Below are positions 1 through 64,000 of a DNA stretch of 64,000 nucleotides, in pieces. The translations under genes were made by a program, and so were the position numbers. Position 1 is the first letter of the stretch, and every line of letters begins with the position of its first letter. The notes beneath the pieces were generated by a model. It was not told the origin of the DNA, searched no databases, and saw only the letters and a list, made by a program, of their open reading frames with translations. Source of the DNA: Nodularia spumigena CCY9414. GTDB lineage: Bacteria > Cyanobacteriota > Cyanobacteriia > Cyanobacteriales > Nostocaceae. The stretch spans positions 1,061,281-1,125,280 of the forward strand of contig NZ_CP007203.1 of the NCBI RefSeq assembly GCF_000340565.2. Direction: 5' to 3'.

Positions 1-2435
1 GCCAATTCGCTCACACTCAACCCACCAATGCGGGAAGTTGTGCCATAGAATCCCAGTTTTAATAAATCCCCACCGATACCAATAGCTTCAAAAATTTGTG
101 CTGCTTGATAACTGGAAAGGAGAGAAATTCCCATCTTAGAGAGAATTTTCAGTAAACCCGAATTAATGGCTTTACGGTAATTTCCGATAGCTTCCTCTAG
201 AGTCAGAGTAGCAATTTTACCCCTTTCCATGAAGCTTTGAGTTTTGGGTTCAAACCACCAACTGCGGACAGTATCCAAAGCTGTGTAAGGACAAACAGCA
301 TCTACACCATAACCAATCAGACAAGCAAAATGATGTGTACTCCAGCACTGGGCTGTATTCACAATCAGCGAAGTTTTTGTTCGCAATCCTTGGCGAATCA
401 GATGATGATGTACAGCACCTGCGGCTAATAAAGGTGGAATGTAGGTATACTCTGTACTGATGCCATTTTCTCCTTCCAGCTGGCGGTCACTTAAAATTAA
501 AATCTTTGCCCCTGCCTTGACAGATTCCGCCGCTTGTGCTTGCAAAGACTCTACAGCCTCTTTCAAACCTTCTGGGCCGTTAGCAATAGCAAACAACGTT
601 GATAATTCCGCCGTCGCAAACCCTGATAACCGAATCGCCTCCAATTCTGTCTCAGTCAACACAGGCGATTCTAACTTCAGTTTCCGGGCGTGTTCTGGCT
701 TCACTTCCAGTAAATTACCCCGTTCGCCCAGTTCCACATTCAACGACATCACCAACTTTTCCCGTAAAGGGTCAATAGGTGGGTTAGTCACTTGAGCAAA
801 ACGCTGTTTAAAATAGTCATACAGCAAGTGAGGTTTTTCTGACAGCACCGCTAGAGGAATATCATCCCCCATGCAGAAAGTGGCTTCTTTACCCTCAGCC
901 GCCATTGGCTGAATTACCATTTCTACATCTTCTGTGGTATAGCCAAAGGCTAATTGATGACGCAGTAAGGTTTGTTTATCAATTGTGTTTGTGGGAGAAT
1001 GACTCTTGCCATTACCATTCACAGATGAAGGCTGACTAACAAGATTTTTCAGTTCTTGACGATACTGTTTTAACCATTCCCCATAGGGATGCTGCTTGGC
1101 GATACGTTGCTTAATTTCCCAATTCTTCAGCACTTCATGATTGACTAAATCCACAGCAATCATTTGTCCTGGCCCAAGTCTACCTTTCTCAATAATGTTG
1201 GCTTCTGGGATGTCAACTACACCAGCTTCGGAAGCCACAACAATATAATCATCTTTAGTAATGACGTAACGGGCTGGTCTTAAACCGTTACGGTCTAATG
1301 TAGCGCCAACTTTTTCACCATCACTAAATACTAAAAGTGCTGGGCCGTCCCATGCTTCTTGCAGACCACTGTAATATTCGTAGAAATCAACAATTTCTGG
1401 GTATTTAGCCAAACAAGGCTGATTTTGGTATGCTTCTGGAACCATCATCATTAAGGCTTCCAAGGGACTCCGGCCAGAAAGTACCATTAATTCTAGGACG
1501 TTATCTAAAGTCGCCGAGTCACTATTATCAATGTGAACTAAGGGCTTGAATTCATCCGCGCGATTCTCCTTCAAAGAGGCTCTGCCAACGCCCCATACTG
1601 GATGATTCAGGCTGGCTTCTCGTGCCGTCATCCAGTTGATGTTACCCAATAAAGTATTAATTTCACCGTTATGACCCAATAGCCGCATCGGTTGCGCTAA
1701 AGGCCATTTGGGCATTGTATTAGTACTAAAGCGGCGATGATAAACAGCAAAAGCACTCTTATAAGCTGGATTTTTTAAATCTAGATAAAACTCTCCCAAA
1801 ATAGCAGAACGCACCATGCCTTTATAAACAATTGTGCGACTGGACAAGGAGCAAATATAGAATTCTTCAGAAATATTTTTGGTAGCTTTGAAAATTCTTC
1901 TGCGGGTGATATACAACTCTCTTTCTAGTTCTTCGCCACTCTTATCGGCTGATGCTAGAAAAACTTGTTCTATTTGGGGTTGATTTTCTCTCGCTTGTCT
2001 CCCCAGTAAATTCGGTTGCACTGGTACTACTCGCCAACCCAGTACAGTTAATTTCTCTTCTGCGGCTATTTCCTCAAATATTGCCTTAATTTTTGCGGCT
2101 ATTTCAGTATTTTGAGGTAAAAATAACATTCCCACCGCTACATTCCCCGAAGAATAGTCTTTTTGGAACAATTCCCAAGGGATAGCTGTCAAAATTCCTG
2201 CACCATCACCAGAATCTTGGTCTGCGCTACAACCACCCCGGTGTTCTAAGCAGGTCAATGCAGCTAAAGATTTTGTGACAATTTCGTGGCTAGCATAATT
2301 CTGGCGATGAGCAATAAAACCTACACCACAGGCATCTCGTTCTTCTACTAACCACCTTTGTCCCTGATAATTGTCCTGAGAGTTAATATCCGAAATTTTC
2401 ATTGTTTGTGATTGATGCATCGCTTTATCTTTCAT
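1..2435 (-). CDS. glsF: Glutamate synthase (GOGAT) large chain, 5' part; runs off the window
   Basis: Glutamate synthase makes two glutamates from glutamine and 2-oxoglutarate in the GS-GOGAT ammonium assimilation cycle. I translated the minus strand from the ATG at 2435; it stays open to the window edge (about 811 residues). An AGGAA ribosome-binding site lies just upstream. The class II amidotransferase domain begins at Cys36 in ERDACGVGF, so residues 1-35 are the usual cleaved propeptide. LEHRGG, GHNGEINTL and GLRPARY follow as expected, then the central domain. The FMN/Fe-S part is outside the window, so ferredoxin- versus NADPH-dependence cannot be read directly. The ferredoxin type (glsF, also called gltS or gltB) is inferred from the organism. 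In-frame ATGs at 2420 and 2402 are weaker start candidates. Confidence 0.93.
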   Translation of the reverse strand, partial: MKDKAMHQSQTMKISDINSQDNYQGQRWLVEERDACGVGFIAHRQNYASHEIVTKSLAALTCLEHRGGCSADQDSGDGAGILTAIPWELFQKDYSSGNVAVGMLFLPQNTEIAAKIKAIFEEIAAEEKLTVLGWRVVPVQPNLLGRQARENQPQIEQVFLASADKSGEELERELYITRRRIFKATKNISEEFYICSLSSRTIVYKGMVRSAILGEFYLDLKNPAYKSAFAVYHRRFSTNTMPKWPLAQPMRLLGHNGEINTLLGNINWMTAREASLNHPVWGVGRASLKENRADEFKPLVHIDNSDSATLDNVLELMVLSGRSPLEALMMMVPEAYQNQPCLAKYPEIVDFYEYYSGLQEAWDGPALLVFSDGEKVGATLDRNGLRPARYVITKDDYIVVASEAGVVDIPEANIIEKGRLGPGQMIAVDLVNHEVLKNWEIKQRIAKQHPYGEWLKQYRQELKNLVSQPSSVNGNGKSHSPTNTIDKQTLLRHQLAFGYTTEDVEMVIQPMAAEGKEATFCMGDDIPLAVLSEKPHLLYDYFKQRFAQVTNPPIDPLREKLVMSLNVELGERGNLLEVKPEHARKLKLESPVLTETELEAIRLSGFATAELSTLFAIANGPEGLKEAVESLQAQAAESVKAGAKILILSDRQLEGENGISTEYTYIPPLLAAGAVHHHLIRQGLRTKTSLIVNTAQCWSTHHFACLIGYGVDAVCPYTALDTVRSWWFEPKTQSFMERGKIATLTLEEAIGNYRKAINSGLLKILSKMGISLLSSYQAAQIFEAIGIGGDLLKLGFYGTTSRIGGLSVSEL

Positions 2436-3226
2436 AGCCTGTTCCTGAGATGGTTAGTCACAAATCTTGCCAGTATTTGTGAGAAAAATTTCCTAGCCCT
2501 GAGCGTAGCCGAAGGGAGCGCAGCCGAAGGACTAAATTTGCTTCCCTGAGAAATACATAAAATAACCGAAATTTAGGGAAAAAATTTTAACTTCCGGTTT
2601 CTTTTCTTCTTTAACCGTGTTAAGATGATTGCAGTATTTTTTTATACTTACTGCATTAATACTGAGTGAGACAAATCACCTTTGCCCTCACAGCCCTTTA
2701 TTGATATCGTAAAGCTCTTTTTTTGCTCAATTCTCTATTCCCAGATTAAGATTAACTTTCCAGTAAAACGTGTTTGTCTTACCCATAACACAACTTAGTT
2801 TTAAAGGCCGAAATAATCCTGATTCATCCACAAAATCAGCGTATTACACAACATACCCATTTGACAATTCATCCAAATATCTGTTGTTGTATATATTTAT
2901 TTTTTGCTGATCATGTGATCTGTATTGCTACAAGACAGACCTTACTTAAATAGCAACCATCGGTGAGGATTGAATATTCTCAACCAGCTTTCAGAACTCA
3001 AACTACTGTATAGAGTCTGACTGAAACTAGTGATAGTTAAAACACTTAGTAACAGTGCTTTTAGTGGTATGATTACTTTTTGGATTTTACAAGAGACAGA
3101 GAGCCAATATATAGAGTATCACATTTGAGGAAAAATTAAATCACTATTTTTTAAGATTTGCTCACAATTAGTTAGCTAGTTGCTTGGGCGATAGTTGTCA
3201 AAAATAATGAGTAAATTATCGTACAA
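2436..3226. other. 791-bp intergenic region between divergent GOGAT and glycosidase genes
   Basis: No coding sequence is seen. The region is AT-rich and carries promoters for both divergent genes. Visible elements are a tandem pair of 15-mers (GAGCGTAGCCGAAGG at 2501-2515, GAGCGCAGCCGAAGG at 2516-2530), a repeat type common between Nostocales genes, and the NtcA-type box at 2634-2647. The rest shows nothing I can name. Confidence 0.7.
2634..2647. promoter_or_regulatory. Candidate NtcA binding site (GTA-N8-TAC)
   Basis: The sequence GTATTTTTTTATAC is a perfect GTA-N8-TAC palindrome, the known consensus of the cyanobacterial nitrogen regulator NtcA. It lies 199 bp upstream of the GOGAT start, which fits a nitrogen assimilation gene. 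I could not find a convincing TAN3T -10 box about 22 nt downstream on the minus strand. Activation from this site is therefore an inference. Confidence 0.5.
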
Positions 3227-5197
3227 ATGTCAAATCACCGCCGCAGAAAACATCACAGCGCTGTAGCCAAAAAGGCTACTCAAAAGTTTTTCCGGTCTAT
3301 AGCGCCAACAATCTTAGCAATTATATTGTGCTTAACTGCTACCCATGCTCTGAGCGCTCAGGAATCCCAGATTCATACCAAACCGATTCCAGAATTGATT
3401 GTCCAGTCACGCACCTTGACTGCCGGAGCATCAGCTTCTGGGAACCAAATTACCCTGAATGGTCGGACTTTAGCTGGGGCTTGGTTGCAGGAATCCCGAA
3501 CAGACGGTCAGGTAAAAACTCATCTGAGTGACGGCGCATTTAGGCAGTTCATGGGAGTTGATTTTTTAAGCAGCAATAGTGCAGCCAGACAGCCAGTTGA
3601 GTGGTTTTCACCAGTTAACCAGCCAGTGGTTTTAGCCACAAGGCAGCTAAAAGGGTATCGCTATCTGGATATTACTAATTTTGCCCAAGCAGCAGGTTGG
3701 CAGTTTCAAGCCAATGGGGATATTTTGGCGATCGCAATTCCCAAAGCCCAAATCAAAGATATTCGTCAGAGTCAGCAACCGTCAGGCGTAAGTAATCCTC
3801 CTTTTCAGTCAGCTCGCATCGTCTTAGATTTGGATCGCCCCGCACCTTGGCAACTTTCCCAAGGCTTACCCATAACCGAAGCAGACGAACCAGCCGCACG
3901 AGCCAATAGAGAGTGGATAGTCGCAATGGAAGGCATAGCCGATGCGGGTTTAATCCAACGCTACGCGCCGCCAACATCACTGCCGAATCCGCTCCCAAAA
4001 TTACCCGCACAACCAACCCGTCAACCACTGATTAGAAAATTGGAGGTGGTCAACAACCGCACAATTATTAGTCTGAGTGTGCCGTTTGGGATGTCTCCCC
4101 AAATTTTCACCTTAGCAGACCCTAATCGCCTGGTAATTGATCTTCGTCCTGATGCCTTGGTACAACGAGATATTACTTGGGCTTCTGGATTGCGCTGGCG
4201 ACAACAATTTGTCAATTTAGGTACAGAACGCTTTCCTGTAGTTTGGTTAGATATTAATCCCCAGCAAGTCGGGTTAACCTTAAAACCCATTGGCACAGAC
4301 CCCAACAGCCAGACGGGGATTGCACCGCTAATTCAAATGGCACAGCAGTCTTCAGTTGTAGCAGCAATTAATGCTGGTTATTTCAACCGTAATAATAAAT
4401 TACCCTTGGGCGCAATTCGTCGGGATGGTCAGTGGTTATCAGGGCCAATTCTCAACCGAGGAGCGATCGCTTGGAATGATTCTGGGCAATTTTACTTCGG
4501 TCGTCTCACCTTGCAAGAAACTTTAATCGCTGCCAATAATCAGAGGTTGCCGATTCTATTTGTGAATAGTGGCTACGTTCAGAGTGGTATTGCTCGTTAC
4601 ACCCCAACCTGGGGAACTAGCTACACTCCTTTAACAGACAATGAAGTTCTCCTGGTTGTCCAAAAAGACCGCGTGATAAATCAGCTACTAGGTGGAAAAT
4701 CTGGAGAAACAGCCGTTCCCATTCCCCAGGATGGCTACTTATTAACATTACGTGCCAATGCTACTAATACTGCATCTCAATTGCCGATTGGTACAGCAGT
4801 CAGCATTACTAGCACCACTAATTCGGCTGAGTTTAACCGTTATCCCCACATCATGGGAGCAGGACCACTGTTGGTACAAAATAATCAAATTGTCCTGAAT
4901 GCCCAAAGCGAAAAATTCAGTAAAGCTTTTATTAGACAAAAAGCTATTCGCAGTGGTATTTGCACAACAGCAAACGGCTCGTTGATGATTGCTGCTGTCC
5001 ACAATCGGGCTGGCGGACTAGGGCCAACCTTAGCGGAACACGCCCAATTAATGAAGAATATTGGTTGTGTGAACGCCCTCAATTTAGACGGTGGTAGTTC
5101 AACCAGCCTTTACCTAGGAGGACAACTACTCGACCGTTCCCCGAATACTGCGGCTCGTGTCCACAACGGTCTTGGGGTTTTCTTGCAACAACAGTAA
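3227..5197 (+). CDS. Exported phosphodiester glycosidase (NAGPA) domain protein
   Basis: 656 residues. The N-terminus is basic (SNHRRRKHH) and followed by a hydrophobic stretch at about 24-44 ending LSAQES, a likely Sec signal peptide, so the protein is periplasmic or outer-membrane facing. The middle (about 50-340) resembles cell-envelope beta-sandwich modules, with repeated (V/L)xDLxxP segments such as RIVLDLDRPAP and RLVIDLRPDA. The C-terminal 300 residues match the NAGPA family: AAINAGYFNRNNKLPLGAI near the domain start and NALNLDGGSSTSLYL close to the end, the family hallmark. Members cleave or bind phosphodiester-linked sugars, but the substrate here is unknown. No strong Shine-Dalgarno precedes the ATG. 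It is a monocistronic-looking gene followed by repeats. Confidence 0.82.
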   Translation: MSNHRRRKHHSAVAKKATQKFFRSIAPTILAIILCLTATHALSAQESQIHTKPIPELIVQSRTLTAGASASGNQITLNGRTLAGAWLQESRTDGQVKTHLSDGAFRQFMGVDFLSSNSAARQPVEWFSPVNQPVVLATRQLKGYRYLDITNFAQAAGWQFQANGDILAIAIPKAQIKDIRQSQQPSGVSNPPFQSARIVLDLDRPAPWQLSQGLPITEADEPAARANREWIVAMEGIADAGLIQRYAPPTSLPNPLPKLPAQPTRQPLIRKLEVVNNRTIISLSVPFGMSPQIFTLADPNRLVIDLRPDALVQRDITWASGLRWRQQFVNLGTERFPVVWLDINPQQVGLTLKPIGTDPNSQTGIAPLIQMAQQSSVVAAINAGYFNRNNKLPLGAIRRDGQWLSGPILNRGAIAWNDSGQFYFGRLTLQETLIAANNQRLPILFVNSGYVQSGIARYTPTWGTSYTPLTDNEVLLVVQKDRVINQLLGGKSGETAVPIPQDGYLLTLRANATNTASQLPIGTAVSITSTTNSAEFNRYPHIMGAGPLLVQNNQIVLNAQSEKFSKAFIRQKAIRSGICTTANGSLMIAAVHNRAGGLGPTLAEHAQLMKNIGCVNALNLDGGSSTSLYLGGQLLDRSPNTAARVHNGLGVFLQQQ

Positions 5198-5541
5198 TTA
5201 GGGCGTGGGGAGTGGGGAGTGTGGGGAGTGTGGGGAGTGTGGGAGGTGTGGGGAGAAGACGGTAACTTCCTAATGACTAATGACCAATGACCAATGACCA
5301 ATGACCAATGACCAATGACTAATCCTTTTTAAAGTTAAGGATAAGCTGGCATTTTTTGGATGAAGACTTGATTTAGAAACGCCAGTTTTAGTAGTAATCC
5401 TTAACACCTCCAAGTGTGATTTTGCTATGTTTAGTAAAATGTGACTAAATTAATCAGTTTTACGGTGGCAAAGCTACGCCAAATTTTTCCATTAATGGTT
5501 AAGAGTAATGACGGTTTGTTATATCGACCAATGAGGTAACT
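5198..5541. other. 344-bp intergenic region
   Basis: The first 126 bp are the composite repeat described separately. The remaining 220 bp before the cupin gene are AT-rich. They presumably carry the cupin promoter, but no consensus -35/-10 pair is clear. Confidence 0.6.
5201..5323 (-). repeat. Composite repeat: G-rich tract plus ATGACCA heptamers
   Basis: 5201-5253 is a run of GGGGAGTGT-like units. After a linker (GAAGACGGTAACTTCC) comes an array of ATGACCA heptamers at 5272-5323. Read on the minus strand this is heptamer array, GGAAGTTACCGTCTTC linker, then a pyrimidine-rich tract. That is the same order as at 43503-43640 and 55259-56340. It is non-coding and lies just behind the glycosidase gene. 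Confidence 0.85.
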
Positions 5542-5961
5542 ATGGCTCAATTTCAAGAAACTACACAAACTAACACTCTGCCTATACCCGTCGCGATCGC
5601 TAATAAAAGCGTTGCAGCAACTGAGCTGCGTCCTTGGGGTTCTTTTACAGTTTTAGAAGAAGGGCGCGGGTATAAAATTAAACGTATCGAAGTTAAGCCT
5701 GGACACCGCCTCAGTTTGCAAATGCACCATCACCGCAGTGAACACTGGATTGTTGTCTCTGGTACAGCTAGAGTCCTGTGTGGTGAAAAAGAAGTGCTGT
5801 TGAGCAACAATGAATCAACCTATGTCCCCCAATGTACATCCCATCGTCTAGAGAATCCTGGCGTGATTCCTTTAGTGTTAATTGAAGTCCAAAATGGCGA
5901 ATATTTAGGTGAAGATGATATTATTCGCTACCAAGATGATTATGCCCGTACTAAGGTTTAA
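5542..5961 (+). CDS. Cupin protein, mannose-6-phosphate isomerase type II-like
   Basis: 139 residues. It matches the C-terminal cupin domain of bifunctional type II phosphomannose isomerase/GDP-mannose pyrophosphorylase (ManC), but as a free-standing domain. LRPWGSFTVLEEG opens the domain. SLQMHHHRSEHWIVVSG carries the His/Glu metal ligands of cupin motif 1, and STYVPQCTSHRLENPG is motif 2 with its His. The ATG is preceded by GAGGTAACT, a good ribosome-binding site. Stand-alone members in cyanobacteria are assumed to interconvert mannose-6-P and fructose-6-P for sugar-nucleotide synthesis. No partner pyrophosphorylase gene is adjacent, so the function is a family-level inference. Confidence 0.85.
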   Translation: MAQFQETTQTNTLPIPVAIANKSVAATELRPWGSFTVLEEGRGYKIKRIEVKPGHRLSLQMHHHRSEHWIVVSGTARVLCGEKEVLLSNNESTYVPQCTSHRLENPGVIPLVLIEVQNGEYLGEDDIIRYQDDYARTKV

Positions 5962-6618
5962 CGCCGCAACAGGGTAGGGTGTAAAAATTATGCAACTACG
6001 CTCAAATAAGAGGAAAGAGAGCAAGTCCTAAGTTGACAATTTCATAGACAAAACTATACTTATATTGACAAAAATCAATATATATTTTAGGAAAAAATCA
6101 ACTACTTGATATATAATACGGTGATATCAAGTATTGAATTGAGACTATTGCCGACGCGAAAACCAAGCAATGATGGTGGTAGTCTTTTTCAGAAACTTAA
6201 TTGGAACACAATCGCGTCTGGCTAAGGCGTGAAAGTCTACTGAGGGATAACTGCTCCCATGCTCCCGTTGAAGTAGAAAGTAAAGTCTAGTTTTGTCTAG
6301 GTTTTATATAGCAGTTAAGCAGGATAATTTGCCAAGTAATTTCAATCCCCCGCGCTCGGGTGTTCCCCGCGCCGATGCTCCCTGCTTCTTCTGTCCCTAC
6401 CTGAATTTAGGTGGGGACTAACACTAATAGTGATATGCTTAGGTAATAATAGTAATTTACTAATCAATAAGCAGACAAGATTAGGAGTGCCTAGTCAAGC
6501 ATAGGCTCATCCCTACTCCAGAAAAAATCAAAAAAAGATTTTTTGTGAACTTGTGATTTTTGTACTTCACCCGTCTGTAATATTGAAGATGGGGTTTTTT
6601 ATTGCCAAAACTAATTCC
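5962..6618. other. 657-bp non-coding region upstream of the Fe-S carrier gene
   Basis: No convincing open reading frame. It holds the promoter-like 6033-6060 sequence, a long-range pair AACTGCT/AGCAGTT flanking about 6247-6315, and a GC-rich hairpin-prone block near 6345-6385 that stands out in AT-rich surroundings. A weak hairpin (GCCTA/TAGGC) sits near 6489-6505. The phrase CCCGTTGAAGTAGAAAG (about 6264-6280) vaguely resembles tnpB 3' ends, but I would not call it one. Confidence 0.45.
6033..6060 (+). promoter_or_regulatory. Near-consensus sigma-70-type promoter
   Basis: TTGACA (6033-6038), a 16-bp spacer, then TATACT (6055-6060). It points rightward, but the next recognised gene starts 560 bp later at 6619. 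It may drive an untranslated RNA or a long leader. Confidence 0.5.
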
Positions 6619-6957
6619 ATGATTCATTTGAGTCAAGTAGCCATCAGTGAAATTAGGCGATTACAGTTAAAACAGCAACCAAATGCTTTGTTGAGATTAA
6701 CAATTAAGCAAGGCGGCTGTTCTGGGTTGTTTTACGATATGTCGTTTGATGAAACTGTAAAATTTAATGATCGCGTCTTTGACTTAAGCAGTATTAAAGT
6801 TATTGTAGATGACGAAAGCTTTAATTATGTCAATGGATTGGCATTGGATTATTCCGAAGATTTAATGGGTGGGGGTTTTCGCTTCCACAACCCTCAAGCG
6901 ATCGCTACCTGTGGCTGTGGTAATTCTTTCTCCATTGCTACGCCCAACTCTGTTTAA
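6619..6957 (+). CDS. A-type iron-sulfur cluster carrier (IscA/HesB family)
   Basis: 112 residues from the ATG at 6619 (MIHLSQVAISEIRR). A longer in-frame reading from 6553 adds 22 residues unlike the family and is unlikely. The three family cysteines are present: GGCSGL in the middle and TCGCGNSF at the C-terminus (C-Xn-C-G-C). This pattern binds or transfers a [2Fe-2S]/[4Fe-4S] cluster. Nostocales have several such proteins, including HesB in the nif cluster. This one stands alone next to ribosomal genes, so it is probably a housekeeping carrier (IscA/SufA-like) rather than nitrogen-fixation specific. Confidence 0.87.
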   Translation: MIHLSQVAISEIRRLQLKQQPNALLRLTIKQGGCSGLFYDMSFDETVKFNDRVFDLSSIKVIVDDESFNYVNGLALDYSEDLMGGGFRFHNPQAIATCGCGNSFSIATPNSV

Positions 6958-7057
6958 CTAAAAAAAAATTATAAGTTTGACATAAAAGCCCAAAAAAAGA
7001 TATAATTAGGATTTGTTAAAACTTAGACACTCTAAGCAGCTTTACGCGCTGTAACTC

Positions 7058-7441
7058 ATGCCAACAATACAGCAACTCATCCGTACTGAACGCGAAAAAG
7101 CGCGTCAGAAAACTAAATCTCCGGCTCTGAAGCAATGCCCACAACGTCGGGGTGTTTGTACAAGAGTGTACACAACTACACCTAAAAAGCCTAACTCAGC
7201 TCTACGTAAAGTAGCAAGGGTAAGACTGACATCGGGATTTGAAGTCACAGCTTACATTCCAGGTATCGGTCACAACTTGCAAGAACACTCAGTAGTCATG
7301 ATTCGTGGCGGTCGGGTAAAAGACTTACCAGGTGTGAGATACCACATTATCCGTGGAACCTTAGATACAGCTGGAGTCAAAGACCGCAAACAAGGGCGTT
7401 CCAAATATGGAACCAAACGCCCGAAAGAAGCGAAAAAATAG
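7058..7441 (+). CDS. rpsL: 30S ribosomal protein S12
   Basis: 127 residues, normal bacterial length. The N-terminus [12 protein letters not shown] and the loop [15 protein letters not shown] are characteristic. This loop lies at the decoding centre and contains the classic streptomycin-resistance lysine. [10 protein letters not shown] is the second conserved loop. It is the first gene of the str operon (rpsL-rpsG-fusA-tufA), all on the plus strand. The gap to rpsG is unusually wide. Confidence 0.98.
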
Positions 7442-7793
7442 GCAATAAGCGATTAATAGTATGAGATGACGATGAAAATGTTTCGGTGCGAAGAGCCGAA
7501 ATACAGAAAAATTAGCGGTGCTTGCTTATTTAAAATCTCGCTAAAGCCTGATGAAGCTGGCAGAAGTAAGTAATTTTAAGCAGTATCCAGCAAACTGATA
7601 CTAGCGGTTGCATCTAAATATTAAAATTTATGATGTTATCGCCTTCTCTAGTTGTAGTGAGCAAATCAATCAGTCAGTCTCCCTGCAACCTTAGAGAAAA
7701 AAAGACAAAGTTTGAACGGCGGCTTTCCCCGCCCACATATCCAGTGTCTGATAGCATATAATTTCGTTGACAAATCCGAATTAAAGGTAAAGT
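7442..7793 (+). other. 352-bp gap between rpsL and rpsG
   Basis: No gene. There are two small hairpins: TTTCGG/CCGAAA around 7479-7501, and GGCGG/CCGCC around 7718-7733. A perfect TATAAT at 7757-7762, 31 bp before the rpsG start, could be an extra promoter, although no -35 is visible. A leader or autoregulatory role is possible but unproven. Confidence 0.45.
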
Positions 7794-8264
7794 ATGTCTC
7801 GTCGTGGTGTTATTCAAAGGCGTCCAGTTCCGCCTGATTCCGTATATAACAGTCGCCTGGTAAGCATGATAATCCGGCGGGTGATGCGTCATGGAAAGAA
7901 ATCACTGGCTGCAAGGCTGGTTTATGATGCCATGAAAACTATTGAAGAACGCACTGGTGCTGCTCCTTTGGAAACCTTTGAAAGAGCAGTACGAAACGCT
8001 ACACCTTTGGTAGAAGTAAAAGCTCGACGTGTTGGTGGAGCAACCTATCAAGTACCGATGGAAGTTCGCACAGACCGAGGTACAACTCTAGCCTTACGCT
8101 GGCTAGTAAATTTTTCCAGGTCTAGACCCGGCCGCACAATGGCAAGTAAATTAGCTAATGAGTTAATGGATGCTGCCAACGAAACCGGGAATGCAATTCG
8201 TAAGCGCGAAGAAACACACCGGATGGCAGAAGCTAACAAAGCTTTTGCACACTATCGTTACTAA
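7794..8264 (+). CDS. rpsG: 30S ribosomal protein S7
   Basis: 156 residues, the usual length. [20 protein letters not shown] at the start, then [31 protein letters not shown] and [18 protein letters not shown] are S7 hallmarks. S7 nucleates assembly of the 16S rRNA 3' domain, and in many bacteria it represses its own operon. It follows rpsL and precedes fusA by 143 bp. That gap contains a short direct repeat (CGGTATATCG, twice, at about 8273-8306). Confidence 0.98.
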
Positions 8265-8407
8265 GAAAAGCGGCGGTATATCGTGGATCTAAAAACGGTA
8301 TATCGCGGACTCAGAAAGACAGATACGGTTTTCCGTAGAAGTATAGAATCTTAACAAAGAGTAATATACAAGATATCATGAGGCAAAAACTATAATAGGA
8401 GGCTACT

Positions 8408-10486
8408 GTGGCACGTACCATCCCGCTAGAGAAAGTACGCAATATCGGTATTGCGGCGCATATAGATGCGGGTAAGACAACGACAACCGAGAGAATATTG
8501 TTTTACTCTGGCATTATTCATAAAATTGGCGAAGTTCATGAAGGAACGGCCGTCACCGACTGGATGGCTCAAGAGCGTGAGCGGGGAATTACCATCACTG
8601 CTGCTGCAATCAGTACCAGTTGGAAAGATCATCAAATTAACATTATCGATACTCCAGGACACGTTGACTTCACAATTGAAGTAGAACGTTCCATGCGCGT
8701 GTTAGATGGCGTAATCGCAGTATTTTGTTCAGTAGGTGGCGTGCAACCGCAGTCGGAAACAGTGTGGCGACAAGCAGACCGCTACAAAGTACCTAGAATA
8801 GCCTTCATCAACAAAATGGATCGTACAGGCGCGAACTTTTATAGAGTTCACGATCAAATGTGCGATCGCTTGCGGGCTAATGCTATTGCCATTCAACTGC
8901 CAATTGGTAGTGAAACCGAATTTAGCGGCATCGTTGATCTGGTACGGCAACGTGCCTATATTTATAACAACGACGAAGGGACAGATATCGAAGAAACAGA
9001 TATCCCCGCCGAAATGCAAGAAAAGGTAGCAGAATACCGCACCAAGCTCATAGAAGCTGTAGCAGAAACCAACGACGTTCTGATGAATAAGTACTTCGAG
9101 GGAGAAGAACTTACAGAAGCAGAAATTCGTACAGCCCTGCGTAAAGGTACAATTGCGAATAAGATTGTGCCAGTACTTTGCGGCTCGGCATTTAAAAACA
9201 AAGGCGTGCAGTTGATGCTGGATGCGGTGGTAGATTATCTACCAGCACCAACTGAAGTACCAGCAATCCAAGGTACATTACCGACTGGAGAAGCTGTTGA
9301 GCGTAGAGCTGATGATGAAGAACCTTTATCAGCTCTGGCGTTCAAGATTATGGCTGACCCCTACGGTCGTCTCACCTTTGTTCGTGTTTATTCTGGTGTT
9401 CTAAAGAAAGGTAGCTACGTTCTTAATGCTACCAAGAACAAGAAAGAGCGCATTTCCCGTCTGGTGATTTTAAAAGCAGATGAACGCATGGACGTGGACG
9501 AAATGCGGGCTGGCGATTTGGGAGCAGCCTTGGGATTAAAAGAGACATTGACAGGTGACACCATCACCGATGAAGGATCACCAGTAATTCTGGAATCTCT
9601 ATTCATTCCTGAGCCTGTGATCTCGGTAGCGGTTGAACCCAAAACCAAGAATGACATGGACAAGCTCTCCAAAGCTCTGCAATCTCTTTCAGAAGAAGAC
9701 CCCACCTTCCGCGTCCACGTTGATCCGGAAACGAATCAAACCGTGATCGCCGGCATGGGAGAGCTACACCTGGAAATTCTGGTAGACCGAATGTTACGAG
9801 AATTCAAAGTAGAAGCGAACGTCGGCGCGCCGCAAGTAGCTTACCGCGAAACAATTCGTAAAGAAGTCTCCAAAATTGAAGGGAAATTCATTCGCCAAAG
9901 TGGTGGTAAAGGTCAATATGGTCACGTTGTGATCAATTTGGAACCAGGCGAACCTGGTACGGGCTTTGAATTTGTTTCTAAGATTGTCGGCGGTACTGTA
10001 CCCAAAGAGTACATTAGCCCCGCAGAACAAGGAATGAAGGAAAGTTGTGAATCCGGTATTTTGGCTGGATATCCATTGATTGATATCAAAGCAACTTTGA
10101 TTGATGGGTCATACCACGATGTAGACTCTTCAGAAATGGCTTTCAAAATTGCTGGCTCAATGGCAATGAAAGAGGCAGTGTTGAAAGCTTCACCTGTACT
10201 CTTAGAACCTATGATGAAAGTTGAGGTTGAAGTTCCCGAAAACTACCTTGGGGATGTAATGGGCGACCTGAATTCCCGTCGTGGGCAAATTGAAGGTATG
10301 GGATCTGATGATGGTCTTGCCAAAGTAACTGCTAAAGTCCCATTGGCAGAAATGTTTGGTTACGCTACTGATATCCGCTCGAAGACCCAAGGACGGGGCA
10401 TCTTCTCAATGGAATTTAGCCACTACGAAGAAGTACCTCGCAACGTGGCTGAAGCAATCATAGCGAAAAGCAAAGGGAACGCTTAA
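8408..10486 (+). CDS. fusA: Translation elongation factor G
   Basis: 692 residues. The GTG start at 8408 is preceded by a strong AGGAGG (8397-8402). The GTPase domain shows AHIDAGKTT (17-25, P-loop), DTPGHVDF (G3) and NKMD (G4). EF-G domains II-V follow and end in the [12 protein letters not shown] tail. It catalyses ribosomal translocation. It is 22 bp from tufA, so the two are clearly cotranscribed. The protein is full length with no insertion. Confidence 0.98.
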
Positions 10487-10508
10487 TTAAAAAAGGAAAC
10501 GAGCATTA

Positions 10509-11738
10509 ATGGCACGCGCAAAATTTGAAAGGACTAAACCTCACGTTAATATCGGTACAGTTGGCCACGTTGATCATGGTAAAACCACTTTAACAGCCGC
10601 CATTACCATGACTCTTGCCGCTTTGGGTCAAGCTACAGGTAAAGGCTACGACCAAATTGATAATGCTCCCGAAGAAAAGGCACGGGGTATTACAATCAAT
10701 ACGGCTCACGTTGAGTATGAAACCGAAGGTCGGCACTATGCTCACGTAGATTGTCCAGGACACGCTGATTATGTAAAAAACATGATCACTGGTGCGGCTC
10801 AAATGGATGGTGGTATTCTCGTAGTTTCGGCTGCTGATGGCCCCATGCCCCAAACCCGTGAACATATCCTGCTAGCAAAGCAAGTAGGTGTTCCCAGTCT
10901 AGTTGTCTTCTTGAACAAGGAAGATATGGTAGACGACGCAGAATTACTAGAATTGGTGGAATTGGAAGTCCGGGAGCTATTATCTAGCTACGATTTCCCC
11001 GGCGATGACATTCCCATCGTCACAGGCTCCGGTCTGAAAGCACTGGAAGCAATGACTGCTAACCCCAAAGTTAAAAAGGGTGAAGATCCTTGGGTAGACA
11101 AAATCTACGCTCTGATGGAAGCAGTAGATTCTTACATTCCTACTCCTGACCGTGCTGTAGATAAACCCTTCCTGATGGCTGTGGAAGACGTGTTCTCCAT
11201 TACAGGTCGTGGTACTGTTGCTACCGGTCGGATTGAACGTGGTGTAGTAAAAGTGGGCGACAACGTTGAATTAGTGGGTATCAGAGACACTCGTAACACC
11301 ACTGTCACCGGGATTGAGATGTTTAAGAAGAGTCTCGATCAAGGTATGGCTGGAGATAACGCTGGTGTACTCCTACGCGGTATCCAAAAGGCTGATATTG
11401 AACGCGGTATGGTAATCGCTAAACCAGGTTCCATTACTCCTCACACTCAATTTGAAGGAGAAGTGTACGTATTGACAGAAAAAGAAGGCGGTCGGAAGAC
11501 TCCATTTTTCTCTGGCTACCGTCCTCAGTTTTACGTGCGGACAACCGATGTAACTGGCACAATCACAGCCTTTACTTCCGATGATGGTAGTGAAGCAGAA
11601 ATGGTGATGCCAGGCGATCGCATTAAAATGACTGTAGAACTGATCAACGCGATCGCAATTGAGCAAGGAATGCGTTTTGCAATTCGTGAAGGTGGCCGCA
11701 CCATTGGTGCTGGTGTCGTCTCTAAAATTGTGAAGTAA
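10509..11738 (+). CDS. tufA: Translation elongation factor Tu
   Basis: 409 residues, typical for cyanobacteria. [10 protein letters not shown] (19-28), [12 protein letters not shown] and FLNKEDMV are the G1, G3 and G4 motifs. The beta-barrel domains 2 and 3 end with [16 protein letters not shown]. It delivers aminoacyl-tRNA to the ribosomal A site. AAAGGAAACG precedes the ATG. It is the last gene of the str transcript before the terminator at 11761. Confidence 0.98.
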
Positions 11739-11760
11739 CACCTTTTTGTCCGATAACAAA

Positions 11761-11797
11761 GGAGCAGAGATGGTACAATTCCTCTCTGCTCCTTTCT
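11761..11797 (+). terminator. Rho-independent terminator after tufA
   Basis: GGAGCAGAGA (11761-11770) pairs perfectly with TCTCTGCTCC (11783-11792) across a 12-nt loop and is followed by a T-rich tail. It lies 22 bp after the tufA stop. Its position implies that rpsJ has its own promoter or depends on read-through. Confidence 0.85.
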
Positions 11798-11807
11798 CTT
11801 CCTTCTA

Positions 11808-11972
11808 AGAGGATGTTTTAAAAGTCTTATTGTCGGTAGCAAAACATTCTAGATCCCCCTAAATCCCCCTTGAGAAGGGGGAGTTTGATCACTGTTCCCC
11901 CCTTCTCAAGGGGGGCTAGGGGGGATCATTAAGTGCCTAAAATGACAGCCGGACACTTTTAAAACAACCTCT
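11808..11972. mobile_element. MITE-like element between tufA and rpsJ
   Basis: The 165-bp element has 18-bp terminal inverted repeats, AGAGGATGTTTTAAAAGT at 11808-11825 and its complement at 11955-11972, with one mismatch. Inside, 11852-11927 forms a second long imperfect palindrome whose arms start with GATCCCCCTAAATCCCCC. It has no coding capacity. TA or near-TA dinucleotides at the edges would fit an IS630/Tc1-type target, but the duplication is imperfect. This is probably a non-autonomous element moved by a transposase encoded elsewhere. Confidence 0.65.
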
Positions 11973-12101
11973 AAGATCATCTAAAAGTAGGGATTGTGAA
12001 AATATGACCGCGTTGGCGCAGCCTCTTTGGAGGAGAACGACGCAATCCCACAAAATTGTCAAAACAATCACAAATATTCATCAGAACCTGGAAAATTAAA
12101 G

Positions 12102-12419
12102 ATGGCAACTCTACAGCAGCAGAAAATTAGAATTCGTTTACAAGCTTTTGACCGTCGCTTATTAGACACATCTTGCGAGAAGATTGTAGATACGGCTAAC
12201 AGGACTAACGCTACAGCCATAGGCCCCATTCCTTTACCCACAAAACGCAAAATCTACTGTGTGCTGCGATCGCCTCACGTAGATAAGGATGCACGGGAAC
12301 ACTTTGAAACCCGCACCCATCGCCGGATTATTGACATTTATCAGCCTTCTTCTAAAACTATTGACGCTCTAATGAAACTAGATTTGCCCTCTGGTGTGGA
12401 CATTGAAGTAAAACTATAA
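12102..12419 (+). CDS. rpsJ: 30S ribosomal protein S10
   Basis: 105 residues from the ATG at 12102 ([17 protein letters not shown]), the standard S10 length. An upstream in-frame extension to 12027 has no family counterpart. [20 protein letters not shown] and [20 protein letters not shown] are diagnostic. Besides its ribosomal role, S10 (NusE) joins the NusB antitermination complex. Placement after tufA rather than at the head of the S10 operon is a known cyanobacterial arrangement. Confidence 0.97.
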
Positions 12420-12562
12420 TTTAGTCGTTAGTCCTTGGTCATTAACTCTCATGTAGAGACACTATTCATTGGCTCATTCGTTCCACTTTCGATGGAAACC
12501 CGCGACAGTTGTGTTTTCATGGACGGAGGATGCCTTAAATTCATTGCTATGAATATTTACCC

Positions 12563-12596
12563 AGCCCTGAAGAAATTTATCTCAGGGCTTTTTATT
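12563..12596 (+). terminator. Rho-independent terminator downstream of rpsJ
   Basis: AGCCCTGA (12563-12570) pairs with TCAGGGCT (12582-12589), followed by TTTTTATT. It is 144 nt after the rpsJ stop. The intervening stretch has no convincing gene and is probably 3' untranslated RNA or carries a small independent transcript. Confidence 0.85.
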
Positions 12597-12690
12597 GCCT
12601 GGGAAACAAATGATAGAATGTAAATAAAGTACGGGAAAAGCAGAGAAGAATAAATTTTAAAATTAAAACTAAATTTATACCAAGATAACA

Positions 12691-13338
12691 ATGACATCCT
12701 CGAATATAATTGCAGTTCGCGAACTACCTCTGTTCCCGTTACCCGAAGTAGTTCTGTTCCCCACTAGACCTTTACCCCTACACGTCTTTGAATTTCGCTA
12801 CCGAATCATGATGAACACGATTTTGGAGAGCGATCGCCGATTCGGTGTGTTAATGGTCGATCCAGTTGACGGTACACTCGCTAATGTAGGCTGTTGTGCC
12901 GAAATCATTCATTACCAACGGATGCCAGATGACCGCATGAAAATGTTGACTTTGGGACAGCAAAGGTTTCGTGTCTTAGAATATGTTCGCGAAAAGCCTT
13001 ACCGTGTTGGCTTAGTCCAGTGGTTAGAAGACGAGCCACCAACCAAAGATTTACGTCCTTTGGCTAGTGAGGTAGAACAACTGCTACGAGATGTAGTGCG
13101 TCTCTCAGCCAAGTTGACCGAACAAGATATGGAATTACCAGAAGAATTACCCGACCTGCCCACAGAACTTTCTTATTGGGTCGCCAGTAACCTCTATGGT
13201 GTAGCCTCAGAACAGCAGGCATTGCTAGAAACACAAGATACCGTAGTTCGCCTAGAAAGAGAAGCGGAAATTTTGACCTCTACTCGCAATCATTTAGCCG
13301 CCCGTGCTGTTCTCAAAGACACATTCAATAATTCCTGA
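12691..13338 (+). CDS. LON N-terminal (substrate-binding) domain protein
   Basis: 215 residues. It is only the N-terminal domain of Lon protease: VRELPLFPLPEVVLFPTRPL, FEFRYRIMMN and FRVLEYVREKPYRVGLVQW are conserved. The AAA+ and Ser-Lys protease domains are absent. Such stand-alone LON-domain proteins are widespread in cyanobacteria and plastids. A role in substrate recognition or as an adaptor is supposed but not established. It starts 100 bp after the rpsJ terminator, so it is independently transcribed. Confidence 0.88.
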   Translation: MTSSNIIAVRELPLFPLPEVVLFPTRPLPLHVFEFRYRIMMNTILESDRRFGVLMVDPVDGTLANVGCCAEIIHYQRMPDDRMKMLTLGQQRFRVLEYVREKPYRVGLVQWLEDEPPTKDLRPLASEVEQLLRDVVRLSAKLTEQDMELPEELPDLPTELSYWVASNLYGVASEQQALLETQDTVVRLEREAEILTSTRNHLAARAVLKDTFNNS

Positions 13339-13426
13339 TTTGTAACGATACTCTGCCCTGCTTCGCTCCAAGTGCCTCACTCCCTAAGCTTTACGTAATT
13401 CGTAATTTGTCATGAACAATTACGGG

Positions 13427-14302
13427 TTACGGTTCAATAGTGATCGGTAGAACATGATAGCTGCCAAAAATCTTTAATATTTCTGTATAGGTACTTAATT
13501 GTGCTAGAGCTGATTGCATTTGTGCTTGCTTAACATCAGCTTCTAAGTCAATAAAAAATAAGTATTCTCCTAGCGATCGCTTTGTTGGTCGAGATTCAAT
13601 CCGGCTGAGATTAATCCCTAGTTGAGCAAATACTTGTAACGGTTTGAGCAGCGATCCCGGTAAATTTGCAGGCACGCTAAAAGCTAAAGAAGTGTGGCTA
13701 GCATCCACCGAAGCCATATCATCAAAAGCTTCATCTTGACTTTGACTTACCACCCAAAAGCGAGTACAGTTTTCTGGATAGTCATTAATATTACTGGCTA
13801 AGATAGGCAGATTATAGAGTTGCGCCGCCCGGCTGGATGCGATCGCCGCAGCTGTTAAATCCTGATCTAGTCCCTGTAGTGCAACAGTAGTAGAATTACT
13901 GGGTATGAGCTGCACAGTTGGGAGAAACTGCCCCAACCATCCTTGACATTGCGCCAAAGCTTGTGGGTGAGAATAAACAGTTTGAATACCATCTAAACTA
14001 GTGGCACTTGAAATTAAAGCATGGGCAATGGGCATCACCAAAGCCAACTGAATTCGTAAACTATCCAACCGCCACAGTGTATCCATTGTCATAGTTACAC
14101 TGCCTTCAATGGAATTTTCGACCGGCACAACAGCCAACTGGGTTTCTCCAGCAGCAACAGCTTCCAGTGATTGGGCAATGCTGGAATAGGGACATAACAT
14201 AGCTTTATTCCCTGTTTTCTGAGCTAGCCAGTTGGCATAAAAAACAGTTGCTTGTTCTGCGTAAGTCCCAGGAGGACCTAAATGGGCAATAGATATTGTC
14301 AC
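13427..14302 (-). CDS. pheA: Prephenate dehydratase
   Basis: 291 residues from a GTG at 14302, with AAGGA upstream. It converts prephenate to phenylpyruvate in phenylalanine synthesis. IAHLGPPGTYAEQA opens the catalytic domain, and NCTRFWVV carries the Thr-Arg-Phe active-site motif. A C-terminal ACT domain with ESRPTKRSLGEYLFFIDLE binds phenylalanine for feedback inhibition. It is monofunctional, with no chorismate mutase fusion. It is tail-to-tail with the LON-domain gene. Confidence 0.96.
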   Translation of the reverse strand: MTISIAHLGPPGTYAEQATVFYANWLAQKTGNKAMLCPYSSIAQSLEAVAAGETQLAVVPVENSIEGSVTMTMDTLWRLDSLRIQLALVMPIAHALISSATSLDGIQTVYSHPQALAQCQGWLGQFLPTVQLIPSNSTTVALQGLDQDLTAAAIASSRAAQLYNLPILASNINDYPENCTRFWVVSQSQDEAFDDMASVDASHTSLAFSVPANLPGSLLKPLQVFAQLGINLSRIESRPTKRSLGEYLFFIDLEADVKQAQMQSALAQLSTYTEILKIFGSYHVLPITIEP

Positions 14303-14738
14303 AGCATTTAATCCTTAGTTATTTTCGACCTTGATCTTCACACAGTTTTTAGTCCAGAGATGCAAACATTCTAGACACAAAAAGCGTAGACTAGTACCAA
14401 TAGCCAAATATAATAGCATTAGCAACCAATAAAAATTGTGCTTAATTCAGAAAATAAAAAGTAGTTATTGTCAAATAATTTGCTTTGTCATCTCTATTTT
14501 GAAATATATTAAATCTAATTTTTCCATAACTTTTTCACAGTCATAGGACTTACGCACAAATTACGGAATAACGAACCACACCAGACGCAGAGGATACAGA
14601 GGAATAAGGGTTTGAGAGGGTTTTTGCGTAAGTCCTGAGTCAATCAAATTCAGTCAATAATGTTTTATCCAATTAAAAGAACTAAAATTATAATTTAATC
14701 AATAATAGAAATATTAAACAATTAGAGTCCCTTAATTC
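14303..14738. other. 436-bp divergent intergenic region with a MITE-like repeat
   Basis: It separates pheA (minus) from the DUF1997 gene (plus). Apart from the MITE-like copy at 14545-14636 it is very AT-rich, and nothing else can be named. Confidence 0.6.
14545..14636 (+). mobile_element. MITE-like repeat, copy A (AGGACTTACGCA ends)
   Basis: This 92-bp element is bounded by AGGACTTACGCA (14545-14556) and its exact complement TGCGTAAGTCCT (14625-14636). The core contains AACGAACCACACCAG, then GCAGAGGATACAGAGG and GGGTTTGAGAGG. Copies with the same ends and core occur at 49982-50096 (reversed) and 61665-61787, and a degenerate core lies at 31058-31130. Confidence 0.8.
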
Positions 14739-15323
14739 ATGTCCACCCAGTTCACCGCCTGCCAAACTATAAAAATTAACGTTCCACCACAACCTATTCC
14801 TATTCAACACTACCTGCGTCAGCCCCAACGTCTAGTTAACGCCTTGACTGATAACAGCCGCATACATCAGCTTTCAGAAGAAGTATTTCGCTTGAAAATG
14901 CGACCTCTAACTTTTATGTCCCTAAGCATTCAACCCACAGTAGACATGAGAGTTTGGGCAGAATCAAATGGAACGATTCAGTTGCGATCGCTAGATTGTC
15001 AAATCCTAGGCTTTGAGTATATTAACCAGCGCTTCGCCCTAAATTTGCAAGGAAATTTATCCTTGCACCAGCAAAACAGTGTCAGCAGCTTGCAAGGAAG
15101 AGCCGATTTAGAAGTGCAGGTAGATATACCACCACCATTTTCTTTTACTCCCAAGCCAATCTTAGAAGCCACTGGCAATGCTTTGCTCAAGAGCGTACTG
15201 ATAACAATAAAACAACGCTTGCTACATCAACTTTTAGCTGATTATCGCTGCTGGGTAACAACACAAATGTCAGAAAACGTGCTAGATGATGAGGGTGGCG
15301 ACTTGCCCATTTTGAATCAGTGA
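14739..15323 (+). CDS. DUF1997 family protein
   Basis: 194 residues, soluble, with no signal peptide. The pattern FRLKMRPLTFMSLSIQPTVDMRVW followed by an alternating beta-strand region and a helical C-terminus (NALLKSVLITIKQRLLHQLLADY) matches the DUF1997 family found across cyanobacteria and plastids. The fold is thought to resemble START-like/SRPBCC or lipid-binding proteins, but no function is known. It is monocistronic, between the pheA promoter region and convergent rnhB. Confidence 0.8.
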   Translation: MSTQFTACQTIKINVPPQPIPIQHYLRQPQRLVNALTDNSRIHQLSEEVFRLKMRPLTFMSLSIQPTVDMRVWAESNGTIQLRSLDCQILGFEYINQRFALNLQGNLSLHQQNSVSSLQGRADLEVQVDIPPPFSFTPKPILEATGNALLKSVLITIKQRLLHQLLADYRCWVTTQMSENVLDDEGGDLPILNQ

Positions 15324-15404
15324 ATAATTTGTGAGGTTGGGATTGGGAATTTTAGAGATTTCGTTAACAGATTTTTGGATTTTGCATCTAAAATACTCAC
15401 CGAA

Positions 15405-16139
15405 TCAACACTGAACTTGACAAGGACGAAAGGATTTGCGGTGCAGTCGTGATGGCCCGTATTTTTGCAGCGCCACCAAATGCTTTTGGCTACCATAGCC
15501 CTTGTTATCCTTCAGATTATAGAGGGGGTATTTTAATGCCAAACGCATGACCAGCTCATCGCGCCAAACCTTAGCCACAATACTAGCAGCTGCAATAGTC
15601 AGCGATCGCTCATCCCCCTTGACTATTGTTTCTTGCGGTATCAGCAAATCTTTAATTGGCTGATTACCATCAACCAAACATAGCTGAGGCTGTACCTTCA
15701 ATTTCAGCACAGCCCGCCTCATAGCCAACAGCGTTGCCTGTAAAATATTTATTTGATCAATTTCAGCACTGGAAGCAAAACCAATGTTCCAGTCCGTCGC
15801 CAGATCACAAATTTGCTGTGATAGCTGAGTTCTTCGAGAGCTAGACAGCTTTTTACTATCTTTAATCTCAGCCGCCATCAGTTTTGGTAAAGCACAAGCA
15901 GGCAAAATCACCGCAGCCGCAACCACAGGACCAAATAGCGCACCTCGTCCCACTTCATCTATCCCTGCAACTAACCCCGGAATCGTGGATAAACTTGACC
16001 CTTCCACTGCGCTTCCTGGGACTACCCTCTGGGTCAAAGCCGACCCCAGTCTAAATGTTGAGGACAACTCCAGCCAAGTTGGCTCCTGTGAAAGTGCCGG
16101 TGAACAAATACCTGCGGCAGTTTGCTCGGTGCTTACCAT
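15405..16139 (-). CDS. rnhB: Ribonuclease HII
   Basis: 244 residues from the ATG at 16139, 7 bp after the rne stop, so translation is probably coupled (no ribosome-binding site is visible). It removes RNA from RNA-DNA hybrids and single ribonucleotides from DNA. GIDEVGRG supplies the first catalytic Asp-Glu. DSKKL, LCLVDG and GDERSLTIAAASIVAKVWRD carry the other conserved residues including the second and third acidic ligands, and KGYGSQKH is the C-terminal motif. The catalytic core starts only near residue 60. Residues about 25-60 form an unusual Ser/Pro/Thr-rich extension with repeat-like coding DNA (see findings). Confidence 0.95.
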   Translation of the reverse strand: MVSTEQTAAGICSPALSQEPTWLELSSTFRLGSALTQRVVPGSAVEGSSLSTIPGLVAGIDEVGRGALFGPVVAAAVILPACALPKLMAAEIKDSKKLSSSRRTQLSQQICDLATDWNIGFASSAEIDQINILQATLLAMRRAVLKLKVQPQLCLVDGNQPIKDLLIPQETIVKGDERSLTIAAASIVAKVWRDELVMRLALKYPLYNLKDNKGYGSQKHLVALQKYGPSRLHRKSFRPCQVQC

Positions 16140-16146
16140 AAGACAG

Positions 16147-18318
16147 TTAATTATCCTCTGCCAAAGAAGAATCTGACTCCAGAGCCGAAGAACGACGGCG
16201 ACGACGACGGTTCCCAGTGGAGACTTTGCTTTCGGGAATTTCCTCAGCTTTTGCGAATAAATCCAGGGATGCACTGATATTTTTCAACACAGGTTTATCC
16301 TCCAACTCAACTTCTGATGTATTTACTTCATTACTGACTGTATTCACCGTAGTTGAGTCTGAAGTAGATTCCGTCGGTTTAGTTCTAACTGCATCCGGGC
16401 TAATAATGTTAACAATTACAGACTTGGGACTTTTAACATCCTGGTCTAACTTCACCAAAGGAGAAACTCCCATCAATGCGAACACATCTTGTTCCTCCAG
16501 AGTCATTTCTACACTTCTAATTTCCGGAGGTTCTACTACAGGTTTAACCGGCTCCACTTTGGTCACCTTAGTAGTTCGATTGAGAGCAGCCGAAGTCCGT
16601 TCTGCCCTTTCATGCCAACCTGATTTGCCCAAATTGGGAGAAGGTATTTCTGGCGTGGATCTTCCTAAATCTTGGGCTGAACCAAGCCGCAGTTCAGCGT
16701 TTGACTGAGCGCTTAAGCCAAAGTCCTCAATATCCGCATCTAAATCTGGCTCGTTGTCAAAACCTAGCGGTAGAGGAGTAACTCGACTTTCCTCTTTACC
16801 ATTTGCTCCATTGATACCAATTCGATTATGGCTGCTCTTGCGGACACGACGCTGCTTAGTGTCTCGTGGTTCTTGATAGCTGGGATGATTAATTGAATCG
16901 AAGGCTCGGATGTCTGAGTCGGCATCGAATACTTCCCCAAAACTATCATAACTTTCCCGTGGTTCTGTGATCCGAGTCGTTGGCAGACGTGGTTCTTTGT
17001 TGAGCAAAGATACCTTGGACTGAGGGGAGCCAAGGTCAAAACGGTCTGGTACTTCTGCTGTTGTTGGCAATCGGGGTTCTGTGTCTCCAGGTAGACGCAT
17101 AATATGCCCCAAACCGCCGCAGGTTGGGCAAGTATGACCAAATAATTCGTAAATATTTTGACCTTGACGCTTGCGGGTAAGTTCTACCAGTCCTAACTCA
17201 GTTAACTGGGCAATCTGAGGACGAGCTTTATCTGCCTTCAGTGCATAGTTAAAATGTTCTAGAACTTGCAATTGGTCACGCCGCGATTCCATATCAATGA
17301 AATCAACGACAATTACTCCGGCAATATTTCGCAGACGTAACTGACGGGCGATTTCTGTTGCAGCTTCGCAGTTTGTCCATAAAACTGTTTCTCTGGCTGT
17401 TGCGGAACGGGTGAAGGAGCCGGAGTTAACATCCACCACTGTTAAGGCTTCGGTGGGTTCAATGATGATATAGCCGCCAGAAGGTAAATCTACTCTGGGT
17501 TTTAGGGCTTCTTTAATTGCTGCACTGATGCGGAAATACTCTAAAATTGGTGAGCGATCGCGATGATGATCAATTAACACTCCCTGTGGTGTTTGACCTC
17601 CACTCCAGTTCTGCAAGTAATGTTTGACTCGTTTCAAACCAGTACTAGAATCCACCACAATCCGATTCACATCCGCACCGTACATATCTCGCAGTACGCG
17701 CTGGATAAAATCATCGTCCCGATTTAGTAGGGCGGGGGCGCGGGTAGAATGTGCTTCTTGCTGAATAGCTTCCCATTGCTTTTGCAAGAGTTCCAAGTCT
17801 TCTATAATCGCTTCTTCTGGTTTGCCCTCGGCTTCTGTACGCACCAGTAAACCCATTCCGGCGGGTTTGATCAAAATCGCTAAAGCTCGCAAGCGGTTGC
17901 GCTCACTTTCACTTTTAATGCGTCGGGATAAATTTACACCCCTACCATAAGGCATCAGTACCACATAGCGTCCAGGTGAAGTGATATTACCCGTCAGCCT
18001 TGGCCCTTTTGTCCCCGTTGGTTCCTTCATCACTTGCACCAACACTTTTTGCTGTGGTGCTAATAGTTCTGTGATTGCTGCTGCTGTACGCTTCAGCTTC
18101 AATGGCCCCAAGTCAGTTACATGAATAAAGCCGTTGCGCTCTGGGTCGCCGATATTGACAAAAGCCGCATCTATCCCAGGTAATACATTTTCTACTACAC
18201 CTAAATAAACATCACCGATTTGGTGATGACCAGTAGCGACAACAAGTTCTTGTATTTGATCTTCAGAAAAGACAGCAGCAATTTGATGCTGTTCTGCGAT
18301 GATAATTTGCTTTGGCAT
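16147..18318 (-). CDS. rne: Ribonuclease E/G
   Basis: 723 residues. The ATG is preceded by GAGGAAA. It is the central endonuclease of mRNA turnover. The S1 RNA-binding domain lies near residues 35-120. The 5' sensor/RNase H-like region and the DNase I-like catalytic domain follow, with VVDVNSGSF and VIVVDFIDM carrying catalytic Asp residues. HTCPTCGGLGH is the zinc-link. The rest (about 420-723) is a low-complexity acidic tail ending in RRRRRRSS. In cyanobacteria this arginine cluster is known to recruit polynucleotide phosphorylase. It forms an operon with rnhB, and both act on RNA. Confidence 0.96.
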   Translation of the reverse strand: MPKQIIIAEQHQIAAVFSEDQIQELVVATGHHQIGDVYLGVVENVLPGIDAAFVNIGDPERNGFIHVTDLGPLKLKRTAAAITELLAPQQKVLVQVMKEPTGTKGPRLTGNITSPGRYVVLMPYGRGVNLSRRIKSESERNRLRALAILIKPAGMGLLVRTEAEGKPEEAIIEDLELLQKQWEAIQQEAHSTRAPALLNRDDDFIQRVLRDMYGADVNRIVVDSSTGLKRVKHYLQNWSGGQTPQGVLIDHHRDRSPILEYFRISAAIKEALKPRVDLPSGGYIIIEPTEALTVVDVNSGSFTRSATARETVLWTNCEAATEIARQLRLRNIAGVIVVDFIDMESRRDQLQVLEHFNYALKADKARPQIAQLTELGLVELTRKRQGQNIYELFGHTCPTCGGLGHIMRLPGDTEPRLPTTAEVPDRFDLGSPQSKVSLLNKEPRLPTTRITEPRESYDSFGEVFDADSDIRAFDSINHPSYQEPRDTKQRRVRKSSHNRIGINGANGKEESRVTPLPLGFDNEPDLDADIEDFGLSAQSNAELRLGSAQDLGRSTPEIPSPNLGKSGWHERAERTSAALNRTTKVTKVEPVKPVVEPPEIRSVEMTLEEQDVFALMGVSPLVKLDQDVKSPKSVIVNIISPDAVRTKPTESTSDSTTVNTVSNEVNTSEVELEDKPVLKNISASLDLFAKAEEIPESKVSTGNRRRRRRSSALESDSSLAEDN

Positions 18319-19058
18319 TCAATTTCCTCAAAAATTGGCAGCACCAGCGAGAGCTATGGAGGTTTGTTATCCCTTTCGCCCCTGCGGCTCCTCAAAAGGC
18401 GCTGCTGATCATAAAAATTGTGACTTCTTTGCTCAAAATTAAAGAGCTATTGACTAAAGATTTGCGTTTACACGCTTGATTATTCCAAAACGCCTGCATA
18501 AAGTTTTAAGCAAATCAATCAACCCGTCGTCTGTAGTTGATTTTTCATGCCGTACCATTACCACCCAGGGATTAGGCATTCAGCAGTTGTTTAAAAAGCA
18601 TAGAGGAAGAGTTGCCGACGGAGCCTGTTTTTAAGTTACTAGTTCACAAAGTAGCTATAGAGAGAGTGGGTTATTTAATTTGCCTCACCGTTCGGACTTC
18701 GGACTTCGGCATGAGCGCTTAGTCGAACGCTTCACTCAGTTGAACGCTGACGCTCACAGCGAAGCCTTGTCTGGGATACAATCCTAAAAGTCACACTCTC
18801 ATATACTAGGACAAGCCTTGTGATGAGCTTGTCCTAGTCTCAGCACAAGTCTTCTCTTTCGCTCCCTGATTACCAGGGGAGTGAACCAGTCCATTTAATG
18901 CAGCGCCAGAAAATTCTCTTGATCTGATTCTAACCTAACCTGCTTGAAATCAATTCCCATGATCATGCTCACAGTGGGCAGAACTACTAGCAAGTTGCCC
19001 TATGGCTCTAAGGGCAGCTATGCCCGTAGGGCTTTACACCACGCTCTGCTTTCAGGGA
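18319..19058. other. 740-bp intergenic region upstream of rne
   Basis: No gene seen. About 18685-18775 is a patchwork of short repeats: GACTTCG in tandem near 18698, then GAACGCTTCACTCAGTTG and GACGCTCACAGCGAAGCC. 18805-18838 is a perfect 12-bp hairpin, listed separately. Around 19005-19040 there are GGGC/GCCC-type small palindromes just past the end of the radical SAM gene. Confidence 0.55.
18805..18838. repeat. Perfect 12-bp inverted repeat
   Basis: ACTAGGACAAGC pairs with GCTTGTCCTAGT across a 10-nt loop. There is no T-tract on either side, so it is not a classical terminator. It lies between the radical SAM gene 3' end and the rne promoter region. Confidence 0.8.
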
Positions 19059-21713
19059 TTATACCCCTAAAACTAGCTGATTGCGGTGGATGTGCAAGAG
19101 TTGAAATTCTCCTCCTGCGACTATTTCCAGCATAGACAGGATTTGTTCAGGACGCAATAGCACACCATCATGGCGACAACTACCTAGATAACGCAGAACA
19201 GCTGTAGACTCTGCAACAGTGGTATCAGTTTCTACTATTTCTACTAATTCCAGTTCAAACAAGCGCGAGCGCAGATTTACTAATTGGCTCTTGCCTGATT
19301 TGGTTGTTTTTTCCCACCATAGCTCGTCTTTGGCTTTGATTGTATTAATCCAATGTTGCCATTGTGCGGCTGTTACTAATCTATGTGTTGCCACGGTAAT
19401 TAAATAATCTGCCGCCTCCATGATTTGGTTAGCTGCTTCAGCTTTTAAATCTATATTAGCAACATTATATATAGGGATGTCTGTGGGCAGTTCCTTAACT
19501 AGTTGTTGCCGGAAAGTTTCAATTTCCACTGGCTGGGTTAACTCAAAATCCACAATTTCGCCACTACTGGTGGCTCCTAAAGCTAAAGCACTGGCGATCG
19601 CAATTCGGGGACTCGGATGAAATCCACCAGTAAAAGCAATTGGTAAGCCTGCTCTGCGGATAACTCGATCAAATAGGCGCATTAAATCTAAGTGACTCAC
19701 TAAAGCCATTGGCCCTTGCTTACCAAACCAGACGCGCAGTCTTTGGATTTTAGCTGTGTTGGGGACAAAATTGCCAGTGAATTCTGGGATTGCCGGCGGC
19801 GAAATCACGATATTATGTCCGAAATCTGTGCCGCAGACACCGCAGTGTGAGCAACCTTCAAAAGAGCAATCTGGTACTATTGCCGCTTCTAAAGCCAATT
19901 GTAAGTCTGACTGGAGCCATTTTTTATCGATGCCGGTGTCAATGTGATCCCAAGGTAGGGGAATATCTAGCGAGTCGGGAGTGGTCCGTGGTGTGGATAA
20001 AGAAGATATTACTTCCTCATCTGGCTCAAATGCCTGCTCCTGGGCTTCAAAAAGATTCCACTCGCCTTTTTCTACCTGTCGGTATTTCCAATGTAAATCA
20101 GCTTCTGCGATCGCTGTCTCCCAAGCACCAAAAGCCGCATCTAAATTTTCATACCAGGAATCCATACCTGCACCTAATTCCCAGGCGCGACGGACTACTT
20201 TCCCTAAAGAGCGATCGCCTCTGCCCACAAAGTCTTCCATTGCGGAAATGCGGACATCGGTAAAATTGACTTTTACGCCTCTAATGCGGCGGAATTCTTG
20301 CCTGAGCAGGTTTTGTTTCCGTTTGAACTCTGTCGTCGAAACTGAATGCCACTGAAAAGGCGTATGGGGCTTGGGTGTAAAGTTAGAAATCGTCAAGTTA
20401 AAGTTTAAAGGTTTTCGACCTCTACCCCGACATTCTCGTTGTAGCCAGCTGACTGTTTCTGCAATGCCCACAACATCAGTATCAGTTTCACCTGGCAAGC
20501 CAATCATGAAATACAACTTAATTTTATCCCAACCTTGTTCCCAGGCAGTTTTTACACCTCTGAGTAATTCTTCATTGGTTAAACCTTTATTTACAATGTC
20601 CCGCATTCTTTGGGTGCCAGCTTCTGGTGCAAAGGTCAGCCCACCTTGGCGCGTACCACCCAAAATATTAGCAATATTTTCATCAAATCTATCTACCCGT
20701 TGACTGGGAAGAGTCAGGGAAATATTTTCGTTTTTTAACCGATTTTTGATTTCCATCCCTACTGCTGGTAAGGACAAATAATCAGAACAGCTCAGGGATA
20801 ACAGGGAAAACTCATTGTAACCAGTCGCCCGCATTCCGGATTCAATCGCTTCGACCACCTTCTCTGGCTCGACATCCCTAGCTGGACGAGTCAGCATTCC
20901 TGGTTGACAAAAACGACAACCACGAGTACAACCCCGGCGAATTTCCAGTGTCAGGCGGTCATGCACGGTTTCCACGTAAGGAACTAACCCAATCGAATAA
21001 GCTGGTATTGGGGTTGCTACTCGGCGCAGAATCCGTTTTGGCACATCTGGGTGGGAAGGATGAACTGAGCCATCCCTGGCCATATCGTAAAACTGTGGGA
21101 CATATACCCCTGGTATTTGTGCCAAGTCCAGGAGCAAATTTTCCCGATTCAATTTTGCTCCTTTGCCTTCTGACAAGACTAAACCAATTTCTGGCAGTAA
21201 TTCTTCCCCGTCTCCGAGGGCGAAAAAGTCAAAAAAATCGGCGTATGGCTCAGGATTTGATGTTGCTGTCTGTCCCCCGGCAAAAATTAACGGGTAGTTA
21301 CCCTCGGCTCTTTCTTGCCATGTGAGGGGAATTCCCGCCAAATCCAACATTTCCAGGATATTAGTTGCTCCCAGTTCGTAACTGAGACTAAAACCCAAGA
21401 TGTCAAATTCTGGGAGCGATCGCTTCGATTCTACGGCAAACAAGGGTGTATTAGTACTCCGCAGTTTAGCCGCCAGGTCAGCACCTGGGAGATAAGAGCG
21501 ATCGCACAACTGATGCGGCTGGGCATTCAATATGTTATAGAGAATGATATGCCCCAAGTTGGATGATCCGACTTCATATACTTCTGGGTAAGTTAACGCC
21601 CAGCGTATTGTTGCCGTATCCCAAGGTTTATGTACTGCCAGGCGTTCGTTACCCAAGTAACGCGCTGGCTTTAAAATATCCGGTGTGATTAATTTTTCAA
21701 CTGCAACAGCCAC
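19059..21713 (-). CDS. B12-binding radical SAM protein with C-terminal DUF2344 (TIGR03960-type)
   Basis: 884 residues from a GTG at 21713. The N-terminal part has a cobalamin-binding-like fold. The radical SAM core carries RRGCTRGCRFCQPGM, i.e. the CxxxCxxC [4Fe-4S] motif. The C-terminal segment beginning RLRVWFGKQGPMALVSHLD is the DUF2344 domain, encoded separately in some phyla but fused here. The family commonly sits beside RNase E/G genes, as it does here (rne is 740 bp further down the same strand). This suggests a shared RNA-modification role. The reaction is unknown. Confidence 0.9.
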   Translation of the reverse strand: MAVAVEKLITPDILKPARYLGNERLAVHKPWDTATIRWALTYPEVYEVGSSNLGHIILYNILNAQPHQLCDRSYLPGADLAAKLRSTNTPLFAVESKRSLPEFDILGFSLSYELGATNILEMLDLAGIPLTWQERAEGNYPLIFAGGQTATSNPEPYADFFDFFALGDGEELLPEIGLVLSEGKGAKLNRENLLLDLAQIPGVYVPQFYDMARDGSVHPSHPDVPKRILRRVATPIPAYSIGLVPYVETVHDRLTLEIRRGCTRGCRFCQPGMLTRPARDVEPEKVVEAIESGMRATGYNEFSLLSLSCSDYLSLPAVGMEIKNRLKNENISLTLPSQRVDRFDENIANILGGTRQGGLTFAPEAGTQRMRDIVNKGLTNEELLRGVKTAWEQGWDKIKLYFMIGLPGETDTDVVGIAETVSWLQRECRGRGRKPLNFNLTISNFTPKPHTPFQWHSVSTTEFKRKQNLLRQEFRRIRGVKVNFTDVRISAMEDFVGRGDRSLGKVVRRAWELGAGMDSWYENLDAAFGAWETAIAEADLHWKYRQVEKGEWNLFEAQEQAFEPDEEVISSLSTPRTTPDSLDIPLPWDHIDTGIDKKWLQSDLQLALEAAIVPDCSFEGCSHCGVCGTDFGHNIVISPPAIPEFTGNFVPNTAKIQRLRVWFGKQGPMALVSHLDLMRLFDRVIRRAGLPIAFTGGFHPSPRIAIASALALGATSSGEIVDFELTQPVEIETFRQQLVKELPTDIPIYNVANIDLKAEAANQIMEAADYLITVATHRLVTAAQWQHWINTIKAKDELWWEKTTKSGKSQLVNLRSRLFELELVEIVETDTTVAESTAVLRYLGSCRHDGVLLRPEQILSMLEIVAGGEFQLLHIHRNQLVLGV

Positions 21714-22373
21714 TATGCTATCTTCTAGCTACCTTAATTACAGCTAATCTACTCTAACTTAGCATTGATTTAGGCTTTTCAGTAGACTTGATCGCTGCAA
21801 CTTACAACTCTTTTACACAAATTTACTTTTCTACTCTTGAAACACATTATGTGCTAAGGGATAATTTTAATTTTTAGACGCTGCCGAACTATTTTGCATA
21901 TTGACATCCCAATTGAATTAGATTTATTTAGTCTTCAAGCCTATAATCCTTTGAATATAAACTGTTTTTTGTCATATTGTCCCAAATTTTTCGGTGTCTT
22001 TGCTGAATCTTTATTACTTTCATGGGTCTGTTTAAAGATTGTCATAAATACAGGGTAAAATGTATTGATATATACTTTTTTTACAGCCTAGTTCCAAAAC
22101 AATCTACATAGACCGCCATCAATCTGAGAAATTAATCGTAACTTTGCTGACAAAGGTTGCTTGGTTGATAACTCCAGCTAATTTAGCCAAGTCTCAGATA
22201 TTGATTCAAAGACCTTATTTTTATGCCGGGTAGGGTTGCACACCAGGGTTCACTACAAATTATTTATCCATTTTTTTAGTGATCTAAATCACAGAAGTAC
22301 AGGAATTTAGATCACATTTTATACCAATGTCTATCTTGGATAATTATTATCACATATAATTGGTTTATTATTT
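21714..22373. other. 660-bp intergenic region upstream of a small conserved gene
   Basis: The left part is AT-rich with nothing nameable. The right end holds a Crp-type palindrome at 22278-22293 inside a larger inverted repeat (22279-22315), and a TATAAT at 22355-22360. Confidence 0.6.
22278..22315 (+). promoter_or_regulatory. Crp-like operator and overlapping inverted repeat
   Basis: AGTGATCTAAATCACA (22278-22293) differs by one base from the Crp/SYCRP1 consensus TGTGA-N6-TCACA. In addition, GTGATCTAAAT (22279-22289) pairs perfectly with ATTTAGATCAC (22305-22315). It is about 80 bp upstream of the 22374 gene start, with TATAAT at 22355-22360 between them. Control by a cAMP receptor protein is inferred. 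Confidence 0.55.
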
Positions 22374-22574
22374 ATGAGAACTAAGTACGTTATTCGTCAA
22401 TTGGTAGAAAAAGCGCTTGACATTAAAAAATTAACCCCCGAAATCGAAAATGAAATCAATTCAGAACTGACTCAAATGGGTCACATTTCTGATGTTGACT
22501 ATGAAGCTTTAGAGCTATTAATGGCGGAAATGGATGCTGGTAGAATTAAGCTAGTACCTAGTTGGGGATATTAA
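22374..22574 (+). CDS. Small conserved hypothetical protein, 66 residues
   Basis: The sequence is mostly helical and acidic in the middle (LTPEIENEINSELTQMG) and ends in VPSWGY. It has no membrane segment, signal or cysteine. The composition and clean start suggest a real gene. I do not recognise a named family beyond short proteins seen in filamentous cyanobacteria. It stands alone behind a Crp-like operator and TATAAT, so it may be responsive to cAMP. The -10 is only 14 bp from the ATG, implying a very short or absent leader. Confidence 0.65.
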   Translation: MRTKYVIRQLVEKALDIKKLTPEIENEINSELTQMGHISDVDYEALELLMAEMDAGRIKLVPSWGY

Positions 22575-22712
22575 TCCTGACTTTGCCACAGGAATTTAAT
22601 TGTGATTTAAAAGCAATTTTGACCCTAAATAGCAAAATTAAGCCTTAAATATAGATTAACAGCAGTGCTGATGGCAGCCACAATATAATTGCTGATACTT
22701 TTTTGTGAACTT

Positions 22713-22800
22713 TAGTCATTAGTCATTAGTCATTAGTCATTAGTCATTAGTCATTAGTCATTGGTCATTGGGAAGTTTGTTTTCCCCTGTTCCCTGCTCC
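22713..22800 (+). repeat. TCATTAG heptamer array with pyrimidine tail
   Basis: About eight TCATTAG/TCATTGG heptamers (22713-22770) are followed by GGGAAGTTTG and a C/T-rich tract (CCCCTGTTCCCTGCTCC). It has the same heptamer-linker-pyrimidine order as the composite repeats at 43503 and 55259. Confidence 0.88.
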
Positions 22801-22804
22801 GGTG

Positions 22805-23149
22805 TTACCCTCTCTTTTCATACGCTTGCCAAATTTGGTGAATGAATTGATTAAATTGCAGTTTAGCGGCTGAGTCAGGTTCGGTTTTTCGTTCTTTTGC
22901 CAAAACTTGGCTCAATAAGGTAATTACTTCTGTATCTAACGCTGGTCGAAATAAATTTACAGGCCAAAGCAAATCTGACGCATCTCGCATATCAGTCACA
23001 AGTGGCGATTCTTCGGTAAAGCTCACAAGGAGCAAGGGACGTACCCAGCACAACTGACGAGAAACCACTACTTGGATGACTTCTGCAAACAGATTCCTGT
23101 CACTATGGTCTAAAGACACAATTTGTCCTGGTTGAAAGTCTAGGCTCAT
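22805..23149 (-). CDS. Conserved cyanobacterial hypothetical protein
   Basis: 114 residues from the ATG at 23149; a GTG two codons earlier is an alternative. The N-terminal half looks like a small beta-barrel (DFQPGQIVSLDHSDRNLFAEVIQVVVSRQLCWVRPLLL). The C-terminal half is helical (KLQFNQFIHQIWQAYEKRG). It has no membrane segment. I recognise the style of a cyanobacteria-wide unknown protein but no function. The 3' end touches the heptamer repeat block. Confidence 0.72.
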   Translation of the reverse strand: MSLDFQPGQIVSLDHSDRNLFAEVIQVVVSRQLCWVRPLLLVSFTEESPLVTDMRDASDLLWPVNLFRPALDTEVITLLSQVLAKERKTEPDSAAKLQFNQFIHQIWQAYEKRG

Positions 23150-23640
23150 GTTCACGCAGTTCGGGTAACGGCCAGAATTTTTTGCAGTTTCTTTTATTTT
23201 AAAAGCGAGAATGCGCTATCTTGAAACAAAAATACATTAATTTTTTGCACAGCAAGCCCCAAATACTAGATGGATGACGAATACCCAGGATTTTCTGGTA
23301 AGATATTCAATGTCTTGACCACCAATGCCGTAAGCGAAAACCAAGCTGTATAGGTAAGTGTAGCCAGAAAAAAATTTGGGTATTGGAAGGACTCCTGCCC
23401 AGAGAGGGAATGTAAGACCAAAAAAACTATGGAGTTTTTGAGGCTGTTCCCGATGAATTGGGAAGCTCAGACTCCAGCCACAGGCAAGTCTGAGTAGTTC
23501 ACGCGAAAGTACTTCAGCACAAAAGCATTCCCCCGCCATCAGGTTTGTATGGGAATGTTATAGCATAAGTAAATAACTGTTAAGTAAATGCTTAACAGTT
23601 ATTCGGTTGAAGTAAATTATCGAAGAAAGAGCAAAGAGCC
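23150..23640. other. 491-bp region upstream of clpS
   Basis: A 100-codon reading frame on the minus strand (23237-23539) has no family features and is Cys/aromatic-rich in a way unlike its neighbours. I do not call it. A perfect palindrome lies at 23577-23598, listed separately. Confidence 0.5.
23577..23598. promoter_or_regulatory. Palindrome upstream of clpS
   Basis: CTGTTAAG and CTTAACAG are separated by TAAATG. It ends 42 bp before the clpS start. It could be an operator for a dimeric regulator, or a hairpin in the leader. No known consensus is matched. Confidence 0.45.
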
Positions 23641-23922
23641 GTGTCAGTCGAAACTATTGAAAAGCCTTCTACGTCGCGCAAGCTCGCGCCTCGGTATCGA
23701 GTTTTGCTCCATAATGACGACTACAATTCAATGGAGCATGTGGTACAGTCATTAATAACCACAGTACCGAGCTTAACTCAGCCCCAAGCTGTGAGTATTA
23801 TGATGGAAGCCCATACTAATGGTATGGCTTTAGTCATTACTTGCGCTCAAGAACACGCTGAGTTTTATTGCGAAACATTAAAAAGTCATGGTTTAAGCAG
23901 CACAATTGAACCTGATGAATAA
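23641..23922 (+). CDS. clpS: ATP-dependent Clp protease adaptor ClpS
   Basis: 93 residues from a GTG start. YRVLLHNDDYNSMEHVVQSL is the signature: the Asn-Asp-Asp loop and following helix form the N-degron pocket. HTNGMALVITCAQEHAEFY binds the Clp chaperone N-domain. ClpS delivers N-end-rule substrates to ClpCP in cyanobacteria. The N-terminal extension is short (VETIEKPSTSRKLAPR). Cyanobacteria carry two clpS types, and I cannot assign which from sequence alone. Confidence 0.95.
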   Translation: MSVETIEKPSTSRKLAPRYRVLLHNDDYNSMEHVVQSLITTVPSLTQPQAVSIMMEAHTNGMALVITCAQEHAEFYCETLKSHGLSSTIEPDE

Positions 23923-24002
23923 ATAAAAATATTGTCTAGTAAAGGAAGACAAGACAAAAATATTGCCTATGTCTTTGATTTTGTCCTCTTCCTCAATTTA
24001 GC

Positions 24003-24824
24003 ATGAAAATAAACCTCATTCGTTTAGCCCAACGCCCTGTCCCCATCAGGCTGGGCTATTTTGTGTCAACTTTATTGCTGCTATGGCTACCCTTTGCTAT
24101 ACCAATTTACTTATTAGTCAGTGATTCTAATTCAGAAAGTATCTTGACAATGGTGCTGTTATATGCAGAGTTTATTTTTCTCTTGCAGCTATGGGGGAAA
24201 AATGTCTATCAGCAACCCCAAATATTCAAGCAGTATGGCTTAGAAATCACGCAGATAAACGCTGTGGATTTGTTGAGTGGTTTAGCTACTGGGATAATTA
24301 GCATTCTTGTAGTGTTTGGGCTACAAGGTTTCTTCGGTTGGCTGGTGTGGCAACAACCGCAGGTTTTTTTGCCTAAAATAATTTTAGAGGGTTTAATTGT
24401 CTCTTTGGCTATCGGGTTTGCTGAAGAGTTGTTATTTCGAGGTTGGTTACTGGATGAGTTGCAACGTGATTACAGTCGAAGTGTGGCACTTTGGATAAAT
24501 GCTGTCGCCTTTGCTGTATTACATTTTATTAAGCCTTTGGAGGCAATTATTCACACATTACCACAATTCCCGGCTTTAGTGCTGCTGGGGTTGACGCAGG
24601 TATGGGCAAAGCGCTGGCGTAGGGGACGCTTAGGTTTACCGATAGGTTTGCATGGTGGTTTAGTTTGGGGCTACTATATCATTAATGTTGGGCAATTAAT
24701 TGAATATTCTGGTCAAGTTCCTGATTGGATAACTGGTGTAAATCAGAATCCTTTACAAGGAGTTATGGGGGTAGTGTTTATGGGTATATTGGCTTTGTGG
24801 ATGCGGTGGCAAGCAATAGCTTAA
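24003..24824 (+). CDS. CPBP family intramembrane glutamic protease
   Basis: 273 residues with about seven hydrophobic segments. The catalytic motif AEELLFRGWLLDEL (EExxxR) lies near residue 140. HFIKP and the later HGGLVWG supply conserved histidines. Family members include the CAAX-type Rce1 and Abi-type immunity proteases. The cyanobacterial substrate is unknown. It lies 80 bp downstream of clpS on the same strand, so cotranscription of two proteolysis genes is possible. Confidence 0.9.
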   Translation: MKINLIRLAQRPVPIRLGYFVSTLLLLWLPFAIPIYLLVSDSNSESILTMVLLYAEFIFLLQLWGKNVYQQPQIFKQYGLEITQINAVDLLSGLATGIISILVVFGLQGFFGWLVWQQPQVFLPKIILEGLIVSLAIGFAEELLFRGWLLDELQRDYSRSVALWINAVAFAVLHFIKPLEAIIHTLPQFPALVLLGLTQVWAKRWRRGRLGLPIGLHGGLVWGYYIINVGQLIEYSGQVPDWITGVNQNPLQGVMGVVFMGILALWMRWQAIA

Positions 24825-24843
24825 TATTGCTGTTCAGCAGGTG

Positions 24844-25479
24844 CTAAACTTTTGCAATTACTGTACCCACCAAACACGCTTTATCTAAATTCACTCCGTT
24901 CAAATTTGCGCCTTCTAACTCTGCACAGAGTAGATTTGCGCCGCTAAAGTTCGCCCCCGCTAAATTTGCCCCACGTAAGTCCGCTTCTTCTAAATTGGCT
25001 TCACTTAATAAAGCCCCTTGCAAATCGGCGCGACTCAAGTCCGCACCTTTGAGATTTGCTCCTGTGAGGTTTGCACCGCGTAAGTCAGCACTGCGTAAGT
25101 CAACACCTTGTAAGTTGACGTTCATTAAATTTGCACCACTCAAGAAAGCGCCAGCCAAAGATACATCGCTGAGTTTAGCCCCCATCAAGTTAGCGCCACG
25201 CAAATTACTACCGCGTAAGTCAGCACTTGTTAAGTCTGCTTGCATTAAGTTCGCTCCCATGAGGTTCGCCCGCAAGTCAGTTTTTTGCAGGTTTGCACCC
25301 ATTAAGTTTGCGCCCTCAAAATGCCCGCCTTCGAGTTTGCAACCGATAAAATTAGTACCGACAAGGGTAGCGCCTGCAAGATTTATCCGGCTTAAATCCA
25401 GTTGAGAAAGTTCCTCATCTTCTAAATTTGCGCCGGGGAGTTGTTTGAGTTGTCCTGATTTAATGGCTTCAATATTCAT
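24844..25479 (-). CDS. Pentapeptide-repeat protein
   Basis: 211 residues, almost entirely A(D/N)LxG-type repeats (for example ADLRGANLTGANLKGADLS) from about residue 30 to the end. This forms a right-handed quadrilateral beta-helix. A short N-terminal lead (MNIEAIKSGQLKQLPG) precedes them. There is no signal peptide or membrane segment, so it is probably cytosolic. Such proteins are abundant in cyanobacteria, and most have no known function. It is convergent with the CPBP gene, 19 bp away. Confidence 0.93.
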   Translation of the reverse strand: MNIEAIKSGQLKQLPGANLEDEELSQLDLSRINLAGATLVGTNFIGCKLEGGHFEGANLMGANLQKTDLRANLMGANLMQADLTSADLRGSNLRGANLMGAKLSDVSLAGAFLSGANLMNVNLQGVDLRSADLRGANLTGANLKGADLSRADLQGALLSEANLEEADLRGANLAGANFSGANLLCAELEGANLNGVNLDKACLVGTVIAKV

Positions 25480-25488
25480 GTGGGTAAT

Positions 25489-25640
25489 TCGTAATTCGTA
25501 ATGAGGAATTCGTAATGAGGAATTTTAATAATTCCAGGTGGGTTACGCTGTCGCTAACCCACCCTACTGGACTGACAAGCCTAAAATAGTGCATTAGTTT
25601 AGAGGTAAAAAACGCCGATAAACGCCGATAAACGCCGATG
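25489..25640. repeat. Cluster of short repeats upstream of the pentapeptide gene
   Basis: Three units are present: AATTCGTAAT-type direct repeats (25489-25524); a 27-bp palindrome GGTGGGTTA...TAACCCACC (25537-25563) that recurs at 49944-49969; and three exact tandem AACGCCGATA/G decamers (25611-25640). None is coding. Confidence 0.8.
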
Positions 25641-25725
25641 AAAGGGACTTTGGCTAATGCAACATTTTAAGCTTGTCACGCCACTACGCTTAATTTATAT
25701 TTTTTCATTTGGTTATTTGGTTATG

Positions 25726-27114
25726 CTATTTATGTTGTGCTGTACTTGTTTTGCTGTAGCTATCCCATTGAGAGTCAAGGAGCCATACGCCGGTGCTGAG
25801 TTTAGGTGACATTAGAGGTAAGTCTAGCCCTTGCTGTAATCCCATAACTAATAAAGCTAGAGCATCTACGAGTTTGGGGTCAAAGCGGGTTGACTGTTGT
25901 TGTCTGCATTCATCTAAAGCTTGAGCAAATATTTCTTGGCGAGTTTTCTGGGATGATTTTATGTTGTTGACTCGCCATTGAAAATCCGCAACTAAGGCTA
26001 AAATTCTCGATTCTAAGGGAATTTCATCCCCAGTTAAACTTGCTGGTTCTCCTGTACCATTCCACCATTCGCTTTGGTGGGTGATAATTTGGGCAATTGC
26101 CCGCAGTCTGGGCATGGTTCGTAATACTTGCGCTCCTGGTACGAGGGGACAAGTTAAGGGACAACTGGGGGCTTGTTCCTGGTAGCGGGTGGATGTACCG
26201 GGAGTCAGGACGCTTTCGGCTTTTTGCAGTGGGTCTATACGATGTAAAAAACCTGCTAGTCGCAATCGCTTAATTTGCCATGCAGGTAGTTCTAAAAGCT
26301 GCCCCATCATCTCACAAAGTGCTACTACTTCTGTGGCGGCCATGGGATTGTTGACATCTGCCATATCCATCAATTGCGCCATCCGCAAAAATGCCTGGAT
26401 TTCGTTAGAAACCAAGTTGCGGTCTAATGCTTGTTGACGCAGGGCTGTGGGGATGGCTAAATTATTCTGCTCTGTCTGGAGGTAATCGACGACGCGAGAA
26501 ACAACTGCACTGAAATGTTCTGGTGTTGCTATACTTGACTTTATGGCATTTTTATGATTTGCCAGTTTTTGTGATAGTTCGGGATTGTATTTTTGGATGT
26601 GAGCGATCGCTAACTTGGCCGTTTCTTGCACTAACTCTGGTTCAAATGTCCATAAGCCATAAAATTTCCGCTCTACATCTGAAGCTGGTATTCCACCTGC
26701 ACCATAATCAGCTTCTGATAACTCTTGACAAAGTACCATAGCTGTGTATTCAGGCGATAAGATAATTAAGTGCCACTCCTGCGCCACTGGATCATTTGAA
26801 TCTAATGCCACTAAATCCACGTTAGGCAGTTGGCTGGTAGGATGTTCTGCAAAGCTAGCATCCGATGTTGCCATGATCACAATTTGGCGACTACACTTAG
26901 CGATATCTGCGTATCTTTCGGCTTCTTGCAGATACCATTTACCCTGTTGAAAGGCTGTAATTACTAAGGGTGTACCATCTTGAGTTAAAATATGATCTTC
27001 TAGCGCATGACACAGAGAAACTAAAGTATTTTTGTAGTAAACCCCAAATCGAATTGGTCTAGTAGTATTACGGTGTGCTTTTTCCAGTTTTTGTAGTATT
27101 GAACCTTCTAACAT
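25726..27114 (-). CDS. DICT sensory domain protein with degenerate HD-GYP-like domain
   Basis: 462 residues. Residues about 20-190 match the DICT domain (FGVYYKNTLVSLCHALEDHIL, FQQGKWYLQEAERYADIA), which in cyanobacteria accompanies signalling modules. The C-terminal region resembles an HD-GYP phosphodiesterase: LRLAGFLHRID in place of LxxLLHDIG, and HQSEWWNGTGEPASLTGDEIP in place of the HHExxDGxGYP motif. The HD dyad reads His-Arg and GYP reads GEP, so catalysis may be lost. The role is probably sensing or signalling; the ligand is unknown. Confidence 0.78.
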   Translation of the reverse strand: MLEGSILQKLEKAHRNTTRPIRFGVYYKNTLVSLCHALEDHILTQDGTPLVITAFQQGKWYLQEAERYADIAKCSRQIVIMATSDASFAEHPTSQLPNVDLVALDSNDPVAQEWHLIILSPEYTAMVLCQELSEADYGAGGIPASDVERKFYGLWTFEPELVQETAKLAIAHIQKYNPELSQKLANHKNAIKSSIATPEHFSAVVSRVVDYLQTEQNNLAIPTALRQQALDRNLVSNEIQAFLRMAQLMDMADVNNPMAATEVVALCEMMGQLLELPAWQIKRLRLAGFLHRIDPLQKAESVLTPGTSTRYQEQAPSCPLTCPLVPGAQVLRTMPRLRAIAQIITHQSEWWNGTGEPASLTGDEIPLESRILALVADFQWRVNNIKSSQKTRQEIFAQALDECRQQQSTRFDPKLVDALALLVMGLQQGLDLPLMSPKLSTGVWLLDSQWDSYSKTSTAQHK

Positions 27115-27137
27115 GGGCTTTCATTATTCGTAATTTG

Positions 27138-27245
27138 TTAAGGATTAGAGACTAGAGGAGAAGAGGGATACAGGAGATGATTGTGACTAGCCCAAAAATT
27201 TCCCCCTGCTCCCTGCTCCGGTGCTTCTTCTCCCCAGTCCCTGTG
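27138..27245. repeat. Isolated copy of the pyrimidine-rich repeat module
   Basis: CCCCCTGCTCCCTGCTCCGG and CTTCTTCTCCCCAGTCCCTG (about 27201-27242) are the CCCTGCT heptamer tract of the composite repeat, without the TCATTAG array. It lies between two minus-strand genes. Confidence 0.6.
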
Positions 27246-27247
27246 TG

Positions 27248-28822
27248 CTATGATATGCCAGCCAACTGTTTTTCTTTCTTTTCCATTGGTGCAGAAAGTG
27301 CTTGTTCCAAATCGGCACAACCCAATTTTTCTTCTAAAATTTTCATCACTTCGCGTCCGAAGTCATTGGGGTTTTGTTGCCAAGCTTGCAAGCAGACTTC
27401 TCCAAAGAACGAACCAAGGGGTTCAGGATTCCAGAGGAGTTTTTTAGCTGTCCACGGCATTAAGCTCATGGGGTCATACCCTGGTTTTAGGATACCTTCT
27501 TTAAAGGCATATTCTTCTAAATGAGTATGGGGTTGCAGTCCAATAAAGAAAATGGCAGGTTCAACTTTATCAGCGCCAAAAATCTTTTCTAGTTCGCGGT
27601 GATAGGCGATGGTTTGGCGAATAGTTTCGGGACGTTCGTCAATGACGTTAAAGGAGTAGTTGACGGAAACCATATCGTTAAAACCAGCTGCTTTTAGGTC
27701 ACGACAGTTTTGCAAGACGGTGCGTAAGTTGTAACCCATCCGCATTTTCCGCACGAGTTCCTGAGAACCACTGGTAATGCCGATTTCAAAGTAGTTCATC
27801 CCGGTTTTTGCCATCAAATCACACAACTGGGGTGTGAGGTTGTCGGCTCTGATGTATGCTGCCCAGTTGATATCTGTCATCCCAGAATCGACGATTTTCT
27901 GTAAAAGTTCTACAGCATCGTCAATAAATTTACGGGCGGGGATGAATTGAGCATCAGTAAACCAGAAATTGCGAATGCCGCGATCGTATAGTTGGCGCAT
28001 CTCAGCAACTACTTCGTCTGCTGGGTTGATACGTACTTGTTTGCCTTCGACGACGGTGTAGACGCAATAACAACAGTTGTGAGGACAACCGCGCTTGGTT
28101 TGTACGCCTATATAAAAGTCTTGTTCTTGCAGGTAAAAGTTGAATTCCGGCCAGATGCTTTCAATATAGTTGTAGTTACAGGCGGTTTTTTCTAGGGGGG
28201 TGGGTTGTTCATGAATCATTCGTTGCCGTGGTTGAGTTTCTCCCACTACATAGCAACGTTCATCTTGAATTTCTCTACCACTGAGAAGTTTTTCTAGGAG
28301 AGTTTCGCCTTCACCGACAGAAATAATTGTACCTTGGGGTAAACTTTTACCCAACTGTTCGTAAAATACGCTGACAGCACCACCACCTAAAATGGCACGA
28401 GCATCAGCATGATATTTCTGGGCGCGTCGTAAACCGCGTTTGACTAATCCCTGGTTGCGCCACAATTCTACATAGTAAGCGATAAAAATTCGCAACCCGC
28501 CTAATGCGCCCCGTAACTTAATCAGGGGATTTTTGGCGTAATAAAATTCAAAGGCGTTTTGTAGTGGGTTCCCACCACGTCCACCCACTGGGGCATAGAT
28601 TTGAATATCACGCCAAGAAAATACTAGGAGTGTGGGTTTAAATTCGTCGATACAGGTATCTAGGGCGGAGGCGTAATCTAAAGGTGGTACTGTTCCCAAG
28701 TCAAAGATTCGCTGTTCCACGCTGGGAAATTGCTTGTGGACGTGATCCGAAAGATACACAACCCCAATGGGAAAGATGGGGTTACACGGAAGGCGAACGT
28801 AGAGGATGCGATTTTCCATCAT
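27248..28822 (-). CDS. B12-binding-domain radical SAM protein, cyanobacterial
   Basis: 524 residues; ATG at 28822 or 28819. The N-terminal 200 residues look like a cobalamin-binding Rossmann region (ILGGGAVSVFYEQLG, ISVGEGETLLEKLL). GVQTKRGCPHNCCYCVYTVVEG holds the radical SAM CxxxCxxC. The core continues to about 450. The family resembles BchE/P-methylases, and closely similar cyanobacterial proteins are, as I recall, annotated as linked to photosystem II high-light acclimation. That link is recollection only. It reads in the same direction as the DICT gene, 134 bp upstream of it. Confidence 0.85.
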   Translation of the reverse strand: MMENRILYVRLPCNPIFPIGVVYLSDHVHKQFPSVEQRIFDLGTVPPLDYASALDTCIDEFKPTLLVFSWRDIQIYAPVGGRGGNPLQNAFEFYYAKNPLIKLRGALGGLRIFIAYYVELWRNQGLVKRGLRRAQKYHADARAILGGGAVSVFYEQLGKSLPQGTIISVGEGETLLEKLLSGREIQDERCYVVGETQPRQRMIHEQPTPLEKTACNYNYIESIWPEFNFYLQEQDFYIGVQTKRGCPHNCCYCVYTVVEGKQVRINPADEVVAEMRQLYDRGIRNFWFTDAQFIPARKFIDDAVELLQKIVDSGMTDINWAAYIRADNLTPQLCDLMAKTGMNYFEIGITSGSQELVRKMRMGYNLRTVLQNCRDLKAAGFNDMVSVNYSFNVIDERPETIRQTIAYHRELEKIFGADKVEPAIFFIGLQPHTHLEEYAFKEGILKPGYDPMSLMPWTAKKLLWNPEPLGSFFGEVCLQAWQQNPNDFGREVMKILEEKLGCADLEQALSAPMEKKEKQLAGIS

Positions 28823-29409
28823 GGATTGTTTAACTGATATCTTGCAGTTCTTGAAGAAAAATATAGACAGACGTGCAGTTTAAAACTGTTTGTTTATTTT
28901 AGTTAACTGTGTTTTTCACAATTACGATTGACATTTAAGCCCACTGCTGGATTAGGTGAGCCTGTGTCAACAATTGTGCGAATAGTTGAATTTGCTCTGC
29001 ATCAAACAAAATAGAGAGATTTTATGAGGAAGATTGTCATATATCTTTACCATAACATTGAGTTTGGCGATTAAGCGATCAACCCTGCCTGTAAGTCTGA
29101 GGATAGATGAAACAAACCAACCTTTCCTGAAAGTTGAGGAGGTGTCAGGGGATAACTGCCAGACTGCACCTGACGGGAGTGACATCTGAGGCTTTTATTC
29201 CACAAAGAAAATCTCAAATCCTTCTAGCGTAGTATATTATTTTCGCCAGTATGCACTTTTTGGTGAAATTTTCATAACTTGAACATATATTTAGATAGAA
29301 ATAGCGTAGAAATTTTCAGTTGGTAGTCGGAGTTACAGCATCTGGGGATCAGGCAATGTTAGTTTGAATTGTGTAATGTAAAATTGTGGCGTAAAGCTCC
29401 TCCGCAGTT
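28823..29409. other. 587-bp divergent intergenic region with a structured segment
   Basis: No gene is supported. 29090-29190 is GC-richer and strongly self-complementary: GTCAGG/CCTGAC, and alternatively GGTGTCA/TGACATC, plus CTTTC/GAAAG. It might be a structured leader or relic element. A 72-codon minus-strand frame over it (28967-29185) has no recognisable features. Confidence 0.5.
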
Positions 29410-29787
29410 ATGGCTCAAATATTAGATCCTCTACCACCTGAGCAATCGGGGAATCTCCTTTGTTGTTACGTTAATGCTACGAGTAAAATTCAGATAGCTC
29501 GCATCTGCAATATTTCTAACTGGTATTTTGAAAGAGTTGTTTTTCCCGGACAGCGCCTTGTGTTTGAAGCTCCTGTAGAAGCTCAGATGGAAATTCATAC
29601 GGGGATGATGGCTAGTGCCATTTTGTCTGATACAATTGCGTGCGATCGCCTTGCTATTAACGAGCCTAGCAGTAATGAGTTGCATACAGACTCAATAGGC
29701 ATAGACACTAACAGTACAAAACCAATGGTGCAGTCAATTAATACAAAAATTCCAAATACAACAAAATCCTTAAGAATTGCTGGCTGA
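29410..29787 (+). CDS. DUF1830 family protein
   Basis: 125 residues. The N-terminal 70 match DUF1830: NLLCCYVNATSKIQIARI, NWYFERVVFPGQRLVFEAP. The remainder, from about residue 85, is Ser/Thr/Asn-rich and probably disordered. It is a small cyanobacteria-specific soluble protein of unknown function. It is followed closely by a heptamer array. Confidence 0.85.
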   Translation: MAQILDPLPPEQSGNLLCCYVNATSKIQIARICNISNWYFERVVFPGQRLVFEAPVEAQMEIHTGMMASAILSDTIACDRLAINEPSSNELHTDSIGIDTNSTKPMVQSINTKIPNTTKSLRIAG

Positions 29788-30087
29788 TGATCCATTGATT
29801 AAAAAAACAATTTTATATAATCTTAGGGTTGCGAAATTCAGCGACCCTTTTTATTTAGTCATTGGTCATTGGTCATTGGTCATTGGTCATTTGTCATTGG
29901 TCATTGGTCATTGGTCATTGGTCATTGGTTATACCCTTTTTATATGAAGGCGCATAGAAACAACCCCACCGCCTTCGGCACCTACCCTTGCTAAGGGGAG
30001 GTAGGTTTGGGTAAAAATAATGTGCAACTTCAGATTAATTCGGTATTAACCCCCCATCTTCTCCCGTTCCGTTTTAAAATCAATGTT
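29788..30087. other. 300-bp intergenic region, mostly repeats
   Basis: 29856-29930 is the heptamer array. 29965-30005 contains CCGCCTTCGGCACC and CCCTTGCTAAGGGGAGG, another dispersed palindromic motif. The DUF4079 gene could start as far left as 30007, but 30088 is preferred. Confidence 0.6.
29856..29930 (+). repeat. TCATTGG heptamer array
   Basis: About ten TCATTGG heptamers run in tandem, with one TCATTTG variant (about 29887-29893). Unlike the others it lacks the linker and pyrimidine tract. Confidence 0.9.
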
Positions 30088-30549
30088 ATGAATTTGCCTT
30101 CTTTTATTTGGTTGTGGAAAATAGCTGCTTGGTCAATGGGTTTGTCGCTATTGGCTTATTTGCTGCTAGCAGTTACGGGAATTTGGATGTTTCGCGAGAG
30201 GACTTTGCCGCATTTCCCTAGCTTCCCGTGGTTTATTGGCGGACGTAGGGAGGTGCGATCGCTACACTATACAATGGGCATCACTATGGTCAGTTTAGTG
30301 TTGCTACTGTTAGCCGTTGGCATTGTTGGTACTTTAGGACACTTTGGTTCCTTGGGACACTCATCACACTTGATTGCTGGGTTAATAGTAGTAGTGTTGG
30401 TTTTGCTGTCTGCTTTGAGCGCCACACAAATTAGCACCAGGCGTTCTTGGGCTAGACCCTTACATATTGGTGTGAATATAATTCTATTTGGGGGTTTTAC
30501 CTGGGTATCCCTGACTGGTTGGATGGTAGTACAAAAGTATCTGCCTTAG
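30088..30549 (+). CDS. DUF4079 family membrane protein
   Basis: 153 residues from the ATG at 30088 (MNLPSFIWLWKIAAW). The in-frame start at 30007 adds 27 residues from repeat-flanking DNA. Four hydrophobic segments can be seen at about 8-28, 62-80, 92-112 and 124-142. Conserved histidines appear in RSLHYTMGI and LGHFGSLGHSSH, in a pattern reminiscent of cytochrome b561-like helices. Cyanobacterial DUF4079 proteins have no assigned function. Confidence 0.78.
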   Translation: MNLPSFIWLWKIAAWSMGLSLLAYLLLAVTGIWMFRERTLPHFPSFPWFIGGRREVRSLHYTMGITMVSLVLLLLAVGIVGTLGHFGSLGHSSHLIAGLIVVVLVLLSALSATQISTRRSWARPLHIGVNIILFGGFTWVSLTGWMVVQKYLP

Positions 30550-30689
30550 AAATCATTTGAGTTTGTATCGGCTATAAGTCAATAAAGATACAGATAGGAA
30601 GCATTTTTTGGGTAACTATTTTAGTTTTTTCTGGAATGGCTCATTCCTAGCTGTATTTATAGTTGTAGTTGATTTTAACCTGAAATATT

Positions 30690-30806
30690 ATGTCTAACCA
30701 ACAGCCCAATTCCAACCAACCATCTAACAAAAAGCTAAATGAAACAAATAAAAATAATCATAAAAAACCTTTGAACAACGGTAAACCAGGCAAAACAGAC
30801 CACTAA
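30690..30806 (+). CDS. Possible 38-residue hydrophilic peptide
   Basis: ATG at 30690 to TAA at 30806. It reads SNQQPNSNQPSNKKLN and ends NNGKPGKTDH. It is rich in Asn, Lys and Gln, hence disordered and basic. There is no clear ribosome-binding site. It could be a genuine small protein or a chance frame in AT-rich DNA. Confidence 0.3.
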   Translation: MSNQQPNSNQPSNKKLNETNKNNHKKPLNNGKPGKTDH

Positions 30807-30998
30807 CTTCCATTAAAATCTCAATCAAGATAGAGTGATATTTTAAGAGATAGCCCTCGCGGGGGTCATTCGGGGAACCACACAGGAAACAACCCCACCT
30901 GCGTAGGTTAAAAAACCTGATTTTTGGGTTAGTCCGCGCAGACAGACTTAATTTTTGTAATAGCAAATTATACTCGTACCAAACTGTTAAAACATCCT

Positions 30999-31027
30999 CA
31001 TAGAGACGTGCTGATAACGTCTCTATG
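30999..31027. repeat. TAGAGACGT palindrome, copy 1
   Basis: CATAGAGACGT pairs with ACGTCTCTATG across 7 nt, and T-rich sequence follows (TTTATTTTTG). The same dispersed motif lies at 34709-34734. It could terminate transcription rightward. Confidence 0.75.
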
Positions 31028-31057
31028 TTTATTTTTGTTTATAGAGAAGACTGACAC

Positions 31058-31130
31058 AGGAACTCTTGGAAACTCTCAATTCTCTGTGATCTCTGTGTCC
31101 TCTGTGGTTCGTTTTTTCATAATCTTATAT
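31058..31130 (-). mobile_element. Degenerate MITE-like repeat, copy D
   Basis: GGAACTCTTGGAAACTCTC, CTCTGTGTCCTCTGTGGTTCG and TTTTTTCATAAT match the core of the AGGACTTACGCA element family (reversed, as in copy B). Both terminal repeats are absent, so it is an old remnant. Confidence 0.6.
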
Positions 31131-31409
31131 AATAATTAGTATAATTGTAAACAATAATTTAGTCAAATCTAGCATAAATCTGATTGACAATAGTTAATAA
31201 AAAGTCGCAACTATACAAAGAATGGCAAAGGCTAGGTTGCTAAAAATACTATTGGCAGCTTGCAATGACAGCTATTTATAATGTATTGTTATTTATGTTA
31301 CTTTTGGCAAAAAAATTCACTGCGGTAGAAAAATAAATCTACTGAGATTAAGTAATTAATTCCAAAATGTTAATTGATACAACCACAAACCTAGACTTTT
31401 GTGATATCA

Positions 31410-32162
31410 ATGTATACCAGTGAATCAATCAAGTACTCTACCAGAGCAGAAATCGGACAAACGAGCCGGATTCTAGTGGTAGAAGATGAAGAATTAATCC
31501 AGGAAATGCTAGCTGTAGCATTGGAAGAAGAAGGTTTTGGCGTAATAACTGCCCCCGATGGGCGGTCGGCTGTAGAATATCTCAAAAGTTGTGAACCCAA
31601 CTCAGGGGAACCGCCCTTTGATTTAATAATTCTTGATTTGATGCTACCTCATATTAATGGGCTAGATATCTGCCGCTTATTGCGTCACCAAGGAAACCCA
31701 GTACCAATTTTGATTCTGAGTGCTAAAGGTAGTGAAACTGATCGCGTTTTGGGGTTAGAGGTAGGAGCAGATGATTACCTGACTAAACCCTTTAGCATGA
31801 GAGAATTAGTGGCTCGCTGTCGGGCGCTACTGCGTCGCCAACGCTTAAGTAGTTTGCCACAACTACAAGTCCTAAAACATAAGAATGTCACTTTAAATCC
31901 CCAAGAGTGCCGTGTGCTGGTTCGTGATCAAGAGGTGAGTTTGTCTCCCAAAGAGTTTCGCTTGCTGGAACTGTTTATGAGTTACGCTCGTCGAGTCTGG
32001 TCTCGTGAGCAATTGCTAGATCAGGTTTGGGGACCAGAATTTGTGGGTGACAGTAAAACTGTAGATGTTCATATTCGCTGGTTACGGGAAAAACTAGAAG
32101 AAGACCCTAGTCATCCAGAATATATTGTGACTGTCAGAGGGTTTGGCTATCGGTTTGGATAA
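31410..32162 (+). CDS. sphR: OmpR/PhoB-family response regulator, phosphate regulator SphR
   Basis: About 250 residues. The ATG at 31410 is chosen; a GTG at 31401 is equally possible because neither has a clear ribosome-binding site. The receiver domain shows VVEDEE (acidic pocket), LIILDLMLP with phospho-acceptor Asp76, LILSAKG and LTKPFS (conserved Lys). The C-terminal winged helix ends DVHIRWLREKLEEDP and VRGFGYRF. Pairing with a PAS-histidine kinase and phoU identifies the phosphate-starvation system SphS-SphR. Confidence 0.88.
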   Translation: MYTSESIKYSTRAEIGQTSRILVVEDEELIQEMLAVALEEEGFGVITAPDGRSAVEYLKSCEPNSGEPPFDLIILDLMLPHINGLDICRLLRHQGNPVPILILSAKGSETDRVLGLEVGADDYLTKPFSMRELVARCRALLRRQRLSSLPQLQVLKHKNVTLNPQECRVLVRDQEVSLSPKEFRLLELFMSYARRVWSREQLLDQVWGPEFVGDSKTVDVHIRWLREKLEEDPSHPEYIVTVRGFGYRFG

Positions 32163-32221
32163 TCTATTGAGATAGTTGTTAGTTTTGATTAATTATAAAG
32201 CAACTAACAACTCACATTCTC

Positions 32222-33577
32222 ATGCTCTTATTGGGATTTTTTTTGGGTTTAGCGGTAGGTATTGGGTTTTGGATTTGGCAACAGGTTCAATTAAGGCGCT
32301 ACTTGGGGCGCGTACTGCAACCGTTAAGCTCTGGTTCTTCTAAAATTGTGCTACCGCTCATACCTCGTTTGCAGCGTGAAATAGCAACAGTTAAGCAGCA
32401 GCGACAAGATTTGCAACAGTCACTACAAACCTACCAAGACTTACTCGATTTTGCACCCCTGGGATATTTGCAGGTCGATGAAGAAAATCAATTGCTGTGG
32501 TGCAATCAGCAAGCACGAGAAATATTGTATCTACAAAGATGGCAAGCAGGACAGGTGCGCTTGTTGCTGGAGTTGGTGCGGTCTTATGAACTTGACCATT
32601 TAGTTGAACAAACTCGTGATGAGCAGAAACCACAGACAAGGGAGTGGGTATTTCACCCATCTTGTGATGATGCGCTACAGATGCCAACTGTGAAATCACT
32701 GAGTTTGCGAGGATCTAGTTTACCTTTACCCAACGGACAAGTAGGGGTTTTCTTAGAAAATCGCCAACCTTTGCTGAATATGAATCAAGAACGCGATCGC
32801 TCTTTTTCTGATCTAGCCCACGAACTGAGAACGCCATTGACTTCCATTCGTTTGGTTGTGGAAACTTTACAAAACCGCCTCGATCCGCCCTTAAGTCGTT
32901 GGGTGAATCGGCTAATGCAGGAAGTGGATCGGCTAATTAACTTGGTGCAAAGCTGGTTGGAACTGACCCAAATGGAAGCAAATCCCACGATGCAATTACA
33001 TCTAGAAGTTTTGGAAGTGCGATCGCTGATTGCGTCTGTTTGGGAAACATTAGAACCATTAACGCAAAAGCAACATCTCTCTATTGACTATTCTGGGCCA
33101 GAAAATCTGTGGATTAAAGCCGACCCCGCCCGATTGTATCAAGTTTTCCTCAACTTGCTGGATAATAGTATCAAATACAGTCCTCCGGGTACGACTATTC
33201 AAATCCAAGCAAAAATCTTATCTGCACAAGATACTAATAATAGCGATCGCGCTGTCACTGTTTTGGAAATAAATCTTATTGATTCGGGACTAGGCTTTTC
33301 CGAAGCAGATTTACCTTATATTTTTGAGCGATTTTACCGGGGAGATAAAGCGCGTACTCATTCCTCATTACCAGAAAATAATTCTCTGGGGACAATTGTG
33401 GGTAATGGTTTAGGTTTAGCCATCGTCCGGCAAATTATTGTCGCCCACGGCGGTTCCATCAAAGCTATGAACAATCCAGAAACTGGTGGAGCTTGGATGC
33501 AACTTCAACTTCCTGAAGTTATGGCAAACTCCCGCAGCCGAGATTATAACAATGGTAGGTTGAAAAACCCGGAGTAA
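32222..33577 (+). CDS. sphS: Sensor histidine kinase SphS (PhoR-like)
   Basis: 451 residues. One N-terminal hydrophobic segment (residues 1-20) anchors it. A PAS-like region at about 70-180 starts LLDFAPLGYLQVDEENQLLWCNQQA. DLAHELRTPLTSIRL carries the phosphorylated His200. The ATPase domain shows NLLDNSIKYSPPG (N box), DSGLGFSEADLPYIFERFYRG (G1/F) and GNGLGLAIVRQIIVAHGG (G2). It starts 59 bp after sphR in one operon. It lacks a large periplasmic domain, as expected for kinases that sense phosphate through the Pst transporter and PhoU. Confidence 0.9.
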   Translation: MLLLGFFLGLAVGIGFWIWQQVQLRRYLGRVLQPLSSGSSKIVLPLIPRLQREIATVKQQRQDLQQSLQTYQDLLDFAPLGYLQVDEENQLLWCNQQAREILYLQRWQAGQVRLLLELVRSYELDHLVEQTRDEQKPQTREWVFHPSCDDALQMPTVKSLSLRGSSLPLPNGQVGVFLENRQPLLNMNQERDRSFSDLAHELRTPLTSIRLVVETLQNRLDPPLSRWVNRLMQEVDRLINLVQSWLELTQMEANPTMQLHLEVLEVRSLIASVWETLEPLTQKQHLSIDYSGPENLWIKADPARLYQVFLNLLDNSIKYSPPGTTIQIQAKILSAQDTNNSDRAVTVLEINLIDSGLGFSEADLPYIFERFYRGDKARTHSSLPENNSLGTIVGNGLGLAIVRQIIVAHGGSIKAMNNPETGGAWMQLQLPEVMANSRSRDYNNGRLKNPE

Positions 33578-34017
33578 CAGCAACGCAGTTGCGTATTACG
33601 TGCAATAGGTGCGGGGATGAAAACCACGATACAGGGTAAACCAAGCCGTGATTCAATATGGTAAAATTGACAATGTGGAGGGGTAATCAACCACATTAAA
33701 AACCCTACACTGCTTAACGGCAATCTGTACCTTGACAATTGAAAATATGGGGTTCTATTCCATAGTTTTAGTTTCTTACCCAGGAATAGGTAAAATTTTC
33801 ATGGGAACTAGACGACACAGAATTCAACCAAACAAATTCTTGGAGTAATCCAACTACGGTAGGGCATACCGAAAGTTAACGCTTGGGGAGAGAACCACCT
33901 CTGGGCTAGACACCGCAAGGGATCTAGTCTAAGTGGACTCGTTGAACCAAGAATCTCCGCACCTTCAGGTCGGAGAGTGTCAAAGTTAAGAATATCTTCA
34001 CCTTTAAGACTATAAGT
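33578..34017 (+). other. 440-bp sphS-phoU gap containing a relic element
   Basis: 33850-33983 matches the 3' end of IS200/IS605 tnpB elements and is listed separately. 33600-33780 is non-coding, with a repeated TTGACAAT (about 33665 and 33734). It could be the remaining left part of the same element or ordinary spacer. Confidence 0.55.
33850..33983 (+). mobile_element. Fossil 3' end of an IS200/IS605-type tnpB element (possible omega-RNA remnant)
   Basis: GTAGGGCATACCGAAAGTTAA and CTAGACACCGCAAGG lead to GTTGAACCAAGAATCTCCG, then a hairpin (TCTCCG/CGGAGA with ACCT/AGGT, 33954-33976) and GTGTCAA. This is the layout I associate with cyanobacterial tnpB right ends. Translated in one frame, the last part gives SGLVEPRIS, like tnpB tails. 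The nuclease body is absent. It ends 35 bp before phoU. This is recognition from memory, not an alignment. Confidence 0.5.
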
Positions 34018-34692
34018 GTGGAAGCTGCCTTGTATGATCACAATTCCAACCCTAAAAATCCCCAGTTAGCACGTGCTATTAGACGCTTAGAACGGGACGT
34101 ATTACGTATGGGAGCTTTGGTAGAACAATCGTTTCGCCTCAGCCACCAAGCGTTATTTGCTCGTGATTTAACAGCAGCTGAGGAACTTCCCCGATTAGAT
34201 AAAAAAATTGATCGCTTTTATAGACAAATAGAATCAGATTGTACAGCAATCATGACTCTGCAAGCACCTACGGCTCAAGATTTACGCTGTTTAAGTGCCT
34301 TTATGCAGTTAGTGCGAGACTTAGAGCGCATTGGCGATTATGCTGAAGATTTAGGGCATATTGCTGTTAAAATCTTTCCTTACCCCTCTCATCCGTCTTT
34401 ACCAGATATTGAAAATATGTCTCATCATGGACAAGCAATGCTAGCAACGAGTTTAAAAGCCTTAGCTGATTTGGATGAAGTAGGTGGACGAGGTTTAAAG
34501 CACCTGGATGATGCTGTAGATAATGCCTATGATCGTGTTTATCAGACTTTAGCCCAGCAACGGGATGTACCTGGAGTAGTGGAGCCAATTTTGCTGCTAG
34601 CACTGGCAATTCGTTGTCTGGAACGTATGGCAGACCATGCCACTAATATTGGTCAGAGAGTAGCATACATTGTCACCGGACAACGGTTTTAA
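34018..34692 (+). CDS. phoU: Phosphate signalling protein PhoU
   Basis: 224 residues from a GTG at 34018. It has two PhoU three-helix repeats: residues about 15-105 (LERDVLRMGALVEQSFRLS, RDLERIGDYAEDLGHIA) and about 115-215 (LAIRCLERMADHATNIGQRVAYIVTG). The ExxxD metal-binding patterns RDLERIGD and RCLERMAD are intact. PhoU links the Pst phosphate transporter to the histidine kinase and keeps it off in phosphate-rich conditions. The location behind sphR-sphS fits. The relic element just before its start may affect coupling with sphS. Confidence 0.93.
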   Translation: MEAALYDHNSNPKNPQLARAIRRLERDVLRMGALVEQSFRLSHQALFARDLTAAEELPRLDKKIDRFYRQIESDCTAIMTLQAPTAQDLRCLSAFMQLVRDLERIGDYAEDLGHIAVKIFPYPSHPSLPDIENMSHHGQAMLATSLKALADLDEVGGRGLKHLDDAVDNAYDRVYQTLAQQRDVPGVVEPILLLALAIRCLERMADHATNIGQRVAYIVTGQRF

Positions 34693-35734
34693 GATGTCAA
34701 AACCCCTGTAGAGACGTTCCATGAAACGTCTCTATATTGCGTCTTTCCATAGGAAGGCCGCCTGCGCGGGTTAATTTTTAATTAGTAAAACACTAACTAG
34801 CTGTTAACCCCACTCCGCCAAAAACCTTTTTTTCATTCGATTCATAAAAATACATCAATATTTATTAAAAATGAACTAATTTCAGTATTAATACCCTTGT
34901 ATATAGTCATTTTATATATTTAGTCCAAGTAAATTTAATTATTTTTTCCAAAAATACAATCATAAAAATTTTGTGAACTAACATACAATTTGCCAAATGT
35001 TTACCTTTTCTTAAACTTGGTCAATTAAGCTACCTAGAGACAAGATAAAAATTGTTTCTTAGTTCACCAACTAACAAATCAAATGTAATTAAGCTAACAA
35101 GTATCACACCCAGGTATTTGTTGCTGTTAATGGCGGAGAGTAAAAGTGCGTTATTTCTCTCACAGGTTGTGGTAAAAATCCTACAATCCAGCAAGCAAGC
35201 ACTTCGTCAAAGAAAAACCTGCTTTTTTGTTTATACAAAGCCAGGAAAAGCTCGTATTTTTGTCAAATTCAAGCATCTGAAACTAAAAAAACTTCGTTAA
35301 TTACACTTTAGTTAAAGATTTTTTACCTCACTAAGCTTGGTGGTTTAGGCTGTATTCAACCACTCTAAAGACTGAATGTTTATCCTAAAATAGGAGTTTT
35401 TGTAGGTAGGAAATTTAAATATCAGCCTCCCAAGGGTGCTGTTGTAGCTTACGGAAAATATGAAAGAAACACATTTAAATTAAAAAGCTTAAATGCTTAC
35501 CCTGCAAGGATTTTAAAATGTATTTCTTAGAGGTTGAAATTGTAATTTAAGATATCGCATTGATTTTTTCAATGTGAAAAACCAATTTTTTTTGCAAAAA
35601 TACTATAGCTTTATCTAAAAAAATCAAATTTTAATTATGTAACTATATCAACCCTAGATTTTGAATTTTTTCTTGAGATTTTCCCATTGATTCATTCACA
35701 GACCAACTTCATTTCCACTTTTACAAGTACTTGC
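34693..35734. other. 1.04-kb AT-rich intergenic region
   Basis: It holds the second TAGAGACGT palindrome (34709-34734). An 82-codon frame opens at TTG 35052; its internal ATG at 35130 would encode a 56-residue very basic peptide ending KFKHLKLKKLR. I regard this as doubtful. The remainder is very AT-rich, and the last 200 bp presumably carry the Crp/Fnr gene promoter. Confidence 0.5.
34709..34734. repeat. TAGAGACGT palindrome, copy 2
   Basis: TAGAGACGTT pairs with AACGTCTCTA across 6 nt, 17 bp after the phoU stop. It may act as a transcription end for phoU, although the downstream T-tract is weak. Confidence 0.75.
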
Positions 35735-36352
35735 ATGATGTCTTCCACAAGTCTCACCCCTAACTTATCTAATGTATCGAATGGAACTAAACCCAGTGGG
35801 GAATTACCACAAAGGTTATTTACCCGCAGAGAACTAATTCCGCCTGAAAAGGATGTAATGTGGCGCATTGAACGTGGAGCAGTTCGTACCTTAACCTGGA
35901 GTGAAGAAGGAATATTTATTACCCTAGGTTATTGGGGTGCTGGTGATCTGATTGGCTATTCTTTATCAAAAGTTGAACCCTACCATATTGAATGCGTGAC
36001 AAGCGTAGAAGTAAGCATTATACCGCCTCACCTGTGGTATAAAGATATTAATGCTTTTGTGTCGCACATTCAAGATTCAGAAGAGCTTTTAAGTATTGTA
36101 CATCTGAAACCGATGTCGTTACGTTTGGGGAAATTTTTGCTGTGGTTAAGTGAAAAATTTGGACGTGATGTGGAACAGGGTAAATTAATTGACCTAAATA
36201 TTACACATCAGGAAATATCCGAAGTATTAAATACAACTCGTGTTACTGTAACACGGCTTCTACAGCAGTTTGAAGAACAAGGAGCCTTATTACGCTATAA
36301 GCGGCAAATTATTCTTCTTGCGCCAAATAAATTAATCAAAAATATAGTATAA
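35735..36352 (+). CDS. Crp/Fnr-family transcription regulator
   Basis: 205 residues from the ATG at 35735; a TTG at 35687 adds 16. A cupin-like effector domain (RIERGAVRTLTWSEEGIFITLGYWGAGDLIG) precedes a long helix and a winged helix. ITHQEISEVLNTTRVTVTRLLQQFEEQG is the HTH. The Glu/Arg/Ser residues needed for cAMP binding in Crp are not evident, nor are Fe-S cysteines, so the effector is unknown. It lies 137 bp before an outer-membrane porin gene on the same strand and may control it. Confidence 0.87.
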   Translation: MMSSTSLTPNLSNVSNGTKPSGELPQRLFTRRELIPPEKDVMWRIERGAVRTLTWSEEGIFITLGYWGAGDLIGYSLSKVEPYHIECVTSVEVSIIPPHLWYKDINAFVSHIQDSEELLSIVHLKPMSLRLGKFLLWLSEKFGRDVEQGKLIDLNITHQEISEVLNTTRVTVTRLLQQFEEQGALLRYKRQIILLAPNKLIKNIV

Positions 36353-36489
36353 AATAATGATAATTGACTTGTGTTAATCATCAAAGCTTTGCTATATTCA
36401 TTACTGAAAGTTTAAGTGAATCAGGTCAGATGAAAAAGCGTGAAGTTTTTTCATGATGTCAATTATTCGGTGTGAGTGAGATTAAAAAC

Positions 36490-38082
36490 ATGATAAAAAT
36501 ACTTTGGAATGCTCTGAAGTTTAGTCCAGCCATTGTTGCGACATTGTTTGCGGCTAACAGTGCCTTAGCGGTTGAAGTCAATGAACAAGTGACAACTATT
36601 GCTCAGTTGACCCAAGAGGCTGATAGTATCGGTCAGGTAACATCTGTTTCTCAGTTTTCGGATGTGCAACCTACAGACTGGGCGTTTCAAGCTTTGCAGT
36701 CTCTGGTTGAGCGTTATGGTTGTATCGCAGGTTATCCCAATTCTACTTACCGTGGTAACCGTGCGTTGACTCGATATGAATTTGCAGCTGGTTTGAATGC
36801 TTGTTTAGACCGAGTTAATGAATTGATTGCGACAGCAACCGCCGATGGAATTACTAGACAAGATTTAGCTACATTACAGCGCTTGCAAGAAGAATTTTCG
36901 GCTGAATTGGCTACCCTACGCGGTCGTGTAGATGCTTTAGAAGCTCGGACTGCTGAATTGGAAGCGAATCAGTTTTCTACCACCACCAAGCTAAAGGGTG
37001 AAGCTATCTTTGCTTTGGCTGGTGCTTTTGGTGACGAAAGAGCAGGTGGTGGTGACATACAAGATAATGTTACTTTCTCTAATCGGGTTCGTTTGAGTTT
37101 ACAAAGTAGCTTTAGCGGAAAAGACAAGTTGCAAGTCCGTTTGAGTTCTGCTAATATCACTCAATTGGATGGTGATGTTACAGGAACCAGAATGACCCGT
37201 TTAGGCTTTGCTGGTGATAATGGTAACAACGTTGAAATTGATAAAGCTAACTACGCTTTCAACCTGAGTGATGCAATACGTGTCCAGATCGATGCTACTG
37301 GTTCAGAATTCTACGAAACTGGTGTAGATGTTTTCCATCCTGACTTCAAGAGCAGTGGTGGTGGTGCTATTTCTCGCTACGGACGTTTTAGCCCTATCTA
37401 TCGCCAAGGTTCTGGTGGTGCAGGTTTGACAGTGCAACTTAATCCTAAAGGAGCTTTAAGTTTGAGTGCAGCTTACCTAGCACCCGGAGCTAATGATCCC
37501 AGTGATAAAAATGGAATTTTCGATGGTAGTAATACCATCTTTGGTCAGCTAGCTTTCAAGCCGAGCAAAGCTTTCAATTTAGGTTTGACCTACGCTCGCA
37601 GTTATCAAAATAGCCAGACTGGCGTAGACCTTTTTGGTAGCACAGGAAGTAGTACAGGAACTGTGAATGCTCGCAGACCCTTTGGTAATGTTGCTACCTC
37701 ATCCAATAGCTATGGTGTACAAGCTACCTTCCAACCTAGCTCTAAATTAACATTAGGTGGTTGGGCTGGTTACACCACAGCAGATTCTGAAGTTACCGAT
37801 GCTGATGCAGAGATTTTTTACTGGGCTGCTAGCTTAGGTGTGAAAGACTTTGGTAGAGAAGGGAACGTACTCGGCGTTATCTTTGGTCAACCCCCGAAAG
37901 TTACTGGTGGTTCTGTAGAATCGGAACCAGACACCTCTTATCATTTAGAAGGTCTCTACAAGATGCGCCTCACTGATAATATCGCTGTCACTCCTGGTTT
38001 GTTGGTGATTTTCAACCCTGAACACAATAGCGATAACGACACCATTTATGTAGGTACTTTACGTACTACTTTCAGTTTCTAA
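36490..38082 (+). CDS. SLH-domain outer-membrane porin (OprB/iron-uptake porin type)
   Basis: 530 residues from the ATG at 36490; a GTG at 36472 is an alternative. The signal peptide MIKILWNALKFSPAIVATLF ends ALAVE. An SLH domain follows (FSDVQPTDWAFQALQSLVERYGCIAGYPN), which tethers the protein to peptidoglycan-linked polymer. A coiled coil (residues about 115-155) comes next, then a carbohydrate-selective-porin barrel ending in TLRTTFSF with the terminal aromatic residue of outer-membrane barrels. Members form major cyanobacterial outer-membrane channels for inorganic ions including iron. Confidence 0.93.
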   Translation: MIKILWNALKFSPAIVATLFAANSALAVEVNEQVTTIAQLTQEADSIGQVTSVSQFSDVQPTDWAFQALQSLVERYGCIAGYPNSTYRGNRALTRYEFAAGLNACLDRVNELIATATADGITRQDLATLQRLQEEFSAELATLRGRVDALEARTAELEANQFSTTTKLKGEAIFALAGAFGDERAGGGDIQDNVTFSNRVRLSLQSSFSGKDKLQVRLSSANITQLDGDVTGTRMTRLGFAGDNGNNVEIDKANYAFNLSDAIRVQIDATGSEFYETGVDVFHPDFKSSGGGAISRYGRFSPIYRQGSGGAGLTVQLNPKGALSLSAAYLAPGANDPSDKNGIFDGSNTIFGQLAFKPSKAFNLGLTYARSYQNSQTGVDLFGSTGSSTGTVNARRPFGNVATSSNSYGVQATFQPSSKLTLGGWAGYTTADSEVTDADAEIFYWAASLGVKDFGREGNVLGVIFGQPPKVTGGSVESEPDTSYHLEGLYKMRLTDNIAVTPGLLVIFNPEHNSDNDTIYVGTLRTTFSF

Positions 38083-38108
38083 GACTGGTTTTGGTGAGAA
38101 GTTAATTA

Positions 38109-38134
38109 AAAGCCCGCCTTGGTGCGGGCTTTTT
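38109..38134 (+). terminator. Rho-independent terminator after the porin gene
   Basis: AAAGCCCGC (38109-38117) pairs with GCGGGCTTT (38124-38132) over a 6-nt loop, with a run of T. It is 27 bp after the stop, a textbook terminator for an abundant transcript. Confidence 0.93.
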
Positions 38135-38149
38135 GTTGGCAAACGATCG

Positions 38150-38410
38150 CTATTTGGGATGATAATCTGGTTGATTCGGTATATCTACTGGTGGGCGATC
38201 GCTACTCCAAGCCCACCAAACATAACTACATTGACAATTGTAAAATTCCTGCCATTTCCGTCGCTGGTTTTCTGTGATTACAGGCGATCGCCTATTTATC
38301 CAAACTTCTAAAGCTTCACGGCTACTGGCGTGACAACTAGGACAGCAAAACTCGTAAGCGTGAACTGCCTGATTCGTCCATTTAGGGGGTATGGGAGCAA
38401 ATGCGTCCAT
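38150..38410 (-). CDS. Small conserved protein with zinc-ribbon-like cysteines
   Basis: 86 residues. FCCPSCHASS and YNCQCSYVWWAWSSDRPP provide two paired-cysteine knuckles, so a zinc-ribbon is likely. WINRRSPVITENQRRKWQEF lies between. The gene is compact and convergent with the porin. I recognise the cyanobacterial hypothetical type but no function. Confidence 0.68.
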   Translation of the reverse strand: MDAFAPIPPKWTNQAVHAYEFCCPSCHASSREALEVWINRRSPVITENQRRKWQEFYNCQCSYVWWAWSSDRPPVDIPNQPDYHPK

Positions 38411-38472
38411 GTAATCTTAATTGGGAGTTTGTAGTGAAGCACTTAAGTAGTATTATCACAGTAATAGAATAT

Positions 38473-38523
38473 ATTTTTCAACGCAGAGTCACGCTAAGTT
38501 AGCGCAAAGGTACGCTGAGTTAA
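38473..38523 (+). repeat. Direct-repeat motif upstream of the DUF3318 gene
   Basis: AACGCAGAGTCACGC, then TAGCGCAAAGGTACGC and TGAG: three imperfect copies of a CGCAGAG-type unit. This is another dispersed Nostocales repeat. It is non-coding. Confidence 0.5.
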
Positions 38524-38553
38524 GATTTTGGATGATAATTACGAATTATTCTA

Positions 38554-39159
38554 ATGGAGCCAAGGGTTGAAGTTCGCCGTTTGTTAGATGTAATGCCGGC
38601 TTCTAGTCGCATGACGATGAAAATTGTCAGCAAGCCGGAACAGCCAAAGGTAATTTATGCTACTTTTCCCCTACCTTGGAATCGGGAGCGCCCTATATAT
38701 ATTAATTTTGATTTGTGGTTGCGCTTGGCTAAACCACAACGGGATTTATTACTATTACAGAAGGTTAGCTGGTTGCTGGGAGTGAAGTGGTTTAAACCTG
38801 AGATTTATCAAGGTGTGGTTCTACTGGGTTTATTGGCGGGATTAGTTGAGTCAGCAGAGGCGGATGTGGTGGGTGTGGCTGTGGCTGGGGGATTAAGTGC
38901 GATCGCTTTGGTGCGAATTTGGCGCACTAACCAATCTTCTCAATCAGAGTTAAATGCCGATTTGGCAGCCCTGCGGATAGCCCAACGCCGGGGTTATTCG
39001 GAAACTGAAGCCGCCGAGCATTTATTATCTGCTATTGAGGCGATCGCTCACATTGAAAAACATCCTAGTTTGAATTTTAGCGAGTTAATTCGTTGCCAAA
39101 ACCTACGGGCGATCGCTGGTTTATCTCCAGTAGGTGTCCCAAAAGGTGATCAAAAATGA
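38554..39159 (+). CDS. DUF3318 family membrane protein
   Basis: 201 residues. The soluble N-terminal part (EVRRLLDVMPASSRM, NRERPIYINFDLWLRLAKPQRDLLLL) resembles a metalloprotease-like scaffold seen in this family. Two adjacent hydrophobic segments at about 87-125 are followed by an Ala/Glu-rich helical tail (QRRGYSETEAAEHLLSAIEAI). This is typical of cyanobacterial DUF3318; the function is unknown. Its stop directly abuts the convergent glycosyltransferase gene. Confidence 0.82.
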   Translation: MEPRVEVRRLLDVMPASSRMTMKIVSKPEQPKVIYATFPLPWNRERPIYINFDLWLRLAKPQRDLLLLQKVSWLLGVKWFKPEIYQGVVLLGLLAGLVESAEADVVGVAVAGGLSAIALVRIWRTNQSSQSELNADLAALRIAQRRGYSETEAAEHLLSAIEAIAHIEKHPSLNFSELIRCQNLRAIAGLSPVGVPKGDQK

Positions 39160-40872
39160 TTATTTACAGTGATAAAGTTCATATACATAACCATTGATTG
39201 CTGGTAAACTCTTTTCTTCTAAGTCACATTTTTCCACTTCCTCGGCTATGGGAGCCTGAAAATTCACTAACCATAAATCAAAGGGTCGTGGTAACTCCTG
39301 TAAGGTATTATTTAGGGATTTAGTAGCACTGTTGGGATTTTCGCCTTGATGAGCGAGAAGAAACAAAGGAGATGGAGAGGGTGAATTTTGCATTTTAAAT
39401 TCCCTTGCTACCCCCATCATTTCGCCAATGTGTACATGAGTTATATGGGTAGTAGCAATGAGTACGGGAATTTGAGATGTTTTTTGAATAAGTTGGACAA
39501 ACAGGTCAGGGCGGTAGTATTTCTGATAACCGAGATTACATACAACTGTGACAGCACTAAAAAATCCCATCAGCCAAATGAGTATGACGGCTTTTTTGCC
39601 AGTGATTCCCCATCTGTTATTGCTACCACGCCAACAAACTGCTAGACTTGCCCCTAATAAAACCATGACGGCGGGAAAGTAGACAAAGTTGTAACGAGCG
39701 CCCCGTGTTAAATCAATGCCCAGAAAGTACGTAAAAATAAAGAATAAAGCGATCGCCCCCACAACGAAACCAGCCAATACCTGAGTCATGAAGCGATTTT
39801 CTGGTTCCTGTAACTGCACCTTGAAGCCACGAATGAGTATTGGTAATGCCCAAATGAAGAAAATCAGCATTACTATTCCAGAAGCAATGACAATTGCTAG
39901 CTGTGGTGCTTCCACTGGTAGTAAGTAAAGCATGGTGAGCCAGGCTGCAAAAGCTTGAAAAATTGGGCTAATCCAAGCCAATCCCACTCGTGGTTGCTGA
40001 ATCCATTCGGTTAATTTACTACCATAGCTATTCTGTAAAAACACAGGCAGCCAAACTAATCCTGCCACAAAAGTACCAGCAGCAACTATATATATACGCT
40101 GCCAAATCGGGGAAAAAACAAGAGATAATTTCGCCCTAGTCGGTCTTTGATGCCAAGCTAGAAACATGATCACTAAAGCTTCTGTCAAGAGAGTAAGAGC
40201 GAAAAAATAATGAGTCGCAATACCCAAAGCATTAATTCCTACCCAGGAAAATACTAAAGAAATCGGTAATGGAGTCCGATTGTGAATGTGACGTGTAGCA
40301 ATTACCAAACAAGCAACCGAAGCAATCACCCACAAAATAGCCAAAGTGTAATGACGGGCTTCTTGTGCGAGAAAGATACCGAAGGGTGAGACTGTGATCA
40401 TGGCCGCAGCTAAATGACTCACCAGTCGCGAGCGAAAAGTTAACCAGCCCAAGCCATAGATAGCAGGAATCGAAGCTGCGCCAAAAATAGCCGAGAGCGA
40501 TCGCGCTCCCCATAAAGAAACTAAACCCCCTGGTGTCGGAAATAACTGCATCCACAGATGAGCGAGAAAAAAGTAAAGCGGAGGATGGTTAGTTTCTTGA
40601 CTTAGGTGTGTCCATACGTCTGAGATATTCGCAGTTGCTTGTGGTTGCAGTGGCTGTAATAAAATATCAGGTGCGATCGCTTGATCTAAAGGAACTGGTA
40701 AAAAACTATTTCCCAAACTAAACACCAAGGTCGAAAACTCATCAGTCCAAGGAGGTTTCGCCGTCAAATTAGCTAAACGTAAGCTGATACCGATGATTAA
40801 CCAAATCAGCAACAGTAAAGGATGAAACCAGCGAGTTGAAACGATAGAACGCCAATTATTATACAAATACAT
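39160..40872 (-). CDS. GT39-type membrane glycosyltransferase (ArnT/PMT-like)
   Basis: 570 residues with about eleven hydrophobic helices. An N-terminal PPWTDEFSTL supplies the conserved acidic residue of the first periplasmic loop in GT-C enzymes. NHPPLYFFLAHLWM follows, as in GT39/PMT_2 proteins. The enzyme transfers sugar from a polyprenyl-phosphate donor outside the cytoplasmic membrane. The acceptor is unknown. A dolichol-phosphate sugar synthase-like gene lies 140 bp upstream on the same strand and could make the donor. Confidence 0.85.
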   Translation of the reverse strand: MYLYNNWRSIVSTRWFHPLLLLIWLIIGISLRLANLTAKPPWTDEFSTLVFSLGNSFLPVPLDQAIAPDILLQPLQPQATANISDVWTHLSQETNHPPLYFFLAHLWMQLFPTPGGLVSLWGARSLSAIFGAASIPAIYGLGWLTFRSRLVSHLAAAMITVSPFGIFLAQEARHYTLAILWVIASVACLVIATRHIHNRTPLPISLVFSWVGINALGIATHYFFALTLLTEALVIMFLAWHQRPTRAKLSLVFSPIWQRIYIVAAGTFVAGLVWLPVFLQNSYGSKLTEWIQQPRVGLAWISPIFQAFAAWLTMLYLLPVEAPQLAIVIASGIVMLIFFIWALPILIRGFKVQLQEPENRFMTQVLAGFVVGAIALFFIFTYFLGIDLTRGARYNFVYFPAVMVLLGASLAVCWRGSNNRWGITGKKAVILIWLMGFFSAVTVVCNLGYQKYYRPDLFVQLIQKTSQIPVLIATTHITHVHIGEMMGVAREFKMQNSPSPSPLFLLAHQGENPNSATKSLNNTLQELPRPFDLWLVNFQAPIAEEVEKCDLEEKSLPAINGYVYELYHCK

Positions 40873-41012
40873 TTATTTATTGCCAAACATAATTTTTGCT
40901 GGTTGCAGCTAGAAAACGAATAACCAAGATAGACTTTAATTGCCGTACCAGCAACCAGTCAATTTGTATAGATTAGACTCACATTTGAGATTTAAGTTCA
41001 ATGTGAATCCCC

Positions 41013-42254
41013 CTATTTCACGTCTGTGACACGCCAGCTAAGTTTTAAATTCAACCAGAAATTCCAAATAGTAGCAACTGCGATCGCAATCAAATTAGCA
41101 ATGTATCTGTTACGAATAATTAAATTAAACACCAAATTTAACACCAAGACATTTAAAACTAATCCGCCAAGGCAAATTAAATTAAATTTCACAAATCGTT
41201 TCAGACGTTGATGCCATTCATTCTGGTTTCTACTGGCATCAGCAAAGGTCCAAGCATCATTCCACAAAAAATTATTAAAAATAGCTATTTCACCGGCAAT
41301 AATTTTACTTCGCGTTAAAGGTAAAGCCAAAGTAGTGGGGTCACTGAGTAAATAAAGTATAGTCATATCCACAAACACCCCACTGAGTCCCACCAATCCA
41401 AAGCGGAGGAATCTACCAATGGGAAAACCGATTTTTTTATTGACTCGTCCCACCACTCCCGTAGACAAGCGCAAACGGACTAAGTGGTGTAAATATTCTA
41501 CATATTGCTTCCATGTCACCTTACTTTCACCTTGTTGACGCTCACAGAATACATAACCAACTTCAGCAATTTCGCCCACATTTCCTCGCCCGATGACCTC
41601 CAGAAGAATTTTGTATCCTATGGGATTAAAAGTGACACCTGCTACACAGGCGCGGCGCACTATAAAATAACCACTCATAGGATCAGAAACTCTGCCCAGT
41701 ACTCCAGGTAGTAGAATTAATCCTAATACTTGAGCGCCACGGGACAAAAAACGCCTGATAATATTCCAACTACTAACGCCACCCCCATCTATATGACGGC
41801 TAGCTACTGCTAAATCTGCTCCCTGTTTAATTGCAAACAATAATTCGATTAATATTTCTGGTGGATGCTGTAAATCTCCGTCAATCACCCCTAGAATACT
41901 ACCCTTTGCCACTTGCCATCCCCGAATTACAGCTGAAGACAGCCCCCGTTCTTGTTCCCGTCGCATTACCTGCAATTGCGGATATTCCCCCATGAGGGAT
42001 TGTGCTACTTCCCAAGTGCGATCAGGGCTATCATCGTCAACTACAATTAGTTCGTATTGTCCAGGGATAGATTCATCGAGGAGTTCACTCAATATTTTGA
42101 CAATCTTTTCAATATTGTCACGCTCTTGGTAAGTGGGAATCACAAGTGAAAGATAGATGGGTTCACTATTAAATCCGAAGTTGGCAGGGGGTAGTTCTGG
42201 AATTTGTAATGGGGTAATTGTTTCTGACAACAAAACATTATTTTTTTTATTCAT
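41013..42254 (-). CDS. Polyprenyl-phosphate glycosyltransferase fused to a GtrA domain
   Basis: 413 residues. The GT2 domain spans about 30-255: LVIPTYQERDNIEKIV, VVDDDSPDRTWEVA, GVIDGDLQHPPE (DxD-type Asp) and ISGYF-like MSGYFIVRR. The C-terminal 140 residues form four hydrophobic helices of the GtrA family (FGLVGLSGVFVDMTILYLLS, FNNFLWNDAWTF). Such fusions make and flip polyprenyl-phosphate sugars. Together with the following GT39 gene this looks like a two-gene donor-plus-transferase unit. Confidence 0.9.
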   Translation of the reverse strand: MNKKNNVLLSETITPLQIPELPPANFGFNSEPIYLSLVIPTYQERDNIEKIVKILSELLDESIPGQYELIVVDDDSPDRTWEVAQSLMGEYPQLQVMRREQERGLSSAVIRGWQVAKGSILGVIDGDLQHPPEILIELLFAIKQGADLAVASRHIDGGGVSSWNIIRRFLSRGAQVLGLILLPGVLGRVSDPMSGYFIVRRACVAGVTFNPIGYKILLEVIGRGNVGEIAEVGYVFCERQQGESKVTWKQYVEYLHHLVRLRLSTGVVGRVNKKIGFPIGRFLRFGLVGLSGVFVDMTILYLLSDPTTLALPLTRSKIIAGEIAIFNNFLWNDAWTFADASRNQNEWHQRLKRFVKFNLICLGGLVLNVLVLNLVFNLIIRNRYIANLIAIAVATIWNFWLNLKLSWRVTDVK

Positions 42255-42375
42255 ATTGGTCGGTAGAGATTATACATGAAATAGTTTTTAATTAATATTA
42301 ATTTAATCAATTCTGATAGTCTGAACATTAATAATAATTTCTGCCAAAATAGTAAAAGTAACTTGGTTATGACTG

Positions 42376-43518
42376 ATGCCCTGTACAACTGTTGATAGTA
42401 TTTTGGATCATGCCCTCTTGGGGTACGATTTATCTCCCGCCGATGGAGTGGTATTGTTAAAACAAACTGACCCAGAAGCGATCGCAGCCATTCGGACTAC
42501 GGCTGACAAACTCCGCTACAGTCAAGCAGGCAATACTGTAACTTACGTCATTAACCGCAATATCAACTTTACTAATATCTGTGAGCAACACTGTAGTTTT
42601 TGCGCTTTCCGCCGGGATGACGGTGAGGCTGGTGCTTACTGGTTGGATTGGGCGCAAATTCTCGAAAAATCCACAGATGCGGTACAAAGAGGCGCAACGG
42701 AAATCTGTATGCAGGGGGGATTAAACCCACAAGCGCAAATCAACGGCAAGTCTTTAGATTATTACTTAAAGTTAGTAGAAACCATCAAGCAGGAATTTCC
42801 CCAGATACATTTACACGCTTTTTCGCCTCAAGAAGTGGAATTTATCGCCAGAATTGACGGTATTGAATATGCTGATGTAATTGCTGCTTTGCGGGATGCT
42901 GGTGTAGGCTCAATGCCAGGAACAGCAGCTGAGGTGTTAGATGATCAAGTGCGGCGGGTACTGTGTCCAGAAAAGATTGATACAGCCACTTGGTTAGAAA
43001 TTGTAGGTACAGCCCATAAATTAGGTTTACCGACTACTAGCACTATACTATCGGGGCATATTGAAACGCCAGAACAACAAATTGGGCATTTAGAAAAATT
43101 GCGATCGCTCCAAAAAACTGCCATCAATCAGGGATATCCGGCGCGCATTACCGAGTTTATTCCATTACCATTTGTCGGACAAGAAGCACCGAAATCATTA
43201 CGCCGTCGTGTCGGACGTGACCAACCAGTATTAAATGATGCTCTATTACTCACAGCAGTGGCGCGGATTTATTTGGGAAATTACATCCCCAACCATCAAC
43301 CAAGTTGGGTAAAACTGGGGCTAGCTGGTGCTACGGAAGCTTTATTGTGGGGTTGCAACGATATCGGCGGCACATTAATGGAAGAACACATTACCACAAT
43401 GGCAGGAGCTTTGGGTGGTACTTGTATGGAAGTGGAAACTCTACAAAATGCGATCGCCTCTCTCGGAAGACCCCACCAACAACGCGACACTCTCTATCAA
43501 AAAGTCATTAGTCATTAG
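42376..43518 (+). CDS. cofH: FO synthase subunit 2 (radical SAM, CofH)
   Basis: 380 residues. [23 protein letters not shown] has the CxxxCxxC cluster motif. [26 protein letters not shown] and [14 protein letters not shown] are CofH hallmarks. It joins a tyrosine-derived radical to 5-amino-6-ribitylaminouracil in deazaflavin (FO) synthesis. In cyanobacteria FO serves as antenna of some photolyases. CofG is not in the window. The last five codons and the stop (K-V-I-S-H-stop) lie inside a TCATTAG heptamer array, so the C-terminus is repeat-derived. Confidence 0.93.
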
Positions 43519-43640
43519 TCATTGGTCATTGGTCATTAGTCATTGGTCATTGGTCATTAGTCATTAGTCATTGGGAAGTTACCCTCTTCTCCCCCCTGCT
43601 CCCTGCTCCCTGCTCCCCTGCCTCTTCTCCCCACTCCCCA
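43503..43640 (+). repeat. Composite repeat: heptamer array, linker, pyrimidine tract
   Basis: Ten TCATTAG/TCATTGG heptamers (43503-43573) are followed by GGGAAGTTACCCTCTTCTCC, then CCCTGCT heptamers and CCCCTGCCTCTTCTCCCC. This is the unexpanded version of the large array at 55259-56340, and it overlaps the cofH stop codon. Confidence 0.9.
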
Positions 43641-43712
43641 ACCGAAATGATCCCCAGGATACCAATCCAGGATAGGATAGACCTTGATTTACCTCTTATT
43701 CACTGAACAAAT

Positions 43713-44111
43713 ATGAAGCGCTATTGGTCGCGTCTACTGGCCTTGGTTTTGGTTGTCACCCTTGGACTCATGGGCTGTTCTGAGAGTTCAGACAGTTTGA
43801 CAGGGGATTACCGTCAAGACACCTTGGCTGTAGTCAATGTTATGAAACAAGCTCTGGATTTAACAGCAGATTCACCCGACAGAGCCGCTATTCAAGCAGA
43901 AGCACGTCAAAAAATTAACGATTTTTCGGCTCGCTACCAACGGGATAACTCTGTTTCCGGTCTTAATTCCTTTACAACCATGCGAACAGCTCTCAACTCC
44001 CTAGCTGGACACTACAGCTCTTACCCAAATCGTCCCGTACCCCAAAAGCTCAGAACTCGTCTAGAGCAAGAGTTAGCACGGGTAGAAACTGCGCTGAGGC
44101 GTGGGGCTTAA
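43713..44111 (+). CDS. psb27: Photosystem II assembly lipoprotein Psb27
   Basis: 132 residues. The N-terminus has a lipoprotein signal with LGLMGCSES (lipidated Cys). The mature protein has the family sequence LTGDYRQDTLAVVN, EARQKINDFSARYQ, SFTTMRTALNSLAGHYSSYP and the tail LRRGA. Psb27 binds CP43 on the lumenal side of photosystem II assembly and repair intermediates, before the oxygen-evolving complex is built. It is monocistronic between cofH and a glycoside hydrolase gene. Confidence 0.96.
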   Translation: MKRYWSRLLALVLVVTLGLMGCSESSDSLTGDYRQDTLAVVNVMKQALDLTADSPDRAAIQAEARQKINDFSARYQRDNSVSGLNSFTTMRTALNSLAGHYSSYPNRPVPQKLRTRLEQELARVETALRRGA

Positions 44112-44444
44112 CTATTGGTAATTCGATTGTTAAGGGTCAAAAGTCCAGAGTCCTCAATTTTTACTCTAGACGGTTGACTCTTGACTACTTGTCAATTAAT
44201 TGATTGCATGAAACTTAAAACACCAGAAAAGTCGAGTATAAATTACTCCCAAAATAGTTTAACTCTGCATTAGGCAGTTGTTGTAAAAAATTTATCAAAA
44301 AATCTGGCAACAGAAAGAGAATTTTGGCAGTCTTGAATATGTAAGCTGCAAAACTTTCAGTGATCAAGTAAAATTTTTTATACCTGTAGCTAAAATTTTT
44401 TTTGCATTAGGATTGATTATTGATTTGTGCTTATACTTTTAGGT
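44112..44444. other. 333-bp intergenic region
   Basis: AT-rich, with no gene or clear terminator. GTCAAAAGTCCAGAGTC and GACGGTTGACTCTTGACT (about 44136-44185) form an imperfect inverted repeat just after psb27 that could act in transcript ending. Confidence 0.5.
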
Positions 44445-45944
44445 ATGTTTAACTGTCCTTTGAATCTTTCCAGAACAATTTTATTTTGGCGCTGTCTATT
44501 CGCTACCGTTTTTACCAGTAGTTTGTTTATTTCTTACTTTGGTAGCCCAGCAGCACAGGCGCAAGTAACCGAATATTGCCAATTAACCACAGCAGCAGCA
44601 AAAGCCAAAGAAGACTTACGTTTGTCAGCACTCCAAAGCAATCCAGAGGCTCAGAAACGCTACCAACAACTTTTGAAGCAACACGCAGAGGATTTGCAAA
44701 ATTGCCGTAATCAAACTTGGCCAGAAACCCAAGCGATTTGGTTACGTTTATATCCCTGTGACATTCAGCCAGGAGCAATTGACCAGATTATGGATCGAAT
44801 TGTCAACCGTGGCTATAACCAAGTTTATGTAGAAGCTTTTTCAGATGGGCAGGTATTATTACCAGCAGGAAGTAATCCCACAGTCTGGCCATCTGTAGTT
44901 CGCACCGCCGGAGCCGAAAACATCGATTTGCTGTCTGTGGCTATTGAAAAAGGTCGGCAACGTGGTTTAAAAGTTTACGCCTGGGTGTTTACCAACAATT
45001 TCGGCTATACTTACGCTCAACGCCCAGACCGGGTAGAGGCGATCGCACGCAATGGCAAAGGTCAAAACAGCCTATCCGTCACTGATAACGGTTCTCAACT
45101 ATTCATAGACCCCTATAATTTACAAGCCAAACGCGACTACTATCAAATGGTACAGGAAGTAGTCCGCCGCCGCCCAGATGGAATTCTATTTGACTACGTG
45201 CGCTATCCGCGACAAGCCGGAACAGATTCTATTGCTACCAAAGTTTCGGACTTATGGCTATTTACTCCAGCCACTCAACAAGCTTTATTTAACCGCGCCC
45301 AGAACAACAAAGGAAGAGAACTAATTCAGCGTTTTGTGGGTAAGGGATACATCACAGCCGGGGATATCAACGAAATAGATCGGCTTCACCCTCAAGAAAA
45401 CGAACCCATGTGGCAAGGTCGGATTCCTCAACCAGAGCAAAAGTCAATCCTCTCTGCAACTGACAGACAACCACTGTTACAAGTGCAATTATGGCAACTA
45501 GCAGTGGCTCACGCCATGCAAGGTATTTTAGATTTTGTGGCATTAGGTACTTACTCACCCCAGCAACAAGGAATACCCTCCGGCGCAGTGTTTTTTCCAG
45601 ATGGTAATCAAGCTATCGGACGAGGCTATGATTCCCGCTTGCAACCTTGGGATAGGTTTCCTAGTTCTTTAGAATGGCATCCCATGTCTTATTCTACTTG
45701 TGGTAATGCTAGTTGCATTGTACAGGAAGTACAACGAGTTTTGAAAGCTGCACAACCAGGAACAAAAGTTATTCCGGCTTTAGCAGGAAGTTGGGGAAAA
45801 TCAGTGGGTAATCGTCCATCACTAGAAGCCCAAATGCAAGCACTGCGCCAAGCTACTCCCCAATTAAAAGGTGTGAGCCATTTTGCTTATTCTTGGCAAA
45901 ATCCTGAACATGATAATGATCGCAAATTCTGTCGCGTTCGCTAA
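44445..45944 (+). CDS. Secreted GHL10 (DUF187) family glycoside hydrolase-like protein
   Basis: About 499 residues from the ATG at 44445; a GTG at 44427 adds six. A signal peptide ends GSPAAQAQ. The TIM-barrel domain shows AIWLRLYPCDIQPGAI, GYNQVYVEAFSDGQVL, KVYAWVFTNNFGYTYA and PDGILFDYVRYPRQAG, matching GHL10/DUF187 proteins. It ends HFAYSWQNPEHDNDRKFCRV. The class is thought to act on cell-wall or extracellular glycans. No substrate can be deduced. C-terminal cysteines probably form disulfides in the periplasm. Confidence 0.86.
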   Translation: MFNCPLNLSRTILFWRCLFATVFTSSLFISYFGSPAAQAQVTEYCQLTTAAAKAKEDLRLSALQSNPEAQKRYQQLLKQHAEDLQNCRNQTWPETQAIWLRLYPCDIQPGAIDQIMDRIVNRGYNQVYVEAFSDGQVLLPAGSNPTVWPSVVRTAGAENIDLLSVAIEKGRQRGLKVYAWVFTNNFGYTYAQRPDRVEAIARNGKGQNSLSVTDNGSQLFIDPYNLQAKRDYYQMVQEVVRRRPDGILFDYVRYPRQAGTDSIATKVSDLWLFTPATQQALFNRAQNNKGRELIQRFVGKGYITAGDINEIDRLHPQENEPMWQGRIPQPEQKSILSATDRQPLLQVQLWQLAVAHAMQGILDFVALGTYSPQQQGIPSGAVFFPDGNQAIGRGYDSRLQPWDRFPSSLEWHPMSYSTCGNASCIVQEVQRVLKAAQPGTKVIPALAGSWGKSVGNRPSLEAQMQALRQATPQLKGVSHFAYSWQNPEHDNDRKFCRVR

Positions 45945-46098
45945 GGTGCAAAAATCTAGTTCCCCTCGTCGCTTGCACCGGAGGGGTTAGGGGTGGGGTT
46001 TCTTAACTACAAGGAGAGGTAGGGGGGTTAGTAGAAGCTTGAGAAATGTTCTCTAGTGAATTTGCAAGTTTTTAAACTGTTATATTAAATTGCTATAA

Positions 46099-49000
46099 AT
46101 GTTCAGACAAATGAATAAACTTCAACCCAGACAAGCCTTAAATAAAGCATTCCTAAAAGTTAAGCCCAACAGAGTTGAAATTGACCTATTTAAAACTCAT
46201 CTGTCTACTCTCCTCGCGCAAATAAACGAAGCTGAATCAGAAGAGTTTCATAAAAATCTGATTGCCGATTTTTTAAAGAATACTTATTATAGCCCCAATC
46301 ATTTTATCAATACAAAAGGACGTAATGACCTTGTTATTCATAACGGTAAAGATGCTCAAAGTAATGTTGGTGTAATTTTAGAAGCTAAAAAGCCAACGAA
46401 CAAAGGCGAAATGCTCAAAGTTGATAATTTAAATACTAAAGCATTTCAGGAATTGGTATTATATTTTTTAGGCGATCGCATTACAAATAAAAACCTAGAA
46501 ATTAAATATTTAATCGCCACTAACATATACGAATGGTTCATTTTTGACGCAAATACTTTTGAAAAAGCCTTTATTGAAAACAAAGCATTTTTAAACCAAT
46601 TTATCGAATTTGAAGCCGGGAGATTATCCAGTAAAAAAACAGAATTTTTCTATAAAGAAATAGCTCAACCAGCCATAGCCCAAATTCAAGACTCAATTCC
46701 TTTTACCTATTTTGATATTCGAGACTACGCAGAAATTTTAAATCAGTCACAGCAGCAAAATGATCATCAACTAATTGCGCTGTTTAAATTACTTTCACCA
46801 GAACACTTATTAAAATTACCCTTTGCTAACGATAGTAATAGTCTTGACAAAGGTTTTTATAGCGAATTATTACATATTATTGGTTTGACCGAAACCAAAG
46901 AAGGTAGTAAAAAACTCATTCAACGAAAAAAAGCAGGTGAACGAAATTCAGGTTCCCTGATTGAAAATGCAATTGTGCAACTTGATAGTTTAGATAAAAT
47001 TTCTCGCCTAAAAAAGCCAGAACAATTTGGAGAAACTTACCAAGACCAACTTTTTAATCTTGGGTTAGAATTATCAATCACTTGGATTAATCGCATACTT
47101 TTTCTGAAATTATTAGAAGCGCAATTAATTAAATATCACAAAAATGATCAGTCCAGAGGATTTTTAAATTTAGAAAAAATCAAAAACTTCGATGATTTAA
47201 ACAGTCTTTTCTTCAGCGTCTTAGCACGTAAACCCAGTGAAAGAAGCGAAAGTCTCCAAAAAATATTTACCAATGTTCCTTATTTGAATAGTTCCCTATT
47301 TGAACCAACAGATATTGAACAAGTGACAATATTTATCAGCAACCTCAGAGATGAGAATTTGCAGATTTTCTCCTCCAGCGTCTTAAAAGACAGCAATGGT
47401 AAAAAGCGCACAGGTGAACTAAACACATTACAATACCTGTTTGAATTTCTTAACGCTTACGACTTCAGCAGCGAAGGTTCCGAAGAAATTCAAGAAGACA
47501 ACAAAAGACTAATTAATGCTTCTGTACTTGGCTTAATTTTCGAGAAGATTAACGGATATAAAGATGGTTCCTTCTTTACTCCTGGTTTCATTACCATGTA
47601 TATGTGTCGTGAAACAATTCGCCGAGCCGTTTTGCAGAAGTTTAATCAGGCTAAAGGTTGGAATTGTCAAGATATTGAGCAATTATATGAGAGAATATCC
47701 GATAAACCAGAAGCTAATCAAATTATTAACAGCTTAAAAATTTGTGATCCGGCTGTAGGTTCAGGACATTTTTTAGTTTCCGCTCTCAATGAAATTATAG
47801 CCATTAAAAGTGAACTTAAGATTTTACTCGATAGGTCAGGTAAAACATTAAGAGATTATCACGTTGAAGTGGTAAATGATGAGTTAGTTATCACTGATAA
47901 TGATGGTGAATTATTTGAGTATAATCCTAAAAATAAGGAAAGTCAACGGATACAAGAAACGCTATTTCATGAAAAACAGACCATTATTGAAAATTGTTTA
48001 TTTGGTGTAGATATTAATCCCAACTCTGTAAAAATATGTCGTCTGCGGTTATGGATTGAACTGTTAAAAAATGCTTATTATAAAGCTGATAGTAATTACA
48101 CAGAGTTGGAAACTCTACCAAATATTGATATTAATATCAAATGCGGTAATTCTTTAATTAGTCGTTTTGCGTTGGATGCTGATTTACGACAAGCTTTAAA
48201 TAAAAAACAATACAGTATAAATAATTATCGCCATGCTGTGGAAACTTACCGCAATGCTCAAAATAAACAGCAGAAACGGGAAATGGAAAAGTTAATTGAA
48301 GATATTAAGGGTAATTTTCAGACGACTCTGGGACTAAGTGACCCCGATAAAACTAAAATCAGACGCTTAGAAGGTGAGATTTATAATTTAGAAAATCAAA
48401 CTTTGTTATTTGAGGAAACCAAAGCTGAGAAAAAGACACGGGAGAAAAAAGTTACTAAGTTAAATAATGAGATTGACAAGTTAAAAGCTAAGATTGATAA
48501 GATAGAAAACGATAAGATTTATGAAAATTCGCTGGAATGGCGTTTTGAATTTCCTGAAGTTTTGGATAACAAAGGGGAGTTTGTCGGTTTTGATGTGGTG
48601 ATTGGGAATCCTCCTTATATTAGACAAGAAGAAATTAAGGAGTTGAAGCCAATTTTGCAACAAACCTATCAATGTTATACAGGAATTGCAGATTTATTTG
48701 TGTATTTCTATGAGCTAGGTTTAAAATTATTAAAGCCAAAAGGTTATTTAACTTATATTTCATCTAATAAATATTTTCGCGCTGGTTATGGTGAAAAGTT
48801 ACGTCAGCTTTTGACAGATACAACAACTATTCATAGTTTAATTGATTTTGGTGATTTTCCGGTTTTTGAGGAAGCGATCGCCTATCCTAGTATTATTACA
48901 TTAAGTAACTGTAAATCTGATCAAAATCAAGTCAAAGCTTTGTCATGGGATAAAGCCAAGAAAGAAAATATTGCACAATTTGCAACGGTTTTAAATCAGT

Positions 49001-49905
49001 CAGGTGTGAGCATTTCACAAGAAAATTTAAATCTTGACGGTTGGCGGTTAGAATCTTTAGATATTATAGATTTGTTAGGTAAAATCAGAAACGCTGGAAC
49101 GCCGTTAGGAGAGTATGTAAACGGCAAATTTTATTATGGTATTAAAACAGGATTTAATCAAGCTTTTGTTATAGATCAAGCTACTCGTGATAAATTGATT
49201 AACGAACATCCCTCCTCTGCTGAAGTTTTAAAACCTTTCTTACGTGGAAGAGATGTGAAGCGATGGTCTGTTGAATTTGCTAATCACTATATCATCAAAA
49301 TTGAATCTTCTGAAAATAAAAAACATCCTTGGTCTGATAAACCGGAAAAAGAAGCAGAGAAAGTTTTAGCTATCACATATCCTGCAATTTATCAACATCT
49401 TACTCAATTTAGAGAAGCATTAATTAAGCGATGCGACCAGGGTAAATTCTTTTGGGAATTGCGCTCTTGTATTTACTGGGAAGAATTTAAACAACCTAAA
49501 ATTATAATTCCTGCAATTATTAATAATGTTGAATATGCTCCCGATTCTTCAGGGTATTACAGCAACGATAAAACCTCTATTTGTATTCCAAAAAATATTA
49601 ATTATACTTTAGCAATTCTTAACTCATCTTTAATGTGGTGGTTCATTCAACAAATAGCCGCATCTAAACAGGGTGGATTTTTTGAATTTAAGCCAATGTA
49701 TGTTTCTCAAATACCCATCGCCAAAGCTACAGAACCCCAGAGAATATTATTAGAAAAATTAGTTGAGCAAATCCTCACCGCCAAAAAATCAGACACCCAA
49801 GCAGACACAACCGCATTAGAAGCAGAAATAGATCAACTGGTTTATCAACTTTACGGGTTAACAGCAGAAGAGATTCAAATTATTGAGGATAAAATCAATA
49901 GATAA
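46099..49905 (+). CDS. Type IIG restriction enzyme/adenine methyltransferase (Eco57I-like)
   Basis: 1268 residues; ATG at 46099 or 46111. The N-terminal PD-(D/E)xK nuclease has GRNDLVIHNG (about 74-83) and VILEAKKP (about 92-99). The methyltransferase has DPAVGSGHFLVSALN (motif I, about 550) and VVIGNPPYIRQEEI (motif IV, NPPY, about 835). A coiled coil lies at about 740-810 (KAEKKTREKKVTKLNNE). The C-terminal third is a TaqI-like specificity domain. One chain cuts and N6-methylates DNA. It is more AT-rich than its neighbours and stands alone, which suggests horizontal acquisition. Confidence 0.92.
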   Translation: MFRQMNKLQPRQALNKAFLKVKPNRVEIDLFKTHLSTLLAQINEAESEEFHKNLIADFLKNTYYSPNHFINTKGRNDLVIHNGKDAQSNVGVILEAKKPTNKGEMLKVDNLNTKAFQELVLYFLGDRITNKNLEIKYLIATNIYEWFIFDANTFEKAFIENKAFLNQFIEFEAGRLSSKKTEFFYKEIAQPAIAQIQDSIPFTYFDIRDYAEILNQSQQQNDHQLIALFKLLSPEHLLKLPFANDSNSLDKGFYSELLHIIGLTETKEGSKKLIQRKKAGERNSGSLIENAIVQLDSLDKISRLKKPEQFGETYQDQLFNLGLELSITWINRILFLKLLEAQLIKYHKNDQSRGFLNLEKIKNFDDLNSLFFSVLARKPSERSESLQKIFTNVPYLNSSLFEPTDIEQVTIFISNLRDENLQIFSSSVLKDSNGKKRTGELNTLQYLFEFLNAYDFSSEGSEEIQEDNKRLINASVLGLIFEKINGYKDGSFFTPGFITMYMCRETIRRAVLQKFNQAKGWNCQDIEQLYERISDKPEANQIINSLKICDPAVGSGHFLVSALNEIIAIKSELKILLDRSGKTLRDYHVEVVNDELVITDNDGELFEYNPKNKESQRIQETLFHEKQTIIENCLFGVDINPNSVKICRLRLWIELLKNAYYKADSNYTELETLPNIDINIKCGNSLISRFALDADLRQALNKKQYSINNYRHAVETYRNAQNKQQKREMEKLIEDIKGNFQTTLGLSDPDKTKIRRLEGEIYNLENQTLLFEETKAEKKTREKKVTKLNNEIDKLKAKIDKIENDKIYENSLEWRFEFPEVLDNKGEFVGFDVVIGNPPYIRQEEIKELKPILQQTYQCYTGIADLFVYFYELGLKLLKPKGYLTYISSNKYFRAGYGEKLRQLLTDTTTIHSLIDFGDFPVFEEAIAYPSIITLSNCKSDQNQVKALSWDKAKKENIAQFATVLNQSGVSISQENLNLDGWRLESLDIIDLLGKIRNAGTPLGEYVNGKFYYGIKTGFNQAFVIDQATRDKLINEHPSSAEVLKPFLRGRDVKRWSVEFANHYIIKIESSENKKHPWSDKPEKEAEKVLAITYPAIYQHLTQFREALIKRCDQGKFFWELRSCIYWEEFKQPKIIIPAIINNVEYAPDSSGYYSNDKTSICIPKNINYTLAILNSSLMWWFIQQIAASKQGGFFEFKPMYVSQIPIAKATEPQRILLEKLVEQILTAKKSDTQADTTALEAEIDQLVYQLYGLTAEEIQIIEDKINR

Positions 49906-49943
49906 ACTCAACAGCGTCACCCACGATTATCACTTAAGTTTAT

Positions 49944-49969
49944 GGTGGGTTACGCTACGCTAACCCACC
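49944..49969. repeat. GGTGGGTTA palindrome
   Basis: GGTGGGTTA pairs with TAACCCACC over CGCTACGC, followed by CTAC. It is a near-identical copy of 25537-25563 and lies 38 bp after the type IIG stop. Confidence 0.85.
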
Positions 49970-49981
49970 CTACAAATTGGT

Positions 49982-50096
49982 AGGACTTACGCAAGAACTC
50001 TCTGAAACCTCTTCCCTTCGTGTCCTTCGTGTCCTTCTCCCAAGGGGAGACGCTGCGCGAACGTGGTTCGTTTTTTCATAATTTTGCGTAAGTCCT
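49982..50096 (-). mobile_element. MITE-like repeat, copy B, with a nested insertion
   Basis: Ends are AGGACTTACGCA (49982-49993) and TGCGTAAGTCCT (50085-50096), exact complements. The core is reversed relative to copy A (GTGGTTCGTTTTTTCATAAT). A block CAAGGGGAGACGCTGCGCG (about 50041-50059) interrupts the core and is itself a common dispersed repeat. Confidence 0.8.
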
Positions 50097-50131
50097 GATT
50101 GGGTATTTTTTGATTTTTTAGTCCCTTATCC

Positions 50132-51058
50132 CTAATTAGAAGTGTTGACTGGAATTTGTTCCAACCAAGCGGTTAAATCTTCTACTGAGGAAAAATCCAG
50201 CAGCGCTACAGATAAATCTTCCAACTGAGTCAGCGATAACTGCTGAACCCGTGCTTCTAACTCCGGTGTCAGCGTACCAACCCTTCTAGGAAGTAAGCGC
50301 ATAACTAAAGATAGTGTTGCTTGTTCTTTTCCTTGCTCAATTCCCTCTTCCATCCAACTTGTAACTATTTCCATAACTTCCTCCTGTTGTCTTGGTTCTA
50401 TGGTAGCAATATCAGCTTGTAAAAGTTCTTGCTCTTGGGGACTGAGGCGTAAATAAGTATCAATAAAACCGGAAATTAACCGCATTCTAGCTGGGTCTAA
50501 TTTTAACGTCGCTAACAGACGCAAACATTCAAACTTGACTTGACGGCGTTCTGCTGGTGCGATGTTCATTTTTGCCATTAACGCAGTAGCTACGGGATTT
50601 TGTTGACGTAGAAAATCACGCCAATTGAGTTGATTTAGCTGAATGACATCATAGTTAAATTGTAAAATAACTTTGTGAGGAAATGCGACTTGATGTATAT
50701 TTGTTTCCGGCGTTTTTGGAGAATCGTAAGATAATAAAACTATCGGATATACAGGTATGTCGAATTTTTCATACAACCGGGAGAAGTAGCGAAACATCCG
50801 CTTATCAAAACTTGCTTGTTTAGAGGATTGATTTTCGACGTGAATCAAAAAGCAAGAGTCTTGACCCAGAAATTTAGCTTTAACAATTAAGTCGGCTTCG
50901 TATCTTTCTCCAGCAGTAACATCAGTGAAAACTTCCTTATCCAAGAACTCTATAGAATCTTGTTCCAAATAAGTTAGCACTTCTGGTAAGAACAATTCTA
51001 GAAACTCTACAAAAAAAGTTGTTAGCAACTCCTTAAATAAGCGATCATGATCAATCAT
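50132..51058 (-). CDS. Rpn-family nuclease/putative transposase with DUF4351
   Basis: 308 residues. MIDHDRLFKELLTTFFVEFLELFLP and YEADLIVKAKFLGQDSCFLIHVENQS are the start and PD-(D/E)xK-like core of Rpn (recombination-promoting nuclease) proteins, with Asp and Glu ligands. The C-terminal 60 residues (LVMRLLPRRVGTLTPELEARVQQLS, LLDFSSVEDLTAWL) match DUF4351. These multicopy cyanobacterial proteins are DNA endonucleases of unclear role, with no true transposon ends. It is adjacent to the type IIG gene, but convergent with it. Confidence 0.88.
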   Translation of the reverse strand: MIDHDRLFKELLTTFFVEFLELFLPEVLTYLEQDSIEFLDKEVFTDVTAGERYEADLIVKAKFLGQDSCFLIHVENQSSKQASFDKRMFRYFSRLYEKFDIPVYPIVLLSYDSPKTPETNIHQVAFPHKVILQFNYDVIQLNQLNWRDFLRQQNPVATALMAKMNIAPAERRQVKFECLRLLATLKLDPARMRLISGFIDTYLRLSPQEQELLQADIATIEPRQQEEVMEIVTSWMEEGIEQGKEQATLSLVMRLLPRRVGTLTPELEARVQQLSLTQLEDLSVALLDFSSVEDLTAWLEQIPVNTSN

Positions 51059-51103
51059 AAACAGTAAGATATAGGAATACTATTTGATTATTGAACAAAC
51101 AAG

Positions 51104-51207
51104 TAGGGTGTGTATAGCCCAAGGGGCATGGCTTACGCTAGAGCGCAGCGTAACGCACCATTATTAAGGCTTTGGTGCGTTACGGATTTCATCCTAACGC
51201 ACCCTAC
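51104..51207. repeat. Nested palindromic element (GTAGGGTG...CACCCTAC)
   Basis: The outer arms are GTAGGGTG (51104-51111) and CACCCTAC (51200-51207). Inside, CGTAACGCACCA (51149-51160) pairs perfectly with TGGTGCGTTACG (51173-51184). A block with GGCTTACGCTAGAGCGCAGCG lies between. It is probably a non-autonomous repeat interrupted by another dispersed repeat, situated between the Rpn and polA genes. Confidence 0.7.
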
Positions 51208-51249
51208 GATACTACATTTACTTGCAAAGTGCTGTAAATTTAACTGTAA

Positions 51250-54168
51250 TTATTTCGTCTCCATCCAATTATCACCGGCGCGGACATCTACCAGTAATGG
51301 AACACTCAAAGTTACAGCATTTTCCATAACTGATTTAATTTGTGGTTGCAATTCTTCCCATTCTTGGGGAGGAACTTCAAACACTAATTCATCGTGAACT
51401 TGTAATAACAAACGTGCTTGATATTTCTGCAAAACTTCATGCATTCTAATCATCGCAATCTTGATAATATCAGCGCTGGAACCTTGAATTGGCGCATTAG
51501 CAGCAGAACGTAATAATCCCGCATCTTCAGGACCGAGATTTTTTAATTTACTTAAGTCGATGTCTTCGGGTTTGCTGTTTTTTAGTTTTCTTAAACTATC
51601 ATTTTTAAAGTCAACATAACGCCGACGACCAAGAATAGTTTCGACATAACCTTGGGAAATTGCTTGTTTTTTAACCCCTTCCAAATATGCAAAAACCTGG
51701 GGATAACGTTCATTAAATCGCTTAATAAACTCATTAGCAATACTTTTATCTATCCCAGTGGAACGGGAAAACCTCAGCGAACCCATACCATAAATTACAC
51801 CAAAATTGATAGTTTTAGCTATGCGACGTTCATCTGATGTAATATCTGATTTTTCAAACACCAACCGGGCTGTGACAGTATGAATATCTTCGTTTTGCTG
51901 ATATGCTTGTAATAATATCGGCTCTTGACTTAAATGAGCTAATATTCGCAACTCTATTTGTGAGTAATCAGCCGCAGCCATTAAGTATCCTGATTCTGGT
52001 AAAAATGCTTTGCGAATCTGACGACTAAAAGCTGTGCGAATAGGAATATTTTGTAAGTTGGGATTAGAAGAAGATAAGCGACCTGTAGCTGTGACTGTTT
52101 GATTAAAATTAGTGTGGAGTCGCTGAGTATCGGGACGGACTAATGCTGGTAACGCATCTACATAAGTAGACTTTAATTTAGATAAAGTGCGGTACTCCAT
52201 CATGGCATCAACAAACCCAGTTTCATCAACTTCTTGGAGTTTTTCTAATGTCGCTACATCTGTAGAGTAACCAGTTTTGATTTTTCGGGAATATTTGGTA
52301 CTTAATCCCAATTTATCAAATAAGATGACGCTCAATTGTTTAGGAGAACCCAAGTTAAATGTTTCTCCAGCAATTGACGTTGCTGTTTCCTCTAACTTGG
52401 CTAAATCTATCTCTAATTGCTGCGATAGTTCGTGTAAATAAGCTGAATTAATGCAAACACCTGTATATTCCATTTCCGCTAAAACTGCTTCTAGCGGTTG
52501 TTCTACTTCTAATAATAATTTATGCAAAGCGGGAAACTTTTCTAGTTCCTCTCGTAATTTCTGCACAAGTTGAAATGTAGCGTGGACTTGCAAACAGCAA
52601 TAATATCCCACAGATGCAATACTAATATCAGCAATAGTTTGTCCTTTGGGAACTAAATCTTCATAACTTTTGAGAATTAAACCTAAATAACGCAGTGATA
52701 TATCATTCAGGTTGTGGGGAGTATCTGGATTGAGAACATAACTGGCTAACATGGTATCAAATACAATTCCCGCCAGCTTAATTCCTTGACAACGAAATAC
52801 TAAGCGGTCAAATTTGCCATTTTGGAAAGTCTTGGGATAATCAGCACTTGTCAGAATGGGACTGAGTTCTGCAAATACCACATCTTGGCTCAAGTTTTCC
52901 CCAAATTTATGCGCTATGGGAATATATGCTGATTCATCTGGTTGTGTTCCCCAACAGCAGCCAATTCCGACTAAGGTCGCATCCCGTGGTTCTAAATCTG
53001 AAGTTTCTGTATCCCAAGCGACGGGGATATCTGGGTTAGTAAATGTTTCCAGCAGTTTTACTAATTCTTTGAGTTTTTCGGGGGTGTTAATAATCCTGGG
53101 TTGAATTAATGAAGCTGGTTGCTGTAATATTGCTGCTGCTGTTTCAGCAGGTGTGAAAAATGATATATCTTCGTCTTCGTCATCGGTGGGGGTTGCTGTG
53201 GAAGTCTCTGCAATTTCTCCGCCAAAATGTTGCTGAAGTTCGTCTATTTTTCCTAAGAAATGTTTAAATTCTAATTTTTCTAAAATAGGTGTGAGAAGAC
53301 TGGTATCAAATCCTGTTAATTTGCAGTTTTCTAATTTGATTTCTAGGGGAACGTCTAAGACAATCTTTGCTAAATACTTCGATTTTTCCGCGTCTTCTTT
53401 ACCTGCTGCTAGTTTTGTCTGTACTGCGCCTTTAATTTCGTTTATGGCTGCATAAATTTCAGCCAGAGAACCGTATTTAGTTAGTAGCTGTACGGCGGTT
53501 TTTTCGCCAATCCCCCTAACACCAGGAATATTATCTGATTTATCACCGCAGAGGGCTTTATAATCAACAATCTGTGTAGGTAATACGCCTAATTTGGCTT
53601 TAACTTCTTCTATACTAAATTCGGTGATGCTATTTGTGGAGCGTTTTAGAGCATCTGGACTAAAGTTTAAAACGGTGATTTCTTGCTCTGGGTTAATAAG
53701 TTGAAATAAATCTTTATCACCTGACAAAATCTTGACTTTATACCCTGCTGCGGATGCTTTTTGTGCTAGGGTTCCTAAGACATCATCGGCTTCATAACCT
53801 GGGGCTGTGAAAATGGGTAAGTTAAAGCCTGTGAGTAATTCTTGGAGATTTTTTAAGTCAGGAATAAAGTCTTCTGGTGTTCCTGGACGATCTGCTTTAT
53901 ATGTGTCGTCGGCTTCGTGGCGAAATGTTGGTAAGTTTAAATCAAAGGCGATCGCGATCGCTTCTGGCTGTTCTGTCGTCATGACTTCTAACAGACATTT
54001 CAGAAAGCCAAAACAGACGCTGGTAGGAATTCCCTCTTTGGTACGCAATCCACCATCTCGTCCTTTGGCGAAAGCGAAATAAGAACGATAGGCTAAGGAG
54101 TGTCCATCTACAAGGATGAACGTGGGACGTGTGGCGGTGACAGGATTGGAAGTTTGAGACATAACCAT
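51250..54168 (-). CDS. polA: DNA polymerase I
   Basis: 972 residues; ATG at 54168 or 54162. The 5'-nuclease domain is LVDGHSLAYRSYFAF, GYEADDVLGTLA and GVRGIGEKTAVQLL. The 3'-5' exonuclease region is at about 385-570: WDTETSDLEP is Exo I and FQNGKFDRLVF is Exo II. The polymerase is motif A AADYSQIELRILAHLS, motif B RRIAKTINFGVIYGM and motif C LLQVHDELVFEVP. It acts in Okazaki-fragment maturation and repair. In Exo III the expected Asp is replaced by Gln (YYCCLQVHAT), so proofreading may be reduced. Confidence 0.96.
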   Translation of the reverse strand: MVMSQTSNPVTATRPTFILVDGHSLAYRSYFAFAKGRDGGLRTKEGIPTSVCFGFLKCLLEVMTTEQPEAIAIAFDLNLPTFRHEADDTYKADRPGTPEDFIPDLKNLQELLTGFNLPIFTAPGYEADDVLGTLAQKASAAGYKVKILSGDKDLFQLINPEQEITVLNFSPDALKRSTNSITEFSIEEVKAKLGVLPTQIVDYKALCGDKSDNIPGVRGIGEKTAVQLLTKYGSLAEIYAAINEIKGAVQTKLAAGKEDAEKSKYLAKIVLDVPLEIKLENCKLTGFDTSLLTPILEKLEFKHFLGKIDELQQHFGGEIAETSTATPTDDEDEDISFFTPAETAAAILQQPASLIQPRIINTPEKLKELVKLLETFTNPDIPVAWDTETSDLEPRDATLVGIGCCWGTQPDESAYIPIAHKFGENLSQDVVFAELSPILTSADYPKTFQNGKFDRLVFRCQGIKLAGIVFDTMLASYVLNPDTPHNLNDISLRYLGLILKSYEDLVPKGQTIADISIASVGYYCCLQVHATFQLVQKLREELEKFPALHKLLLEVEQPLEAVLAEMEYTGVCINSAYLHELSQQLEIDLAKLEETATSIAGETFNLGSPKQLSVILFDKLGLSTKYSRKIKTGYSTDVATLEKLQEVDETGFVDAMMEYRTLSKLKSTYVDALPALVRPDTQRLHTNFNQTVTATGRLSSSNPNLQNIPIRTAFSRQIRKAFLPESGYLMAAADYSQIELRILAHLSQEPILLQAYQQNEDIHTVTARLVFEKSDITSDERRIAKTINFGVIYGMGSLRFSRSTGIDKSIANEFIKRFNERYPQVFAYLEGVKKQAISQGYVETILGRRRYVDFKNDSLRKLKNSKPEDIDLSKLKNLGPEDAGLLRSAANAPIQGSSADIIKIAMIRMHEVLQKYQARLLLQVHDELVFEVPPQEWEELQPQIKSVMENAVTLSVPLLVDVRAGDNWMETK

Positions 54169-54243
54169 ATTTTAGCCTAAGTGTTACCCACTGCCCCCTA
54201 GAGACTGCTAACCTCATATTGGGAGTTCAAACCTAGGGAATTT

Positions 54244-55119
54244 ATGCACAAAGCATCTGCCTCTGACTTGACATTGACTGCTAACTATGCTAAAGCTGCA
54301 CAAAATATTAAGTTACTGGTTTTAGATATAGATGGGACGATTTCTGGAGAGTCTAACACTATCAGCGCACCTGTGAAGGAGGCGATCGCCGCAGTACAAG
54401 CTAAAGGAATTCAGGTGGCGATCGCAACTGGTCGGATGTATTGTTCGGCTTTACGCTTCCATCAAGAAATTAACTCTCTGCTGCCATTATCAGCTTATCA
54501 GGGCGCTTGGATTCAAGACCCAGCTAATCAGAAAATTCATCGTCATTGGGCTGTTTCCAAAGACATGGCGCACCAGCTACTAGATTATTTTGAACAGCCG
54601 CATCTGCGATCGCTCCTATCCGTCCACTTCTATATAAATGATCAGCTTTACGTCCGAGATTTGAGTCCAGAAACTCAAATTTATGCCCAACGTTCTGGTA
54701 TTAATCCCATTGCTGTGGGGGATTTGCGCCAAGTCCTCAGCAATGAACCCACAAAAATCTTAGCTTTGTGCGACGATACAGAAGCGATCAACGAGCTATT
54801 GGGGAATTTGCGCCGCCAATACACACCTGCGGAACTTTATTTAACAACATCTGTCGCCACCTTTTTTGAAGCCGCTAATCCCTTAGTGAACAAGGGAACT
54901 GCGGTGCGTTACATAGCTGAAGAACTGCTAGGCTTAGAAAGTAGCAATGTGATGACTATTGGTGATAACTTTAATGACTTTGAAATGCTGCAATATGCTG
55001 GTATTGGTGTAGCTATGGGTAATGCTCCAGAAGGTGTGCAGGCGATCGCGCAATGGGTAGCTCCTCATGTAGAAAAAGATGGAGTTGCAACTGCGATCGA
55101 GAAGTTTTTACTGTCGTAA
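54244..55119 (+). CDS. Cof-type HAD-IIB phosphatase
   Basis: 291 residues. LLVLDIDGTISGESN is HAD motif I with the nucleophile Asp. VAIATGRMYCSALRFH is motif II, and VMTIGDNFNDFEMLQYAG is motif IV. The C2B cap in between is typical of Cof/YbjI sugar-phosphate phosphatases. It divergently abuts polA, 75 bp apart, with AGGGA before the ATG. The substrate is unknown. Confidence 0.9.
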   Translation: MHKASASDLTLTANYAKAAQNIKLLVLDIDGTISGESNTISAPVKEAIAAVQAKGIQVAIATGRMYCSALRFHQEINSLLPLSAYQGAWIQDPANQKIHRHWAVSKDMAHQLLDYFEQPHLRSLLSVHFYINDQLYVRDLSPETQIYAQRSGINPIAVGDLRQVLSNEPTKILALCDDTEAINELLGNLRRQYTPAELYLTTSVATFFEAANPLVNKGTAVRYIAEELLGLESSNVMTIGDNFNDFEMLQYAGIGVAMGNAPEGVQAIAQWVAPHVEKDGVATAIEKFLLS

Positions 55120-55258
55120 GAGTATTATTTTTATCTAATAAAATCAGAAAAGACACCGACGACTGACCGTGTTTCGTCTCGGTGCCTTCGCTGGTTCGCT
55201 CCTCACACACCTGATAATATAGCCGAGGTTATTAAATGAGTCAATACTTACGAGAAAA

Positions 55259-55353
55259 GTCATTAGTCATTAGTCATTGGTCATTAGTCATTAGTCATTA
55301 GTCATTAGTCATTAGTCATTAGTCATTAGTCATTGGGAAGTTACCGTCTTCTC
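55259..55353 (+). repeat. TCATTAG heptamer array plus linker leading into the minisatellite
   Basis: About eleven TCATTAG/TCATTGG heptamers (55259-55335) are followed by GGGAAGTTACCGTCTTCTC, which joins directly to the 36-bp tandem array. It has the same order and orientation as at 43503-43640. Confidence 0.92.
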
Positions 55354-56325
55354 CCCCCTGCACCCTGCACCCTGCCCCCCTGCCTCTTCCCCCCTGCACC
55401 CTGCACCCTGCCCCCCTGCCTCTTCCCCCCTGCACCCTGCACCCTGCCCCCCTGCCTCTTCCCCCCTGCACCCTGCACCCTGCCCCCCTGCCTCTTCCCC
55501 CCTGCACCCTGCACCCTGCCCCCCTGCCTCTTCCCCCCTGCACCCTGCACCCTGCCCCCCTGCCTCTTCCCCCCTGCACCCTGCACCCTGCCCCCCTGCC
55601 TCTTCCCCCCTGCACCCTGCACCCTGCCCCCCTGCCTCTTCCCCCCTGCACCCTGCACCCTGCCCCCCTGCCTCTTCCCCCCTGCACCCTGCACCCTGCC
55701 CCCCTGCCTCTTCCCCCCTGCACCCTGCACCCTGCCCCCCTGCCTCTTCCCCCCTGCACCCTGCACCCTGCCCCCCTGCCTCTTCCCCCCTGCACCCTGC
55801 ACCCTGCCCCCCTGCCTCTTCCCCCCTGCACCCTGCACCCTGCCCCCCTGCCTCTTCCCCCCTGCACCCTGCACCCTGCCCCCCTGCCTCTTCCCCCCTG
55901 CACCCTGCACCCTGCCCCCCTGCCTCTTCCCCCCTGCACCCTGCACCCTGCCCCCCTGCCTCTTCCCCCCTGCACCCTGCACCCTGCCCCCCTGCCTCTT
56001 CCCCCCTGCACCCTGCACCCTGCCCCCCTGCCTCTTCCCCCCTGCACCCTGCACCCTGCCCCCCTGCCTCTTCCCCCCTGCACCCTGCACCCTGCCCCCC
56101 TGCCTCTTCCCCCCTGCACCCTGCACCCTGCCCCCCTGCCTCTTCCCCCCTGCACCCTGCACCCTGCCCCCCTGCCTCTTCCCCCCTGCACCCTGCACCC
56201 TGCCCCCCTGCCTCTTCCCCCCTGCACCCTGCACCCTGCCCCCCTGCCTCTTCCCCCCTGCACCCTGCACCCTGCCCCCCTGCCTCTTCCCCCCTGCACC
56301 CTGCACCCTGCCCCCCTGCCTCTTC
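55354..56325. repeat. Minisatellite: 27 identical copies of a 36-bp unit, G-quadruplex-prone
   Basis: The unit contains two CCCTGCA heptamers, then CCCTGCCCCCCTGCCTCTTC. All copies look identical by inspection: 972 bp equals 27 x 36, and the text repeats exactly every 180 bp. The minus strand of each unit reads GGGGGG, CA, GGG, TGCA, GGG, TGCA, GGGGGG, i.e. four G-tracts with 2-4-nt loops. Because 36 is a multiple of three and some frames lack stops, long frames exist on both strands. They have no protein character and are not genes. There are no spacers, so it is not CRISPR. Confidence 0.97.
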
Positions 56326-56343
56326 TTACTCCCCACTCCCCAG

Positions 56344-57171
56344 CTATAACTCCACAGGAGCAACAGCACCCAGTTTGTCTACCAGTAAACACCTCAACAC
56401 AGACTGAGTAGCGATTACTAATCCCAGTCTGGCTTGGGATAATTCTGGGAAAGAAATTTTTACCTTACCCCAAATACGACACTGGCTCCAAAACGCCTCA
56501 AAAGCTTGACTTAAATTCAGTGCTACTTTTTCCCAGTTCACCGCACCACTCAAATCAGGACACTCTAAATTGTCTATCACTTCTACTAACTCGGCAATTA
56601 AACGACCCTCTGCTGGGTGACTGAGGCGGAGTTTTTGCTCATCGTTGAGCCAAGGTATTTGCTCTATTGACACCAAATTTGGCATCGGTTCTGTAAGCTT
56701 AATTAATCCTTCTCGGTGAGCTAGCAGCAGCAATGAGCAGCAGCGTGCATGAGCGTATTGAATAGTAAACAAACGAGACAGATTTTGTTTGGTAATTTTG
56801 CTTGTTTCCATTTCCCCACCACTAACTGCATTGGTAACTACCAGGCTTTGTAACCAAGTAGCTAAAAATTGATGGGTTAATTCCAAATAAATCCATCCAG
56901 GGGGAACTATTTCTACCCTAAAAACGTCGCCACGCTGTGCTGATAAGTGAGAGACAATACCACTGGCTATCTCCAGATTTGTTTGATTATGAGATTTCCC
57001 CAACCGGAGGGCGACACCTGAAATATATAAAACTCGACTATTGTCTCTACCTTTGTAGAGAGGAAATTTTTTAGTTTCAATGCTGATCAATTCATTATTC
57101 AGTGTATCAATACTTAGGGCATATACTAAGTAGCTATATATTAAGCTTTTAATTGCTGTATAGTTGCTCAT
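56344..57171 (-). CDS. DALR anticodon-binding domain protein (ArgRS-like without catalytic core)
   Basis: 275 residues. The C-terminal half has the helical DALR anticodon-binding fold of arginyl-tRNA synthetase: FTIQYAHARCCSLLLLAHREG, HPAEGRLIAELVEVID, LSQAFEAFWSQCRIWG and ARLGLVIATQSVLRCLL. The N-terminal half resembles the ArgRS additional domain and adjacent strands (YISGVALRLGKSHNQTNLEIA). HIGH- and KMSK-type signatures are absent, so it cannot aminoacylate. It may bind tRNA. Its stop codon lies 18 bp from the G-rich minisatellite, so its mRNA 3' region would be G-rich. Confidence 0.82.
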   Translation of the reverse strand: MSNYTAIKSLIYSYLVYALSIDTLNNELISIETKKFPLYKGRDNSRVLYISGVALRLGKSHNQTNLEIASGIVSHLSAQRGDVFRVEIVPPGWIYLELTHQFLATWLQSLVVTNAVSGGEMETSKITKQNLSRLFTIQYAHARCCSLLLLAHREGLIKLTEPMPNLVSIEQIPWLNDEQKLRLSHPAEGRLIAELVEVIDNLECPDLSGAVNWEKVALNLSQAFEAFWSQCRIWGKVKISFPELSQARLGLVIATQSVLRCLLVDKLGAVAPVEL

Positions 57172-57503
57172 TAGTAGCTTTTAATATCATAAACCTGCAC
57201 TCAAGAGGTATACTTTACTTATTTGTATATTTTCTTCAGCTATCTTAAGATATAAATCTAAACTTGATGAAGAAAAATGAGAGTAGCATAAAATTTGATG
57301 AATATTCTATGAATAGTAAGTAAATTTTACTACAATCATTGTACAGTAGGAAGTATAACAAAAGAGTAGAGTGCAAATTAACTGCTTTTCTACTCTTTGT
57401 ATGGCTGGCGCTGTTAGGCGTTAAGCCTACTCTGCCAACACAAAGACACTCCTTGCACCTTTTTATTACGTCTTTGTCTTCAGCCGAACGCTCTTTGTTA
57501 CCT
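57172..57503. other. 332-bp divergent intergenic region
   Basis: It separates the DALR gene from the Crp-family gene. AGTAAATTTTACT (57319-57331) is a short palindrome that could be an autoregulatory operator. The frame of the Crp gene stays open leftward to 57339, but the hydrophobic extension has no family counterpart. Confidence 0.5.
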
Positions 57504-58223
57504 ATGCAATCTCCATCTTCTTTTTCTGAGGCATCACGGCCTTTTTTGACTTGGCAACGAATTCTTGACTGGGCTCAAGAACACTATCGCTGCCGCACCT
57601 TTAGCAAAGATGAACGCATTCCAGCCCGGCCTGGATTGCTCTACTTGGTACAAAGGGGTGCTATCCGCATGGTAGGAACCGCACAAGTTAGTGCTACTGC
57701 TAGTCAGCTAACATCTCGACGAATTAACAGAACTCCAGAAGAAGCCTTTTTGGGTTTTGTCGGTGCGGGACAGCCATTTGAAATTGTTGCTCAGTCACCA
57801 TTCACGCTCCAAGCATACGCCCACGTTGACCAAACTGCGGTGCTGTGGATGTACTGGCACGATTTAGACAACTGGCCACACTTCCGGCGTGAAGTCATGG
57901 ATGCCTTTAGGTATCAGCACCAGCGTAAATTGCTGTGGCTAAGTGCCTTGGGACAACGGCGCACAATTGACCGACTCTTAGGATTCCTCACACTCTTGAT
58001 TGAGGAATATGGAGAGCCATCCATGAGCGAAACCGACCCCGATGTGATTCGTGGGTACGCTTTGCCCTTCCCCTTGACTCATGCCCAAATTGGTAGCGCT
58101 ATTGGTTCAACTCGTGTAACTGTGACTCGCTTGATGGGCAAGTTGCGTCAACGCGGTTTAATTCTGACTCAAGGAGACAATCTCATTTGCTTGCCGGCAG
58201 ATTCGATCAATCGAGTCAACTAA
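57504..58223 (+). CDS. Crp/Fnr-family transcription regulator
   Basis: 239 residues from the ATG at 57504 (MQSPSSFSEASRPFLTWQRI). The effector beta-roll (FSKDERIPARPGLLYLVQRGAIRM, FLGFVGAGQPFEIV) has an insertion at about residues 60-75 relative to Crp. The winged helix contains LTHAQIGSAIGSTRVTVTRLMGKLRQRG. Canonical cAMP-contact residues are not evident and no cysteines mark an Fe-S sensor. It differs from the 35735 protein. The effector and targets are unknown. The upstream-extended reading is rejected because it lacks homologous features. Confidence 0.86.
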   Translation: MQSPSSFSEASRPFLTWQRILDWAQEHYRCRTFSKDERIPARPGLLYLVQRGAIRMVGTAQVSATASQLTSRRINRTPEEAFLGFVGAGQPFEIVAQSPFTLQAYAHVDQTAVLWMYWHDLDNWPHFRREVMDAFRYQHQRKLLWLSALGQRRTIDRLLGFLTLLIEEYGEPSMSETDPDVIRGYALPFPLTHAQIGSAIGSTRVTVTRLMGKLRQRGLILTQGDNLICLPADSINRVN

Positions 58224-58550
58224 AACGCAGTTCAGAGCTGATGACAAAAAGTCACAGTAAGTTAGAGTCAGCAATACCTACTTGCTGCTTGGTTTAACCA
58301 ATCTGTTTGACCACCACAAACAGATTGCGCTTAATTGGGTAATGTGTTGATTAAAAAATCTCAATGCTCAATTTGTTCGATTTACCAAAACATTTAGAAG
58401 GGAGAATAAATGTTTTGGTAATGACCAGTCTATGGCCCTTGCGTCCGCCCCAACGGCAAGGGCTAATAGCATGTCTACAGCAGTTTTCAAGTGTGTTTAA
58501 TTATTTTTTGATGTACTAGACTCACATTCCGCACTTTTGGTTTTGGCTGA
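58224..58550. other. 327-bp convergent region with two perfect hairpins
   Basis: AATCTGTTTG (58300-58309) pairs with CAAACAGATT (58317-58326) over 7 nt. TTACCAAAACATTT (58382-58395) pairs with AAATGTTTTGGTAA (58408-58421) over 12 nt. Neither has a T-tail, but their position between two converging genes suggests transcript ends or mRNA stabilisers. Confidence 0.7.
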
Positions 58551-59951
58551 TTATGGTATTGGTTCAAAGTCATAGCCAGTACGAGAACGAGAATTTGTTT
58601 TAGGAACAATTGTCACCAATTGAACAGGGGACCTGCGATCGCCTGATGGTAAAAATCGAATTGCACCAGAAGCGCCTGTTGTGGAAAAATCAGACGAAGA
58701 AAGTGCCTGTTGTACCCCCGAACGTGTAGGATTTTTTTCTAATGCGGCAATCAGGGCGACAGTGGCATCATAAGCCATCGCAGTTCGCCAACTGACATCA
58801 GCACCCCACAACTGCCGAGACGTTTGGGGAAATTCTGACTTGCTCTCCCCTTCAATATGCCAGGGAACTGCTAGTACCATCCCAGAGGCTTGCTCTCCAC
58901 CCACTTCTAAAGTTTTGATGTTGTAAACATCATCTCCTCCCAGTAAATTTAACTGTTTTTTGTTAATTTGGACTACTTGCAAAGCTTTATCTAGAGTTTC
59001 AGTATTAGTTGCGAACATCAAAACTTCTGCACCTTCCCTAGTGGCTTGTTCTAAACTTTTCGCAGCACTAAAATTAGCCTGTGACAAATCAAATTCACTC
59101 GATACCTGACCGCCTTCCAAGGACACAGATGAAACAAATTCAGTTTTCAAAGACTGACTGTAATTACTTTGGGAATTAAAGAAAACTGCTACCTGGGTTT
59201 TCTGCAAGTTTTTGACCATATAATTAGCCAAGCTTCTAGCAGCCATAAAATCACTAGGAACTGTGCGGAAAACGTAGGGGCTAAAGTTAGTAATATTGAC
59301 AGAAGTGCTGGTAGGAGAAATGGCTACCAATTTCCCAGTATTATAAATATCCCCTGCTGCTAAAGTCGTATCACTGGCATTAGGTCCAACTACGCCTAAG
59401 ACATCCGAATTTTTGACTAAGCTAGCAGCGATTTGTTGAGATATTTGGGGATTATCATCATCATTGGCTATCCCTACCTTTAAAGGCACTCCCTTAATTC
59501 CTCCAGAGGTATTAATGGTATTTTGGGCTTGGGCGATACCACGTAAAATTTCTAAAGCAGAGTTGGGATCAGTGCCTAACGGTACAGATGCCACAATACT
59601 ATAGCTTTTAGCAGAGCCAATGCGGGCATTATTCAGATATATCAGTGCCTGGGGATCATTACGCTGCTGTTTTAAGGATTTTTCTAAACTGGCGATCGCC
59701 TGAGCATAATTTTGATCTGCTAAAGCTTGCACACCCTCCTTTTTAGCTGGACTAAGTTCACCGATAATTAAATTTTTTTCTCCAAAACTAATGCGTTCAA
59801 AGATGGATTGATTATCTGTGCTTGGCAGATTATTACCGGACTGGTTTTGGGGAAATATTTGCTCTTTAAATAACCATAAACCCCCACCAACTAATCCTAA
59901 TGTAACTAGCAGGGACAACAAAAGTACTTTAGTTTCGTTCTTGTGGGACAT
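58551..59951 (-). CDS. Periplasmic-binding-type receptor (branched-chain amino-acid SBP family), membrane anchored
   Basis: 466 residues. A single hydrophobic segment (about 9-28, VLLLSLLVTLGLVGGGLWLF) anchors it. Residues about 65-115 look TPR-like (KEGVQALADQNYAQAIASLEKSL). From about 120 it is a type I periplasmic-binding fold (ALEILRGIAQAQNTIN, GVVGPNASDTTLAAGDIYN, LLGGDDVYNI). No permease or ATPase gene is adjacent. Instead a membrane Ser/Thr kinase gene lies 164 bp upstream on the same strand. This favours a ligand-sensing role over transport. Confidence 0.86.
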   Translation of the reverse strand: MSHKNETKVLLLSLLVTLGLVGGGLWLFKEQIFPQNQSGNNLPSTDNQSIFERISFGEKNLIIGELSPAKKEGVQALADQNYAQAIASLEKSLKQQRNDPQALIYLNNARIGSAKSYSIVASVPLGTDPNSALEILRGIAQAQNTINTSGGIKGVPLKVGIANDDDNPQISQQIAASLVKNSDVLGVVGPNASDTTLAAGDIYNTGKLVAISPTSTSVNITNFSPYVFRTVPSDFMAARSLANYMVKNLQKTQVAVFFNSQSNYSQSLKTEFVSSVSLEGGQVSSEFDLSQANFSAAKSLEQATREGAEVLMFATNTETLDKALQVVQINKKQLNLLGGDDVYNIKTLEVGGEQASGMVLAVPWHIEGESKSEFPQTSRQLWGADVSWRTAMAYDATVALIAALEKNPTRSGVQQALSSSDFSTTGASGAIRFLPSGDRRSPVQLVTIVPKTNSRSRTGYDFEPIP

Positions 59952-60115
59952 ATCAGCCTTCTAACTTGTTAACTATAGCGATTGTCTGATCAATAAAACA
60001 CAAATTTATCACCTTCATCTGTGTAGCCTACGGCAAGCCGCTAACGCGTCTACATCTGTTTTAATATGTGGTTGATTATTTCTTTATACCTACCCAATTG
60101 TCAAACGCTAGATAA

Positions 60116-61498
60116 TTAAAATATCAAAGATATTAATTTATAAATCAAACGAAATATAGCTGTAACTGAAATAGCGACTAAACCAGCAGCAACGGCTAGC
60201 ACGGCTATTTGTGGAATGTTAATTCCAGCCCGCAAAAAGGGAACAAAAAAAATAATTGCGAAAGTAATTCCTGGAATGATTAATAAATCAAACTTTTCAA
60301 TCCAGCGCCTAGTTTGGGCAAAAATCAGTATACCTAAAATCACAGCAGAAGCAGCTCCCGAAATTATAATATCTGATCCAAATAAACTATAAAGAGCGAT
60401 CGCAATTAATGCACCCTCAAACCCACTAAAAGCGGCTCCACCCAATAATTCCCAAGTGGAAAAAGCTGGTTGAGATTGTACTCGCTGAATTTTGGGCGGT
60501 TGTGGAGGCTGAGTCTGAGATTTTTGTAAGACTTTTGGGGGGATTGATTGTTGAGACAGGGCTGCAAGAACGTCATCAGCCGACGCAAAGCGTTGATTAG
60601 CAGCAGGGAGAAGCATTTTGTCTAAAATATCCGCCAAGTGAGGGCTGACAGTCACTTGATTACGCCATTTCCACTGGTTAGTATAGGCATCAAATAGCTT
60701 AGTTGCTTCCTCTCCTGTCAGCAAGTTGAGAAGAGTTACAGCCAACGCGTATAAGTCTGTAGATGGAAAGACTTGATTCCCAGACATTTGCTCAGGTGGG
60801 GCAAATCCCATAGAATAAATGCCAGTAGAAGAAGCAGCGCCGCCAGATGCAGCATTTGTTACCTGTTTAACTGCGCCAAAATCCAGCAGAAACAATCTGC
60901 CATCGCGACGACGCATGATATTAGAAGGTTTAATATCTCTGTGAATAATTTTTTTGTCATGGACAAACTGTAATACCTTCAGAATTTCTTGCAGTACCTC
61001 TAAAATTTGCTGTTCAGAGAATTTGCCATTTTGAATTAATTCTTCCTCCAGGTTTTGCCCATCAATATATTCTTGTACCAAGTAAAAAAACTGGTCTTCT
61101 TCCCCTGCTTGCAAACTATCAACATTGATGGGAAAGAACGCAAATAAATCAGGTATTTGGTCGTTTTGGCTACCTATTTGGGCTAAAACTTCTGCTTCTC
61201 TTTCAAACAACTTTTGTGCTTGTTCCAGTTGAGTTGAAGATAAACTTCCCGCAGGTTGGAACTGCTTCACTACACATTTACGCATTCCCGGCATATGGCG
61301 ATCGCGTGCTAAAAAAGCTGTACCAAAACCGCCCCTTCCCAGCAGTCTAGTTGGCACATACCGACCATAGAGCAACAGGGGCATCCCACAAGTAGTGCAG
61401 TATTTTTGTTGTGTTGTTTTCAGCGTTGTCTGATCATCTAAGTCCGCAAAATAGTTTTCAGGGCGAGGGCAGCTAGGACGAGTACAGTAAACTTTCAT
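60116..61498 (-). CDS. Membrane Ser/Thr protein kinase with N-terminal zinc-ribbon
   Basis: 460 residues. The N-terminus has CTRPSC and CTTCG cysteine pairs (residues 5-40), a zinc-ribbon typical of cyanobacterial PknB-like kinases. The kinase domain covers about 47-310: LLGRGGFGTAFLARD (P-loop), VVKQF (Lys), IHRDIKPSNIM (catalytic loop), LLDFGAVKQV (DFG) and GFAPPEQM. A Pro/Gln linker is followed by four hydrophobic helices (about 345-460), so the kinase faces the cytoplasm. It precedes the binding-protein gene; the two probably form a sensor-kinase unit. Confidence 0.93.
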   Translation of the reverse strand: MKVYCTRPSCPRPENYFADLDDQTTLKTTQQKYCTTCGMPLLLYGRYVPTRLLGRGGFGTAFLARDRHMPGMRKCVVKQFQPAGSLSSTQLEQAQKLFEREAEVLAQIGSQNDQIPDLFAFFPINVDSLQAGEEDQFFYLVQEYIDGQNLEEELIQNGKFSEQQILEVLQEILKVLQFVHDKKIIHRDIKPSNIMRRRDGRLFLLDFGAVKQVTNAASGGAASSTGIYSMGFAPPEQMSGNQVFPSTDLYALAVTLLNLLTGEEATKLFDAYTNQWKWRNQVTVSPHLADILDKMLLPAANQRFASADDVLAALSQQSIPPKVLQKSQTQPPQPPKIQRVQSQPAFSTWELLGGAAFSGFEGALIAIALYSLFGSDIIISGAASAVILGILIFAQTRRWIEKFDLLIIPGITFAIIFFVPFLRAGINIPQIAVLAVAAGLVAISVTAIFRLIYKLISLIF

Positions 61499-61860
61499 GT
61501 TACTTATTAGTCAGAATAATTCGTAATGATAATTCGTAATTCGTAATTCTTCTGCCATCAATAAATCGATTTAATCGGAACCGGGAATAAATTGTATTTT
61601 TCCCACCAACAAATTAAGGAAGTTGTGTCCTAACTTATTCATTACGAATTACGAACTACGAATTAGGGACTTACGAAATAAATTATCTAAATAAACGAAC
61701 CACAGAGGCGCAGAGGACACAGAGTTATGAGGGTTTGAGAGGTTTTGTGCGTTAAGTGATTTCGTATTTTTTTATTTGTAAGTCCCTTAGTAATTATTTA
61801 GTCAGTAGTCATTTGCAACAAAAAACAAAAGACTGATGACAACAGACTAATGACTAGATG
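61499..61860. other. 362-bp repeat-rich intergenic region
   Basis: 61521-61547 has AATTCGTAAT direct repeats. 61640-61665 has the inverted ATTACGAATTACGAA. 61665-61787 is MITE copy C. 61798-61860 has scattered heptamer pieces (AGTAGTCATT, ACTAATGACTAG). No gene. Confidence 0.65.
61665..61787 (+). mobile_element. MITE-like repeat, copy C
   Basis: Ends are AGGGACTTACGAAATA and TATTTGTAAGTCCCT. The core is AACGAACCACAGAGGCGCAG, AGGACACAGAG, GAGGGTTTGAGAGG and TTTTGTGCG, in the same orientation as copy A. The ends carry one extra G compared with copies A and B. Confidence 0.75.
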
Positions 61861-62874
61861 TTAGCCTGCGTCAGCAGAGTTAGTAGTGGCTGCATCCAGT
61901 GTATTTACTACTATTTTTGGTTGTGAGAATTTTAACATATCTTGATTCCATTCTGGGGTAGCAAACAGAGGCAAAATTTCTTGACTAAAGGCTTCTGCCG
62001 CCTTGGAACGATAGCGATTAGGATTAAAAATCATCCACAGCGTTCGCTTGACGACCACACCTTCAATAGGAGTACATCGTAGTACACCCATTTGTAATTC
62101 TTTAGCGATGGCTGAGGTAGAGACAAAAGCAGCACCCAAGCCTGATTGCACGGCATTTTTGATGGCTTCTATGGAATTTAATTCCATTTCAAATTTAAAC
62201 CGCCTGGTATCAATATCAGAGCGTGCTAGTACTTGATCAATCACTTTACGGATAGTTGATTGGGAGTCGAGAGCAATGAATTGTAGTTTATATAGGTCTT
62301 CTTTTTGAATTTTGTCGAGTTTAGCAAAGGGATGGAATATGGGTAGAATCAGGGCTAATTCATCCTCAGCGTAGGGCATGACTTCCAAAGATTCTGCCAG
62401 TTCAGCCGGAATTTCGCCACCAATAATCGCCAGATCAACTTGTCCATTGGCGACACTCCAAGCGGTGCGCCGGGTAGAGTGGACGTGTAATTGCACAGCC
62501 ACATCTGGATATTTTTGCCGGAACATACCGATCATTTGAGGTAACAGATAAGTGCCAGTGGTTTGAGAAGCGCCGACAATTAAAGTACCACCTTGGAGAT
62601 TTTGTAGATCTTCGATAGCGCGGCAGGTTTCCTGACAAAGACTCAGGATTTTTTCACCGTAGCTTAAGAGCAGATGTCCAGCTTCGGTTAATTGTGCGCG
62701 ACGACCTCCACGGTCGAATAAAGGCACATCCAGCTGGCGTTCTAAATTTTGCACTTGCAAACTCACAGCAGGTTGGGAGACGTAAAGACTATCAGCAGCG
62801 CGCTTGAAACTCCCTTCTGCTGCGATCGCTTTCAGGATACGTAACTGATCTAAAGTAAAAGGAAGGTCAGACAT
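61861..62874 (-). CDS. rbcR: LysR-type regulator RbcR (CbbR family)
   Basis: 337 residues from the ATG at 62874; a TTG three codons earlier is less likely. [20 protein letters not shown] and [20 protein letters not shown] form the winged helix-turn-helix. The effector domain ([39 protein letters not shown]) matches the cyanobacterial/plastid RbcR (Ycf30) group, which regulates Rubisco and CO2-fixation genes. The C-terminal tail is Thr/Asn/Ala-rich. It is divergent from the NnrU-like gene at the right edge. Confidence 0.9.
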
Positions 62875-63427
62875 AAGGCTCAACCCACAAATTTTGAAAG
62901 GAGCAGCTTGGGCAACAAATCAATCCGCTACGCGGAGTCATTAGTCATTAGTCCTGAGTGCTTAGTTAACCACATGATGGTGGGAACTAATTCCTGAGTC
63001 ATTAGTGTTTACAGCCATGAGGGGCGGGGTATACACCCTAAAAAACTAATGACTCTTGACTCATGACTAGTGACGATGTAATCAAGTTTTTCAGCTTTCC
63101 ACGCTCGCTTGTTTTGTTGCATCTTCAACTTGGAGGCTTGACTCGAAAAAGACAGTACCACAACATCTTGACCGTACAATTTTAGATTTGGGATTTGGGA
63201 TTTTGAATTGTGTTTTGGTTCAAGCCCCGCCGCCAGGGGAGGGTAAAACATCTAAAATCCCCAAACTGTATACCTTTGTGGGTACAGTCAATCTAAAATA
63301 CTCGCTGCGCTGCGTAGGCTGCGAAGATCGCAAATCTCAAATCCCAAATTGTGTGACGAAAGTCTCCTTAAGAAAACTTTGTGGTAATGGTTGTACTGAG
63401 TTAAATTTTTGTTAAATAACTTCACCT
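62875..63427. other. 553-bp mosaic of dispersed repeats between rbcR and the NnrU-like gene
   Basis: GAGTCATTAGT (62999) and ACTAATGACTC (63045) form an inverted pair around a GGGGCGGGGTATACACCC block. TTAGATTTGGGATTTGGGAT (63182) recurs inverted as ATCGCAAATCTCAAATCCC (63328). CTCGCTGCGCTGCGTAGGC is a further dispersed motif. Promoters for both divergent genes must lie here, but I see no clear consensus. Confidence 0.6.
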
Positions 63428-64000
63428 ATGTATACTATGATCAATTCTTGGCTTACTCCCAGTCATTTTGTCATGTTGGGGTTACAATTAGCTTTCGCGA
63501 TCGCTCACAGTGGAGGAGCCGCCTTACGTCCTTGGGCAGAAAAACACATAGGAGCAAGGCTTTATCGCATTTGCTTTGCATTAGTTAGTTTACCGTTAGC
63601 TGTAATCTTAATTATTTACTTTTTCAATCATCGCTATGATGGTTTGCAACTTTGGCTAGTGCAGTCCGTGCCGGGTGTGAGAGAAGTAGTTTGGGTATTA
63701 TCAGCGATTTCCTTTTTATTTTTGTATCCTGCTACCTTCAATTTACTAGAAATTGCCGCCATTCAAAAGCCCCAAGTCTATCTGTTCGAGTCCGGAATTA
63801 TTCGTATTACCCGCCATCCTCAGATGGTAGGACAAATAATTTGGTGTTTTGCTCATACCCTTTGGTTAGGAACTAGCTTTACCCTAGTGACTTCCATGGG
63901 GTTAATATTGCATCACTTGTTTGGAGTTTGGCATGGCGATCGCCGCTTGGCTGCGCGCTATGGTCAGGCCTTTGAAATGGCCAAAGAGCGGACATCAATT
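63428..64000 (+). CDS. NnrU family membrane protein (Z-ISO-like), 5' part
   Basis: 191 residues are visible from the ATG at 63428 (alternative 63437), open to the window edge. Hydrophobic helices begin HFVMLGLQLAFAIAHSGGAA and continue LYRICFALVSLPLAVILIIYF. VYLFESGIIRITRHPQMVGQIIWCFAHTLWLG and GVWHGDRRLAARYG are the NnrU hallmarks with conserved His residues. The family includes the heme-dependent 15-cis-zeta-carotene isomerase (Z-ISO). Whether this copy isomerises carotenoids is not shown. Confidence 0.85.
   Translation, partial: MYTMINSWLTPSHFVMLGLQLAFAIAHSGGAALRPWAEKHIGARLYRICFALVSLPLAVILIIYFFNHRYDGLQLWLVQSVPGVREVVWVLSAISFLFLYPATFNLLEIAAIQKPQVYLFESGIIRITRHPQMVGQIIWCFAHTLWLGTSFTLVTSMGLILHHLFGVWHGDRRLAARYGQAFEMAKERTSI

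Follow-up and report, generated by a model that had tools for sequence, protein, structure and literature searches.

The intergenic space between a HAD-family hydrolase gene and a DALR anticodon-binding-domain protein gene in Nodularia spumigena CCY9414 is filled largely by the 36-bp unit CCCCCCTGCACCCTGCACCCTGCCCCCCTGCCTCTT, present in 27 adjoining copies that agree in every letter. This array is probably a bacterial minisatellite that started from a dispersed heptamer-type repeat and grew by slippage or recombination. Comparison of the related loci places the unit within a composite repeat dispersed in Nodularia-like genomes, of which it is the C-rich module; the array has most likely not been selected for any function. 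The features on which the argument draws, in the coordinates of the window (the whole analysed stretch of 64,000 nucleotides), are:

54244..55119, plus strand: HAD-family hydrolase gene (Hydrolase_3)
55145..55212, minus strand: Yfr2-family small RNA gene (Rfam Cyano-1, RF01701), between the HAD gene and the composite
55216..55244, minus strand: putative sigma70-like promoter of the small RNA, read by eye
55258..55334, plus strand: 11 AGTCATT-type heptamers (TRF), the STRR-like 5' module, present also at this site in the congener G001
55330..55352, plus strand: junction TCATTGGGAAGTTACCGTCTTCT, leading from the heptamers to the C-rich module
55353..56324, no strand assigned: 27 exact 36-bp tandem units, C-rich on the plus strand and with the quadruplex motif on the minus strand
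56325..56343, plus strand: 3' end of the composite, CTTACTCCCCACTCCCCAG, running to the stop codon of the DALR gene
56344..57171, minus strand: DALR anticodon-binding-domain protein gene, convergent with the HAD gene
57339-58223, plus strand: Crp-type regulator gene (Pfam), beyond the DALR gene
43503..43640, plus strand: unexpanded sibling composite, with heptamers, GGGAAGTTAC, one C-rich unit and CTCCCCACTCCCC

The borders of the array were fixed by exact search, and TRF returned a period of 36, 27.1 copies and 100% matches, i.e. the head-to-tail, near-identical units of a minisatellite; dinucleotide-shuffled windows searched for the same unit gave no match. The earlier note on this DNA had reported 27 perfect 36-bp copies, all looking identical, and both the number and the identity stand, but its start and end each lay one base too far to the right. 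The 27 units do not differ from each other at any of the 972 bp (95% upper bound of approximately 0.3% per site), and their G+C content is 75% vs 42% for the window. The copy number comes from one assembly, and one might argue that the real locus contains one or a few units, since short reads are unable to count perfect repeats over 972 bp and polishing may make copies seem identical. However, the genome is assembled in one 5.46-Mb contig and the window contains no N, and the several arrays with differing units and periods described below would each need a separate artefact, so that we give this explanation little credence. A Nodularia chromosome has been sequenced by PacBio and Illumina, as PMC8609519 reports. 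Searches for the locus in 72,556 plasmid records returned no match, nor did an exact 80-base search of a genome contig collection, from which the own and near genomes are perhaps absent.

The parent element from which the array is built is a composite with a fixed order: AGTCATT-type heptamers, GGGAAGTTAC, CTTCT, a C-rich unit and CTCCCCACTCCCC. The array forms the inner part of one such composite, in which the 11 AGTCATT-type heptamers are followed by the junction GGGAAGTTACCGTCTTCT, the C-rich units and the 3' end given above. The junction motif GTCATTRGGAAGTTA occurs 36 times in the genome. The sibling composite in the same window carries its single C-rich unit at 43591-43626, with 3 mismatches. 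Each unit in turn consists of four degenerate heptamers (N)CCCTGC and CTCTT; thus one unit corresponds to one four-tract motif and the whole may be described as a two-level repeat. The earlier interpretation was right in part, and the composite parent, the two-level build and the nearby yfr2-type small RNA gene had gone unnoticed in it. The window contains further relatives of the composite: at 5201-5323 a copy in the opposite orientation, with GGGGAGTGT repeats followed by GAAGACGGTAACTTCC and AATGACC heptamers and without the 36-bp unit, and heptamer tracts of the TTAGTCA / GTCATTG type at 22712-22769 (8 copies) and 29858-29929 (10 copies).

The unit is not confined to this locus. Allowing up to 3 mismatches, it was found at 139 places in its own genome, while the reversed unit, used as a control at the same threshold, was found at none. 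Among the named matches of the DALR protein, the best two come from Nodularia assemblies; in the four congeners compared the unit occurs 13 times (G001) and 18, 31 and 78 times. Outside the genus, again with up to 3 mismatches, another genus contributes one genome with 21 copies (G029), and six more genomes have one or two each, so that 12 of the 60 genomes searched contain any copy at all. A strict pattern for tandem pairs is matched in 4 of 217 family genomes, all within the Nodularia-like genus: 66 times in the own genome, once in G002, three times in G003, nine times in G004 and never in G001, where G003 (290 contigs) and G004 (50 contigs) are draft assemblies that may have lost arrays, G001 is a single contig and G002 comprises four. 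The view of the earlier note, that one unusual kilobase interrupts an otherwise ordinary chromosome, is contradicted by the 139 close copies and by at least 8 other loci with arrays of at least 5 related units. A literature search at the level of titles and opening lines of abstracts, for which subscription papers were mostly out of reach, found no 36-bp GGGNGCA-type array in Nodularia.

The orthologous sites allow the history of the array to be reconstructed. In G001 the site is occupied by a composite with both ends alike and with no 36-bp unit, whereas the orthologous sites of G002, G003 and G004 have no such composite (a second DALR-like place in G003 lay outside this comparison); the copy number thus differs among relatives, as in minisatellites. 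Four further orthologous loci (L049, L055, L056 and L065), which contain no HAD/DALR pair, were uninformative. Because both the place and the ends are the same in G001, the composite was most likely present at this site in the common ancestor of the two genomes. Compared with G001, the HAD gene is 93.5% identical at the DNA level, the yfr2 region 93.6% and the DALR gene 86.3%, i.e. the flanks have diverged by 6.5%, 6.4% and 13.7%. With zero differences within the array, this implies that the array arose long after the separation from G001 or has been kept uniform. Together with the unit-free composite in G001 and the three congeners that lack the composite, this uniformity argues for a local and recent origin, and the proposal of the earlier note that identical units mean very recent expansion or active homogenisation gains support from it. 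In Tolypothrix, Calothrix and Nostoc (L072, L076, L078) the gap between the HAD and DALR genes contains other heptamer tracts with C-rich tails, from which it seems that this gap has gained such elements more than once.

Similar expansions have taken place elsewhere in the genome. A TRF survey of 60 loci, from which arrays of less similar units would escape, revealed arrays of at least 5 related units at no fewer than 8 further loci, with periods of 36-50 bp and 94-100% matches. The shorter-period arrays (copies x period) are 5.4x38, 11.3x38, 8.4x39, 6.4x36 and 5.2x36, and since the unit or the period differs among them, each of the 36-39-bp arrays must have grown locally. The 50-bp arrays (14.4x50, 11.1x50, and 7.4x50 with 10.0x50 at one locus) share one unit among the three loci and a flank between two of them, and therefore are not independent. 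At the orthologs of the 11x38 locus the composite has no unit in G001, G002 and G004 and a single unit in G003. At the 8x39 locus, heptamers followed by a C-rich tail, with no unit, are present in G001, and heptamers with a decayed tail in G003; no intact unit was found at this locus in G003, G004 or G002. The 5.2x36 array is part of the reading frame of a 1356-aa CobN-family gene, where it is read as (SSPLPPAPCPPA)5, i.e. five 12-aa units; among the cobN orthologs, two longer units are present in G004 and none in G001, G002 or G003.

L208:1007-5077, own genome: CobN/Mg-chelatase family gene with the in-frame repeat

This gene also contains a second short insert, KRQGGRVQGAGEK, which corresponds to the C-rich unit read from the opposite strand. 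It could be asked if the 27-unit array itself is a protein-coding repeat or a CRISPR array, because 36 is a multiple of three, long frames cross the array on both strands, and 36 bp is a usual length of CRISPR repeats. Nonetheless, the units abut and spacers are absent, which led us to reject a CRISPR array, and a coding function was rejected on the basis of the sister arrays with periods of 38 and 50. The frames are open in three registers (two on the minus strand and one on the plus strand), as expected for any repeat of period 36 that contains no stops, and the cobN array, for which the frames were searched, is the only one found in a Pfam-recognised gene. We regard either of these identities as very unlikely.

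Minisatellite growth from the composite could have proceeded as follows. Starting from the ancestral composite at the site, the C-rich module would have been multiplied to 27 identical copies in the lineage of the own genome. The first duplication may have arisen when the short CTTC-type motifs at the borders of the module slipped against each other, and subsequent growth by replication slippage or unequal recombination would have been fast enough for the copies to stay identical.

A competing view is that quadruplex formation was the true driver, in that the folded G-rich strand would stall replication and force recombination between units, as proposed by analogy with the CEB1 minisatellite in pif1 yeast. 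The minus strand of the array contains 27 non-overlapping G3+ quadruplex motifs, one four-tract motif per unit with the layout G6-CA-G3-TGCA-G3-TGCA-G6, exactly the four G-tracts that the earlier note had read there. The whole window has 28 such motifs on the minus strand (27 of them in the array) and one on the plus strand, i.e. two outside the array on both strands together, compared to a mean of 0.14 in 50 mononucleotide-shuffled windows. In an energy model with quadruplex terms, which is parameterized for RNA only and is no proof that the unit folds, one minus-strand unit favours the quadruplex (-12.1 vs -4.6 kcal/mol). According to PMC4692102, oligonucleotides of the related Nostoc heptamers GGGGAYT fold into quadruplexes in vitro in the presence of potassium, and the 27 potential quadruplexes of the earlier note are correct at the sequence level. 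The CEB1 precedent is pertinent, since its instability in pif1 yeast is reported to need a quadruplex-forming sequence (PMC2673046). Another class of structure-forming repeats, the intrastrand-triplex repeats common in cyanobacteria, has also been tied to instability (PMC4666352).

The relatives of the unit provide a natural control for the quadruplex as driver. The consensus unit of every array of at least 5 copies has at least four intact C3+ tracts, although single units within arrays can be damaged, as is one in the 6.4x36 array. Tract-broken units (CTCCGGTGC) are almost never tandem: they are so at none of 24 loci, or at one under a looser definition of a pair, vs 11 of the 35 loci with intact tracts (Fisher p 0.0015 and 0.0097, respectively), and arrays of at least 5 copies are found at 0 of 24 vs 5 of 35 loci (p 0.065), all in a post hoc test conceived once the arrays were known and with sets retrieved by different patterns. 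This contrast points towards a role of the quadruplex, short of proof. However, the control is weakened by that design, by context and by a partner arm: 5 of the 7 tract-broken loci inspected (4 of 6 in the own genome) also have a quadruplex-competent G-rich 5' arm, which is unamplified there. At L202, L204, L205 and L206, long hairpin-like elements combine a G-rich 5' arm (GGAACGGGGGCAGGGGGCAGGG...), a central part that contains GTTGTTAAGTAACCGGAAG or a near-match, and the tract-broken units as 3' arm. A preference for four tracts, suggested by their presence in 107 of 136 blocks (47 of 74 if distinct blocks per locus are counted) in a set mostly picked by similarity to a four-tract unit, is likewise weakened, since just 8 of 25 tail motifs sampled irrespective of tract number have four intact tracts. 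Moreover, the congeners possess intact units yet few tandems; in G001 none of the 13 units belongs to a strict tandem pair. Loss of RecQ, the helicase searched for, was rejected as a cause: its genes score over the cut-off in all five genomes of the genus, and no missing RecQ accounts for the difference in arrays. A role of the quadruplex in expansion is plausible, and that it was the actual driver is a possibility we consider real but hold only tentatively.

The neighbourhood raises the question of function. The small RNA gene matches RF01701 over its full length with 37.3 bits (E 4e-5), slightly under the Rfam gathering score of 41 bits, for which reason it is missed at default settings; the four congeners have orthologs with scores of 37.0-38.8 bits. 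There are two Yfr2-family members each in the own genome (G000), G001, G002 and G004, and three in G003. The core GTGTTTCGTCTCGG is present at all 36 of the HAD/DALR pairs inspected, a number that includes the own locus and one duplicate, and within 110 bases from it GTCAA is found at 32 and TATA at 36 of these loci. At the own locus the putative promoter consists of TTGACT (55244-55239), a 17-bp spacer and TATATT (55221-55216), and the AGTCATT-type heptamers begin 13 bp upstream of its -35 box. On the far side of the HAD gene from the array lies polA, and just past the DALR gene lies the Crp-type regulator gene, which we take to be ntcA, the nitrogen regulator. According to PMC6974561, Yfr2 of Nostoc binds Yfr1, and its expression rises in cells deprived of nitrogen.

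This setting would suit an array that is a selected, length-variable switch, which adjusts the activity of the yfr2 promoter or protects it from transcription running in from the DALR gene. Against such a switch, three of the four congeners have the small RNA without this repeat at the site, the genome has a second yfr2-type gene, and the other arrays examined sit elsewhere, one of them within a gene; we therefore find it improbable. The position of the array just upstream of the promoter could nonetheless have a side effect on promoter activity, and if the array is unstable, a conserved regulator could vary with it. More elaborate still, and in our opinion rather far-fetched, is a scheme in which the dispersed four-heptamer quadruplex module, part of a genus-specific two-level repeat, repeatedly seeds fast minisatellite growth throughout the genome and the length of the longest array alters yfr2 transcription and, via Yfr1 titration, the cell-wall and nitrogen responses, which would vary between cells or filaments.

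The own genome contains at least 9 loci with arrays of at least 5 units, dozens of single copies and tract-broken relatives, and the four congeners offer sites with no unit or one; taken together, they amount to a natural experiment on the expansion of bacterial quadruplex-type repeats.

Several known systems invite comparison. Elhai in 2008 (cited in PMC3116915) reportedly described the SDR as very small mobile repeats of cyanobacteria; by description, the composite is like them in being a short dispersed non-coding element of cyanobacteria, and we know of no SDR with tandem expansion on the scale of the 27-unit array. STRR are short tandemly repeated repetitive heptamers of heterocystous cyanobacteria. 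Tandem heptamers of this kind are found here in the 5' AGTCATT module only (55258-55334), whereas the 36-bp unit is not a plain heptamer tract and is joined to the AGTCATT tract in a fixed order. STRR have been used for the fingerprinting of Nodularia (PMC7150779). The array resembles CEB1 in being a tandem G-rich repeat with quadruplex potential; CEB1, however, is a human sequence assayed in yeast (PMC2673046), while the instability of the Nodularia array is suggested by genome comparison. A further comparison is with the GGGNATC and GGGGA(C/T)T heptamers of Xanthomonas and Nostoc, which PMC4692102 describes as dispersed, mostly intergenic repeats of up to 26 units with a preference for four, the bacterial G-rich heptamer repeats being presented there without a known role. 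The repeat studied here shares with them G-rich heptamers and a dispersed, mostly intergenic distribution, but its heptamer is GGGNGCA, a different sequence, and four such heptamers with AAGAG make up the 36-bp unit, of which there are 27 in a row. Overall, the array belongs to a known kind of cyanobacterial repeat that has recently undergone minisatellite expansion; its two-level build is unusual, and the same genome has seen several such expansions in parallel.
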